Below, piece by piece: positions 1 to 47,556 of a DNA stretch of 47,556 nucleotides. Both the position numbers and the translations under genes were made by a program. The stretch is from Desulfuromonadaceae bacterium (GTDB taxonomy: Bacteria > Desulfobacterota > Desulfuromonadia > Geobacterales > Pseudopelobacteraceae). The DNA is taken from positions 1 to 47,556 of the forward strand of contig JAQTRC010000015.1 of assembly GCA_028712665.1 (NCBI GenBank). The letters are read 5' to 3'. The notes below the pieces were generated by a model. It made no database searches and was not told the DNA's origin. It saw nothing but the letters and a program-made list of their open reading frames with translations. Position 1 is the first letter of the stretch, and the number at the start of each line of letters is the position of its first letter.

Positions 1-517
1 CCCCTCCGCCGGAGGTGGTGATTGTGCCCTGGTTATCAATTTTGCCCGCTATCGGCCCGGCATTGAAGCTCATACGACCGGCCAGGAAGTCCTGGTTTGT
101 GACGTTGAGGGTGGAAGCGATCAGCCCCCCCACGTCTACTCTTGCGTTCTGCCCGAACAGGATGCCGTTGGGGTTTATCAGCAGCACTTTGCCGTTGGAT
201 TGAAGAATACCCAGTATTTTAGAGGGGTCGCCGCCGGTAATGCGGTTCAGTACTGCGCTTGCAGCGGAGGGCTGGATGAACTTCGTGGTCTCATTGCTGC
301 CGATCGAAAAGCTCTGCCAGTTGATTATGGCGTTGGCCGAGTTGGTGACCGTCATCGCGCTGCCGCTGGTGCTTATGTTTGCGGCGCCGTTGGTCACTTG
401 GGGGAGTGTGGGAAGAGCCAGAACTGCTGTGGGGAGGAAAGAGACCAGCATGAATACCGCGGCAATTCGTCTCAAGCTTCGGCTGAATCTAAAGAAGGTG
501 CTCATTGTCTTTTTCAT
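1..517 (-). CDS. Filamentous haemagglutinin-type exoprotein (TPS secretion domain), partial
   Basis: This is the first 172 codons of a gene that runs off the left edge of the window. The product starts with MKKTMSTFF and a long signal sequence (Arg-rich n-region, hydrophobic stretch FMLVSFLPTAVLA, residues 1 to about 34). It continues into a typical two-partner-secretion domain: SFSIGSNETTKFIQPS, SAVLNRITGGDPSKILG and the hallmark NPNGILFGQNARVDVGGL near residues 117-134. Proteins with this haemagglutination-activity domain are exported to the periplasm by Sec and then through an outer-membrane TpsB/ShlB-type partner. The mature part is usually a long beta-helix that works in adhesion, contact killing or surface attachment. 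Which of these applies here cannot be told, because the C-terminus and any partner gene lie outside the window. The start at 517 follows an AGGTGA site; the Met at 505 is an alternative. Confidence 0.9.
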   Translation of the reverse strand, partial: MKKTMSTFFRFSRSLRRIAAVFMLVSFLPTAVLALPTLPQVTNGAANISTSGSAMTVTNSANAIINWQSFSIGSNETTKFIQPSAASAVLNRITGGDPSKILGILQSNGKVLLINPNGILFGQNARVDVGGLIASTLNVTNQDFLAGRMSFNAGPIAGKIDNQGTITTSGGG

Positions 518-683
518 GGTGTTCACCTGCAGCTGTCATGTTAACAATGTTATTATCAAAGCTGTCCTTTTTGGCGGAATGCGCTATACCCTCGTTTGGT
601 CTGGTTGGATTTGGTCAAAGGCACAACCCCAGCCCATGCTGATGCACTCTGTAAGAATAAATAATAAATTAGCTAGTACTCTA

Positions 684-712
684 AATATAAACTTTTTATA
701 CGCCCGGGTCAA
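684..712 (-). promoter_or_regulatory. Sigma-70-type promoter of the haemagglutinin-type gene
   Basis: Read on the minus strand, TTGACC (707-712) and TATATT (684-689) are separated by exactly 17 bases. Transcription would start near 677, giving a leader of about 160 nt before the ATG at 517. Within the leader I do not recognise any known riboswitch core; in particular I see no c-di-GMP GEMM motif. The rest of the 518-826 gap shows no gene. Confidence 0.55.
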
Positions 713-826
713 TCAATATAGCTTAAGCTGCCCGGCCAGGTTTAGTTACTGTCCATCCGAAAACTCAGGATGAAGAAGAAACGGTTTCACCACTCTGCAT
801 GGTTATGCAAGCACTCTTCTAAAAAC

Positions 827-3439
827 TCAATTGGCCCCTTTTTCATTAAGAAATGCGCCGTACTTTCGATCTTCCTCCAAAACGTGACGCACGAGCCAGT
901 GTTCCATGAAATTTGTAAAGCCCGCCTTGGCAGGCAGATCGTTCGCAAGAACCTGATCCCTGTATTCTAAAACCTGACAAATCAGATCTTTATGTTTCCT
1001 GGTATGCCCATCGGTTTCCGGATAACCGTAGAATTCCATCAGTTTTTCTTCCGCAGAGAAGTGGTAATGGGTGTATTCCACCAGAGATTCAAAGGCGTTG
1101 GCAAGAGATTTGCGTTCGGAACCATTATGCAAATGTTTTGCAATCGTATTGGCGATATCGAACAGCCGCTGATGATGACCGTCAAACTCCGCCACTTGGA
1201 TGGAGCAGGCATCACTCCAAGTAAATGACTCTGACTGGTCTTCGCGGCACACTATGCGTGCCGCGCGCTGTTGGTAGTTCTCGAGGATTTTCCATCTAAG
1301 TATCGGTATGTTTACCAGCAGATCGCCATGTATCTGGACTGTGGTCGTCTCTTCAATCGCGCGCAGTTGAAACAAAGCTGGAACGTTCAGGATTCCTTCT
1401 TCTTCGCCGAAAAAATCGCTCTGTTTCAGAACATCCTGCACTTTTCCGTTTACAACACGCTCAACGAAACCGGAACGGATAATATTAATAACTTGAACAT
1501 CTTTACCGCTTATTCCCTCACCAATTTCATAATGCCGCTCTGTAGAGCCGTCAACGATTTGTCCAAGTACTTCAACGGGAAGACCTTCACTAAACAGGCT
1601 CGTCGTATTCAGGAAGGCCCGCATGTCTACAACACGGCGCAGGCGATCCTGTAACCCGTTGCGCCTTATAACTTCGGCATAAAGAGTAACCGGCAATCGC
1701 AATGCCCGTACGAAAGAAGAAGCGCGATAGGTATGATTGGATGGACGGTTATCCAGCGTGGCGGTATCTCCGATCAACGACCCTGCAGACAGGCTGCCGA
1801 AAATATTATCTCTGGTTCGTATCTTTTCAACCTGCCCGCTTAACAGCAACAATATTTCCTGAGGCGTTTCACCCTCCTTGAGAAAAATGGCCCCAGGATT
1901 TATTTCAGTGATGGGATGATTGATCAGCATGCGTAGATCATGGAGAGATACTCCGGGAAGATTAGCCTGAAGATAGGCAAAGGCACTGCGGCGCATCCCC
2001 TCGGACTGCCCTTCCACCAACACATCCAGTGTGCCGAATGCGGCGCTGGAACCGATCTCTTTCTCCTCTGCCGTCAGCTCACCGGCGCGATGCGCAAGCA
2101 GGATTCGGGTGGATGCATCTTTCCGGAAGTCCTTTGCATCACCATGAATCAACCCCCCGCCAACATCAATTTTCTTAAGGTCATATGGAGCCAGATAGGC
2201 TGCACGGACCCGTTCGTAGGCAAGTTTGTCGAGACCAGGTTTATCATGCTGGTCAGTGACCATGGCCTTCAGGATATTCAAAGATACAATATCCGCAAAA
2301 TGCGCGTAGGTGCGATAACCCTCGCCCCATAGGGTGCGAAATACGAAGATATTTGTCTCTACGGGATGCGGCGAGAAAATCGGCATCACCTCCAACCCTT
2401 CGACATCGTTCCATCTGTCGAAGACGAGGTCTCGAATATCAAAAAAATCGTCGAACCGTTCCTCATCCACATCCAGCAATGCAGCCAACTTTTTTGCCAC
2501 AGAAGAACGGACCAACGGCGTCGCAAAATACTTAATGCGCCGACCGGCACGCATTAGAGCGGTGAGCCCGGCAAAATGGTCGTCATGAGCATGGGTATGG
2601 AAAATACCGTCCACCTGGTCGATCCCGATTCCCAACGCTGACATGATATCGACAAGATGCGGGCCCGCATCGATGAGGTAAAGTTTCCCCTGATAGGTAA
2701 TTATGCTCGACATTGTAGGACGGTTGACGTCCCAACCATCACCCTCACCCGAATGAATGACAGAGAAGTATTCAGACTCAAATCTGCGGGAACCCAACGG
2801 ATATGCGCATTCATAGACAACCCCGGGTTTGAGGTTTAGATCGACCGTCACAATATCACCAGCATGGGAGAATTCATAAACATTGGGCCGCACTCTGCGC
2901 AGATTTACGCCGCTGGCGATTTCTATCACTCCATCGCCAACAACGCATGTGTCAATAAAATCAGTCGTCGGCTGGATACGCCCAAAAGCAAACTTGAGTT
3001 TCAGGCGCATCATCTCTCTGGCCTGTTCTTCAGGCACTCCCGTTTGCATTATTTCTTCGAGCGACACCAGTCCATAATTTCCCCGGTAGATATACCGCAG
3101 CTGCGAGTAGACCTGATCAGCTGCGCCGATCAACAAGGGTTTACGTCCGGTGTTGTTCGGGTGCCCTGGCAAAATCATTCCTTGCTTGTAGAGCATCTGC
3201 AAGACCGGAAACTCCGCAAGATTGGCAAACTCTCCATTTTGTATCGCAGTATCCGAAAGCAGGATCGCGTTCGGCCCGGCCTCGCAGGAAACTCCCTTAA
3301 TCTCTTGAGGCAAGGTCAGTCCGCGTTTTGCCATATGCTTGACCGCATCTGCCGGACATCCGCACAACACACGTAAATTCGCTTCAGGAACCTCAACCCA
3401 CAGGATCCCGCTCGATATTTCAATCTTGTGGATACCCAT
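827..3439 (-). CDS. Metallo-beta-lactamase fold / two cyclic-nucleotide-binding domains / bacteriohemerythrin fusion
   Basis: The protein has 870 residues and at least three recognisable modules. Residues 1 to about 220 match no family I know. Residues about 221-450 are a metallo-beta-lactamase fold with the motif HTHAHDDH at 281-288, which fits the HxHxDH di-metal site (His283, His285?, Asp287, His288 in some register), and further conserved His residues downstream. Residues about 500-600 and 615-715 look like two cyclic-nucleotide-monophosphate-binding domains in tandem. Residues about 738-868 are a bacteriohemerythrin with FTWSDA, DGHHQRL, YTHYHFSAEEKLM, HTRKHKDL and EHWLVRHVLEED, which supply the usual five His plus Glu/Asp ligands of the diiron O2 site. 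No membrane segment is visible. A role as a cytoplasmic O2- or NO-sensing, nucleotide-controlled hydrolase is inference. The start follows GGAGGAG at the usual distance. Confidence 0.85.
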   Translation of the reverse strand: MGIHKIEISSGILWVEVPEANLRVLCGCPADAVKHMAKRGLTLPQEIKGVSCEAGPNAILLSDTAIQNGEFANLAEFPVLQMLYKQGMILPGHPNNTGRKPLLIGAADQVYSQLRYIYRGNYGLVSLEEIMQTGVPEEQAREMMRLKLKFAFGRIQPTTDFIDTCVVGDGVIEIASGVNLRRVRPNVYEFSHAGDIVTVDLNLKPGVVYECAYPLGSRRFESEYFSVIHSGEGDGWDVNRPTMSSIITYQGKLYLIDAGPHLVDIMSALGIGIDQVDGIFHTHAHDDHFAGLTALMRAGRRIKYFATPLVRSSVAKKLAALLDVDEERFDDFFDIRDLVFDRWNDVEGLEVMPIFSPHPVETNIFVFRTLWGEGYRTYAHFADIVSLNILKAMVTDQHDKPGLDKLAYERVRAAYLAPYDLKKIDVGGGLIHGDAKDFRKDASTRILLAHRAGELTAEEKEIGSSAAFGTLDVLVEGQSEGMRRSAFAYLQANLPGVSLHDLRMLINHPITEINPGAIFLKEGETPQEILLLLSGQVEKIRTRDNIFGSLSAGSLIGDTATLDNRPSNHTYRASSFVRALRLPVTLYAEVIRRNGLQDRLRRVVDMRAFLNTTSLFSEGLPVEVLGQIVDGSTERHYEIGEGISGKDVQVINIIRSGFVERVVNGKVQDVLKQSDFFGEEEGILNVPALFQLRAIEETTTVQIHGDLLVNIPILRWKILENYQQRAARIVCREDQSESFTWSDACSIQVAEFDGHHQRLFDIANTIAKHLHNGSERKSLANAFESLVEYTHYHFSAEEKLMEFYGYPETDGHTRKHKDLICQVLEYRDQVLANDLPAKAGFTNFMEHWLVRHVLEEDRKYGAFLNEKGAN

Positions 3440-3540
3440 TTATCTCCTCCAACAGTTGGGTTTTGCTTTTTTCTGGCATCTTATGCAGTTGTTGTCACCA
3501 GGCAACTCATCTCTATTAAATATTGACAGTTTCACTTCTA

Positions 3541-3568
3541 AGTATAGCAGCCGGTCTCTACATATCAA
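3541..3568 (-). promoter_or_regulatory. Promoter of the MBL-cNMP-hemerythrin gene
   Basis: On the minus strand TTGATA (3563-3568) and TATACT (3541-3546) are spaced by 16 bases. They lie about 100 bp upstream of the ATG at 3439 and just beyond the end of the LysM gene. This suggests the fusion gene is transcribed on its own as well as by readthrough. Confidence 0.5.
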
Positions 3569-3583
3569 GGCCTGGTTCACCGA

Positions 3584-4507
3584 TCAACGGGCTTCAGACG
3601 CATTGCCGTAGTTAGTTGTATTGATAATGAGTCTTACATCTTTACCATCCGGGCTTTTGGCGGGAAAAACGCAGGTCAGGGCGAGAGCGCCCGTATCTGT
3701 TGAATCATCCATCTGGAAGGAGAGGTTTAGGTGAGAGGCCAACTCTTCTATCACACGCTTGGGTGACTCGTCCCCTTTGAACACGATCAGACGAACCTTG
3801 TGCATAGAGAGGAGGCGTCCGTAAGTAAACGACTCTTCCGGGGAGAGGTCGCAGGCAACTACCAGCTTCAGGTCGGAGGTAGCCGCGGAAAATCCTGTCT
3901 TGAGTTGCAACCCTGTCTCTGTGGAAAGCAGGCCCAGATTTACTATAACCGCATGGGCGAGAGCACAAGCTGAAACTTCCGAGATTGTTGCCTGGAGTTC
4001 GGACTTCCCAGGCGTCCGGTTTTGCGATGTTTGAGCAGGCGATGGCAGTTCCCTGGCTGGCAGGGACGTAAGGGGCGCTGACGATAACTTCTTATTACTG
4101 ACAAAATTCTGTTTGTCATTCTGCGAAGGGGCGAGCGGGATCGTCAACTGCTGTCCAACAGTCAAACTTTTTGGATTACTGATGCTGTTCAGGCGCATGA
4201 CCTCAGGGATCAGCCTTTCCGCATCATCATTTGAAAGGGCGTAATGCCGTATCAGTATCTTGAATAAATAGTCACCGGATTTTACAATGTAGTTGCTGGT
4301 TTTGCTGAGAGGGTCTGTCCCGCCGGTTTTTTTTGGAGGCAATCGGGGCTCGCGTGTATCACGATGCCTTGATTTATCGGGGTCGGTTCTGCGCGGGCCT
4401 AAATCCTTCAGGTCGATCTCAATGCTATCCACTGCAGCAAGAGCGCTGCCTCTGCAGTAGATAATGCTGAACAGCACAACTGCTGTTAGACCAGTAATGA
4501 ACTTCAT
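3584..4507 (-). CDS. Exported LysM-domain protein
   Basis: A 307-residue protein with an N-terminal signal sequence (MKFITGLTAVVLFSIIYCRGSALAA, cleavage likely near residue 25). A proline- and charge-rich linker leads to one LysM domain at about residues 73-124 (YIVKSGDYLFKIL ... NPKSLTVGQQLTIP). LysM binds peptidoglycan, so the protein should sit in the periplasm or at the cell wall. The region after residue 125 begins with a low-complexity linker. It ends in a small globular part (about residues 180-300) that matches no family I recognise and contains a short hydrophobic stretch near ACALAHAVIVNLGLL. The start is supported by GGAGAATCTCTG before the ATG. The gene is divergent from ppiC and upstream of the MBL-hemerythrin gene on the same strand. 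Confidence 0.8.
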   Translation of the reverse strand: MKFITGLTAVVLFSIIYCRGSALAAVDSIEIDLKDLGPRRTDPDKSRHRDTREPRLPPKKTGGTDPLSKTSNYIVKSGDYLFKILIRHYALSNDDAERLIPEVMRLNSISNPKSLTVGQQLTIPLAPSQNDKQNFVSNKKLSSAPLTSLPARELPSPAQTSQNRTPGKSELQATISEVSACALAHAVIVNLGLLSTETGLQLKTGFSAATSDLKLVVACDLSPEESFTYGRLLSMHKVRLIVFKGDESPKRVIEELASHLNLSFQMDDSTDTGALALTCVFPAKSPDGKDVRLIINTTNYGNASEAR

Positions 4508-4849
4508 CAGAGATTCTCCTGCTGGAGTCGGCTCTCCATTTACTGCAATTTTTCCAGTCAGTAGTCAAGTGGCATCAGTTGTTATTGTTTCTCATTGTGT
4601 ATTATTTTTTATTATTACATTTAGAATAATGATAAGTCTACGGATGAATGTTATAAACATGGAGAAACCGGATAATTGAGGTCAACCACAGATGGCGTGG
4701 CAGGTGGCTGTTTCAGACGGTATATGAAGCGGTCAGAGAGTCGCACGGCATTGACGTATTGACTATTGATGGCAATAGTGTCAGAAAAGAGATGGATATA
4801 ACTCTTCATCGGAGATCGCACTATCACAAAAGCAGACAAGGAGATTTTC
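4508..4849. other. Divergent intergenic region between LysM gene and ppiC
   Basis: This 342-bp stretch is clearly AT-rich in its middle (about 4580-4640) and carries no convincing gene. It must hold the divergent promoters. One weak candidate for the LysM gene is TTGACT-N17-CAGTAA on the minus strand (-35 in the 4560s). For ppiC there are overlapping TTGACG and TTGACT elements at about 4751-4764. None is strong enough to call separately. No known riboswitch or RNA structure is recognised. Confidence 0.4.
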
Positions 4850-5131
4850 ATGCCAAAAGCCACTGCCCGTCACATCCTGGTTACGACCAAAGAAACTTGT
4901 GAAGAGCTTAAGAATAAAATTGAAGCCGGAGCCGACTTTGCAGCCTGCGCGCGCGAAAATTCCAAGTGCCCTTCCGGTAGAGATGGGGGAAATCTCGGGG
5001 AATTCGGGCCGGGCCAGATGGTGAAAGAGTTCGATCAGGCCGTTTTTACTGGCGAGGTTGGAAAAGTTATAGGCCCGATTAAAACAGAGTTCGGCTATCA
5101 TCTGATAGAAGTGACAAAACGGAGCGAGTAG
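4850..5131 (+). CDS. ppiC: Parvulin-type peptidyl-prolyl cis-trans isomerase
   Basis: A 93-residue single-domain parvulin, the usual length for cytoplasmic PpiC. The family landmarks are all present: ARHILV at the N-terminus, FAACARENSKCPSG, the GGNLGEFGPGQMVKEFDQAVF block and the C-terminal TEFGYHLIEVT. It catalyses cis-trans isomerisation of prolyl bonds during protein folding. There is no signal peptide or membrane anchor, so it acts in the cytoplasm. The start follows AAGGAG at good spacing. folD begins 18 bp downstream on the same strand, so the two are probably co-transcribed up to the terminator at 6040-6080. Confidence 0.95.
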   Translation: MPKATARHILVTTKETCEELKNKIEAGADFAACARENSKCPSGRDGGNLGEFGPGQMVKEFDQAVFTGEVGKVIGPIKTEFGYHLIEVTKRSE

Positions 5132-5149
5132 CGTGAGGGAAAGAATCGT

Positions 5150-6022
5150 ATGAAGCTGTTGGATGGGAAAATTTGTGCCGCGAGTCTGGTTGCCGGCATA
5201 TCCAATAAGGTGACAGGGTATGTCGATTCAGGTTTGCGCAAACCGCATATGACCGTGATCCTGGTCGGGGAGCACGCCCCAAGCGAATCATACGTAAAAT
5301 CGAAGATCAAATCTTGCGAAAATGCCGGTTTTGAAAGCGCACTGCTCCGTTTCCCGGAGAATGTTTCAGAATCTGAGCTTCTTGCAAAGATTGCCGAGAT
5401 CAATCACGATCCTGCCACCGATGGCCTGATAGTTCAGCTGCCGGTGCCGAAGCATATCAATCCGCAGAACATCATAAACGCGATTGATCCTTTAAAGGAC
5501 ATTGACGGTTTTCATCCAACAAATTTCGGGAGGATGACTTTGGGTCAGAAAGCCTTCAGGCCCGCCACCGCTTACGGAATATGCAAACTACTGCAGTTTT
5601 ACGAGATCGTGGTAAAAGGGAAGCATTGCGTCGTTATCGGCCGATCGAATATCGTAGGCAAGCCGATTTCGATCATGCTCTCCAATGATTTCGAGATAGG
5701 AAATGCCACAGTCACACTCACCCACATCGAAACGCCCCGCCAACTATTGCTGGATGAAACCCGGCGTGCGGACATCATAGTCGTAGCGGTCGGTATTCCA
5801 GGATTTGTTACCGAGGATATGGTTAAAGATGGGGTTGTAATTATAGATGTCGGTATAAACCGGTTGGAAGATGGAAAGATCGTGGGAGACGTGGACTTTC
5901 AAAATGTCAGCAAGAAGTGCTCCTGGATAACACCGGTGCCGGGTGGCGTCGGACGGATGACGGTTGCCGCACTGATAATAAACACCATGATGGCCTATCA
6001 GAACAATTTTGATCTGGCCTGA
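5150..6022 (+). CDS. folD: Bifunctional methylenetetrahydrofolate dehydrogenase / methenyltetrahydrofolate cyclohydrolase
   Basis: A 290-residue FolD of normal length. It interconverts 5,10-methylene-, 5,10-methenyl- and 10-formyl-tetrahydrofolate in the cytoplasm using NADP, supplying one-carbon units for purine and formyl-Met synthesis. Visible landmarks are the catalytic YVKSKIKSC block (Lys in SYVKSK), [23 protein letters not shown], the nucleotide-binding [12 protein letters not shown] and the C-terminal [13 protein letters not shown]. The start follows GAGGGAAAG. It lies directly after ppiC, and a strong palindromic terminator follows 18 bp after its stop codon. Confidence 0.97.
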
Positions 6023-6039
6023 ACAGGGCAGAAGCTCTT

Positions 6040-6080
6040 TTAGACAAGAAAGGGGGCCGGTGGCCCCCTTTCTTGTCTAA
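6040..6080. terminator. Bidirectional rho-independent terminator (folD / rhlE)
   Basis: A perfect 19-bp inverted repeat with a 3-base GGT loop. Its GC-rich core (GGGGGCC / GGCCCCC) is flanked by A- and T-rich arms, so it can work in both directions. It sits between the convergent ends of folD (6022) and rhlE (6090). Confidence 0.9.
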
Positions 6081-6089
6081 ACTCCCGCC

Positions 6090-7424
6090 CTATTTCCCAC
6101 GACGGGAACTATTGAATATTGTTTTGCCGACAGACGCTCCCGGCCGGCCCTGCTGCGGACGGCCGGCAGAGATGCCGCCTGGATGATCTGCTTTGAACGG
6201 GTTGATTGACCCCACCGAACTTTTCTTGGCATCGGTCTGTTTTCGGGGCGAGCGGGGCTCGCGTGGCGGCCTTGCAAACTCGGCATCTTTTTTGGGCGCC
6301 GAAACGGTATAGTCAAAACCTGGCACCGTGCGGCGCTCCAACGGAGCTCCCAGTTTTTTCTCTATAGTGCGGACCATTATCGTATCCTCGTTGCATACCA
6401 TGGTAAAAGCATCCCCGCTCTTTGCGGCGCGCCCTGTGCGGCCTATCCGGTGGACATAAGCCTCTGGGGTATCCGGGATATCGTAATTGACGACATGCGA
6501 TATCAAGGAGACATCAATGCCGCGTGCGGCAATATCGGTTGCCACCAGGATCTGGTATGTACCGTCACGAAAACCATCCAGAGCCGCCTGACGACGGTTC
6601 TGTGACAGGTTTCCCTGCAGCGAAGCCGCCTTGTACCCCGCCTTCTCCAATTGTTCACCCAGACGCTTGGCGCGATGCTTGGTGCGGGTGAAGACCAGTA
6701 CCGACTCGGTATCGGTATGCTGAAGCAATTCCAGAAGAAGCGCAGTTTTGAGGTGCTGTTCCACAGGGTACAGTGCGTGCGAAACGGTGACCGGCGGCGC
6801 CGTGTTTCCGACCTGCACCGTGACCGGATCGCTGAGAATATCCTGGGCCAGTTTTTTAATGTCGGGCGGCATCGTAGCCGAAAAGAGCAGGGTTTGACGT
6901 TTGGCGGGTATATTCTTGAGAATACGTTTGATATCCGGAAGGAATCCCATATCGAACATCTGATCGGCCTCGTCAAGCACCAGAACTTCAAGATGCGACA
7001 GGTCGATTGTGCCTTGACCGATATGGTCCAGCAACCGCCCCGGGCAAGCCACAACAATCTCGGCACCGTTTTTTAGCGCCTGAATCTGGGGGTTGGCGTT
7101 GACGCCCCCATAAACTGTGACGCTTTTTAGACGTGTTTGACGTCCCAAAGAGACAAACGATTCATGTATCTGCTCGGCCAGTTCGCGGGTGGGAGCCACA
7201 ACCAGGACCCGCACACGACCACGCGGCCCTTCCATCAGTCGATTCAGGATCGGCAGTGCAAAGGCAGCGGTCTTGCCGGTTCCGGTCTGGGCCAGACCCA
7301 TTACATCGCGTCCCTGCATAACTGTCGGTATAGACTGCTGCTGGATAGGGGTAGGTGTGACGTAGCCCGCCTCCCTTATACTTGCTGCGATTACGGGGTG
7401 AAAATTAAACTTTTGAAACTCCAT
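6090..7424 (-). CDS. rhlE: DEAD-box ATP-dependent RNA helicase, RhlE type
   Basis: A 444-residue DEAD-box helicase with all core motifs: the Q motif region (TPIQQQSIP), motif I AQTGTGKT, Ia PTRELAEQ, GG, motif Ib (PGRLLD), motif II DEAD, motif III SAT, motif IV VFTRTK, motif V ATDIAARGID and motif VI HRIGRTGR. The last roughly 70 residues are a basic, Pro/Arg/Gly-rich tail typical of RhlE proteins, which helps bind RNA. These proteins remodel RNA duplexes in ribosome assembly and RNA decay, often in the cold. The start is set by AAGGAG 5 bases upstream. The transcript appears to begin about 90 nt upstream, and a terminator hairpin lies inside the leader (7454-7480), which suggests attenuation. 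Confidence 0.95.
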   Translation of the reverse strand: MEFQKFNFHPVIAASIREAGYVTPTPIQQQSIPTVMQGRDVMGLAQTGTGKTAAFALPILNRLMEGPRGRVRVLVVAPTRELAEQIHESFVSLGRQTRLKSVTVYGGVNANPQIQALKNGAEIVVACPGRLLDHIGQGTIDLSHLEVLVLDEADQMFDMGFLPDIKRILKNIPAKRQTLLFSATMPPDIKKLAQDILSDPVTVQVGNTAPPVTVSHALYPVEQHLKTALLLELLQHTDTESVLVFTRTKHRAKRLGEQLEKAGYKAASLQGNLSQNRRQAALDGFRDGTYQILVATDIAARGIDVSLISHVVNYDIPDTPEAYVHRIGRTGRAAKSGDAFTMVCNEDTIMVRTIEKKLGAPLERRTVPGFDYTVSAPKKDAEFARPPREPRSPRKQTDAKKSSVGSINPFKADHPGGISAGRPQQGRPGASVGKTIFNSSRRGK

Positions 7425-7453
7425 GCTACTCCTTCTTTCTGCTGTTGCATCAC

Positions 7454-7480
7454 GAAAAAAGCCCCGGAAATTTCCGGGGC
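7454..7480 (-). terminator. Intrinsic terminator or attenuator in the rhlE leader
   Basis: A perfect 10+10 palindrome (7461-7480, CCCCGG stem core) is followed on the minus strand by six T residues (7455-7460). It lies 30 bp upstream of the rhlE start codon and downstream of a good minus-strand promoter. The terminator is flanked by a 7-base inverted repeat (7443-7449 and 7502-7508, TGTTGCA / TGCAACA) that could enclose it. As no gene lies between promoter and hairpin, an attenuator controlling rhlE is the simplest reading. Confidence 0.7.
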
Positions 7481-7521
7481 CTACGATTAAGTGCTATCCG
7501 GTGCAACAATTTTGATAGGTT

Positions 7522-7551
7522 ATCTTAACAGTATTAACCGAGCCGTGTCAA
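7522..7551 (-). promoter_or_regulatory. Promoter of rhlE
   Basis: On the minus strand a consensus TTGACA (7546-7551) is followed after 18 bases by TAAGAT (7522-7527). Transcription would start near 7515, giving a leader of about 90 nt that contains the hairpin at 7461-7480 and the rhlE ribosome site. Confidence 0.6.
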
Positions 7552-7890
7552 GCAGGCTTTTGACAGCAGGCAATTTGGTAAATGCCGAATCTGATGAACA
7601 TGAAAGGCCCGCAAACTTCGCGGGCCTCATTTATTGTACTTACCGAATTCCCTTTTCAAGGGTCATGCCGGCCTTGTTAAAAGCCGGAAACCTGCATGTT
7701 TGCAAACTGTTGGTGTGAAACAACTTCTATTGTCCCTACCTCCTTCAGTCGTCAGTCTGCTTCAAGGTAGCGCCACCTCTCACTGCAGTATAACGTTTTG
7801 AAAAGGGTAATAACAGACTGTTTAAAAAATAATTATTGTGTATAATGTTCCACTTCGGTTCAAAAATAGTATTACGGCGACAGAATTCCT
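7552..7890. other. Gene-free region between rhlE promoter and slyD-like gene
   Basis: I see no convincing gene here. Two hairpins are present. The first is at 7605-7627 (8-bp stem AGGCCCGC / GCGGGCCT with a 7-base loop). The second is weaker, near 7668-7687 (CCGGC / GCCGG). On the minus strand the first is followed by TTTCATG, too short a T run for a clear terminator. A TATACT box near 7785-7795 on the minus strand could start a short RNA ending at one of these hairpins; this is speculative. Confidence 0.35.
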
Positions 7891-8391
7891 TTACTGAATG
7901 CTCACCAGTTCCACCTCAAATGTCAAATCTTCGCCGGCCAGAGGATGATTGGCATCGAAGGTGACTGTTTCCTCGGTAGTTTCAAGTACGGTAACACCAA
8001 TATCTTCGTCGTCTTCGTTGGACAGCACCAGCTCATCGCCGACTTCTGGCACGAGATCCTCGGGCAGGTCGGCACGAGGAACGGTAAACACCTCTTCTTT
8101 GTCATACTCGCCAAAAGCGTCAGCCGCCGCAATACGGATCTTCTTTTTTTCACCGGGAGACATTCCGACGATCTCATCATCGATCTGGGGAAACAGGATG
8201 GCTTGGCCAAGAACAAAAGTCAGCGGGCCGCTTTCATGTCCGCAACCGCATTCATCATCACTGCAATCGTCATCGCAGCATTCATCATCGTCGCAATCCG
8301 TTCCTTCAATAGTAGAGTCGAATACCGTGCCGTCTTCCAGTGTTCCGGTATAGTTGATCGTAATTGTATCCCCTTTTTTCGCTTGTGCCAT
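7891..8391 (-). CDS. FKBP-type peptidyl-prolyl isomerase, SlyD-like, with Cys/Asp-rich insert
   Basis: A 166-residue cytoplasmic FKBP isomerase of the SlyD class. The N-terminal FKBP half (DTITINYTGTLEDGTVFDST), then PLTFVLGQ..LFPQIDDEIVGMSPGEKK, the insert-in-flap region (IRIAAADAFGEYDKEEVFTVPRADLPEDLVPEVGDELVL) and the return strand (NHPLAGEDLTFEVELVSI) are all there. NHPLAG is a hallmark of SlyD-type proteins. Unusual is a stretch at about residues 32-52 with six Cys and more than ten Asp/Glu plus a His, placed between the first FKBP strands. SlyD of E. coli has a metal-binding tail at its C-terminus. Here the tail is absent and the metal-type sequence sits in an internal loop. Metal binding (nickel or zinc) is inferred. 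It lies downstream of mscL on the same strand. Confidence 0.88.
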   Translation of the reverse strand: MAQAKKGDTITINYTGTLEDGTVFDSTIEGTDCDDDECCDDDCSDDECGCGHESGPLTFVLGQAILFPQIDDEIVGMSPGEKKKIRIAAADAFGEYDKEEVFTVPRADLPEDLVPEVGDELVLSNEDDEDIGVTVLETTEETVTFDANHPLAGEDLTFEVELVSIQ

Positions 8392-8526
8392 TGGGTCTGC
8401 CTTTCATTGGTGTAGGTTTTACTGCAACTTGTTAGAATACTGGAGAGCTCATCGTTCGTCCAGAAAAATATCATCGCCAGCTAAGTATGCAAAAAAAATA
8501 CTATTTTAAATAAGTGCTCTTAAACG

Positions 8527-8931
8527 CTACTTTTTTTCCTTGAGTAAATCCCGGATTTCTGCAAGCAACAGTTCCTGATTGGGTGGCGCTGCCGGTGCAG
8601 CAGGCGCCTCCGCCTCTTTCTTCTTGAGGGAATTCATACCCTTTACCGCCATAAATATCGCAAAGGCAATAATTGTGAAATCTATTACCGTCTGCAGAAA
8701 TTTTCCGTAACTGATAACCACAGCCGGTTTTTTATCAATCGCTTCCCGGACAACAATCGACAAATTTGAAAAATCGACCCCCCCCAACAGGACGCCAATC
8801 GGCGGCATAATTACATCGCCGACAAGGGAGGATATTATTTTTCCAAAAGCCGCGCCGATAATTATACCTATCGCCATGTCAACCACATTTCCCTTGACCG
8901 CAAACTCCTTAAACTCCTTAAGAATGCTCAT
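8527..8931 (-). CDS. mscL: Large-conductance mechanosensitive channel
   Basis: A 134-residue MscL of normal length. Residues 1-12 form the amphipathic N-terminal helix ([14 protein letters not shown]). TM1 ([31 protein letters not shown]) contains the conserved pore-lining Gly/Ala pattern. A periplasmic loop follows, then TM2 ([22 protein letters not shown]). The Ala/Pro linker and C-terminal helix ([17 protein letters not shown]) form the cytoplasmic bundle. It is an inner-membrane homopentamer that opens under membrane tension to release solutes on hypo-osmotic shock. The start follows GGGGGAG. The slyD-like gene is 135 bp downstream on the same strand. Confidence 0.97.
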
Positions 8932-9064
8932 TGCGGCTCCCCCTTTCTGACATTTATTTTATACAAACAATGCAATTATTTCTGTTTTATCACAGGTTAA
9001 TAGAAAGACAATATCATTTCTCTGAATTATCGGGATCGAGCCCGGCTAAAACGAATCAGCTAGG

Positions 9065-9093
9065 TTGTTTGATGTGTTATAATCCGTTATAAT
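9065..9093 (+). promoter_or_regulatory. Promoter of ovoA
   Basis: TTGTTT (9065-9070) and a perfect TATAAT (9088-9093) are separated by 17 bases; a second TATAAT lies 10 bp upstream (9078-9083). The start of ovoA is about 50 bp downstream. Confidence 0.55.
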
Positions 9094-9148
9094 TGTAAAA
9101 CCTGTGGCAGCCTCATTTCATCGATCCGCTTAAAGGGGGGACACCGAT

Positions 9149-11269
9149 ATGGACCTGAGAAGAACCCGAACAATAATCCTGCACCGGGGCGACCCGGAAC
9201 AGAAGCGGGCCGAGATTCTGAAATACTTCCACGCAACCTTCGACATCGACGAGAAGCTCTATGAAACCCTCATGTACGACGATACTTTTTACCTGAGGGC
9301 CGACCGGCTGCGCCATCCGCTGATCTTCTACTTCGGACACACCGCCACTTTTTTCATCAACAAGCTGATCATCGCCCGAATCATAGAGCAGCGCATCAAT
9401 CCCCGCTTTGAATCCATGTTTGCTGTGGGGGTGGACGAGATGTCCTGGGACGATCTGAATGAGGCTCATTACGACTGGCCCACCCGCCGGCAGGTCAAGG
9501 AGTATCGCGACAAGGCACGCGATCTGGTGGACAGCCTGATAAGGAAAATGCCGCTGACCCTGCCGATAACCTGGGAGTCTCCCTTCTGGGCGATCATGAT
9601 GGGGATCGAGCACGAACGCATCCACCTGGAGACATCCTCAGTGCTGATCCGCCAACTCCCGATCGACCAGGTGCAACAGCTCCCCTTCTGGAATGTCTGC
9701 ACCGAGGCGGGCGAACCGCCGGAGAATTCCCTGCTGCCGGTAATGGGTGGAAAGGTGCTGCTCGGCAAACAGAAGGGGCATCCCCTCTACGGCTGGGATA
9801 GCGAGTACGGCAGCCACGAGGCTGAGGTATGCGACTTCAAGGCGGCAAAGCACCTCGTCTCCAACCGCGAATTCATGGCTTTCGTCGAGGCAGGCTGCTA
9901 TCTCGAGGAGCAATGGTGGAGTGAGGAAGGGTGGAGCTGGCGCGAATTCAAACAGGCCGTTTCCCCACTCTTCTGGGTCAAGCATGGCAACGGCTGGAAG
10001 TTGAGGACGATGGCGTCGGAGATTGACCTTCCCTGGAACTGGCCGGTGGAGGTCAACTACCTGGAAGCCAAAGCTTTCTGCAACTGGAAGGCTGCTGAGA
10101 GAGGGAAGCCGATACGCCTGCCGACCGAGGACGAGTGGAACCGGCTGCGGGACATCTGCGCTATTCCTGATCAACCCTACTGGGAGAAGGCGCCGGGGAA
10201 CATAAACCTGGAGTACTGCTGCTCTTCCTGTCCGATTGACAGGTTCAAAACCGGCGACTTCTTCGACGTGCTGGGCAACGTCTGGCAGTGGACCGAGACC
10301 CCGATATACCCCTTCCACGGCTTCGAAATCCACCCATGGTACGACGACTTCTCCACTCCTACCTTTGATACCAGACATAACCTGATCAAGGGGGGCTCCT
10401 GGATCTCCACAGGCAACGAGGCCACCCGCGATTCGCGCTACGCCTTCCGTCGGCACTTTTTCCAGCACGCCGGATTCCGCTACGTTGAGAGCGCTGCTCC
10501 GGTCCTCATTCACGACGACCAGTACGAGAGCGATGCTCTGGCGGCGCAGTACTGCGACGCCCACTACGGTCCGGGCTATTTCAGAGAAACAAATTTTCCG
10601 GCGGCCTGTGCAGGAATATGCCTGGAATTGATGTCGGGACGCGAGAAGGGGCATGCTCTGGACCTGGGATGCGCCGTTGGGCGTTCAGCCTTCGAACTGG
10701 CAAAGGGTGGTTTTCAAAAAGTTACCGGTCTGGACTTTTCCACGCGTTTTTTTCGACTGGCCTCCCGCATGCAGGAGGAGGGGTACCTGCGTTACACCCT
10801 CACCGAAGAAGGAGAGGTGTTATCCTTTCGCGAGATCGCACTATCCGAACTTGGATTGGAGGGGACCCGCGAGAGAGTGCAGTTCTTCCAGGCCGATGTC
10901 TGCAATCTGCCGGATAAATTCACCGGATACGACCTGATCCTGGCAGCCAACCTGATCGATCGGCTTTACTCACCACGCCGCTTCTTGAGCACTATCCATG
11001 AAAGGATGAATCCGGACGGTCTGCTGGTGATTGCTTCGCCCTACAGCTGGTCGGAGGAATTCACCAGGAAAGAGGAATGGTTGGGAGGCTACCGGGAGGC
11101 GGGCGAGCCGGTCTGGTCGCTGGACGGCTTGAAGAAGACGCTGGCTCCGCATTTACGACTGTTAGGCGAGCCACTGGAGGTGCCGTTCGTGATCCGCGAG
11201 ACTCGGCGCAAGTTCCAGCATTCGATAGCCGAGTTGACGGTATGGTGCTTCGACTCCACTCAAAAATAG
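9149..11269 (+). CDS. ovoA: 5-histidylcysteine sulfoxide synthase / mercaptohistidine methyltransferase (ovothiol synthesis)
   Basis: A 706-residue three-domain protein with the full OvoA architecture. Residues about 1-170 are a DinB-like iron-binding domain whose three-histidine set is visible: His64 (YFGHTATF) and His155/His159 in EHERIHLE. Residues about 190-450 are a formylglycine-generating-enzyme/sulfatase-modifying fold (NREFMAFVEAG, RLPTEDEWNRL, DVLGNVWQWTET, KGGSWIS, RYAFRRHF). Residues about 465-703 are a SAM methyltransferase with ALDLGCAVGRSAFELA at 503-518. OvoA joins cysteine to the histidine ring with O2 to give the sulfoxide, and the C-terminal domain methylates mercaptohistidine at N1 to yield ovothiol A, a redox-active thiol. 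The C-S lyase step needs another enzyme, which is not seen nearby. The start follows AAGGGGGG. An O2-using enzyme in a probable anaerobe suggests a role in oxygen stress. Confidence 0.9.
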   Translation: MDLRRTRTIILHRGDPEQKRAEILKYFHATFDIDEKLYETLMYDDTFYLRADRLRHPLIFYFGHTATFFINKLIIARIIEQRINPRFESMFAVGVDEMSWDDLNEAHYDWPTRRQVKEYRDKARDLVDSLIRKMPLTLPITWESPFWAIMMGIEHERIHLETSSVLIRQLPIDQVQQLPFWNVCTEAGEPPENSLLPVMGGKVLLGKQKGHPLYGWDSEYGSHEAEVCDFKAAKHLVSNREFMAFVEAGCYLEEQWWSEEGWSWREFKQAVSPLFWVKHGNGWKLRTMASEIDLPWNWPVEVNYLEAKAFCNWKAAERGKPIRLPTEDEWNRLRDICAIPDQPYWEKAPGNINLEYCCSSCPIDRFKTGDFFDVLGNVWQWTETPIYPFHGFEIHPWYDDFSTPTFDTRHNLIKGGSWISTGNEATRDSRYAFRRHFFQHAGFRYVESAAPVLIHDDQYESDALAAQYCDAHYGPGYFRETNFPAACAGICLELMSGREKGHALDLGCAVGRSAFELAKGGFQKVTGLDFSTRFFRLASRMQEEGYLRYTLTEEGEVLSFREIALSELGLEGTRERVQFFQADVCNLPDKFTGYDLILAANLIDRLYSPRRFLSTIHERMNPDGLLVIASPYSWSEEFTRKEEWLGGYREAGEPVWSLDGLKKTLAPHLRLLGEPLEVPFVIRETRRKFQHSIAELTVWCFDSTQK

Positions 11270-11337
11270 TCGGACTCCTTGCAGGTCGGTTGGAGATCGC
11301 AAATTCCGGCAACTTCTATTTTGCGGTGAACCAGGAT

Positions 11338-11365
11338 TTGAGTTTTTTGCATTCCGTGCTAGAAT
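11338..11365 (+). promoter_or_regulatory. Probable promoter of the 11392-14957 gene group
   Basis: TTGAGT (11338-11343) and TAGAAT (11360-11365) are 16 bases apart, 26 bp upstream of the first ATG. All four genes that follow are on the same strand with short gaps. Confidence 0.45.
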
Positions 11366-11391
11366 GAGCAGAAATAGTTTTGGGAGGTTCT

Positions 11392-11775
11392 ATGAAACGA
11401 TATGCATTTTTGACATGCGGACTGATTCTCATGTTTTCATATCCGGTCTCGGCCGACACGATTTCAAGATCAACAGAAGATCAGCTGCAACAGCTTGATC
11501 AGCGTGCCGAAAAAGCATCTGAATCAAGAGTAGGCATGTATGCCAAAGATCTTCTTGATGCTGCAAAACTGAGCCTTACAGCAGCCAGAGCAAATGCCGC
11601 CACAGGCAAGGAAAAAGAGACACTCCTGAAGATTGAATTGGCAAGCGCACAGCTCGATTCGGCTGATGCCAAGGCGGCAGAAAAGGAATCTATAGAGAAG
11701 TTGGCTCTACACCGGTCGGAACTAAGAAAATTTGAGGCCCAACTGGAGCGTTACCGTCAAGGGGAGGCCAATTGA
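11392..11775 (+). CDS. Small exported helical protein, function unknown
   Basis: A 127-residue protein with a clear signal peptide (MKRYAFLTCGLILMFSYPVSA, cleavage after about residue 21). The rest is almost entirely alpha-helical, rich in Ala, Glu, Lys and Gln (EDQLQQLDQRAEKASESR, YAKDLLDAAKLSLTAARANAATGKEKETLLKIELASAQLDSADAKAAEKE), with a C-terminal amphipathic helix likely to form a coiled coil. The composition recalls periplasmic DUF4398-like proteins, but I cannot assign it. The start at 11392 is chosen because GGGAGG lies 6 bases upstream and the signal peptide begins there. The next gene starts 2 bases after its stop, and the two look like a pair. Confidence 0.75.
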   Translation: MKRYAFLTCGLILMFSYPVSADTISRSTEDQLQQLDQRAEKASESRVGMYAKDLLDAAKLSLTAARANAATGKEKETLLKIELASAQLDSADAKAAEKESIEKLALHRSELRKFEAQLERYRQGEAN

Positions 11776-11776
11776 T

Positions 11777-12484
11777 ATGAAAAGGACTATTCTGATTCTT
11801 ATCGCACTGTTCTTTGTTTCGTCAACCTGGGCTCTCTCGGCAGAAAAGAATAAAACAGTCGCAAAACTTGACGCTTCGCGCGCCACTGTCGATGCTATAG
11901 CAGGAAAGGTTGGCGATAATCGCGAGGCTCTGGCTGCTCTTGAAAAGGCCCGTTCATACTTGCAAAAAGCCTCGGATCTGCAGACAAGGAGTCGCCAGTT
12001 GTTTGGGATCAATATTGGTTTTGGCGGATTAAAACCCGAAGCGGAAGAAGAGATAAATAACTATCTGGAAATAGTTGATAATGTTGTTGCAACCGCTACA
12101 TCCAGATTGGAAAATGCCCGCACCTCCACCGAACTGGAAATAATCGACAAGCAGTTGGCAAGCGTCAAGACCAGGATTAAAGTGTATGAGGATCGCAAGG
12201 CCGAACTGGAAAAGCTCAAAGCGGATGCGGCTAAATGCCAGGTTATCTCCAAGGAACTTGAAACCTTAAAATTGGAAAACTCACGTTTTTCAAGCCAGAT
12301 AGAAAAACAGCTCGCTGAAATCAAGGCGTTGACGGATCGATTGGAGGAAGCAAAAAAAACGGCCTCTGAACCGGTAAAATCCGATAAAAATACGCCTGTA
12401 ACTGTCACACTTCCTGTACCTGCAAAAGAAATACCCTCCGCAAAGGAACAGACGCCTGTCAGAGAAACTCCGACCCAAAAATAA
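11777..12484 (+). CDS. Exported coiled-coil protein, function unknown
   Basis: A 235-residue protein starting MKRTILILIALFFVSSTWALSAEK, a standard signal peptide cleaved at about residue 21. The mature part is a long helical, coiled-coil region (ASRATVDAIAGKVGDNREALAALEKARSYLQKASD, then ELEIIDKQLASVKTRIKVYEDRKAELEKLKADAAK and SSQIEKQLAEIKALTDRLEEAKK). It ends in a Pro/Thr/Lys-rich tail of about 40 residues. It resembles periplasmic scaffold or envelope-spanning helical proteins; no enzymatic domain is visible. The ATG at 11777 has GGGGAGG 9 bases upstream, inside the end of the preceding gene, so translation is probably coupled. Confidence 0.75.
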   Translation: MKRTILILIALFFVSSTWALSAEKNKTVAKLDASRATVDAIAGKVGDNREALAALEKARSYLQKASDLQTRSRQLFGINIGFGGLKPEAEEEINNYLEIVDNVVATATSRLENARTSTELEIIDKQLASVKTRIKVYEDRKAELEKLKADAAKCQVISKELETLKLENSRFSSQIEKQLAEIKALTDRLEEAKKTASEPVKSDKNTPVTVTLPVPAKEIPSAKEQTPVRETPTQK

Positions 12485-12551
12485 CGGGCACTGCTTCAAT
12501 CGCCCCGGTATAAAAGTTGAGGCAAGATAAACCAGGAGGATGACAGAGAGA

Positions 12552-14057
12552 ATGAAGACCGGACTCTTCTTGCTGCTTCTAGTTGCCTGCTTTCTTTTTA
12601 CCGTAAAGAACGCCTCAGCATCGGATCCTGCTCCGTCCGAGATGAAATGCTCGCCGGGCGCCGGTCAGCCGCAGGACTCAAACGGAATCTGTTCCGATCC
12701 GGATAATATTGTAATCCCGAACATTCCAGAGAGGTCGCTTCTTCTGCTGCTTCCGCAGCAAATCAAGCTGGAAGAAACGGAGGAGAGCCAACGGATAACG
12801 GCAGAGAATAACGGCAAACTAAACGATCCGAATAAAAAAACCATCGTCTATTTCTTCTGGGGAAAGGGATGCCCTCACTGTGAGGAGGAGAAAACATTTC
12901 TTGAGGGGCTGAAACGGAGCCAACCGTCACTTGAAATCAGGGAGTACGAGGTTTGGTACGATAAGAGTAATGCCGGGATGCTGGAGTTCATGCTTCGGGC
13001 GCATGGTGTGCAATCCTCCGGAGTTCCTGTCACGTTTGTTCATGATCGGCTCTATTCGGGTTTTACGGCGCAGACCAGGAGTTCAATAGGAAAAGTGATC
13101 AGGGAGTGCGGCGTCGTGCCTTGTGGCGATCCGGCCGGAATGCTGGGGGAAACGGAACATCCTGAACCGTCTGTACGCCCATTGCCTCTCGCTTCCGAAT
13201 CACCATCCCTGACCGGAATAGTGGAAAAAGATACATCCTTCAATATCCCGTTCCTGGGAGATTTTGACGCCCGGAATTCCTCCCTGCCGGTGATTACGGT
13301 GCTCATTGCCGGAATGGACAGTTTCAATCCCTGCGCATTCTTCGTGCTGCTTTCGCTGCTCGGTCTACTTGTACACGCCCAATCGCGCAATAAAATGTTT
13401 CTGGTCGGAGGGATTTTTGTATTCTTTTCCGGCTTTATCTATTTTCTGTTCATGGCTGCCTGGCTGAACCTTTTTCTCGTAATGGGGAATGTTGCGCTTA
13501 TTACCACTTTTGCCGGGTGTGTCTCGGTGATTATTGCGGCGATCAATATAAAAGATTTTTTTCTGTTCAAACGGGGGCTTTCCCTAAGCATTCCAGACAA
13601 AGCAAAACCGAAGCTGTTTGATCGGATGCGAAAATTACTCCGCTCCACCTCGCTTCTGTCAATTCTGACCGGAACAACTCTGCTTGCGATCGTGGCCAAT
13701 TCCTATGAACTGCTCTGTACGGCCGGATTTCCGATGCTCTTCACCCGCATACTTACCTTGAAAAACCTTTCCAATTCTACTTACTATCTGTACCTCGCCA
13801 TCTATAATGTTGTTTATGTAGTTCCGCTCTTTATCATTGTTCTCGCTTTCACACTCACGCTCGGAAAACGGCAACTGTCCGAATGGCAGGGGAGAGTCCT
13901 GAAACTTGTATCAGGCGCCATGATGCTCGGACTCGGAGGCGTTCTCCTCGTCAATCCCGCACTCCTGAACAGCGTGATGGTTTCGTTCGCCATCCTGCTG
14001 TCGGCACTCGGCATCTCTCTGCTGGTGGCCGCGGTTACAAGAAGATTAGAGGAGTGA
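12552..14057 (+). CDS. Thioredoxin-like domain fused to CcdA/DsbD-like membrane protein
   Basis: A protein of about 501 residues. An N-terminal signal sequence (MKTGLFLLLLVACFLFTVKNASA) is followed by a linker and a thioredoxin/glutaredoxin-type domain at about residues 95-190 with the active site GKGCPHCEEEK (Cys107, Cys110). After another linker come six to seven membrane segments (about 245-495) carrying a conserved Cys pair, NPCAFF (Cys261) and ELLCTAGFP (Cys389). This matches the electron-shuttling pair of DsbD/CcdA. It probably moves reducing electrons from the cytoplasm across the inner membrane to a periplasmic thioredoxin domain, for cytochrome c maturation or thiol repair. The start at 12552 is preferred because the earlier ATG at 12540 overlaps the end of the AGGAGG site; that start would add four residues. 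Confidence 0.83.
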   Translation: MKTGLFLLLLVACFLFTVKNASASDPAPSEMKCSPGAGQPQDSNGICSDPDNIVIPNIPERSLLLLLPQQIKLEETEESQRITAENNGKLNDPNKKTIVYFFWGKGCPHCEEEKTFLEGLKRSQPSLEIREYEVWYDKSNAGMLEFMLRAHGVQSSGVPVTFVHDRLYSGFTAQTRSSIGKVIRECGVVPCGDPAGMLGETEHPEPSVRPLPLASESPSLTGIVEKDTSFNIPFLGDFDARNSSLPVITVLIAGMDSFNPCAFFVLLSLLGLLVHAQSRNKMFLVGGIFVFFSGFIYFLFMAAWLNLFLVMGNVALITTFAGCVSVIIAAINIKDFFLFKRGLSLSIPDKAKPKLFDRMRKLLRSTSLLSILTGTTLLAIVANSYELLCTAGFPMLFTRILTLKNLSNSTYYLYLAIYNVVYVVPLFIIVLAFTLTLGKRQLSEWQGRVLKLVSGAMMLGLGGVLLVNPALLNSVMVSFAILLSALGISLLVAAVTRRLEE

Positions 14058-14084
14058 GAACTGCTCCGACTGCAGGAGTAAACC

Positions 14085-14957
14085 ATGCAATTTCAGTCCA
14101 TATTCAAATTTTTCATTATCGCCGTCATCGCATATGCGGCGTACGCCCTGCTCGTTTTTTTGCTGCAGCGCCAGATTATCTACCCGGGACGCTATATAAA
14201 GGTCCACGGTGGCCCCCCCGTAGGCGTTGTCCCCATCGAGGTCGTTTCCTCCATGGGACGGAGCGAGGCATGGTTCATGCCGCCTTTCAATCGGAGACAG
14301 AACGAGCGACTACCACTGCTGATCTTTTTTCACGGCAACGGCGAGGTAATCGATTATCTTCCCGAGCAGGCCGAGGGATTTCGCCAGATGGGAATGGGCG
14401 TGCTGCTGGTCGAGTATCCCGGTTTTGGCCGCTCAACTGGAAATCCCACCGAGAGCAGCATTACGGAGATGGCGGTCACGGCTTACGATGCCGTACTAAA
14501 ACGGGATGAGGTTGATCCGGAACGAATCGTTATCTTCGGACGTTCTCTTGGAGGAGGCGCGGCCTGCGCACTTGCCGCCAGACGCCAAAGTGCGGCTCTG
14601 ATCCTGCAGTCCACGTTCACCTCAACCAGGCCATTTGCACACGGTTTCCTTGTTCCCGGACTTCTTGTCAGGGATCTGTTCGATAATGGCAGGGTTGTGG
14701 CTGCATACCGGCAGCCGATTCTGCTCTTTCACGGCATCAATGACACCACGGTACCGCCGGAGCAGAGCCGTGAACTGCTCCGGCGGGCGCCTCGCGCCCG
14801 GCTTGTAGAATTCCCCTGCGGCCACAATGATTTCCCGCCGGATTGGAACGAATTCTATCGGATCATAGCCGTTTTTTTGAAGGATGCCGGCGTAGGAAGA
14901 GCCGCCGAACCTGGCGATAGCGGAGATGAACGGAATGGGCGCGGCAGACTTGAATAG
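14085..14957 (+). CDS. Membrane-anchored alpha/beta hydrolase
   Basis: A 290-residue protein of the ABHD/Bem46-like serine hydrolase group. One N-terminal membrane segment (FKFFIIAVIAYAAYALLVFLLQ) anchors it. It continues with the oxyanion region FFHGNGEV, the YPGFGRS motif, and the nucleophile elbow GRSLGGG (Ser at about residue 154). The acid HGINDTTVP and the catalytic His in CGHNDFP complete the triad. The substrate is unknown; relatives are esterases or thioesterases acting on lipids or peptides. It is the last of four collinear genes starting at 11392. The gap downstream to 15191 holds no gene and only weak short hairpins. Confidence 0.85.
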   Translation: MQFQSIFKFFIIAVIAYAAYALLVFLLQRQIIYPGRYIKVHGGPPVGVVPIEVVSSMGRSEAWFMPPFNRRQNERLPLLIFFHGNGEVIDYLPEQAEGFRQMGMGVLLVEYPGFGRSTGNPTESSITEMAVTAYDAVLKRDEVDPERIVIFGRSLGGGAACALAARRQSAALILQSTFTSTRPFAHGFLVPGLLVRDLFDNGRVVAAYRQPILLFHGINDTTVPPEQSRELLRRAPRARLVEFPCGHNDFPPDWNEFYRIIAVFLKDAGVGRAAEPGDSGDERNGRGRLE

Positions 14958-15191
14958 CCTTAACAAAACGAACGGCGCTCAGACGTTGGCGCCTCATGTA
15001 GAGAAAGAAATCTAATGAGTTGTATAAATTGGCCATGTGAGGTATATGCAGAAAGTTCGGAACCGGGCGGACTAACCTGAAGCCGGAGACCAAATATACA
15101 GAAGCTTCGCACGTAAACTGCTTGAGATTGTTGGAGGTTTCAATGACATGGCAATTCTGGCGCTGCCGGAACAGTACAGGGGAAACTAGAA

Positions 15192-17195
15192 ATGAGTGCT
15201 GATAGAAAACCGGTATTCCTGATTGTAGACGACGATCCCGTCAATCTGTCAATAGTTGGCGAATGCCTTATAAACTGCAATTATTCGATCCTGATGGCCG
15301 AGGATGGTGAAAGCGCCCTCCAAAAGGCCGAGAATGCCCGGCCGGATCTTATCCTGCTCGATGTATTGATGCCGGGGATTGACGGTTTCGAAACCTGCCG
15401 CAGGCTGAAGTCGCAAGAAAGCACGAAAGATATACCGGTGATATTCATGACCGGGCTGGCCGAAGCAGGACACAGGGTGAAAGGGCTTGAATCAGGAGGG
15501 GTGGACTATATCACCAAGCCCTTCCAAGGGGCAGAGTTGCTGGCCCGTATTGCCATACATCTGCGCAATTTCGAACTCACCAGAAAACTTCGCGAAGCAA
15601 ATGAAAATCTGGAAAAACGGGCGAAGGAGCTCGAGAAGAGCGAACTGCGCTTCCGCTCATTTGTTGAAAATGTAAATGACATAGTCTTTACTCTTTCAAC
15701 TGAAGGAGTATTCACTTATGTGTCGCCCAACTGGAAGGATACCTTTGGATACGAACTTGCTGATACTATCGGCAAGCCTTTTGTACCATTTGTCCATCCG
15801 GATGATGTCATCAACTGTTTTTCCTTTTTAAAGTTAGTATTGGAGACCGGAGAAAAACAGAAAGATGTCGAATACCGGGTACTACATAAAAACGGCACGT
15901 GGATCTGGTATTCGGCCAGAGGCTCAATCTTGCTTGATCCGGAAGACAATCAGATCTCATTTCTTGGGATAGGCCGCGATATCAGCAAACGGATGCAGGC
16001 AGAAGAAGAGAGTCTGACATTAGAACGGCAATTTTTGCAGGCGCAGAAGCTGGAGAGTCTGGGGATTATGGCAGGCGGCATAGCCCATGACTTCAACAAC
16101 CTGCTGCAATCCATGCTCGGTAATATGGAGCTGGCTGCCAGGGGACTTGCCAATGATTCGGATCCGCAAAAACATATAGCCAGTGCAATGATTTCCGGCA
16201 AACACGCAGCTCATCTTACCGATTTGATGCTTACCTATGCAGGCATGGGATCTATTACCAAAAAAGCATTGAACCTGAATGATCTGGTGAGGGAAAATAC
16301 CCATATGTTGAGGAGCGCAGCCTCGACAGCCGTTTCAATGGAACTCTCTCTCTCTGCAGAACTACCGGCCATAACGGCAGACGAAGCCCAAATTCAGCAG
16401 TTGGTAATGAATCTGATCACCAACGCCGCCGAATCGATTGAAGAGCAGCCGGGCACTATCAGGCTCACTACCGGCATCAAGGAGTGCGACCAAACTTTTC
16501 TGGCCTCCAGTCTGCTGGAGGAGAAACCGTTGCCGGGGCGCTTTGCGTACCTGGAGGTCAGCGATAACGGCTGCGGCATGAGCAAGGAAACCATAAAACT
16601 GATCTTCGACCCCTTCTTTACAACGAAGTTTACCGGACGCGGACTCGGAATGTCGGCAGTCATGGGGATAATGAGGACACACTCTGGCGCACTGTTTGTG
16701 GAGAGCGAACCTGGCAAGGGGACAACCTTCAGGGCGCTGTTCCCGGTTTCGGAATCCGCTCAACCCGCCACGGTTCAAGAACCGGTTACGACCACACGGA
16801 TAATAGACACCACACCTTTGCCCCCGCTTTCCGGTCTGGCCCTGGTGGTGGACGATGAAAAGCCGGTCCTTAAAGTCTGTACCAAGATGGTCAAGCTCTG
16901 CGGCTTCAGGGTTATTACCGCCCATGACGGCGTCGATGCGGTCGTTAAATTCCGTGAACATGCGGACGAGATTGCTGTCGTTCTGATGGATCTGACCATG
17001 CCGAACATGGATGGGATAGCTGCCATGAGCGAAATATACAATATCAGGCCGGACACAAAGATAATCCTTGCCAGCGGCTTCAATGAAGAGGAACTGATCG
17101 GGCGCACCACCACCGGTCAAGCCCCTTCCGGATTAATCCGGAAACCGTACAGCATGGATCTGCTTGAGGCGGAATTAAGAAGGGTTGTGCAGTAG
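15192..17195 (+). CDS. Hybrid sensor histidine kinase (REC-PAS-HisKA-HATPase-REC)
   Basis: A 667-residue cytoplasmic two-component protein. Residues 5-120 are a receiver domain with Asp57 as phosphoacceptor and Lys109 (acidic pocket DDDP). A short coiled coil leads to a PAS domain at about 155-275 (PAS/PAC ending ISFLGIGRDISKR). The dimerisation domain carries the phosphorylated His299 in AGGIAHDFNNLL. The ATPase has N (MNLITNAAESIE), G1 (EVSDNGCGM), F (FDPFFTTK) and G2 (GRGLGMSAV) boxes. A second receiver at about 548-665 has Asp600 and Lys651. There is no signal peptide or membrane segment, so the input is cytoplasmic, through the PAS domain or the first receiver. The final receiver has no output domain, so phosphate probably passes on to a separate partner. 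No response-regulator gene is adjacent. Confidence 0.93.
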   Translation: MSADRKPVFLIVDDDPVNLSIVGECLINCNYSILMAEDGESALQKAENARPDLILLDVLMPGIDGFETCRRLKSQESTKDIPVIFMTGLAEAGHRVKGLESGGVDYITKPFQGAELLARIAIHLRNFELTRKLREANENLEKRAKELEKSELRFRSFVENVNDIVFTLSTEGVFTYVSPNWKDTFGYELADTIGKPFVPFVHPDDVINCFSFLKLVLETGEKQKDVEYRVLHKNGTWIWYSARGSILLDPEDNQISFLGIGRDISKRMQAEEESLTLERQFLQAQKLESLGIMAGGIAHDFNNLLQSMLGNMELAARGLANDSDPQKHIASAMISGKHAAHLTDLMLTYAGMGSITKKALNLNDLVRENTHMLRSAASTAVSMELSLSAELPAITADEAQIQQLVMNLITNAAESIEEQPGTIRLTTGIKECDQTFLASSLLEEKPLPGRFAYLEVSDNGCGMSKETIKLIFDPFFTTKFTGRGLGMSAVMGIMRTHSGALFVESEPGKGTTFRALFPVSESAQPATVQEPVTTTRIIDTTPLPPLSGLALVVDDEKPVLKVCTKMVKLCGFRVITAHDGVDAVVKFREHADEIAVVLMDLTMPNMDGIAAMSEIYNIRPDTKIILASGFNEEELIGRTTTGQAPSGLIRKPYSMDLLEAELRRVVQ

Positions 17196-17220
17196 GATTG
17201 AATCTTGTCCGAAAGCGAAA

Positions 17221-17247
17221 CTAATAAACCCTGCCAGGGCTTATTAG
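17221..17247. terminator. Bidirectional terminator between hybrid kinase and tag
   Basis: A near-perfect 13-bp inverted repeat (AATAAACCCTG / CAGGGCTTATT, one mismatch) around a single central base, located between two converging genes. The AT-rich outer arms serve as the T-tract in either direction, but the tract is short, so efficiency is uncertain. Confidence 0.5.
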
Positions 17248-17296
17248 CATAATACCATCCTTGCATTCGGCCATTTTAGTTCATCTGACGTCTTCG

Positions 17297-17863
17297 TCAG
17301 CAGATGGCGTGGCGGAAGCAGCTGCTAAGGTGGTCGTTGACCATACCGGTGGCCTGCATATGGGCATAGCAGATGGTCGAACCGACAAAGCTAAAGCCGT
17401 GCCGCTTCAACTCCCTGCTGATAATGTCCGAGAGTGGTGTCCTGGCCGGAACTTCGGCCATACTCTTCCAGTCGTTGCGGATTGGTCTCCCGTCCAAAAA
17501 ACCCCAGAAGAAGGCATCCAGACTGCCATAACGGCTCTGTATTTCCAGCACAGCTCGGGCGTTGGATATGGCTGAGGCGATTTTAAGCCGGTTCCGGACA
17601 ATGCCGGAATCGGCCATAAGCCTGGCTCTGTCGGCATCGCCAAAAGCGGCCACCAACTGCGGGTCGAATCCGGCAAAAGCCTTGCGATACCCCTCCCGTT
17701 TGCGCAGGATTGTCAGCCAGGAGAGACCTGCCTGAGCCCCCTCCAGAGTCAACATCTCAAACAGTCGCAGGTCGTCGTGCAGCGGCACTCCCCATTCATT
17801 ATCGTGATACTCCCTGTAGAGCGGATCGCTTCCGCACCAGCTGCAGCGTAATATTTCGGCCAT
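17297..17863 (-). CDS. tag: DNA-3-methyladenine glycosylase I
   Basis: A 188-residue base-excision repair enzyme of normal length for Tag. It removes N3-methyladenine from alkylated DNA. The N-terminal zinc ligands (Cys7 and His20 in CSWCGSDPLYREYHDNEWG) and the C-terminal ones (His and Cys in VNDHLSSCFRH) are in place. The HhH-fold landmarks are LFEMLTLEGAQAGLSWLTILRKREGYRKAF, the IVRNRLKI block and the GFSFVGSTICYAHMQATGMVNDH helix. The start follows GGAGGGAGAG 4-5 bases upstream. It converges with the hybrid kinase and is divergent from the Rrf2 regulator. Confidence 0.96.
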   Translation of the reverse strand: MAEILRCSWCGSDPLYREYHDNEWGVPLHDDLRLFEMLTLEGAQAGLSWLTILRKREGYRKAFAGFDPQLVAAFGDADRARLMADSGIVRNRLKIASAISNARAVLEIQSRYGSLDAFFWGFLDGRPIRNDWKSMAEVPARTPLSDIISRELKRHGFSFVGSTICYAHMQATGMVNDHLSSCFRHAIC

Positions 17864-17991
17864 GTCTCTCCCTCCATAATTTTACATTGATTATACAGAT
17901 TCCGGTTACGAACATTGCAAGAAACTATTGCAATTCATATGAGAATTAAACCAATCGACATTACATGTAAATTATTTCTGTAAATTATTTC

Positions 17992-18027
17992 TTGACAACA
18001 TGGTTTTTTATCTATAGAAATAGTAGA
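17992..18027 (+). promoter_or_regulatory. Rrf2 regulator promoter with TCTAT-N7-GTAGA operator
   Basis: TTGACA (17992-17997) and TAGAAA (18015-18020) have 17-base spacing. A 17-bp palindrome TCTAT-N7-GTAGA covers 18011-18027, overlapping the -10 and the predicted transcription start. The same layout recurs before cysK and sbp. The expected start of transcription (about 18027) falls at the ATG at 18029, and no ribosome site is visible, suggesting a leaderless message under self-repression. This is inference. Confidence 0.6.
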
Positions 18028-18028
18028 C

Positions 18029-18490
18029 ATGTTATCAAAGAAAACAAAATATGCCCTTAAAGCGCTGATCCATCTGGCAACTCAACCAGTTGACGAACCG
18101 ATTCTAATATCGGAACTTGCCAGAACTGAAGAGATACCTCGCAAATTTCTCGAGTCAATTTTGCTGACACTTAAAAATGCCGGTATACTTCAGAGTAAGA
18201 TTGGTAAGGGTGGTGGATATTACCTTGCCAGAGAACCCAGGAATATAAGCATCGGTACTGTTATCAAGGTGCTTGAAGGTGGCTATGCTCCCGTCCACTG
18301 CCTGAATGACGCCACTTCGCCTAGGTGCGACGAATGCGGAGACCCTTCCAGTTGTGGGATCAGGCTGGTAATGTCAGACGTTATGCAGGCCATCACTTCC
18401 GTTCTTGAGTCAACCACGCTGGCTGACATGATCGAGCGATCGGAAAATGCACAGAAAGCCCAGGCAAAGATTGTAGACTTCAGTATCTGA
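18029..18490 (+). CDS. Rrf2-family transcriptional regulator, probable cysteine/sulfur regulator
   Basis: A 153-residue winged-helix regulator of the Rrf2 family (IscR, CymR, NsrR relatives). The N-terminus MLSKKTKYALKALIHLA and the recognition region ISELARTEEIPRKFLESILLTLKNAGILQSKIGKGGGYYLA are typical. After the DNA-binding domain lie four Cys (91, 100, 103 and 109, in CLNDATSPRCDECGDPSSCG), similar in placement to the Fe-S ligands of IscR. A metal or Fe-S cluster, or direct sensing of sulfur status through CysK as in CymR, are both possible. The gene lies just upstream of cysK and shares a palindromic promoter site with cysK and sbp, so I infer it represses sulfate assimilation when sulfur is plentiful. 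The name cymR or iscR should not be transferred without proof. Confidence 0.88.
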   Translation: MLSKKTKYALKALIHLATQPVDEPILISELARTEEIPRKFLESILLTLKNAGILQSKIGKGGGYYLAREPRNISIGTVIKVLEGGYAPVHCLNDATSPRCDECGDPSSCGIRLVMSDVMQAITSVLESTTLADMIERSENAQKAQAKIVDFSI

Positions 18491-18496
18491 CTTTTT

Positions 18497-18525
18497 TTGC
18501 ACCGTTAGTCTATAAATTCCATAGA
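18497..18525 (+). promoter_or_regulatory. cysK promoter with TCTAT-N7-ATAGA operator
   Basis: TTGCAC (18497-18502) and CATAGA (18520-18525) are spaced by 17 bases. The palindrome TCTAT-N7-ATAGA at 18509-18525 covers the spacer and the -10. A bound dimer would block RNA polymerase. It shares a long run of bases with the sbp promoter (TTTTTTTGCA ... TAGTCTATAAA ... CCATAGA). Confidence 0.65.
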
Positions 18526-18549
18526 CGTTAACAACGAAAGGAGAAAATC

Positions 18550-19503
18550 ATGAGCAGAATTTATGCAGACAACTCGCAGTCAATCGGAAACACTCCGCTG
18601 GTGAGATTGAATCACATTGTCGGAGATTCAAAAGCCATCATACTTGCGAAGGTGGAGGGGCGCAACCCGGCCTACTCTGTAAAATGCCGGATCGGCGCCA
18701 ATATGATCTGGGACGCAGAAAAACGTGGCGTACTCAAACCGGGCGTTGAGATCATAGAACCGACCAGCGGCAACACCGGCATAGCCCTGGCGTATGTGGC
18801 CGCCGCCCGCGGATACAAGCTTACCCTGACTATGCCTGAGACTATGAGCATCGAGCGCCGCAGAGTGCTGGCCGCTCTGGGCGCCAATCTGATCCTGACA
18901 CCCGGCGCCGAGGGGATGAAGGGCGCTATCTCCAGGGCCGAGGAAATTGCTGCCGCGGAACCGGCAAAATATTTTCTGCCTCAGCAGTTCAAAAACCCGG
19001 CCAACCCTGAAATCCATGAGAAAACAACCGGACCCGAGATATGGAATGATACCGACGGCGCTGTCGATGTCCTGGTCTCCGGTGTAGGAACCGGAGGCAC
19101 CATCACCGGAATTTCGCGCTACATCAAATATACCGGGGGGAAGAAGATCATCTCGGTCGCGGTCGAGCCGAAGGAAAGCCCGGTCATCACACAGCACCTG
19201 GCGGGTCTTCCGATCCAGCCCGCACCACATAAGATACAGGGAATCGGAGCCGGATTCATTCCCGACACTCTCGATCTTTCAGTAGTCGACCGTGTCGAAC
19301 TGGTGGAGAGCGCCGAAGCGATCGAATTCGCCAAACGCCTGGCAAAAGAAGAAGGGCTATTGGTCGGAATTTCCTGCGGCGCAGCAGTGGCGGCAGCGGT
19401 TCGACTTGGCCAGTTGGATGAATTTGCCGGCAAGACCATAGTTGTCATTCTGCCTGACGGGGCCGAGCGCTATCTATCTACGGCACTGTTTGAGGGGATC
19501 TGA
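18550..19503 (+). CDS. cysK: Cysteine synthase A (O-acetylserine sulfhydrylase)
   Basis: A 317-residue pyridoxal-phosphate enzyme of fold type II that joins sulfide to O-acetylserine to give cysteine. Landmarks: [11 protein letters not shown] near the N-terminus, the lysine that holds PLP in [15 protein letters not shown] (about residue 42), the substrate loop [12 protein letters not shown], the phosphate-binding [11 protein letters not shown] and the C-terminal [11 protein letters not shown]. The usual NPSxSVKxR motif reads NPAYSVKCR here. The start follows AAAGGAG at good distance. Its stop codon overlaps the start of the next gene by one base (TGATG), so both come from the cysK promoter. 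Confidence 0.97.
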
Positions 19504-20786
19504 TGTCGGCACAACCTTTTGATTACCGGCTCGACGGCATCTACCGTCAGCGCCAGGAGGGTTCTTTCATGCAGCGGGTCAAATTGCCGGCCGGGGTCAT
19601 CTCGGCTGAGCAGGCCCGGGCAGTGGCCGATGTTTCCCTTCGATTCGGTCATGGCACAATCCATCTGACCACGCGCGGCAGCATCGAGATACACTGGCTG
19701 AAAGAGTCCGATCTACCTGAAGTTAAAAGGGCTCTTTCAAAAGTCGGTTTGACCACGCGCGGCGCCTGCGGGGGCGCCGTACGCGGCATCACCTGCTCCA
19801 GCCAGGGGGCCGCGGGTTTTCCGGCACTTGAAACAATGGCGCGCCGCCTTCAGCGCCACTTCGCCGGCAACCCCCGCTTTGAGCGATTGCCGAAGAAATT
19901 CAAGATCGGCGTTGAGGCCGATAATGCGGGCCGCCGCCACCTGATTCAGGACGTCGGACTTGTTTTTGCCGGCAATGATACCGAAGGCTCCCGCTTTGAC
20001 ATGTATCTGGGGGGGGGATTGGGACGCGAGCCGCAGGCTGGCTTCCTATTTGAAACCGCAGTAAACGAGAAACGGATCATCCCGCTTATCGAAGCGGTGG
20101 CCAGGGTCTATGCCGTCCATACCCCGCCCGGAAAACGGGTCAAGCACCTTGTACGGGAGATCGGCGAAGCTGAGTTCCGTAGGCGAGTGTCGATGGAACC
20201 ATCATTTGCCGAAGAACTTCCAGCGATAGCAGGATTGCCCGAAACTCTTGCGCCGGCCGCCGGGAACCGGCGCATCGAAGTCTGTTTTTTTGGTGGTTTC
20301 CTCTCCGCTCTGCAATTGAAAGAGCTGGCCGACTTTGCCGACGAACTGGCCGACGGCGTTTTGATGGCAACCGCCAACCAGGATATCGCTTTGCATATCT
20401 CCAGTGCTTCCGATTTTGCCGGCGCTTCAAGCGCACTCAGGCAAGCCGGCTTTGAACTTGGCGGGACGACCTTCCGGATCTGCCCCGGCAGTCACCTCTG
20501 TCGGGTTGGACTGTCGCCGACCAGCGACATCGCCGGAACAATAATTGATGCAATGGGGCCGGCGGCAAAAGCACTGACCTGGGCGTTCTCCGGCTGCCAC
20601 AATTCCTGCGCACAACCGCAGTTGGCCGATGCAGGGATTGTCAGCTCAACTCTGGTCAAGGACGAACAGGGGGAACGTTCTCCCCGATTTGATCTCTACC
20701 GCCTCGGCGATCAGGGTCTGGGAGGTGTCGTGGCACCTTCCCTGACGTTGGATGAGCTCTGTAGCAAGGTGCGGGAGATCGGATGA
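19503..20786 (+). CDS. Siroheme/4Fe-4S sulfite (or nitrite) reductase family protein
   Basis: A 427-residue protein of the nitrite/sulfite reductase family. The first ferredoxin-like half-domain (YRQRQEGSFMQRVKLPAGVISAEQARAVADVS) leads to a siroheme-facing block (TTRGSIEIHW, TTRGACGGAVRGITCSS). The Fe-S/siroheme ligands are complete, in two pairs: Cys327/Cys333 (CPGSHLC) and Cys365/Cys369 (CHNSC). It most likely reduces sulfite to sulfide as the assimilatory step between CysH and CysK; nitrite reduction cannot be ruled out from sequence alone. It is shorter than the E. coli CysI (about 570 residues). It overlaps cysK by one base, which supports a joint role. No CysJ-type flavoprotein is adjacent, so electrons probably come from ferredoxin. 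Confidence 0.85.
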   Translation: MSAQPFDYRLDGIYRQRQEGSFMQRVKLPAGVISAEQARAVADVSLRFGHGTIHLTTRGSIEIHWLKESDLPEVKRALSKVGLTTRGACGGAVRGITCSSQGAAGFPALETMARRLQRHFAGNPRFERLPKKFKIGVEADNAGRRHLIQDVGLVFAGNDTEGSRFDMYLGGGLGREPQAGFLFETAVNEKRIIPLIEAVARVYAVHTPPGKRVKHLVREIGEAEFRRRVSMEPSFAEELPAIAGLPETLAPAAGNRRIEVCFFGGFLSALQLKELADFADELADGVLMATANQDIALHISSASDFAGASSALRQAGFELGGTTFRICPGSHLCRVGLSPTSDIAGTIIDAMGPAAKALTWAFSGCHNSCAQPQLADAGIVSSTLVKDEQGERSPRFDLYRLGDQGLGGVVAPSLTLDELCSKVREIG

Positions 20787-20815
20787 TCGTCCGCACCGCA
20801 GATAGCCTGTTTTTT

Positions 20816-20845
20816 TTGCATCATTTAGTCTATAAAAACCATAGA
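20816..20845 (+). promoter_or_regulatory. sbp promoter with TCTAT-N7-ATAGA operator
   Basis: TTGCAT (20816-20821) is followed after 18 bases by CATAGA (20840-20845). The palindrome TCTAT-N7-ATAGA lies at 20829-20845. It begins the transcription unit sbp-cysT-cysW-cysA-cysH-cysD-cysN and repeats the cysK layout nearly base for base in the outer arms. Confidence 0.65.
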
Positions 20846-20873
20846 TTTTAAATACATTATGAGGGAGTAACAG

Positions 20874-21866
20874 ATGAAAACCGGATTTATTGCAAACTTA
20901 CTGACAGCGGCTTTTCTGACAACTTCTCTGGCGCAGGGAGCCGATATAACTTTATTGAACGTATCCTACGATCCGACCCGCGAACTTTATGCCGACTTTA
21001 ACAACGTCTTTGCCGCGTACTGGAAGGGAAAAACCGGCGACAAGGTCACCATCAGGCAGTCCCACGGCGGTTCCGGAAAGCAGGCCCGGGCGGTTATTGA
21101 CGGTCTGGAAGCCGATGTGATCACCCTGGCGCTGGCGTACGATATTGACGCAATCGCCACCAAGGGGCAGATCAAGCCGGGCTGGCAGAAAGAGCTGCCG
21201 CACAACAGCGCACCCTACACCTCCACCATCGTCTTCCTGGTACGCAAGGGGAATCCCAAGAAGATCAAAAACTGGGACGACCTTGTAAAACCGGGAGTAT
21301 CAGTCATCACCCCGAACCCCAAGACCTCCGGCGGCGCACGATGGAACTATCTGGCCGCATGGGCCTTCGCCCTGCACCAGCCGGGGGGGAACGACGCCAA
21401 GGCCAAGGAGTTCGTAATCAAGCTGCTCAAAAACGTACCTGTGCTTGACTCCGGCGCCCGCGGTTCAACCAATACCTTCGTACAGCGTGGCCTGGGTGAT
21501 GTACTGCTGGCCTGGGAGAACGAGGCATTCCTGGCGCTCAACGAACTGGGACCGGACAAGTTCGATGTCGTGACCCCTTCGGAAAGCATCCTGGCAGAAC
21601 CGCCGGTCACCGTGGTGGACAGGGTGGCCGACAAACGCGGCACCAGGAAAGTGGCCGAAGAATACCTGAAGTATCTCTATACCGACGAAGGGCAGAAGAT
21701 CGCCGCAAAGCATTATTATCGTCCGATAAACACAAAGATCCCGACCAAACTGGCCAAAGTCAAGCTCTATACGATCGACAAAGCCTTCGGCGGCTGGCAG
21801 AAGGCTCAGAAAACTCACTTTGCCGATGGCGGTACATTCGACCAGATTTACGACGTAAAGAAATAA
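20874..21866 (+). CDS. sbp: Periplasmic sulfate/thiosulfate-binding protein of ABC transporter
   Basis: A 330-residue substrate-binding protein with signal peptide ([23 protein letters not shown]). Family landmarks: [120 protein letters not shown]. The Ser/Gly-rich HGGSGKQ and SGGARW loops bind the oxyanion through hydrogen bonds. It delivers sulfate to CysT/CysW. The start follows GAGGGAG. It heads the transport-and-activation operon under the 20829-20845 operator. The product could equally be named CysP. Confidence 0.95.
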
Positions 21867-21892
21867 AACATAACTGCAACAGGGAATCATAA

Positions 21893-22723
21893 ATGAAATT
21901 ATTCAAGCGACATAACAACGTACTCCCCGGCTTCGGGCTGAGCATCGGCTTCACGATATTCTACCTGAGCGTCATCGTGCTGATTCCGCTCTCGTCTCTG
22001 GTATTCAGAACAGCCGGACTGACCTGGGGCGAATTTATCAGCACCGTCACGGCTCCCCGGGTAATGGCCTCCTACAAGGTGACCTTTGGCGCGGCCATTA
22101 TTGCAGCACTTATCAATTCGATCTTCGGCGTACTTGTGGCCTGGGTCCTGGTTCGCTACCGCTTCCCAGGCCGGCGGATTGTGGATGCACTGGTGGATCT
22201 CCCCTTTGCCCTGCCGACCGCAGTGGCCGGCATCACCCTGGCCACGATCTACTCCCCCAACGGCTGGGTGGGGCGCTACCTGGAGCCTCACGGCATCAAG
22301 GCAGCCTTCACGCCGTTCGGCATCGTACTGGCCATGACATTTATCGGCCTCCCCTTCGTTGTGCGCACCGTTCAACCGGTTATTGAGGAGATCGAGGTGG
22401 AACTGGAAGAAGCCGCCGTCTGCCTGGGAGCCAATCGCCGGCAGACCCTTCAACGTATAATTTTTCCGATGCTGTTGCCTTCAATCCTGACCGGTTTCGC
22501 CCTGTCATTCGCCAGGGGCGTGGGCGAATACGGTTCGATCATCTTTATCGCAGGCAACATGCCGATGGTCTCGGAGATCACGCCGCTCCTGATCATCACC
22601 AAGCTCGAACAGTTCGACTATCAAGGCGCAACCGCCATAGCCTGCGTGATGCTGCTGACATCATTTTTAATGCTGCTGGTCATCAATCTTCTGCAGAAGT
22701 GGAGCAGAAGGTATGCAGAATAG
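21893..22723 (+). CDS. cysT: Sulfate ABC transporter permease CysT
   Basis: A 276-residue inner-membrane permease with about six transmembrane segments, beginning NNVLPGFGLSIGFTIFYLSVIVLIPLSSLVF. The ABC-coupling EAA loop is visible as ELEEAAVCLGANRRQTLQRIIFPMLLPSILTGF, followed by ARGVGEYGSIIFIAGNMP, a sulfate-permease signature. It forms the channel together with CysW and is powered by CysA. It starts 27 bp after sbp. Confidence 0.95.
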   Translation: MKLFKRHNNVLPGFGLSIGFTIFYLSVIVLIPLSSLVFRTAGLTWGEFISTVTAPRVMASYKVTFGAAIIAALINSIFGVLVAWVLVRYRFPGRRIVDALVDLPFALPTAVAGITLATIYSPNGWVGRYLEPHGIKAAFTPFGIVLAMTFIGLPFVVRTVQPVIEEIEVELEEAAVCLGANRRQTLQRIIFPMLLPSILTGFALSFARGVGEYGSIIFIAGNMPMVSEITPLLIITKLEQFDYQGATAIACVMLLTSFLMLLVINLLQKWSRRYAE

Positions 22724-22750
22724 ACAAGCAAAAGGCGAATAGAACACCTT

Positions 22751-22823
22751 AAAAGCGGATTTAACGGATTTTCACGGATAAGCATAAAATACAACAGGTT
22801 TCACCCATTAATAATCCGCTTTT
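22751..22823. repeat. Palindromic element in the cysT-cysW gap
   Basis: Perfect 11-base arms AAAAGCGGATT (22751-22761) and AATCCGCTTTT (22813-22823) enclose 51 bases that also contain related runs (AACGGATTTTCACGGATAA). It would fold as a long hairpin in the operon transcript. It lacks a T tract, so it is not a terminator. Confidence 0.6.
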
Positions 22824-22883
22824 ATCCGTTCAATCAGATCTGATCCGTGTTCCATTTCAGTCACGATTCAAAAGAGGAACGTC

Positions 22884-23756
22884 ATGTCGGCACCGGTAGC
22901 AATTATCCCTAGATCACAAAACCCGAAAGGCCGGCTACAGACCGAACCGGCTGCAGTGCGTTGGCTGCTGATCGCCATTGCCCTGGCATTTCTGACCCTG
23001 TTCCTCGCGCTTCCCCTTGCTGCCGTATTCAGCCAAGCCTTCGAGAAAGGTCTTTCGGTGTATCTGACCGCCCTACAAGAACCTGATACCCTGTCATCCA
23101 TCAAGCTGACGCTCATAACCGCCGCTCTGACCGTACCGCTCAACCTCTTCTTCGGGGTGACCGCAGCCTGGGCAATCGCCAAGTTCAGTTTTCCGGGCAA
23201 GAACCTGCTGATCACCCTGATCGACCTCCCCTTCTCGGTCTCTCCGGTCATCTCCGGACTTATTTATGTCCTGATCTTCGGTCTGCAGGGGTGGATCGGA
23301 CCCTGGCTGCAGGCGCACGATATCAAGATCGTTTTTGCCGTACCGGGCATTATCCTGGCCACAATCTTCGTCACCTTCCCCTTCGTGGCCCGCGAGCTGA
23401 TTCCGCTGATGGAAGCACAGGGGAAGGATGAGGAGGAGGCGGCCTTGGTGCTGGGCGCAAGCGGCCTGCAGACCTTCTTCCGGGTGACCCTGCCAAACAT
23501 CAAATGGGGCATCATATACGGCGTAATCCTCTGTAACGCCCGCACCATGGGAGAGTTCGGCGCCGTGTCGGTAGTCTCCGGCCATATCAGGGGGATGACC
23601 AATACCGTGCCGCTTCACGTGGAGATTCTATACAACGAATACAACTACACCGCCGCCTTTGCCGTTGCGTCGCTGCTGGCCTTTCTGGCGCTGATTACAC
23701 TCGCGGTCAAGAGCGTGGCCGAGTGGAAGGTTCGGCTGCAATTGGGAAATGAATAA
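22884..23756 (+). CDS. cysW: Sulfate ABC transporter permease CysW
   Basis: A 290-residue inner-membrane permease, partner of CysT, with about six transmembrane segments. The first is [27 protein letters not shown], and the sulfate-permease motif [18 protein letters not shown]-like (here [22 protein letters not shown]) is present. The EAA loop reads [32 protein letters not shown]. The start follows AGAGGAAC. It lies 160 bp downstream of cysT, with a palindromic element in the gap. Confidence 0.95.
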
Positions 23757-23762
23757 AACAGA

Positions 23763-23815
23763 CTGAAGGCTGAAGACTGAAGGAATTCGCAGAAGCTGTA
23801 AACTTCAGCCTTCAG
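23763..23815. repeat. Inverted repeat in the cysW-cysA gap
   Basis: Perfect 13-base arms CTGAAGGCTGAAG (23763-23775) and CTTCAGCCTTCAG (23803-23815) around a 27-base loop. The arms are themselves made of short direct repeats of CTGAAG. A stable hairpin in the mRNA is expected; no T run follows. Confidence 0.65.
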
Positions 23816-23849
23816 CCTAAATTGCTTCAGCCTGCGGACGTGAGGACCT

Positions 23850-24887
23850 ATGAGTATCGAAATCGAAAATATCAGCAAACAGTTCGGAAGCTTCAAAGCC
23901 TTGAAGGACGTCAACCTCACCATACCTTCCGGCGAACTTGTGGCACTGCTCGGCCCTTCCGGATCAGGCAAGACCACCCTGCTGCGGATCATTGCCGGAC
24001 TGGAGACTCCTGACTCTGGCCGGATTCTGTTCAACGGACAGGACAGTACCGACTCACACGTCAGGGAGCGGCAGGTAGGCTTTGTCTTCCAGCATTACGC
24101 CCTGTTCCGTCACCTGACCGTCTTCGAAAATATCGCCTTCGGTCTGCGGGTCAGGCCTCGCGCCACGCGCCCATCCAATGTCGAGATCGGCGACAAAGTC
24201 ATGAAACTGCTCCAGTTGGTACAGCTTGAGGGGATGTCCAAACGCTATCCTGCTCAACTCTCCGGCGGCCAGCGCCAGCGCATCGCCCTGGCCCGCGCGC
24301 TGGCTGTGGAACCACAGGTACTGCTGCTGGACGAACCTTTTGGCGCCCTGGATGCACAGGTACGGGCCGAACTGCGCCGCTGGCTGCGCAAGCTGCATGA
24401 TGAGATTCACGTCACCAGTGTCTTCGTGACCCACGACCAGGAAGAGGCGCTGGAGGTGGCCGACCGTATTGTAGTCATGAACAGGGGGAAGATCGAACAG
24501 TACGGTACTCCGGACCAGGTATATGAGAACCCGGTCAATCCTTTCGTGCTGAACTTTCTGGGGAACGTCAACCTGTTTCATGGCCGGCTGCATCAAACCG
24601 GTGAAGGTCAGCTTGATGCAAGCGAAAAAACCGTATCATACGTCCGTTCTCACGATATCGAGATCGAGCGGAGCCGGCAGGATCCAACATCGCTTAAGGC
24701 CGAGGTCAAGCATATCCAGAAATTGGGACCGGCGGTTCGGGTCACCCTGGCCATTGAAGGGAATAATGAGTTTATCGAAGCGGAACTGACCAGGGACCTG
24801 TTCCAGAATCTTGGGCTTCAGCAGGGCGAGTCAGTCTTTGTGCGTCCGCGCCAGGTGAGGGTGTTTGTCGAAGACTACCAGATATAG
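23850..24887 (+). CDS. cysA: Sulfate ABC transporter ATP-binding protein
   Basis: A 345-residue ATPase. Walker A is [11 protein letters not shown] (about 35-45), the Q-loop [11 protein letters not shown], the signature [15 protein letters not shown], Walker [13 protein letters not shown] and the switch His in [17 protein letters not shown]. The C-terminal roughly 110 residues (from [13 protein letters not shown]) form the TOBE-like regulatory domain of CysA/MalK proteins. It binds and hydrolyses ATP on the cytoplasmic face of CysT-CysW to drive sulfate uptake. Confidence 0.97.
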
Positions 24888-24891
24888 GGGG

Positions 24892-25011
24892 AGAAACGTG
24901 CCTTTTACGCCAGATCTGCGTAAGTCTTCGGTTTACCTTGTGCGGCGTAGCGCTGCTACGCCTCCGCGCTAAACCTCAACAGCCTTGATGTGACGAAAAA
25001 AACACGTTTCT
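24892..25011. repeat. 120-bp MITE-like palindromic element in the cysA-cysH gap
   Basis: Terminal 9-base perfect inverted repeats AGAAACGTG (24892-24900) and CACGTTTCT (25003-25011) enclose a second inner pair (GGTTTA / TAAACC region). A central perfect hairpin GGCGTAGC-GCT-GCTACGCC lies at 24944-24962. The element is palindromic across its whole length with interruptions, has no coding capacity and sits entirely in the gap. The layout resembles a non-autonomous mobile palindrome; target-site duplication cannot be shown here. Confidence 0.6.
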
Positions 25012-25023
25012 GAGGGAATAACA

Positions 25024-25725
25024 ATGGATACTTTAATTTCTATTCTGCCAACCAGCACCGCCCCCGCCGACATCCTGCGCCTCGGCATCAAAGCGGCCAA
25101 CGGCCCGGTCTCTCTGGCCTGTTCCTTCTCGCTTGAGGATGTGGCCATCATCGACATCGCCCAGAAGGCCGGACTGAATCTGGGAGTTTTCGCTCTCGAC
25201 ACCGGCCGGCTGAACGAGGAGACCTACGAGGTAGCCGAAATTTTGCTGGAACGCTACCGCCTGAAGATCGACTGGTACTTTCCGCGCCATGAGGAGGTCC
25301 AGAGTCTTGAGAGCGCCGAGGGGCTTTTTTCTTTCCGCGAATCGCTGGACAAGCGCCACGAATGCTGCGCCATCCGGAAGGTGGAACCGCTGTCATGCGC
25401 ATTGAAAGGGCTCTCAGGTTGGGTTACCGGCATCCGCCGGGAGCAGAGCGTCACCCGCAGCGAATTGAAGGCTATTGAACGGGACGATCTGAACGGCGGT
25501 ATCCTCAAAATAAACCCTCTGATCGACTGGAGCGAGGAACAACTTCTTGCCTACACCGAAGAGCAGCGTCTCCCTAAGAACCGCCTTTACAGCCAGGGAT
25601 ACCGCTCTATCGGCTGCGCCCCCTGCACCAGGAGCGTGCAACCGGGCGAGGATGCCAGGGCGGGGCGATGGTGGTGGGAGAACCCGGAGCATAAGGAATG
25701 CGGGTTACACCGAAAGGTGATGTAA
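25024..25725 (+). CDS. cysH: Adenylyl-sulfate (APS) reductase, 4Fe-4S type
   Basis: A 233-residue reductase that turns APS into sulfite plus AMP. Residues LACSFSLEDVAIIDIAQ form the ATP-pyrophosphatase-like substrate pocket. The Fe-S type is shown by Cys114-Cys115 (HECCAIRKVEPL) and Cys198/Cys201 (GCAPCTR), the four-Cys set that separates APS reductases from PAPS reductases. The catalytic Cys is Cys226 in ECGLH. No APS kinase (CysC) is present in this cluster, in agreement with direct APS use. The start follows GAGGGAATAAC. The family name cysH is used here in the sense of APS reductase. Confidence 0.95.
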   Translation: MDTLISILPTSTAPADILRLGIKAANGPVSLACSFSLEDVAIIDIAQKAGLNLGVFALDTGRLNEETYEVAEILLERYRLKIDWYFPRHEEVQSLESAEGLFSFRESLDKRHECCAIRKVEPLSCALKGLSGWVTGIRREQSVTRSELKAIERDDLNGGILKINPLIDWSEEQLLAYTEEQRLPKNRLYSQGYRSIGCAPCTRSVQPGEDARAGRWWWENPEHKECGLHRKVM

Positions 25726-25735
25726 CCCCTCCTCT

Positions 25736-25792
25736 CCTCCCCTTTGGTAAAGGGGAGGGACGCACGCTTTCCCCCTCTTAGGTAAGAGGGGG
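25736..25792. repeat. Two tandem GC-rich hairpins in the cysH-cysD gap
   Basis: Perfect 10-base stems at 25736-25758 (CCTCCCCTTT / AAAGGGGAGG, 3-base loop) and 25771-25792 (CCCCCTCTTA / TAAGAGGGGG, 2-base loop). Both are strong RNA hairpins without a following T run. They are similar in motif to each other and could arise from one repeat family. Confidence 0.65.
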
Positions 25793-25840
25793 CGAGGGGG
25801 AGTTAGTTTTAAGTTGAAACAGGAATAGGAGCAAAACTTT

Positions 25841-26746
25841 ATGAGCCTAAATTTAACTCACCTGCAACAGCTTGAAGCCGAGAGCATCCACATCCTCCGC
25901 GAAGTGGCTGCCGAATTCGGCAACCCGGTGATGCTCTATTCGATCGGCAAAGATTCTGCGGTCATGCTGCATCTGGCCCGAAAGGCATTTTACCCGGCTC
26001 CCCCCCCCTTTCCCCTCTTGCATGTGGACACCACCTGGAAATTTCGCGAGATGATAGAGTTTCGGGACAAGATGGCCGCCGAATGCGGACTTGACCTGAT
26101 CGTGCATGTGAATGAGGAGGGGGTGAGTCAGGGAATTTCGCCCTTTACCCATGGATCGTCGCTCTACACCGATATCATGAAAACCGAAGGGCTGAAACAG
26201 GCCTTAAGCCGCTACAAATTCGACGCAGCCTTCGGAGGCGCCCGGCGGGACGAGGAAAAATCGAGGGCCAAGGAGCGGATATTCTCCTTCCGGAGCAGCA
26301 ACCACCGGTGGGATCCGAAAATCCAGCGCCCTGAGCTCTGGAATCTGTACAATTCCAGGATCAAGCCTGGGGAAAGCATCCGTGTATTTCCGATCTCCAA
26401 CTGGACCGAGCTTGATGTCTGGCAGTACATCCACCTGGAGCAGATACCGATCGTCCCGCTCTACTACGCCGCGGTTCGGCCGGTGGTTCTAAGGGACGGC
26501 ATGCTGATAATGGTTGACGATGACCGGCTGGAGCTCAAGTCGGGGGAAACGGTGCAGTACAGATCTGTCCGCTTCCGCACCTTAGGGTGTTACCCCTTGA
26601 CCGCTGCCGTCGAATCGGAAGCGGACACCTTGCCCCGGATCATCCAGGAAATGCTGCTGACCCGAACCTCGGAGCGCCAGGGACGACTGATCGACCATGA
26701 CCAGGCCGGGTCGATGGAGAAGAAGAAACAGGAAGGATACTTTTAA
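25841..26746 (+). CDS. cysD: Sulfate adenylyltransferase subunit 2
   Basis: A 301-residue small subunit of the CysDN ATP sulfurylase, which makes APS from sulfate and ATP. The ATP-pyrophosphatase loop is visible as [21 protein letters not shown]. Further landmarks are [50 protein letters not shown] and [20 protein letters not shown]. The C-terminal [21 protein letters not shown] is conserved in the family. The start follows AGGAGCA. It is 85 bp upstream of cysN, its GTPase partner. Confidence 0.97.
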
Positions 26747-26749
26747 CGG

Positions 26750-26815
26750 CAGGTTGAGATTAAGGTTGAGGTTGAGGTTGAGAAAATTCTTAACCTTAAC
26801 CTCAACCTTAACCTG
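26750..26815. repeat. TTGAGG-type hairpin in the cysD-cysN gap
   Basis: Six-base units (AGGTTG/AGGTTA) run in one direction, then as their complements (AACCTT/AACCTC) after a short AAAATT loop. This gives a long, imperfect hairpin of about 28 bp per arm. It ends just before the ribosome site of cysN. Confidence 0.7.
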
Positions 26816-26831
26816 ATTCCGGAGGAATCAC

Positions 26832-28511
26832 GTGGCACACCAATCCGAACTTATAGAAAAAGATATCTTCGCCTATCTTAAGAGCCATGAAGAGAAATCA
26901 CTGCTCCGCTTCATTACCTGCGGCAGTGTCGATGACGGAAAGAGCACCCTGATCGGACGGCTGCTATGGGATTCGAAGATGGTGTTTGAAGACCAGCTGG
27001 CATCGCTGGAAGCGGACAGCAAAAAGGTCGGCACCCAGGGGGGAGCCATCGATTACGCGCTGCTGCTGGACGGTCTGCAGGCGGAACGTGAGCAGGGGAT
27101 CACCATCGATGTGGCGTACCGCTACTTTTCCACAGACCGGCGCAAGTTTATCGTCGCAGACACCCCTGGTCACGAGCAGTATACACGCAACATGGTTACC
27201 GGAGCCTCAACCGCCCAGGTTGCGGTGATCCTCGTGGATGCGCGCAAAGGGGTGCTGACCCAGACCAGACGTCACAGTTTTCTGGTCTCCCTGGTCGGCA
27301 TACGGCGTATAGTGCTGGCGGTCAATAAGATGGATCTGATCGATTTCGATGAGCAGCAGTTCGAGGCGATCCGGAGCGATTACGAGCGGTTCGCGGCATC
27401 GCTCGGCTTTGGCAATATCACAGCCATTCCACTCTCCGCCCTCGGCGGCGATAATATGATCGAACCGAGTCCCAATACCCCCTGGTACAAAGGACCCACC
27501 CTCATACAGTATCTGGAGAACGTTCAGATTGAGGGAGAGGACAGGGAAAAAGCGTTCCGGATGCCGGTTCAGTGGGTTAACCGCCCGCATCTCGACTTTC
27601 GCGGTTTCTGCGGCACGGTCGCTTCTGGCGTGATCCGTCCTGGTGACGAGCTGCTGGTCGCATCAAGCGGACGCAGCAGCCGGGTGAAGCGGATCGTCAC
27701 TATGAATGGAGATCTGAAGGAAGCGGTAGCCGGCCAGTCGGTTACCCTCACCCTTGCGGATGAGATAGATATCAGCCGGGGCGACATGCTCTCTGCAATC
27801 GATGCTCCTCCGATCCATGCCAGGCACCCGGAAGCCTATCTCGTCTGGATGCACGAAGAACCGCTGCAGCCTGGACAGATCTACCTGATCAAATCAGCTA
27901 CTTCAACGACTCCCGGCCGGGTCACCGACGTACAGTATGCAGTGGACGTCAATACCCTGGAGCAGAAGCAGGTGCCGACACTTGGACTGAACGAAATCGG
28001 TGTCGTCCGCCTGGAACTGGACCGCCCGATCTCATTCGACCCCTACCGGCAAAACCGTCAGACCGGAAGCTTTATCCTGATCGATCGTATCAGCAATGCA
28101 ACCGTGGCTGCCGGAATGGTGATAGCTGTAGCACCTATCGAACCCCAAAAAACCGGGCTTTCCGGGTTAACTCCGCTCGTACCTGATGCTGGCAACGGCC
28201 TGCTGCGGCGTATCAGCCTGAACGAAGCATCAATCAGCGGCATCGGAGTGAGCGTTGTTGATCTGACCGGAGAGTCCGGTTCAATAGAATTCAGTGTATC
28301 CGACAGCTTCTTAGGCTATCTCGGCAAGGGGAACCGGGTTCTCTTCAGTCTGCGGGATATCGGGCAACTGCAGGCCGTGGCTCTCATGGCGTATGAACAC
28401 GCACTTTCATTTGAATTCGATCGAACTGCGGAAGGAGTAAGCATACTGATTTTCAAGCGTGGCATACGCTCCGGAAACCGGGTGTCCGATGACGGCGGGA
28501 CCGGGATATGA
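26832..28511 (+). CDS. cysN: Sulfate adenylyltransferase subunit 1 (GTPase) with extra C-terminal region
   Basis: A 559-residue GTPase subunit of ATP sulfurylase. GTP motifs: G1 GSVDDGKST (31-39), G3 DTPGH (110-114) and G4 NKMD (165-168). EF-Tu-like beta-barrel domains follow up to about residue 435. The start is GTG, with GGAGGAA 5 bases upstream. E. coli CysN ends near 475. Here about 120 further residues (from about 436, [22 protein letters not shown] and on) have no P-loop, so this is not the fused APS kinase of CysNC. I recognise no family for this part; its strand-rich pattern suggests a small beta domain. GTP hydrolysis by CysN drives APS formation by CysD. Confidence 0.94.
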
Positions 28512-28567
28512 ACTAAGCTTTTGGGCGGCAGTGGACCTTATTACATCCGATCTCCTGGCGTAGCGGC

Positions 28568-28596
28568 TTGACATGCAACAGGTTTCAGACTACAAG
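28568..28596 (+). promoter_or_regulatory. Promoter of cobM-cbiG
   Basis: A consensus TTGACA (28568-28573) is followed after 17 bases by TACAAG (28591-28596). Transcription would begin near 28603, between the end of cysN and the ATG at 28640. This supports the downstream start codon for cobM and indicates the pair has its own promoter. Confidence 0.5.
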
Positions 28597-28639
28597 AAGC
28601 AGAGATATTCCTCTTGAATTCTGGGATGATGGGAAGAAA

Positions 28640-29419
28640 ATGGCAGCCAAGGTATCATTTGTAGGGGCCGGTCCTGGGGCGGCGGACCTTATCACGGTTC
28701 GTGGAGCCCGGCTTTTGAGGCACGCCGATGTAGTTATCTTTGCCGGCAGCCTGGTGGATCGGAAGCTTGTTAAACTTTACGCAACCAGGGCAGACGTCTA
28801 TGACTCGGCCGGAATGACCCTGACCGAGGTCATCACCGTCATCATGGATAGCATTGCCGCCGACAGGAGTGTCGTCCGGCTGCACACCGGCGACCCCTGC
28901 ATCTACGGGGCGATCCAGGAACAGATGGAGGCGCTTGATCGCCTCGGAATACCATACCAGGTAGTGCCGGGCGTTACCAGCGCCTTTGCCGCCGCCGCTT
29001 CCCTCAAACAGGAACTTACCCTGCCGGAACTCTCACAGACTGTTATCTTCACCCGCGTCGAAGGGCGTACTCCGGTGCCGGAGCGGGAGAGACTGAACGA
29101 AATTGCCAGGATCGGAGCGACTCTGGTGATATATCTCTCGATCGGCATGATAGATAATGCTGTCGAACTGCTGCTGCAGGGAGCCTATACCACGGCTACC
29201 CCGGTCGCCGTCGTTTGCAGGGCATCATGGGACGATGAACTGATACTTCAGGGAACGCTGGCAGACATCTCGGAAAAGGTGCGCCAGGCAGGAATCGACC
29301 GCCAGGCGCTGATCATCGTCGGCGATGTGCTGGCCGCGCGGCGCGAAGGGATGAAGGCCAGATCCCTGCTGTATGACGAAGGATTCTCCCACGGTTTCCG
29401 TGAAAGCGCAGTAGCCTGA
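28640..29419 (+). CDS. cobM: Precorrin-4 C(11)-methyltransferase
   Basis: A protein of about 259 residues from the tetrapyrrole methylase family (CobM/CbiF). Landmarks: VSFVGAGPGAADLITVRGARLL at the N-terminus, VVIFAGSLVDRKLVK, the SAM-binding VVRLHTGDPCIYGAIQEQMEAL, VVPGVTSAFAAAASLKQELTLPELSQTVIFTR and the closing VAVVCRASWDDELILQGTL. It adds a methyl group from SAM to C-11 of (cobalt-)precorrin-4 in corrin ring synthesis. The start at 28640 is chosen because the family N-terminus begins there and a promoter lies between it and any earlier start. cbiG follows one base after the stop, so both are one unit. Confidence 0.92.
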   Translation: MAAKVSFVGAGPGAADLITVRGARLLRHADVVIFAGSLVDRKLVKLYATRADVYDSAGMTLTEVITVIMDSIAADRSVVRLHTGDPCIYGAIQEQMEALDRLGIPYQVVPGVTSAFAAAASLKQELTLPELSQTVIFTRVEGRTPVPERERLNEIARIGATLVIYLSIGMIDNAVELLLQGAYTTATPVAVVCRASWDDELILQGTLADISEKVRQAGIDRQALIIVGDVLAARREGMKARSLLYDEGFSHGFRESAVA

Positions 29420-29420
29420 A

Positions 29421-30485
29421 ATGCGCATTGCGGCCATTGCTATAACCAGGCGAGGTTCCAGGCTTGGCAGCAAATTGCGCGAAAACATGCCCGGAGTGGA
29501 ACTTCACGTCTCCAGCCGCTATTCCGGGCAGGCAGGCAGGGAGTTTTCAAGTTTCGATCCATCCGGCGCCAAAGCCCTGATCAGCGCTCTCTGGAAGGAG
29601 TATGACGGCTTCGTTTTCATCATGGCTGCCGGTATCGTGGTACGGATTATCGCGCCGCTTCTGGAATCCAAGGAGAGCGACCCGGCAGTGGTCGTGATGG
29701 ACGATGCGGGCAAATTTGCCGTCTCGCTTCTCTCCGGCCATCTCGGTGGGGCAAACGAATTGGCCGAGCGTTGCGCCTTCGCCTCCGGAGCCAGGGCTGT
29801 AATCACGACCGCCACCGACGCCAACGAACTCCCCTCCTTCGATATGCTGGCCAAGGAGAATGGCTGGATTATAGACGACATCCGCAAGGTCAAACTGCTC
29901 AACACGCTTCTGCTGGACGACAAGGAGATCGCCGTCGTAGACCCCGGCGGACGGACCCGCAGCTGGCTGCATGGCCGCGGCAAGGTCAAATATTACGGCA
30001 CTTTCGCCGAAGCCGCCGACACCCCGGCCGAAGGCTTTCTGTTCGTCACCAATCGTCAACTTCCGCAGAATATCCATCCGGACAACCTGCTGCTGCTTCG
30101 CCCCCGCAATCTGGTGCTCGGAATCGGCTGCAACCGGGGAACAGCGGCAGATGAAATCGACGCGTTTGTAGCCGGCCATCTTAAACGAATGTTCTTATCA
30201 TCCAAAAGCGTATGCTGCATCGCCTCGGCAGCTGCCAAGCGCGATGAATCGGGGCTTATGGAGTATGCCTCCCGCCTCGGCGTCCCGCTGCACTGTTTCG
30301 AGAGCGATGAGTTGAACCGGACCGAATTCCCCTCCCCCCCTTCCGCCCATGCCATGGCTGCTGTCGGCGCCTCCGGCGTGGCAGAGCCGGCAGCTATCCT
30401 GGCCTCCAATGGCGGCCGTCTGCTGCTGAAAAAGGTCAAATCCGAAAATGTCACCCTGGCGGTGGCGGAAATTTGTTTCCCGTAA
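29421..30485 (+). CDS. cbiG: Cobalt-precorrin-5A hydrolase
   Basis: A 354-residue CbiG protein. It opens the delta-lactone of cobalt-precorrin-5A and releases acetaldehyde, the step after CbiF/CobM in the anaerobic B12 route. The N-terminal region has MRIAAIAITRRGSRLGSKL and the family block AAGIVVRIIAPLLESKESDPAVVVMDDAGKFAVSLLSGHLGGANELA. The C-terminal domain has LVLGIGCNRGTAADEI and SAHAMAAVGASGVAEPAAIL. Presence of CbiG indicates the anaerobic (early cobalt) pathway. Its start lies one base after the cobM stop. The other cbi genes are not in the window. Confidence 0.95.
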   Translation: MRIAAIAITRRGSRLGSKLRENMPGVELHVSSRYSGQAGREFSSFDPSGAKALISALWKEYDGFVFIMAAGIVVRIIAPLLESKESDPAVVVMDDAGKFAVSLLSGHLGGANELAERCAFASGARAVITTATDANELPSFDMLAKENGWIIDDIRKVKLLNTLLLDDKEIAVVDPGGRTRSWLHGRGKVKYYGTFAEAADTPAEGFLFVTNRQLPQNIHPDNLLLLRPRNLVLGIGCNRGTAADEIDAFVAGHLKRMFLSSKSVCCIASAAAKRDESGLMEYASRLGVPLHCFESDELNRTEFPSPPSAHAMAAVGASGVAEPAAILASNGGRLLLKKVKSENVTLAVAEICFP

Positions 30486-30510
30486 ACCGTTTTGCTGGAG
30501 GGTACTTGTC

Positions 30511-33495
30511 ATGACAAGAATACTTTTCATCCTCATCGCCTTCATCCTCGCTGCGCAAGACGCACCATATGCCGCCGAACCACCAAATGCCCCTATTCTG
30601 CGGATAGAAACCGGCACGCATCTTTCGAGGATATCATCCATTGATGAGGACCGGTCCGGAAAGATTCTGGTAACGGCGTCCTTTGACAAAACCGTCAGGA
30701 TCTGGGATTCGGCAACGGGAAAATTATCGGGGGTTATACGCCCTCCGATTGGGGAACAACAGGAGGGGAGAGTCGAAGCCGTAGCCATTACTCCGGACGG
30801 TTCAATTGTAGCCTGTTCCGGTAAAACCGGATTCGATTGGGATGGCGCTTACAGCCTTTATATTTTTGACCGCATTTCCGGTACCATGAAACACCGCATC
30901 GGAGGATTTTCCCAACGAATCAACACTCTTTCGTTTTCTCCGGATGGAAACTATCTGGCGGTTTCAATGAGTGGGGACGGCGGCCTGATTCTATACCAGG
31001 TTCCGGGCATGTCCGCGCTGGGATCAATACGTAGTGATGAGGAGCAGCTCCAGTGGGTTGGTTATTCGTCCCGAGGCTCTTTGCTTTCAATCGCGAGCAA
31101 TGGGGTTATTAAGCTCTATGAAAAAGAGGGCTTGAATGTTCGCTTTAGCATAACCGCTCCGGAAGAAGAGCTCACAACGGCGGCCTGGTCTCCGGATGCT
31201 TCTGCTTTTGCCGTTCTTTCGGCCAATAACAATTCAGTTCTGATATACGATGCCCGGACAGGGGAGTTAATCCGCAGGCTCATGCATGGAGATCAAAAAA
31301 AACGAAAAGCCGGTCTCGTCAAAGTGGACAAATCCAGGCTTGATACCGTTTCATGGTCTTCCGATGGCGAGCAGATATTTGCGGGTGGCCGCCTTGGCCG
31401 CAAAAGCATGCAGTGGCTCTGGCGCTGGTCAGCCAAGACCATGTTGCAGGAACCTGACATTGAGCTGCCGTTTCATGACAGACTATGGTTGCTGAAATCG
31501 GTCAGAGGGGGATTGATATTTTCATTCCATACAGCCGGATTCGGTCTGCTCAGAGGAGACGATTCGCTGGCATATTTCCATCGTCTTCAGATTGCCGACT
31601 TCAAAAAAAGCCAGGAAAGTCTGCTGATATCTCCGGATGGGACTGAGGTGCTGTTCAATCTTGAACGGTATGGTCAAACCCAACTCTACATGAGCTTAAA
31701 GGAGCGTTCTCTGGCTTCGGTCGGAGCTGTTCAGATCACAACCCTTCTCAAGCCCATTGTTACCGCGGAAGGTTTGAATTTGTCCGGATGGAGGGATCAA
31801 AAATATCCAACCCTAAACAACAAGCCCCTGAAAGGTTTGGGAACAAACGAGAATTCACATGCGCTGGCAATTCGTCCCGACCTGAAAGGTTTTGTACTCG
31901 GAAGCGGCAGGGGTCTCAAACAGTATGATCGGGACGGGCATATCATCTGGCGCATCGTTACCGGAACCCCTGTGAGGGGCATAAACATTTCCGCCGACAA
32001 CCGCACCTTGGTCGCTGAACTTGAGGACGGGACCATCCGCTGGTTTTCCTTAAAGACAGGTGAAGAGTATTTTGCGTTGTTCATACATCCGGAAACCCGC
32101 CAATGGGTTATCTGGACGCCTGAAGGATATTTTGATGCCTCTTTGGGAGGAGATGAGTTAATCGGCTATCACATCAATCAGGGAAAGGATAGGGAAGCCA
32201 GGTTCATTCCGGTCTCATTTCTCTACGACGTATTTTACCGCCCGGACATTATCCAGGCCAAATTGCGTGGTGACGATGTATCCGCTCTCGTCACCCTGAC
32301 TGCGGAAGAGGCGCTCAAGACTCCGCCTCCCGAGGTAAGATTCACCTCCATACCAGCTGAAACAGCCGCCGTTCTGAACAAGGTCTGCTATCAGGTCAAG
32401 AGCACGGGTGGAGGAGTTGGTGAAGTCCGTCTGTTCCAAAATGGCAAGCTGGTCAAATCCGACGGATTCTACCGCGAGGTAGCAGTCAAAAATGAATCTG
32501 CTCAAAAGGTTCAACTTGCAAGCCTCAACAGCCGTGCAATTTATCAGGAACAGCGGGGACTGGCGGTACTGGATAAGAAAACTTCCAATGCAGCTCTTTC
32601 AAAACCAAAGGGCGATCTGGTTGATGAATGCGTTGAGATCGAACCGATTGCAGGAGAGAACGAAATCGGCGTAGCGGCATTCAATGCCCCCAACACAATC
32701 CAGAGTTCGATGAAAACCGCAACCTTCACTTCAACCCGCAAAGCAGACGAGGCGCACCTCTACATTCTGGCTGTGGGAATCGATAAGTACCGTGATGCCT
32801 CGGCAAACCTCAAATACGCCGCAAAGGATGCGAAGGACTTCATCGCCAGGCTGCCCGCCAAGGGCGCCACCATCTACAAGCCGGAGAACATCCATGTGAC
32901 CGGGCTGAACGACACCCAGGCGGGCAAGGCCGGCATAATCGCCGCCATAGATAACCTGTCAAAAAAGGTGAAGCAGGGGGACGGTTTTATCTTCTTCAAC
33001 GCCTCCCACGGGGTGCTGCTGCAGAACCAGTACTACATCGTAACATCCGACTTCGACGGCGACCTCTCCACGACGAAGAACCTGATCAGCTCCAACGAGA
33101 TCGTCGAGATGTCCAAGCGGATCAAATCCCTCTCGCAGCTCTTTATCTTCGACACCTGCCACGCCGGCGGCATCGACAACATCATCAGCGGCCTCTACGA
33201 CGCCCGTATGTCGGTCATGGCGAAGAAGATGGGGCTGCACATCTACGCCTCGGCCGGCAGCGTCCAGAGCGCGATGGACGGCTACCAGGGGAACGGGCTC
33301 TATACCCATACGCTGTTGCAGGGGATCGCGAACGGCAAGGATGTGGACAAGGAGCATGACGGCAATGTAACGGTGAAGGAACTTGGCCTCTATTCAAAGG
33401 AGAAGACCGCCGAGATATCGACCAGGCTCGGCCATACACAGACACCGTTCATCATCAATTTCGGGAGGGATAATCCGTTGTTTGTGGTACAATAG
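30511..33495 (+). CDS. Exported WD40-repeat protein with C-terminal caspase (C14) domain
   Basis: A protein of about 994 residues. A signal peptide (MTRILFILIAFILAAQDAPYAAEPP) suggests export. Residues about 30-540 form degenerate WD40/beta-propeller repeats (KILVTASFDKTVRIWDSATGKL, INTLSFSPDGNYLAVS, LTTAAWSPDASAFAVLSANNNSVLIYDARTGEL and more). Residues about 600-745 are a linker, perhaps an Ig-like domain. Residues about 750-994 are a caspase-like domain: LYILAVGIDKYRDASANLKYAAKDAKDFI, catalytic His833 in FFNASHGVLL and Cys883 in IFDTCHAGG. Both catalytic residues are kept, so proteolysis is likely. The start follows GGAGGG and fits the signal peptide. Its role may be envelope sensing or quality control. 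Base composition rises in GC from about 32,760 on, at the caspase boundary. Confidence 0.87.
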   Translation: MTRILFILIAFILAAQDAPYAAEPPNAPILRIETGTHLSRISSIDEDRSGKILVTASFDKTVRIWDSATGKLSGVIRPPIGEQQEGRVEAVAITPDGSIVACSGKTGFDWDGAYSLYIFDRISGTMKHRIGGFSQRINTLSFSPDGNYLAVSMSGDGGLILYQVPGMSALGSIRSDEEQLQWVGYSSRGSLLSIASNGVIKLYEKEGLNVRFSITAPEEELTTAAWSPDASAFAVLSANNNSVLIYDARTGELIRRLMHGDQKKRKAGLVKVDKSRLDTVSWSSDGEQIFAGGRLGRKSMQWLWRWSAKTMLQEPDIELPFHDRLWLLKSVRGGLIFSFHTAGFGLLRGDDSLAYFHRLQIADFKKSQESLLISPDGTEVLFNLERYGQTQLYMSLKERSLASVGAVQITTLLKPIVTAEGLNLSGWRDQKYPTLNNKPLKGLGTNENSHALAIRPDLKGFVLGSGRGLKQYDRDGHIIWRIVTGTPVRGINISADNRTLVAELEDGTIRWFSLKTGEEYFALFIHPETRQWVIWTPEGYFDASLGGDELIGYHINQGKDREARFIPVSFLYDVFYRPDIIQAKLRGDDVSALVTLTAEEALKTPPPEVRFTSIPAETAAVLNKVCYQVKSTGGGVGEVRLFQNGKLVKSDGFYREVAVKNESAQKVQLASLNSRAIYQEQRGLAVLDKKTSNAALSKPKGDLVDECVEIEPIAGENEIGVAAFNAPNTIQSSMKTATFTSTRKADEAHLYILAVGIDKYRDASANLKYAAKDAKDFIARLPAKGATIYKPENIHVTGLNDTQAGKAGIIAAIDNLSKKVKQGDGFIFFNASHGVLLQNQYYIVTSDFDGDLSTTKNLISSNEIVEMSKRIKSLSQLFIFDTCHAGGIDNIISGLYDARMSVMAKKMGLHIYASAGSVQSAMDGYQGNGLYTHTLLQGIANGKDVDKEHDGNVTVKELGLYSKEKTAEISTRLGHTQTPFIINFGRDNPLFVVQ

Positions 33496-33576
33496 CCGCA
33501 GGCCGTTGATCTCTTCGTGCCGGTATCGCAGTAAACCTTTTTTTCCGATTGGGATAATATATTCAAAGGAACCAAA

Positions 33577-34584
33577 ATGCACAAACTGCCTCTCATAGCC
33601 ATAACCATGGGCGACCCCTGCGGAGTCGGACCCGAGATCATCATCAGGGCTCTCCGATCTCCCGAAATCGCGATCCTCTGCGTACCGTTCGTTATCGGTG
33701 ACAAACTGGCGATGGAACGCGCCCTCTCCGTATGCGGTTCACGCCTCACTATCCGTGAAATTGCCGGACCTGAAGAGGCTTTGCTCGCTCCGGCGGGGAC
33801 CATACCGCTGCTGGCGCTCTCACACCTGGCAGAGACAGACATGGAGTACGGCAAACCGTCCGTTGCAGCCGGAGATGCCGTTTACCGTTACATCTGCCAC
33901 GCTGCCCGCCTCTGCCTGCATGGCCAGGCTGCCGCAATGGCGACCGCTCCGATCAGCAAAGAGGCGATGAACCGGGCCGGACACGACTATCCCGGCCATA
34001 CCGAACTGCTGGCCGAATTTTGCGGAACGGACGACTTTGTCATGATGCTGGCCGGTGATCTATTGAGAGTCAGTCTGGTGACGATACACGAAGCGCTGGT
34101 AGATGTCCCGCGTCTGGTAACATACGATCAGGTGCTGAAAACCATCCGCATCACTGCCGACGGCCTATCTCGACTGACCGGAATAAAGAGTCCGAAGCTG
34201 GCGGTTCTGGCGCTCAACCCTCATTGCGGCGAGGGGGGGATGTTCGGTAATGAGGATCTGAACGTCATCGCTCCCGCCATCGACCAGGCCTGCAGTGAGG
34301 GAATCAACGCCGAAGGGCCGTTTTCGGCCGATACTCTTTTCCACTTCATTCTCAAAAGCCATGCGGCTCCGCTCTACGACGGAGTGGTGGCGATGTACCA
34401 CGACCAGGGGTTGATCCCGCTCAAGATGATGCACTTTGACGATGCGGTAAATATCACACTGGGGCTCCCGATCATCCGCACTTCGGTAGATCACGGCACC
34501 GCCTACAATCTGGCCGGCACCGGCCAAGCATCAGAAAAGAGTCTGCTGGCGGCTATCCGGATGGCCGCCGGGATGGTCCGATGA
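33577..34584 (+). CDS. pdxA: 4-hydroxythreonine-4-phosphate dehydrogenase
   Basis: A 335-residue PdxA of normal length. It oxidises 4-phosphohydroxythreonine in the DXP-dependent route to pyridoxal phosphate, using NAD and a divalent metal. Landmarks: ITMGDPCGVGPEI at the N-terminus, TAPISKEAMNRAGHDYPGHTELLAE (metal-ligand His in PGHTE), VTIHEALVDVP, LNPHCGEGGMFGNED, AMYHDQGLIPLKMM and TSVDHGTAYNLAGTGQAS. Metal ligands are the His in GHTEL, LNPHCGEGG and YHDQG, all kept. The start follows AAAGGA. It is unrelated in function to the upstream WD40-caspase gene. Confidence 0.96.
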   Translation: MHKLPLIAITMGDPCGVGPEIIIRALRSPEIAILCVPFVIGDKLAMERALSVCGSRLTIREIAGPEEALLAPAGTIPLLALSHLAETDMEYGKPSVAAGDAVYRYICHAARLCLHGQAAAMATAPISKEAMNRAGHDYPGHTELLAEFCGTDDFVMMLAGDLLRVSLVTIHEALVDVPRLVTYDQVLKTIRITADGLSRLTGIKSPKLAVLALNPHCGEGGMFGNEDLNVIAPAIDQACSEGINAEGPFSADTLFHFILKSHAAPLYDGVVAMYHDQGLIPLKMMHFDDAVNITLGLPIIRTSVDHGTAYNLAGTGQASEKSLLAAIRMAAGMVR

Positions 34585-34634
34585 CCCGGCGTAGAACGTC
34601 CCATGCCTGAAGATTCTCTAGAGCGCAACACTCC

Positions 34635-35612
34635 ATGATAATTTCCGCCAGCAGACGCACCGACATACCCGCTTTCTATGCCGATTGGTTCATGAACCGG
34701 GTTCGGGAGGGGTACTTCTACCGGGTCAACCCCTTTAACAGCAAACAAATCTCCCGATTCAGCCTGAAACCGGAAGACGTCGACGCCATCTGCTTCTGGA
34801 CCAAGAACCCACGGCCGCTCGTGCGGCATCTGGATGAACTGGACGAGCGTGGCATGAACTACTATTTCCAGTTCACCCTGAATCCCTACGACAAAACCTT
34901 CGAGCCGAATGTTCCCCCTCTTGAAGAGCGTATCGATACGATGATTGAACTGGCGGCACGCATCGGACCGGAACGGATTGTCTGGCGCTACGACCCGATC
35001 ATCCTTACAAGCCTTACGACTGCCGCATGGCATCTGGAACGGGCGGAACAGATCGCCTGCCAATTGAAGGATGCCACCCGCAGGGTGATGTTCAGCTTTT
35101 ACGACTATTACGGCAAGGGGGAAGGGAGATTGCACAAGGCATTGCTCGGCGCCGGCATTAAACTGGAGGACATCACAGCGCCAGATCAGAGAGAGGCGGT
35201 TGAGAAGGTTGCGCGGGACTTTAAAGCGATCGCCTGCCGCCACGCCCTGCAGATATTCACCTGCTGTGAGGATCTGGATCTAAGCGCGATCGGCATTGAG
35301 CATGGCGCCTGCATTGACGGCAACCTGATAAGGGAGATTTTCGGTGTCGATGCTTCGACCGCAAAAGACAAAAACCAGCGTGACTGCTGCGGCTGTGCCG
35401 AGTCGGCGGACATGGGCATCTACAACAGCTGTCATTTCAGATGCGCATACTGCTACGCCAACTTCAACGAGGGGATGATCGAAAACAACTGCCGGAACCA
35501 TTTCCCGGACAGCCCGTCACTTCTGAACAGATACGATGGAGAAATCGAGATCAGGAGAAGTAATCAGCGGAAGCGGAAGAATTCCGTCAAAGGCCGGCAG
35601 GAACTTCTATAA
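34635..35612 (+). CDS. DUF1848 family protein with Cys cluster
   Basis: A 325-residue protein of the DUF1848 family (MIISASRRTDIPAFYADWFMNRV, NPFNSKQI, FWTKNP, YYFQFTLNPY, RIVWRYDPI). The barrel-like N-terminal part resembles spore-photoproduct-lyase-type radical SAM relatives in its FWTKN pattern. The Cys cluster near the C-terminus is notable: Cys251, 252, 254 in DCCGC and Cys266-x3-Cys270-x2-Cys273 in NSCHFRCAYCYANF, which matches the CxxxCxxC signature of radical SAM enzymes but at the opposite end of the protein. Two more Cys (CC at 210-211) precede it. An Fe-S enzyme, possibly a permuted radical SAM protein, is inferred; the substrate is unknown. It sits between pdxA and mqnE on the same strand. 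Confidence 0.85.
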   Translation: MIISASRRTDIPAFYADWFMNRVREGYFYRVNPFNSKQISRFSLKPEDVDAICFWTKNPRPLVRHLDELDERGMNYYFQFTLNPYDKTFEPNVPPLEERIDTMIELAARIGPERIVWRYDPIILTSLTTAAWHLERAEQIACQLKDATRRVMFSFYDYYGKGEGRLHKALLGAGIKLEDITAPDQREAVEKVARDFKAIACRHALQIFTCCEDLDLSAIGIEHGACIDGNLIREIFGVDASTAKDKNQRDCCGCAESADMGIYNSCHFRCAYCYANFNEGMIENNCRNHFPDSPSLLNRYDGEIEIRRSNQRKRKNSVKGRQELL

Positions 35613-35692
35613 CTTGTAATTCCGTTCAGTATGACGAAATCGATAATGCTTTCCGCTTGCACTGACCGCCCGTTTTCCGTAGACTCCTTGGC

Positions 35693-36772
35693 ATGACTAC
35701 CTTTGAAACCATATCCGCAAAAGTCGGTGCCGGCGAACGTATCTCCGCCGACGAGGCGCTCTTCCTGTACGACTACAATGACCTGCTGGCGATCGGTGAA
35801 CTGGCTGCACTGGCCAACGAGCGTAAAAACGGCCGGAGCGTATTCTTCAACGTCAACCGCCACATCAACCCGACCAACATCTGCATCAATCGCTGCGCCT
35901 TCTGCGCCTTCTCCCGCACCGCCGGAGAAGATGGAGCCTATACCCTGGCACTCGACGAAATCTGCCGCCGGGCAGAGGAAGCGGAGCGCGAAGGGGCCAC
36001 CGAGGTGCACATAGTAGGCGGGCTGCACCCAGATCTGGCATTCGAATTCTACGAAGAGGCGCTCCGCTCCATCCGCCAAACGACCCCCGGCCTGCACATC
36101 AAGGCATTCACTGCTGTGGAAATCGAATACTTTTCACGTATATCTTCCCTCTCCATAGAGCAGGTGCTGGAGCGTCTCAAGTCCGCCGGACTCGGTTCGA
36201 TGCCGGGTGGCGGGGCAGAGATACTGGTAGAGGATGTCAGGCAAAAGATCTGTCCAGAGAAAATTTCGGGTGCGCGCTGGCTGGAGATTATCCGCCTGGC
36301 TCATCTGGCCGGGTTGAAGACAAACTCAACGATGCTTTACGGTCACGTGGAGTCCCCGGCCGACCGGGTGGCGCATATGGAGATGCTGAGAACTCTGCAG
36401 GACGGGACCGGCGGTTTCCAGGCTTTTATCCCGCTCGCCTTCCAGCCGGAGAACTCGGATCTGAAGCTGGAGATAAAAAGCACCTCCGGACTTGACGATT
36501 TGAAGACACTGGCCATAGCCCGCATCTTCCTCGATAACTTCAGCCACATCAAGGCATACTGGGTCATGCTGGGAGAGAAGATAGCCCAGGTGTCGCTGGC
36601 TTTTGGGGTCAACGACCTGGATGGCACCGTGGTGGAAGAAAGGATCGGCCACGAGGCAGGGGCGAAAAGCCCGCAGGCATTGACCAAGGATGGCATCATC
36701 CGCCTGATCAGAAGGGCCGATAAAATTCCGGTGGAGCGGGATACGCTTTATAACCCTATCCGCAGCTATTGA
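35693..36772 (+). CDS. mqnE: Aminofutalosine synthase (menaquinone, futalosine pathway)
   Basis: A 359-residue radical SAM enzyme. The Fe-S motif CINRCAFC is Cys64/68/71 in HINPTNICINRCAFCAFSR, which also distinguishes MqnE from MqnC. Other landmarks: EVHIVGGLHPDLAFEFYEEALRSI, HIKAFTAVEIEYFS, LGSMPGGGAEILVEDVRQKICPEKISG and TNSTMLYGHVES, FIPLAFQPENSDL. It joins an adenosyl radical to 3-(1-carboxyvinyloxy)benzoate to form aminofutalosine, the key step of the futalosine route to menaquinone. No clear ribosome site precedes the ATG at 35693. The methyltransferase gene overlaps its stop (ATGA). Confidence 0.94.
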   Translation: MTTFETISAKVGAGERISADEALFLYDYNDLLAIGELAALANERKNGRSVFFNVNRHINPTNICINRCAFCAFSRTAGEDGAYTLALDEICRRAEEAEREGATEVHIVGGLHPDLAFEFYEEALRSIRQTTPGLHIKAFTAVEIEYFSRISSLSIEQVLERLKSAGLGSMPGGGAEILVEDVRQKICPEKISGARWLEIIRLAHLAGLKTNSTMLYGHVESPADRVAHMEMLRTLQDGTGGFQAFIPLAFQPENSDLKLEIKSTSGLDDLKTLAIARIFLDNFSHIKAYWVMLGEKIAQVSLAFGVNDLDGTVVEERIGHEAGAKSPQALTKDGIIRLIRRADKIPVERDTLYNPIRSY

Positions 36773-37878
36773 TGATTTCCCCGACACCTGCAGCCGACGT
36801 TCCTGATTCACGAATTAACCTCGAAACTCTTCTCACTTCCGGCATGGATGGCAACCTGTTTCAAGGTTCCATCAGAAATCTGCATAAAAGCTTCTACAGT
36901 TACGCCGCCACCTCCCCGGCGCCGTTCATCGCGCCAGGCCTGATCGTCACCCCGGAAATCCGGCGTCAGTCCGAACTCTATCTTCCCATTGCCGAAATTG
37001 CCAGGATCTTCAACCGCCTTTACCATTATGCTCTTACCTATCCGCCGGTTCTATCCAGCACCCCTTTCCACAAGGCAGTGAGCTGGGCCGACGTATTCGT
37101 CGCCCTGCCGCCGAGCCTCCAGTTCAGCCCAAATCCGGCAAATCTGTTGGAAGCGCTGCTGTCAGATCAGGAGATGCTGACCCGGTTCCTGTTCGCCTCG
37201 TTCCTGCCGCGCCGCTTTTATGGCGGTTTCGGGCGCTATCCGGAACAAGTGGAATTCATCAGGGAATGGCTTGGCGCAACAAGCCACTCGCGGCGGGGGC
37301 GCGGGGACAACGTATTGCGTTGCCTCGATGCAGCCTGCGGCACCGGAGAGGGTTCCTACGGCATGGCAAACCTTTTGATGGAGTTCGGATTTGCTCCTGA
37401 TGAGATTCAGATCGAAGGGTGGACAGTGGAACCGTTGGAGGTCTGGGCCGCCTCACACCGCCGCTTCCCGTATGACCCACAGCGCGAGGAGACATTCCAG
37501 AGGGAGACTTCCCGCCTGGTTGAACGGGGGTACCAAAACCGCATCCGTTTCAGATGCGCAGACCTGACCGAGAGGCAGCTGAATTTGATCTTGCCGGATG
37601 AAGGTGTCAGCAGTGACGGCCTGTTTGACCTTATCATCTGCAACGGCCTCATTGGCGGCCCTATCATCGGCAATGACGAAAAGATGGGACGGGTTGTATC
37701 CAATCTGGCAACTATGCTTGCGCCAGGGGGTATCCTGCTGGCGACCGACAGTTTCCACGGAGGCTGGAAATCAAAATGTAGGAAGGCTGACATGGAGGCG
37801 CTGTTTTTGCGGATGGGGCTGGGGATTGTTGACACCGGTGAAGGTGCAGGAGCTGTAAAGCTCAATTTTTCAGTGTAA
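36772..37878 (+). CDS. CheR-like SAM-dependent methyltransferase
   Basis: A protein of about 368 residues. The N-terminal 160 residues are helical and without a clear family. The SAM-binding core begins around residue 185 (LRCLDAACGTGEGSYGMANLLMEFG), with the CheR-like continuation IEGWTVEPLEVWAASHRRFPYDPQREETFQRE, FRCADLTERQL, FDLIICNGLIGGPII and MLAPGGILLATDSFHGGW. The order is that of CheR-type methyltransferases (DAACGTGEGSYGMA for WSAGCSTGEEPYSIA). No receptor partner or chemotaxis genes are near, so chemotaxis should not be assumed. Its ATG (36772) overlaps the mqnE stop, and its last 17 bases overlap the convergent 3-prime end of mutS2. Translational coupling to mqnE suggests a link to quinone metabolism. 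Confidence 0.75.
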   Translation: MISPTPAADVPDSRINLETLLTSGMDGNLFQGSIRNLHKSFYSYAATSPAPFIAPGLIVTPEIRRQSELYLPIAEIARIFNRLYHYALTYPPVLSSTPFHKAVSWADVFVALPPSLQFSPNPANLLEALLSDQEMLTRFLFASFLPRRFYGGFGRYPEQVEFIREWLGATSHSRRGRGDNVLRCLDAACGTGEGSYGMANLLMEFGFAPDEIQIEGWTVEPLEVWAASHRRFPYDPQREETFQRETSRLVERGYQNRIRFRCADLTERQLNLILPDEGVSSDGLFDLIICNGLIGGPIIGNDEKMGRVVSNLATMLAPGGILLATDSFHGGWKSKCRKADMEALFLRMGLGIVDTGEGAGAVKLNFSV

Positions 37879-40261
37879 CAACCGTCGCTCCATTACGCCC
37901 TTCGTGCGGTTCGCCCGCTCTCTGTCCCTCTACCAGCGGATGCCGCTCCAGCTCTTCACGGACGGCTTCGCGAAGCCGTCCGGTGCCGACGCCATGAATG
38001 ATGCGAACCTCGCCCAGGCCGGATGCAGCCGCGTGATTTATAAAAGGCTCAAGCCTGGCAAGCGCCTCATCCACACGCAATCCGACCAGCTTCAGCTCAC
38101 GTTGGTCACTCTCCTCGATATCAAACCTCCAGGAGCCGGAAGGGGTCTTCTTCTTTCCACGCTCGGCAGCTCCTTGAGGCCTGCATAGATCGGACAGCTG
38201 TACATCCATCTCTATACGACCGGCCCTGACACGCGCCCTGGCATGCCGTTCGTCCAGTGCCAGCACCACCCCGTCATATCCTAATGAACGGAGGTGAACG
38301 GCATCCCCCTCCCTGACTGTAGAGAGTGGCAACTGTTCGGATATATCGGCCTGCGGCTTGAGCTGCTCGGTCAGTTCGATCTCTGCCAGACGCAACTTGT
38401 CGATGATATCGTTCCGCTTCTCTTTTTTTAGCTCGCCAAGCAGTTCGTTCATCCGTCGTCTGGTTGCTGAAATCAGCTCCTTCGCATCTCCCCAGGCCTT
38501 TTCAGCGCTCTCCCTGCGTACCCGGTCCATATTGGCCATCCGGATTTCAAGCTCGGCATCCCGTATATCAAGAGACCGCTCACGGGCCTCAAGGCTCTGT
38601 TTCATCGATTCAAACTCACTTCGTCGATGGCGCAGTTCAGCCAGCAGCGAGGCAAATTCACTTCCTGCGCTCCCCAGCATCTCGCGGGCAAAGTTTATAA
38701 CCCGTTCCGGCATGCCGAAACGGCGTGCTATCTCCACGGCGTGCGATTGTCCAGGTTCTCCCACAATCAGACGGTATAGCGGTGTGAAGCTGCGATCGTC
38801 GAACTCCATCCCGGCGTTGACCATACCACCCGAGCGGTGTACAAAACCGATGATCTCGGTAAGATGGGTCGTCGCTATTACCATGCTGCCATGCTGTTGC
38901 AGTTCCTTGAGGACGCCGCAGGCAATGGCGGCCCCCTGGAGCGGTTCGGTGCCTGCGCCAAGTTCGTCCAGAAGCACCAGAGTCCGCGCCCCGGCATGGT
39001 GCAGGATGGCGCTGATTCTGGCGGCATGGGCCGAAAAAGTGGAATGGCTCTGCTCGATGGACTGTTCGTCGCCGATGTCCACCAACAGCGTCTCCAGGAG
39101 TGGAAATGTCGAGCTGGGGCCTGCCGGCACCGGCAATCCGCAGAGCGCCATCAGAGACAGCATGCCGGCAGTTTTCAGAGCGATGGTCTTGCCTCCTGCG
39201 TTGGGACCGGTGATGACCATGACCGAAGCCGGTTCAGTTTGACCATCCGGGCCGGTTTTGCCAAATTCACCCCCCAGATGAAGATCGAGCGGTTCAACTC
39301 TCAAAAGCGCCCCACGTTTCTGCATCATCAGAAGCAGAGGGTGCCTGGCTTCAACCAGATGCAGCTCCCCATCGTCATTTAGTCTCGCCGGTTCCAAGCC
39401 GAACTCGTCGGCAAAACCGGCCATGCTGTTCAGGACGTCCAGCTGCAGCAGGGTTTCGAAACAGGCGGAAATTTCAGCGGCGTCTTCTCGTATCCAGGCT
39501 GAAAGCTGGCGCAGGATACGGATCTCTTCTGCTTTTTCCTCGGCCGCCAGATTTTCCAGTTCGTTTACGAAGGGGATGATCTCGAGCGGCTCCATAAAGG
39601 CCGTTTCACCGGAAGAAGAGACATCATGCACCACCCCCTTGACCATCCCCTTGGAATCCATACGAACCGGAATGACCCAACGCCCGGAGCGCTGCGTGAT
39701 AAAGTCGTCCTGAAGAAAAATCTCGATGCCGCTGCTCCGGATGATCTCTTCGATCTTCTTGCGGATACGCCCCGCCAGGGTTCGCTTGGCCCGGCGGGTC
39801 TCTCGCAGCAGCGTTGAAGCGGAATCCAGGATGGTTCCATCGTGATCGACGGAAGACTCGATAGGTTCCAGTATTTCAGGAAAGCTCTTCAGGTTTGGGA
39901 GGATACCCTTCAGGAGTGGGACATCATCACGGTTCGAGAATTGTCGGTTAATGGCTGAATAGATACGCAGAACCGGTACAAAGAGGAGCAGCTCGTGCGG
40001 GTTCAAAATAGCCCCGGCAGGTTTGAGCAGTTCAAGCGGAGGACGGATATCCTCAAAGCTGCTCAGGGCAAGAGAGATACCGAATCGGTTCAAAGCACGG
40101 ATTTCGTCAATTCTGCCGGAAGTGGTTTTAAGCGCAGTGAGGTCGTTGCCGGGACGGGTGGAAAGGATTCTCGCACTGGAGCATTCACTCTGGGCATGAC
40201 GGGCGATTTCGGTCAGGAGTTTTTCAAATTCGAGTCTGGCAATGGTTTCAGCAGCTATCAT
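37862..40261 (-). CDS. mutS2: Endonuclease MutS2
   Basis: A 799-residue MutS2 protein of normal length. N-terminal MutS-like core and clamp (about 1-300). The ABC-type ATPase has Walker A GPNAGGKT (352-359), the MSLMALCGLPVPAG region, Walker B LVLLDELGAGTEPLQG and the switch ATTHLTEI. A coiled-coil arm (about 530-620) is followed by a KOW-like segment and the Smr endonuclease domain (from about 720, LKLVGLRVDEALARLEPFINHAAASGLGEVRIIHGVGTGRLREAVREEL). MutS2 suppresses recombination and rescues collided ribosomes; it is not the mismatch repair MutS. In many genomes the Smr motif is LDLRG, here it reads LKLVGLRVDEA. The gene ends inside the upstream methyltransferase gene (17-bp overlap). Confidence 0.96.
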   Translation of the reverse strand: MIAAETIARLEFEKLLTEIARHAQSECSSARILSTRPGNDLTALKTTSGRIDEIRALNRFGISLALSSFEDIRPPLELLKPAGAILNPHELLLFVPVLRIYSAINRQFSNRDDVPLLKGILPNLKSFPEILEPIESSVDHDGTILDSASTLLRETRRAKRTLAGRIRKKIEEIIRSSGIEIFLQDDFITQRSGRWVIPVRMDSKGMVKGVVHDVSSSGETAFMEPLEIIPFVNELENLAAEEKAEEIRILRQLSAWIREDAAEISACFETLLQLDVLNSMAGFADEFGLEPARLNDDGELHLVEARHPLLLMMQKRGALLRVEPLDLHLGGEFGKTGPDGQTEPASVMVITGPNAGGKTIALKTAGMLSLMALCGLPVPAGPSSTFPLLETLLVDIGDEQSIEQSHSTFSAHAARISAILHHAGARTLVLLDELGAGTEPLQGAAIACGVLKELQQHGSMVIATTHLTEIIGFVHRSGGMVNAGMEFDDRSFTPLYRLIVGEPGQSHAVEIARRFGMPERVINFAREMLGSAGSEFASLLAELRHRRSEFESMKQSLEARERSLDIRDAELEIRMANMDRVRRESAEKAWGDAKELISATRRRMNELLGELKKEKRNDIIDKLRLAEIELTEQLKPQADISEQLPLSTVREGDAVHLRSLGYDGVVLALDERHARARVRAGRIEMDVQLSDLCRPQGAAERGKKKTPSGSWRFDIEESDQRELKLVGLRVDEALARLEPFINHAAASGLGEVRIIHGVGTGRLREAVREELERHPLVEGQRAGEPHEGRNGATVVTLKN

Positions 40262-40374
40262 GTGACCGGCCTGTGTGGTATAAGAATTCAGTGCTCTGCA
40301 CCGTGAAAAAATTGTATCATAGATTCACGTCACGACACAATTTTCTCATCCGCATCCAATTTAGAGGGATCCCG

Positions 40375-41103
40375 ATGCATCTGGAAAAACTGCAAGCCAT
40401 TGTGCTCTCTTCTACCGATTACGGCGATAGCGACCGGATAGCGGCACTGTTCACGCTTGAACATGGCAGGTTGAACGGATTTGCACGCGGCGCACGCAAT
40501 AGTCGCAAACGTTTTGGCCCGGCGCTGGAGACATTTGCCCGGATAGATCTCCAGATAGCATACAAGGAAGGGCTGTCATCGCTAAGGCAGGCCGATGTTA
40601 TCACGGTATATCCCGGGATTCGCGCTGACCTCGGTTCTATTGCGCATGCCCTGTATGCCTGCGAACTTGTAGAATGCGTAACCCCTGAAGTGCAACCGCT
40701 GCCGCGCCTGTACCGCCTGCTGGTTGCCTACCTTGACCGGCTGGATTCCGGCCATGAAGGCGATCTGGATCGCAGGCATTTTGAAGTGAATCTTTTGAAC
40801 ATTTTAGGCTACCGCCCTTCTTTGGAGAGTTGCAGTCGCTGCGGTTCAATCTTTTCGGAGAACGGAGCCATCATGCTGCAGGGGGGGGAACTGGTCTGCC
40901 GCTTCTGTTCCGCAACCGGCCGGCATATCGCTATCAAGGTCCTCCAGGGGCTTCTTGCATGCCTTTCGACCAGCCGTTTCGGCCTGGTGCAGTTCAGCGA
41001 TGAAGACCTACTGCTGGCAGGCGCCCTGCTCGATGAAGCGGTGGAGGTCCACTCATGCAGAAAGATGAAAACTCTTGAGTTCTTGCGGCAGACGACAGGA
41101 TAA
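40375..41103 (+). CDS. recO: DNA repair protein RecO
   Basis: A protein of about 242 residues. The N-terminal OB domain (MHLEKLQAIVLSSTDYGDSDRIAALFTLEHGRLNGFARGARNSRKRFGPALETFARIDLQ) and the zinc cluster CSRCGSIFSENGAIMLQGGELVCRFC are typical of RecO. It loads RecA on SSB-coated DNA with RecR in the RecFOR pathway. The start at 40375 is chosen because the family N-terminus begins there and AGAGGGA lies 8 bases upstream. It is divergent from mutS2 with a 113-bp gap. Confidence 0.95.
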   Translation: MHLEKLQAIVLSSTDYGDSDRIAALFTLEHGRLNGFARGARNSRKRFGPALETFARIDLQIAYKEGLSSLRQADVITVYPGIRADLGSIAHALYACELVECVTPEVQPLPRLYRLLVAYLDRLDSGHEGDLDRRHFEVNLLNILGYRPSLESCSRCGSIFSENGAIMLQGGELVCRFCSATGRHIAIKVLQGLLACLSTSRFGLVQFSDEDLLLAGALLDEAVEVHSCRKMKTLEFLRQTTG

Positions 41104-41131
41104 GGGAACTGAGATTTTTATTGTGCTCATA

Positions 41132-41159
41132 TTGACAATCCAGAAATCCGGATTATCCT
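41132..41159 (+). promoter_or_regulatory. Candidate promoter of hsp20
   Basis: TTGACA (41132-41137) followed after 16 bases by TATCCT (41154-41159). No heat-shock CIRCE element or sigma-32 consensus is recognised. The call is moderate because the -10 is weak. Confidence 0.35.
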
Positions 41160-41208
41160 CTAATGAGAGTATTGCCCAAATCCTAACAGCAAAAAGGAGG
41201 ATACAACC

Positions 41209-41655
41209 ATGGCACTAGTCAAGTACAACCCGCTGAGAGAACTGCGCACCATGCAGGACCAGATGAACCGGCTCCTCAATCTTTCCTGGAACCACGATCT
41301 TCCGGGGGAGGACATAAAGGAAGGGCTTTGGCAGCCGGCGGTAGATATCTATGAGACCGATGATTCTATCATTATCAAGGCAGAACTCCCCGATGTCGAC
41401 CAGAAGGACGTCGATGTGCATATCGAGGACAACACCCTTATACTAAAAGGGGAGCGCAAGCATGGGAGTGAGGTCAAAAAAGAAAATTACCACCGCATTG
41501 AGAGGTTTTTTGGATCTTTCCAGCGCAGCTTCAGCCTGCCGGGGACGGTCGACCAGGAGAAGGTGGCGGCGACTTGTGATAAAGGGGTACTGACTATCAC
41601 CCTGCCCAAGAAAGAGGAAACCAAACCAAGACAGATCAATATCAAGGTTAAATAA
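41209..41655 (+). CDS. Small heat shock protein, Hsp20 family
   Basis: A 148-residue chaperone. The alpha-crystallin domain runs from about residue 40 (WQPAVDIYETDDSIIIKAELPDVDQKDVDVHIEDNTLILKGERKH) to about 140, including the GVLTITLPKKEE strand near the C-terminus and the IxI-type end (INIKVK). It binds unfolding proteins in the cytoplasm without ATP. The start follows AAAGGAGG. Confidence 0.97.
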   Translation: MALVKYNPLRELRTMQDQMNRLLNLSWNHDLPGEDIKEGLWQPAVDIYETDDSIIIKAELPDVDQKDVDVHIEDNTLILKGERKHGSEVKKENYHRIERFFGSFQRSFSLPGTVDQEKVAATCDKGVLTITLPKKEETKPRQINIKVK

Positions 41656-41687
41656 CAGCCGCTTAGGCTCTTGATTCAAAATATCTG

Positions 41688-42179
41688 CTAATATTTCAGG
41701 TACTCGGCCAAAAGACCGCTGGTCTGGCGGAAGCGTTTTGTAATCGACTTTACCAATGGTTTGATCAGTTTCCCCCAGACCCTGGTATTGTTTTCAAACA
41801 GAAGATCAAAGCTCATCTGCTCTAGCACAAGCATCTCGACGACCGAGGTGGCCACTGCCGACGCTGAACGTGGTTGCGTATCAAAAAGCGATAGCTCACC
41901 CAGCGGTTGCCCGGGCCCGACGGATCCAAGAATCTTTTCGTTCCCTTCGGAGTCTGTTTTTATAATGTTGGCCCGTCCACGGGTGATTATACATAAATAG
42001 GAGCTGTCGTCTCCCTGGTGGCAAATAACCTCCCCCGCCTGTAAACTGTAAGCTTTGGTGTAGCCGGCAATAAACTCCGCGGCGGGCTCATCAAGTTCTT
42101 TGCCGATCTGGGTTGCAACAAAACGCTCTGTTTTCTCTTTGTCACTAATATTCAATTTATTCCAATTAAATTCTGCCAT
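41688..42179 (-). CDS. Single-domain cyclic-nucleotide-binding protein
   Basis: A 163-residue protein. The cNMP-binding fold spans about residues 30-145 (LQAGEVICHQGDDSSYLCIITRGRANIIKTDSEGNEKILGSVGPGQPLGELSLFDTQPRSASAVATSVVEMLVLEQMSFDLLF). The phosphate-binding cassette is GELSLFDTQPRSASA, which retains the Arg that binds the cyclic phosphate and the Glu for the ribose. No DNA-binding domain follows, so this is not a CRP-type regulator; it should be a small effector or an allosteric partner. It is divergent from the cyclase gene at 42600. The start follows AGGAGGA. Confidence 0.88.
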   Translation of the reverse strand: MAEFNWNKLNISDKEKTERFVATQIGKELDEPAAEFIAGYTKAYSLQAGEVICHQGDDSSYLCIITRGRANIIKTDSEGNEKILGSVGPGQPLGELSLFDTQPRSASAVATSVVEMLVLEQMSFDLLFENNTRVWGKLIKPLVKSITKRFRQTSGLLAEYLKY

Positions 42180-42599
42180 TCTTTCCTCCTAAATAAGCAA
42201 CAGACCGGCTTGAACTGAAGCAACACTCGCGTATATGTAAAGGGCGGTATTTTTGAGGCGATATTTAATTGCCTGTTTTTTCTCTTAATTTAATTAGAAG
42301 TGTGATCCGGTTATTCATTGTTTATAAACAAGAAAGACGGCAATACCACGCATGGCAAAATTTATTATTTCTTGCAATCCGTGTAGAGAGTGGTAATTTC
42401 TCCTTCGCTCGATAAAGGTTACAAGTGGGATAGTGAGACGATTCTACATTAAAAATGCAGAAAATGTAAGTGAGCAAATAAGCATGAACCCGCAGTGACT
42501 TTTTGTTGCTGTTATCACCTTAACAAGCAATCCCGACTCTTTTCTATGGTGGAGGCGGCTTGCGTCGGCTGGACAGATGTCTAAAGGGCAGGTAACCGT
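42180..42599. other. Divergent region between cNMP-binding protein and cyclase
   Basis: A gap of 420 bp with no convincing gene. It is AT-rich (42270-42350). It contains a perfect 14-bp palindrome TTGTTTATAAACAA at 42318-42331, a possible operator. No GEMM riboswitch core is seen. A moderately matched ribosome site (AGGGCAGG) precedes the cyclase ATG. Confidence 0.4.
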
Positions 42600-44852
42600 A
42601 TGAGCCAGATTAATTTCAAAAAACTGGTTTCCCGCAAAAATGAATCGGCGATGCTGCGTGATCTGGCTGACAGGTGCGGAAGCGGTTATGCGATCTGGGA
42701 TGCCACGAATACGGTTGTAGCGGGAGAGGATGAAGGATTCTGCGAAAAAACGCCTGTGGAAATAGATGGAGAGGTCGTTGGCTGGGCTTCCGATGGGCAG
42801 GGTGGAACAGTGCTCGCCTCTCTGCTACGCTACTTTGTTATCCGTGAAGTGGAAAAGGTTTCTCTGGTCATGGAGACGCTCCAGAAATACAAGGAAATAA
42901 CCATACTCTACGATCTCGCCGGGAAGATAGCCGCCAGCCTTAACATCAAGGAGGTGGCCAAACTGGTGATCGACGAGGCCCTCAAGGTGATCAACGCGGA
43001 TAACGTCTCCTTGATGATCATCGATCAAGAGTCGGGGCGCCTGGAGATTTTGGGAGCCACCGGCAAGGAATACCATCCGAAAACTGCGATACGGATTGGA
43101 ACCGGCATCGCCGGCCATGTGGCTACTACCGGCAAAGCAGAGATTATCGATTCGGTAGAGGCTGACCCGCGCTTTGTAGAGGGGAGCAACATAATAAGCT
43201 CTCTGATCTGCGCCCCTCTTAAAATCAAGGAACGGATCGTAGGAGTGATCAACTTCAGTTGCGAGGAGAGGTATAACTTCACAGCCGAGGATCTCAGGAT
43301 GGCGGAGACTCTTGCATTCCAGGCCGCCCTCTCCATTGATAACGCCCGTTTCGTTGACCGCCTTCGGGAGTCGGAAAAAGAGTCCCGACTACTGTACGAG
43401 CAGTATCACTCTCTTTACGAGAACGCGGTTGAGGGGATCTTCCAGATGATCCCGGATGGCCGCTTCATCAGCGTCAACCCTTCCGTTGCCAGGATGTTCG
43501 GATACGATTCTCCTGACGAGGTCATTCTCACACTTACCGACATCGCAACTCAGCTCTTCGTGGACGCCGAGGATCATGCCAGGTATAGATCCATCCTGCT
43601 GGATAAATCTCAAGTCATCGGCTTCGAGACCCAGATGCACCGTCGCGGAGGTCATCAAATCTGGGTTTCCATCTCGGCACGCATAGTAAACGATGAACAG
43701 GGAATCCCAATTTTCATCGAAGGGGCCCTTCTGGATATTACCGAACGCAAAGAAAAAGAAGAGGCCAAAAGGGAGCGCGAGGCTGCGGATATCAAGAGCC
43801 GTTTCATCCGTGAGACCTTTGGTCGCTATCTTTCGGACGAGATCGTCGATACGATCCTGGAGGATCCTGCCGGTCTGACCCTGGGTGGAGAAAAGAGGAC
43901 CGTCACCATAATGATGACCGACCTGCGCGGCTTTACCTCCATAGGCGAGCGGTTGCCGGCCGAGGACGTGGTCGGCATGATCAACATCTACCTGGAGGTC
44001 ATGACCAGAATCATATTCAAATACCAGGGCACCATAGACGAGTTTATAGGTGACGCAATCCTGGTAATCTTCGGCGCGCCTGCACTACGAGACGACGACG
44101 CCTTACGTGGAGTGGCCTGTGCCTTGGATATGCAGCTGGCCATGCAAGAGGTCAATGAACGGAACCGGGCCGCCGGCTATCCCGAAGTGTTCATGGGGAT
44201 CGGCATCAACACCGGGAGCGCGGTTGTAGGAAATATCGGTTCAAGGAAACGGGTAAAATATGGCGTGGTCGGGAGCAACGTCAACCTGACCTCGCGTATT
44301 GAGTCCTACACGGTTGGCGGCCAGATATTGATTTCGGAGAGCACGGCCCGGGCCTGTGGAGAGCATCTGAGAATCGACGGTAAATTGGAGGTCATGCCAA
44401 AGGGGGTCAAAACTCCGATCACAATTTATGAGGTGGGAGGGATCGGATGTACGTTCAATCTGTTCCTGCCGGAACAGAGATCGGAGGACATGCCTGAACT
44501 CTTATGGCCGTTGGAGATTCGCTTTGCACCTCTGGTGGATAAGGACGCCGGCATTGAGACGCACAACGGCTTGGTGAAGAAACTGTCCGAAAGGGTGGCA
44601 GAGGTGCATGCCGAAATATCAATGGAAAAGCTCACCAACCTTAGGATTTCACTGCTTGACCATCTGGGTGCGACGATTGCGACAGATATTTATGCCAAGG
44701 TTATCGACCATGTAGCGGGCAGACCGTCCGCCTTCAGAATCCATTTTACATCAATCGCACCGGAAACGGTTGCTCTAATGAAACAGATGGCCAACATGGC
44801 TCAAATCGGAGAGAACAGCAGCGTTGTTACTGATCCGGAAAATCTGTTTTAA
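42600..44852 (+). CDS. GAF-PAS class III nucleotide cyclase
   Basis: A 750-residue cytoplasmic signalling enzyme. Residues about 110-250 are a GAF domain (ASLNIKEVAKLVIDEAL ... INFSCEERYNF ... AALSIDNARF), about 265-385 a PAS domain (ISVNPSVARMFGYDSPDEV ... VSISARIVNDEQG), about 430-612 the cyclase homology domain. The metal-binding Asp441 (MMTDLRGFTSIGERL) and Asp485 (DEFIGDAILVIFGAP) are present. The residue that usually specifies adenine (Lys in adenylate cyclases) is Glu481 here, and the second specificity position is Gly555 (RVKYGVVGSN); so GTP use is possible. Residues about 615-735 are a C-terminal region without a clear family. It is divergent from the cNMP-binding protein, which could be its effector. 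Confidence 0.88.
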   Translation: MSQINFKKLVSRKNESAMLRDLADRCGSGYAIWDATNTVVAGEDEGFCEKTPVEIDGEVVGWASDGQGGTVLASLLRYFVIREVEKVSLVMETLQKYKEITILYDLAGKIAASLNIKEVAKLVIDEALKVINADNVSLMIIDQESGRLEILGATGKEYHPKTAIRIGTGIAGHVATTGKAEIIDSVEADPRFVEGSNIISSLICAPLKIKERIVGVINFSCEERYNFTAEDLRMAETLAFQAALSIDNARFVDRLRESEKESRLLYEQYHSLYENAVEGIFQMIPDGRFISVNPSVARMFGYDSPDEVILTLTDIATQLFVDAEDHARYRSILLDKSQVIGFETQMHRRGGHQIWVSISARIVNDEQGIPIFIEGALLDITERKEKEEAKREREAADIKSRFIRETFGRYLSDEIVDTILEDPAGLTLGGEKRTVTIMMTDLRGFTSIGERLPAEDVVGMINIYLEVMTRIIFKYQGTIDEFIGDAILVIFGAPALRDDDALRGVACALDMQLAMQEVNERNRAAGYPEVFMGIGINTGSAVVGNIGSRKRVKYGVVGSNVNLTSRIESYTVGGQILISESTARACGEHLRIDGKLEVMPKGVKTPITIYEVGGIGCTFNLFLPEQRSEDMPELLWPLEIRFAPLVDKDAGIETHNGLVKKLSERVAEVHAEISMEKLTNLRISLLDHLGATIATDIYAKVIDHVAGRPSAFRIHFTSIAPETVALMKQMANMAQIGENSSVVTDPENLF

Positions 44853-44905
44853 ATTCAAGCTTATGAGTTGTGTTACATATCTGTTCAAAAATTCAATGAG
44901 TAATT

Positions 44906-44940
44906 AAAATGGCTGCCATCGAATCGAAGGCAGCCATTTT
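44906..44940. terminator. Bidirectional terminator (cyclase / tatA)
   Basis: A perfect 12-bp inverted repeat (AAAATGGCTGCC / GGCAGCCATTTT) around an 11-base loop. The A and T outer arms supply a T tract in both directions. It lies between the converging cyclase and tatA genes. Confidence 0.85.
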
Positions 44941-44985
44941 GGCAAGTCATCTTATACCAGCAAAGCGCCCGGATCTCTTCAGATA

Positions 44986-45273
44986 TCAGGCATGAGGGGC
45001 TTTGGGGGGGGCAGCCTGTTGCGTCTCTGCTTTTGCTTCAGAATTGATATGTTCAGTACTGGCGGCCTGAACCAGAGGAGCTGGTTCTTTCTTCTCCTCC
45101 TCGGTTTTGCGGGCTTCCTCCTGGACATTTTTCTGGAAATCCTCCGATGCTTTTTTAAACTCGGCTAGTCCCTTTCCGAGCGATTTAGCCAGCTCGGGCA
45201 GTTTTTGCGGCCCGATGACTATCAGGGCTATAACGAGTATAATAATCATTTCCGGCATCCCGATTCCAAACAT
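44986..45273 (-). CDS. tatA: Sec-independent protein translocase TatA/TatE
   Basis: A 95-residue TatA-type protein. One N-terminal membrane helix (MFGIGMPEMIIILVIALIVIGPQKLPELAKSLGKGLAEFKKA) with the FG and GPKKLPEL-like hinge, an amphipathic helix and an acidic/Ala-rich tail (EEARKTEEEKKEPAPL ... AETQQAAPPKAPHA). It forms the pore of the twin-arginine translocon together with TatC, which is not in the window. The start follows GAGGAG. It lies alone, convergent with the cyclase gene. Confidence 0.93.
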   Translation of the reverse strand: MFGIGMPEMIIILVIALIVIGPQKLPELAKSLGKGLAEFKKASEDFQKNVQEEARKTEEEKKEPAPLVQAASTEHINSEAKAETQQAAPPKAPHA

Positions 45274-45462
45274 GGTGATTCTCCTCGTTCCTTTTTATAG
45301 ATTGCATTAAAAACGTAATTTATCCGCTTGGCAATAAAAATATCTATTTAACAAAATATCTTTTTTCCTCTTGCCATTTTAACTTCCTGTGCTACTATGC
45401 CCAAAAATTAGGCATAATTGAGTAGTTTTCCCCCCTGCCCGCTGTTGAAGTCCGTGTGTATC

Positions 45463-46455
45463 ATGTTAAAACAATTAACAATTGGCAGCCTTGTCCTGGC
45501 GCACAACGTCGTGCTTGCCCCCCTGGCTGGAATTACAAATTTGCCGTTTCGCCTTCTCTGTCGCCGGGAAGGCGCCTCCATGGCTTTTACCGAGATGGTC
45601 AGTGTGAACGGATTGGTAAGAGATGGCGCCAGAACGCTGGCCCTCTTGAAGAGCTGCCCGGAGGACCGTCCACTTGCCATCCAGCTGTTCGGTGATTCAC
45701 CTGCCGACCTCGCCGAAGCGGCCAGAATGGTTGAGGAGCAGGGAGAGCTTCTGGATATCAACATGGGCTGTCCGGTGCGCAAAGTGGTCTCTACCGGGGC
45801 CGGTAGCGCGCTTTTGCAGGAACCTCTCAGAATAGCGGCTATTGTCCGCGCCGTGCGAGCGGCTACCTCTCTGCCGCTGACGATAAAGATACGCTCCGGC
45901 TGGCAGAGCGGCAACGATGTTTTTCTTGAGGTTGCAAGGATCGCCGAGGCTGAGGGGTGCGACGCGGTTACGCTGCACCCGCGCAGCCGCAGCCAGATGT
46001 TCTCCGGACAGGCGGATTGGAGTCAGATCAAAGCGATCAAAGAGGCACTTGCGATACCGGTCCTGGGAAGCGGCGATCTGTTTACCGGCTACGATTGCCT
46101 CCGCATGTTGCGCGAGACAGGATGTGACGGCATCATGATAGCACGCGGGGCGCTCGGTAATCCCTGGATCTTCCGGCAGGTTGCCGAACTTGCCGGCACC
46201 GGTTGCTTGGCCCCCGTCACACTTGCCGAAAGAGCCGATACAATCATCCGGCACCTGTCGCTTTTCATTGAGGAATCTGGCGAACCGATTGCCGTCAGAG
46301 AGCTGAAAAAACACATAGGATGGTATGCCAGAGGATTCGCCGGCGCTTCGGAGATTCGCCGTGCAGCCAATGCGGCCCGTACAAAAGCCGATATTGTGGC
46401 ACTTACTGAAAGGATTCGCACAGTGTCTGAAGTAGATAGCCATGCTGCCAACTGA
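45463..46455 (+). CDS. dusB: tRNA-dihydrouridine synthase B (NifR3 family)
   Basis: A protein of about 330 residues. It reduces uridine to dihydrouridine in the tRNA D loop with FMN and NADPH. Landmarks: NVVLAPLAGITNLPFRLLCRREGA, AIQLFGDSPADLAEAARMVEEQGELLDINMGCPVRKVVSTGAGSALL with the catalytic Cys in NMGCP, ITIKIRSGW-type (LTIKIRSGWQSG), TLHPRSRSQMFSGQADW, VLGSGDLFTGYDCLRML and GIMIARGALGNPWIF. The start at 45463 is chosen because the family N-terminus (LTIGSLVLAHNVVLAPLAGIT) follows it; the ribosome site is weak. The end overlaps the next gene by 14 bp. The nifR3-ntrB order is known from other proteobacteria. Confidence 0.95.
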   Translation: MLKQLTIGSLVLAHNVVLAPLAGITNLPFRLLCRREGASMAFTEMVSVNGLVRDGARTLALLKSCPEDRPLAIQLFGDSPADLAEAARMVEEQGELLDINMGCPVRKVVSTGAGSALLQEPLRIAAIVRAVRAATSLPLTIKIRSGWQSGNDVFLEVARIAEAEGCDAVTLHPRSRSQMFSGQADWSQIKAIKEALAIPVLGSGDLFTGYDCLRMLRETGCDGIMIARGALGNPWIFRQVAELAGTGCLAPVTLAERADTIIRHLSLFIEESGEPIAVRELKKHIGWYARGFAGASEIRRAANAARTKADIVALTERIRTVSEVDSHAAN

Positions 46456-47554
46456 TGTAATCGCTGGTAACCCCCAGAAGAACCGCGACGATTTCTACGC
46501 CACCATTATCGATAGCGTCGGTGATGGCATTATAGTTATTGCAAGTAGCGGCCTGATAACTCTCTGCAATCCGGCCGCCGAGGAAATCACCGGTTTTTCA
46601 AGCAAACTGGCCCAAGGGGCCGAATTCGACAAGCTGTTTGCGCTGGAAACGACACTGCTGGAGATTGTTTCAAAGACCATCCGGACCGGAATTACCATCT
46701 CGGACCATGAAAACGTAGTAGTCCGTTCGACAGGAAGAGTCACACCGGTCGCCGTCACCTGCTACCCGCTGGTTCTGGGGAGCGGCGAGCATATCGGCGC
46801 CATATTGACGCTCAAGGACATTACCTATATCCGCGAATTGGAGGCGGCGGTACGGCAGTCCGACAGGCTTGCCACACTTGGCACTCTGGCTGCGGGGCTG
46901 GCACATGAGGTAAAAAACCCGCTGGGGGGAATCAAGGGCGCTGCCCAGCTTATGGAGCGGGAATTTGAGCCGGGGAGCGAGATGCTCGACTATACCCGCG
47001 TCATGATCCGTGAGACTGACCGCATCGATCTAATAATTCGCGAACTGCTGGAGTTGGCGTCGCCGCGCGGACTCAAACTTGCTCCGGTCAACCTGCACAA
47101 AGTACTGGGCGATATTCTGCTGCTGCAGAGACAGGCGGTGGCCGACCGTGAAATTGTTTTCAGCAAGTATTTCGACCCGAGTATCCCGGAAATAATGGCC
47201 GATGAGGAGATGCTGACCAGGTTGTTTCTGAATCTGATCCGGAACGCCATAGATGCCATGAGTGACAATGGACGTTTGACGGTTTCGAGCAGGGTACTTG
47301 CTGATTACCGCATGGCGAAGAATGAACGGCACTCTCGTATGGTGGCGATTGAGGTGTCAGATGATGGACCGGGAATCCCGCAGGAGGACCTTGAAAACAT
47401 CTGGACCCCATTCTTCAGCACTAAGTCCGGCGGCACCGGCCTTGGATTGACTATCTGCCACAAGATTGTCTCCGAGCATCGCGGTATGATCAAAGCCGAA
47501 TCTGATCCCGGCCATGGAACAAAATTTACGGTACTGCTGCCGTTGGTACAGTAA
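46442..47554 (+). CDS. ntrB: PAS-type sensor histidine kinase, NtrB (GlnL) family
   Basis: A 370-residue cytoplasmic histidine kinase without membrane segments. An N-terminal PAS domain (IIDSVGDGIIVIASSGLITLCNPAAEEITGFSS, about 20-130) leads to the HisKA region with the phosphorylated His in GLAHEVKNPLGGIKGAAQL (about residue 155). The ATPase has N box (NLIRNAIDAM), G1 (EVSDDGPGIPQEDL), F (IWTPFFSTK) and G2 (GTGLGLTICHKIVSEHRG). The match to NtrB is strong in the HEVKNPLGGIKGAAQLM stretch. NtrB phosphorylates NtrC when nitrogen is scarce, under PII control. The stop is at 47552-47554, 2 bases from the window edge; ntrC is expected next. It overlaps dusB by 14 bp. Confidence 0.85.
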   Translation: MLPTDVIAGNPQKNRDDFYATIIDSVGDGIIVIASSGLITLCNPAAEEITGFSSKLAQGAEFDKLFALETTLLEIVSKTIRTGITISDHENVVVRSTGRVTPVAVTCYPLVLGSGEHIGAILTLKDITYIRELEAAVRQSDRLATLGTLAAGLAHEVKNPLGGIKGAAQLMEREFEPGSEMLDYTRVMIRETDRIDLIIRELLELASPRGLKLAPVNLHKVLGDILLLQRQAVADREIVFSKYFDPSIPEIMADEEMLTRLFLNLIRNAIDAMSDNGRLTVSSRVLADYRMAKNERHSRMVAIEVSDDGPGIPQEDLENIWTPFFSTKSGGTGLGLTICHKIVSEHRGMIKAESDPGHGTKFTVLLPLVQ

Positions 47555-47556
47555 AA

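Follow-up and report, generated by a model that had tools for sequence, protein, structure and literature searches.

A predicted Rrf2-type repressor of sulfur assimilation in Geobacterales with palindromic operators and a CysE-like C-terminal tail

Sulfate uptake and cysteine synthesis in a Desulfuromonadaceae bacterium (GCA_028712665.1, contig JAQTRC010000015.1) are probably under the control of an Rrf2-type repressor. The window, that is the whole stretch of 47,556 nucleotides that was analyzed (positions 1-47,556, forward strand), carries three 17-bp palindromes at the promoters of rrf2, cysK and sbp (Table 1), and their best reading is an autorepressing sulfur-assimilation regulon with putative operators that overlap the promoters. 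The last four residues of the Rrf2 protein, DFSI, are also those with which a serine acetyltransferase plugs CysK, an analogy which suggests that CysK reports the cellular sulfur status to the repressor.

Table 1. Predicted operators, promoter elements and genes of the locus
Feature	Position	Strand	Remarks
-35-like TTGACA of rrf2	17992-17997	+	precedes operator 1; same arrangement in many relatives
Operator 1 (predicted)	18011-18027	+	TCTATAGAAATAGTAGA; 1 base short of rrf2 ATG; overlaps rrf2 promoter -10 region
rrf2, Rrf2-family predicted repressor, 153 aa	18029-18490	+	C91, C100, C103, C109; ends DFSI
Codons of Rrf2 C-terminal DFSI	18476-18487	+	
T-tract, 5' of operator 2	18492-18498	+	
-35-like TTGCAC of cysK	18497-18502	+	17-base spacer to CATAGA 18520-18525
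Operator 2 (cysK; predicted)	18509-18525	+	TCTATAAATTCCATAGA; -10-like CATAGA inside 3' half
cysK, cysteine synthase A	18550-19503	+	motifs TSGNT (72) and PQQF (144) present
nirA/sulfite-reductase-like gene	19503-20786	+	
T-tract, 5' of operator 3	20810-20817	+	
Operator 3 (sbp-cysTWA-cysH-cysD-cysN; predicted)	20829-20845	+	TCTATAAAAACCATAGA
sbp, sulfate-binding protein	20874-21866	+	
cysT permease	21893-22723	+	
cysW permease	22884-23756	+	
cysA, importer ATPase	23850-24887	+	product ends DYQI
cysH, (P)APS reductase	25024-25725	+	
cysD	25841-26746	+	
cysN	26832-28511	+	

Operators and Promoters

The first-pass annotation had described three TCTAT-N7-RTAGA sites overlapping promoters, a T-run common to the cysK and sbp copies, and Rrf2, cysK and sbp as the genes beside them, and each of these points was recovered: the sites are exact at their coordinates, the T-runs are in place, the genes are as named, TTGACA lies ahead of the rrf2 site, and the -35-like element of sbp (TTGCAT) stands 18 bases from the CATAGA in the 3' half-site of operator 3, as its cysK counterpart does with a spacer of 17. 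In the first-pass annotation the motif had seemed unlike known IscR or CymR sites. The -35-like TTGACA is so close to the ATG that it suggests a leaderless or near-leaderless rrf2 mRNA. The overlap of the sites with -10-like elements beside short leaders counts in favor of repression. A sigma-70 consensus scan of the window flagged none of the three promoters; what it returned was three promoter-like sites on the minus strand (2.6 in shuffles) and none on the plus strand. Riboswitch or T-box control was rejected, an Rfam scan of the window at gathering thresholds having given no match.

The pattern TCTAT-N7-RTAGA gives five strand matches at three places in the window, compared with a mean of 0.07 and a maximum of 2 in 100 dinucleotide shuffles. 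A free-register motif search split the palindrome between two frames and a symmetric 17-base matrix was used instead. Trained on 51 rrf2 promoters of other genomes, with this window excluded, the matrix gave its three highest scores in the window to the three sites (19.5, 18.3 and 17.6), the fourth place scoring 9.3. The bare pattern is not enriched in the whole 3.55 Mb genome (8 strand matches vs 15 in the reversed control), and this 10-letter pattern was dropped as a genome-wide test for being unspecific. Model R1, whose training set included the cysK and sbp sites of this genome and excluded its rrf2 site, matched only the three sites in this genome at E<=0.1. It is the fuller matrix together with the context, not the bare pattern, that singles them out.

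Recurrence in Other Genomes

An rrf2 of this clade is present in 53 of 58 related genomes, and cysK or sbp accompanies it in 54 of 61 loci. Over these loci (961 kb) the matrix found 114 matches of at least 12 bits vs 12 in the reversed control, and 90 vs 2 at 14 bits or above; 94 of the 114 lie within 300 bases 5' of rrf2 (48, the training class), cysK, sbp, cysH or nirA. Because the 61 loci were selected around rrf2, matches away from the locus are a fairer test. Model R1 gave 90 matches at E<0.01 in the 58 genomes, and all 28 of those away from rrf2 were examined: 24 precede sulfur genes, namely sbp (16), cysK (4, in three of which the model points away from cysK), cysH operons (2), metY (1) and a CoA-disulfide reductase-rhodanese-TusA-DsrE2 fusion (1), and four are at genes not plainly concerned with sulfur (glutaredoxin in L263, radical SAM in L265, MFS_MOT1 and ilvD). 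A motif no commoner near sulfur genes of related genomes than elsewhere had been named in advance as an outcome that would refute the proposal; enrichment was found instead, both at the 61 loci and away from rrf2, and the proposal itself, a sulfur repressor acting over its own gene, cysteine synthesis and sulfate uptake, gains support from the genome comparison.

Beyond Geobacterales, a site of at least 14 bits lies within 250 bases 3' of rrf2 in 17 of 60 loci (0.09 expected), and some of the sites in these phyla precede cysH, anion transporter or sulfite transporter genes. An upstream site above 5 bits is absent in 10 of 62 rrf2 copies, three of which adjoin cysK (L075, L085 and L091; L069, with 7.7 bits, resembles them), and no site of at least 10 bits was found beside rrf2 in 5 of the 20 named Geobacterales loci, including Geomonas (L112, L121 and L122). 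One genome (G052) shows a weak site at sbp (R1 E 0.069) although it lacks an ortholog of rrf2. Geomobilimonas luticola (L100), a culturable relative, has the gene as well as the sites.

The Rrf2 Protein and Its Relatives

The protein belongs to the Rrf2 superfamily (TIGR00738, 115.7 bits with a cut-off of 73.3; PF02082, 127.9 bits with a cut-off of 30) and scores below the cut-offs of the models for CymR (NF047409, 82.2 vs 195 bits), IscR (TIGR02010, 63.7 vs 207.55), RirA (NF008886, 64.8 vs 193) and NsrR (NF008240, 55 vs 182). Four cysteines spaced C-x8-C-x2-C-x5-C are conserved without exception across the 74 aligned rows, and 79 of the 80 named loci have them (all except L108). IscR, RirA and NsrR, which are also Rrf2 family members, have cysteines in the same region, three of them in IscR with the spacing C-x5-C-x5-C; the protein described here differs from all three in cysteine spacing and in its neighboring genes.

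In a structure search, CymR (2y75) came first of 38 PDB matches at E<=0.001, with a TM score of 0.73 by query length, and the predicted repressor has the CymR fold, which is also common to other Rrf2 structures. CymR is the master repressor of cysteine metabolism in Bacillus subtilis and Staphylococcus aureus; according to work on B. subtilis it acts in a complex with CysK and the signal is O-acetylserine (PMC2940859, PMC3828012). Unlike CymR, the present protein scores far below the CymR family cut-off, possesses four conserved cysteines and a CysE-like tail, and is usually encoded near cysK or sbp. We infer that the CymR-CysK logic may operate here in a different Rrf2 clade.

A literature search did not find a sulfur-assimilation regulon of Geobacterales, most subscription papers and RegPrecise being outside its coverage. 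SEED/RAST has labels for cysteine synthase that resemble the following prediction. In Rhodococcus, regulation of sulfate genes by an Rrf2 protein was predicted from context (PMC8557817), and the part of that source consulted gives no operator, tail or cysteine signature, unlike the present case. The cobalt-responsive GSU1639 of Geobacter is described as IscR-like and under Fur (PMC7726332), and a term search of the accessible text of Rodionov 2004 (PMC545781) found neither Rrf2 nor cysK.

The C-Terminal Tail and CysK

After a variable linker, all 62 Geobacterales copies of Rrf2 end in [FY]-x-I. Judged by the same CysE-type criterion (Ile at the C-terminus and an aromatic residue at the antepenultimate position), the tail occurs in 20 of 60 non-Geobacterales copies and is missing in 40; some of the tail-less rows keep the sites, and the tail therefore appears dispensable for operator recognition. 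In M. tuberculosis the native tetrapeptide of CysE is DFSI, which has been observed bound to CysK1 (PMC9547175), and the CysE tail is reported to be anchored in CysK by its terminal Ile in a complex that O-acetylserine dissolves (PMC5562914, PMC12895370). Not every CysE tail has the aromatic residue: that of E. coli is GDGI and that of H. influenzae NLNI (PMC6829319, PMC9547175). Both the cysteine synthase complex (CysE-CysK) and CdiA-CT-CysK resemble the present case in having an Ile-ending C-terminal peptide, which in those systems is described in the CysK active site (PMC9547175, PMC5562914, PMC12895370), whereas here the peptide is carried by a predicted DNA-binding repressor and its docking is putative.

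The housekeeping CysE of these genomes lacks a terminal Ile in all 35 proteins read, and a second, long CysE has it in 8 of 8, as D[FY]CI (DYCI or DFCI). In a comparison made to see whether the Rrf2 and CysE tails exclude each other, a CysE ending in [FYW]xI was found in 3 of 16 species with a tailed Rrf2 vs 5 of 8 with an untailed one (p 0.065, only 1-2 independent tree pairs), and one with any terminal Ile in 4 of 16 vs 6 of 8 (p 0.03, again 1-2 independent tree pairs). The CysE counts of this paragraph cover readable loci (L293, L347, L352, L354 and L358 were not) with the exception of L355, which gave an unlikely frame; seven further CysE matches lie outside them, so that the absence of a tailed CysE refers to the proteins that were read. 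The C-terminus of CysA is also [FY]xI, as DYQI in the window and DYQI or DFSI in relatives. The idea that this ending goes together with the repressor was rejected for lack of specificity, because two genomes that lack this Rrf2 have it as well; with CysA sharing it, such an ending need not imply regulation by CysK.

We consider the following scheme probable as a whole. Rrf2 would bind the TCTAT-N7-ATAGA palindromes over the promoters of rrf2, cysK-nirA and sbp-cysTWA-HDN and block all three when sulfur is sufficient, its flexible DFSI tail docking in the active site of the CysK encoded by the adjacent gene in the fashion of a CysE tail, and docked CysK would keep Rrf2 in the form that binds DNA. 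Under a shortage of reduced sulfur, O-acetylserine would build up and displace the tail, and the regulon would open. The four conserved cysteines may contribute an Fe-S or thiol input. A wider proposal, conceivable and on balance doubtful, is that CysK serves as an O-acetylserine-gated hub that reads the D-[FY]-x-I tails of Rrf2, CysA and the second CysE, so that a single occupied or empty pocket would shut sulfate uptake, transcription and O-acetylserine supply, with transfers of the tail between CysE and Rrf2 in several phyla.

Alternative Explanations

Sensing could depend mainly on the four cysteines and not on the tail, in which case the same regulon would respond to an Fe-S cluster or to thiol redox, as in IscR, RirA or NsrR, and the tail would be secondary. 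The cysteines are indeed more widely kept than the tail, and structural relatives of the protein include Fe-S sensors; this explanation nevertheless appears unlikely, as their spacing and the sub-cut-off scores are unlike those three regulators, the genes adjoining the sites belong to sulfur assimilation, the invariance of the tail in Geobacterales is left unexplained, and a Geobacterales side branch (L069, L075, L085 and L091) is without C103. The tail might also be a degradation signal or another C-terminal recognition tag, with a small molecule sensed directly. Exposed hydrophobic C-termini are also recognized by proteases, and the structure model has low confidence at the extreme C-terminus (residues 151-153, pLDDT 56). 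The tetrapeptides, however, match CysE tails, those of the long Geobacterales CysE among them, and most of these loci contain cysK, which makes a tag quite improbable.

That the palindromes are merely promoter (-10) sequences kept by descent is already disfavored and has very little left to recommend it. Their overlap with -10-like elements and the common ancestry of orthologous promoters would agree with it, whereas the sites are palindromic on either side of a center, vary in distance to the start codon, are retained at sbp operons outside the rrf2 locus, recur 3' of rrf2 in other phyla, and are absent at the best cysK of three genomes without this rrf2 (G012, G025 and G047).

Conclusion

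The predicted autorepressor with its putative CysK-docking tail provides a testable sulfur-assimilation regulon for Geobacterales, operator included, and other phyla have the same operator 3' of rrf2 genes of this clade. The tail leads directly to a molecular hypothesis, in which a repressor would read sulfur status by way of the pocket of CysK that receives CysE and, if this is true, the cysteine synthase complex would be just one of the functions served by a more general docking slot.

Predicted operator sites of the sulfate assimilation cluster

The cluster is one of sulfate assimilation and comprises tag (minus strand), rrf2, cysK, a nirA-like gene, sbp, cysT, cysW, cysA, cysH, cysD and cysN, in a genome of 3.55 Mb and 197 contigs. 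The first-pass annotation had placed three TCTAT-N7-RTAGA palindromes in the promoters of rrf2, cysK and sbp. All three were recovered exactly at 18011–18027, 18509–18525 and 20829–20845, directly followed by these genes, against a chance expectation of 0.07 strand matches. A symmetric 17-base matrix (TCTATaaantttATAGA, 15.5 bits) was obtained from the 60 bases 5' of 62 rrf2 copies at 61 loci (the window and the related loci L036–L095), of which 52 copies scored above 5 bits. Across the 961 kb of these loci, it gave 114 matches at ≥12 bits and 90 at ≥14 bits, versus 12 and 2 in reversed sequence. The 114 matches lie at rrf2 (48, the training class of the matrix), cysK (32), sbp (11), cysH (2), nirA (1) and elsewhere (20). 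With a window-free matrix trained on 51 of 61 rrf2 copies, the window sites ranked 1, 2 and 3 (19.5, 18.3 and 17.6 bits); the next window match scored 9.3 bits, and reversing the window gave at most 11.7 bits.

A T-tract precedes the palindrome at cysK and at sbp, as well as at 6 of the 17 sites of other phyla described below. Among the 37 nearest sites aligned, the best-kept parts are this T-tract, the g.ca element at its end and the TCTATAGA 3' half. Since a formal sigma-70 scan flagged none of the three site-bearing promoters, we infer from the sequence that the T-tract-end element and the 3' half-site fit -35 and -10 elements, with the -10 lying within the operator. The rrf2 site stands 1 base from the ATG with TTGACA on its 5' side, a layout common to many relatives. 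On the minus strand, the divergent tag gene has a promoter-like TTGTCA-16-AATAAT (17971–17998), which overlaps the rrf2 -35.

Predicted targets distant from the regulator

A second, sequence-only model (R1), built from 36 cysK, sbp and cysH sites, was run over 58 related genomes. In the window genome, its only matches at E ≤ 0.1 are the three sites. Our own count from the table gives 90 matches at E < 0.01 in the 58 genomes. Of these, 28 were judged distant from every known gene of the rrf2 clade and from the cluster adjoining it, and each of the 28 was read. Sulfur genes lie behind the site in 24 of them.

Genes next to the 28 R1 matches distant from rrf2
Next gene	Matches	Orientation or position
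sbp	16	all in the model's orientation
cysK	4	1 in the model's orientation
cysH operon	2	
metY (O-acetylhomoserine sulfhydrylase)	1	
CoA-disulfide reductase-rhodanese-TusA-DsrE2 fusion	1	
glutaredoxin	1	
radical SAM	1	between sbp and cysK homolog
MFS_MOT1 transporter	1	
ilvD	1	

At loci L267, L268 and L272 the palindromes lie 74, 236 and 235 bases 5' of cysK and the model faces away, at L267 toward a Methyltransf_4 gene. Five genomes (G012, G025, G035, G047 and G052) carry no rrf2 ortholog. The G035 copy is probably missing from the assembly, because its cysK, with a site immediately 5', lies close to the end of a contig and the genome has strong R1 matches. G025 and G047 have zero R1 matches at E ≤ 0.1, and G012 has one (E 0.09) with no known target adjoining. 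The single match of G052 (E 0.069) lies 5' of sbp, which argues against a strict link between site and regulator.

Other genes also lie behind operator sites. A family of 263–268 aa proteins (L043, L046, L048, L054, L270 and L271; 35–86% identical to one another), without a Pfam match or, in the three tried, an NCBIfam match, occupies the nirA-cysH interval or lies 5' of cysH. A TehB-like methyltransferase gene is found about 1 kb 3' of cysK (L053:7948–8547, L062:9541–10077), and a 291-aa radical SAM gene in sbp/cysK clusters (L082:7304–8176, L265:2846–3718).

Named loci and other phyla

The best 80 of 582 named clade loci were fetched (20 Geobacterales, 60 others); among them, the nearest relatives of the window Rrf2 are Geobacteraceae, on which basis the window is presumed to belong to the order Geobacterales. 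A site of ≥12 bits lies beside rrf2 at 15 of the 20 Geobacterales loci and at none of L108, L112, L117, L121 and L122. Of the 60 others, scored with the Geobacterales matrix, 17 have a site of ≥14 bits within 250 bases 3' of rrf2, where 0.09 would be expected, and 4 have one within 150 bases 5' of it (0.06 expected). Bacteroidota, Acidobacteriota, Binatota, Omnitrophota and Myxococcota are represented among the 17. Sites of this kind are followed, among others, by genes for PAPS reductase, anion symporters with TrkA_C, a TauE exporter, porins, TonB-dependent receptors and DUF2061 proteins, only the first few being plainly sulfur genes. One contig labelled Klebsiella pneumoniae (L164, a MAG) bears a clade member that groups with a Myxococcota row; the label is possibly wrong.

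The Rrf2 protein and its C-terminal tail

The window Rrf2 scores above the Rrf2 superfamily cut-off and below the equivalog cut-offs of CymR (82.2/195), RirA (64.8/193), IscR (63.7/207.55) and NsrR (55/182). Its predicted fold (pLDDT 90.6) best matches CymR, and a 101-row tree splits 96 clade members from five IscR-like paralogs at 100/100. Cysteines 91, 100, 103 and 109 are invariant in 74 aligned members of 81 available rows; of the seven others, six have all four and L108 lacks C103. In a separate alignment of 32, C103 is also absent from the Geobacterales L069, L075, L085 and L091, where it is Gly and an extra cysteine precedes 109; there rrf2 stands beside cysK without a site.

All 62 Geobacterales Rrf2 copies, which are related and not independent, end in [FY]-x-I (DFSI 27, DYSI 15, others 20), with 3.8, 3.4, 2.7 and 4.3 bits at places -4 to -1 and 1.1 to 2.0 bits at -7 to -12 and -14. 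Open frames of ≥250 codons in the same loci end in [FYW]xI in 16/790 and 20/1076 cases, many being CysA, and ten IscR-like neighbours show no terminal Ile. Among the 60 non-Geobacterales rows of the best 80 loci, 20 from several phyla have the tail; the Bacteroidota rows lack it.

According to the literature, CysE is anchored in the active site of CysK by its terminal Ile, the complex is dissolved by micromolar O-acetylserine (PMC5562914; PMC12895370), CdiA-CT mimics this docking (PMC5562914; PMC12895370; PMC9547175), and MtbCysE carries DFSI, visible in 2Q3C (PMC9547175). Terminal Ile is absent from 35/35 readable Geobacterales housekeeping CysE proteins. Eight Geobacterales genomes (L316–L323) have a second, long CysE (267–288 aa as read), on the same contig as sbp or cysD in six; 8/8 of those read have DYCI or DFCI as their last residues. 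The Rrf2 tail was also tested against nearby cysK (7/20 vs 2/40, p 0.004) and against the tail of CysE (p 0.065; 0.03 when every terminal Ile counts); independent pairs are too few to tell these results from descent.

Among 70 window open frames of ≥150 codons, only Rrf2 and CysA end in [FYW]xI. The ending of CysA, the sulfate importer ATPase (DYQI, 24873–24884; DYQI or DFSI in the relatives L362–L364), resembles the CysK-docking tail. The E. coli CysA read has no such ending; CysA in two same-phylum genomes without this Rrf2 does, one as DFSI. We treat the CysA ending as a lead: it may either close a structural strand or be a second ligand of CysK.

Proposed mechanism

In the favoured reading, Rrf2 would repress by occluding its operators; CysK would be the co-repressor and O-acetylserine the inducer. 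Work on Bacillus subtilis describes these roles for CysK and O-acetylserine with CymR (PMC2940859; PMC3828012); the proposed logic is the same, except that here the contact would run through the CysE-like tail of Rrf2. This CysK link is probable, and is weakened because the operator code of Bacteroidota does without the tail, because the four cysteines are more widely kept and because the tail tests cannot be parted from descent. That Rrf2 acts as a repressor is very likely, and the sites and their genes almost certainly form a sulfur-assimilation regulon, as predicted, under its control.
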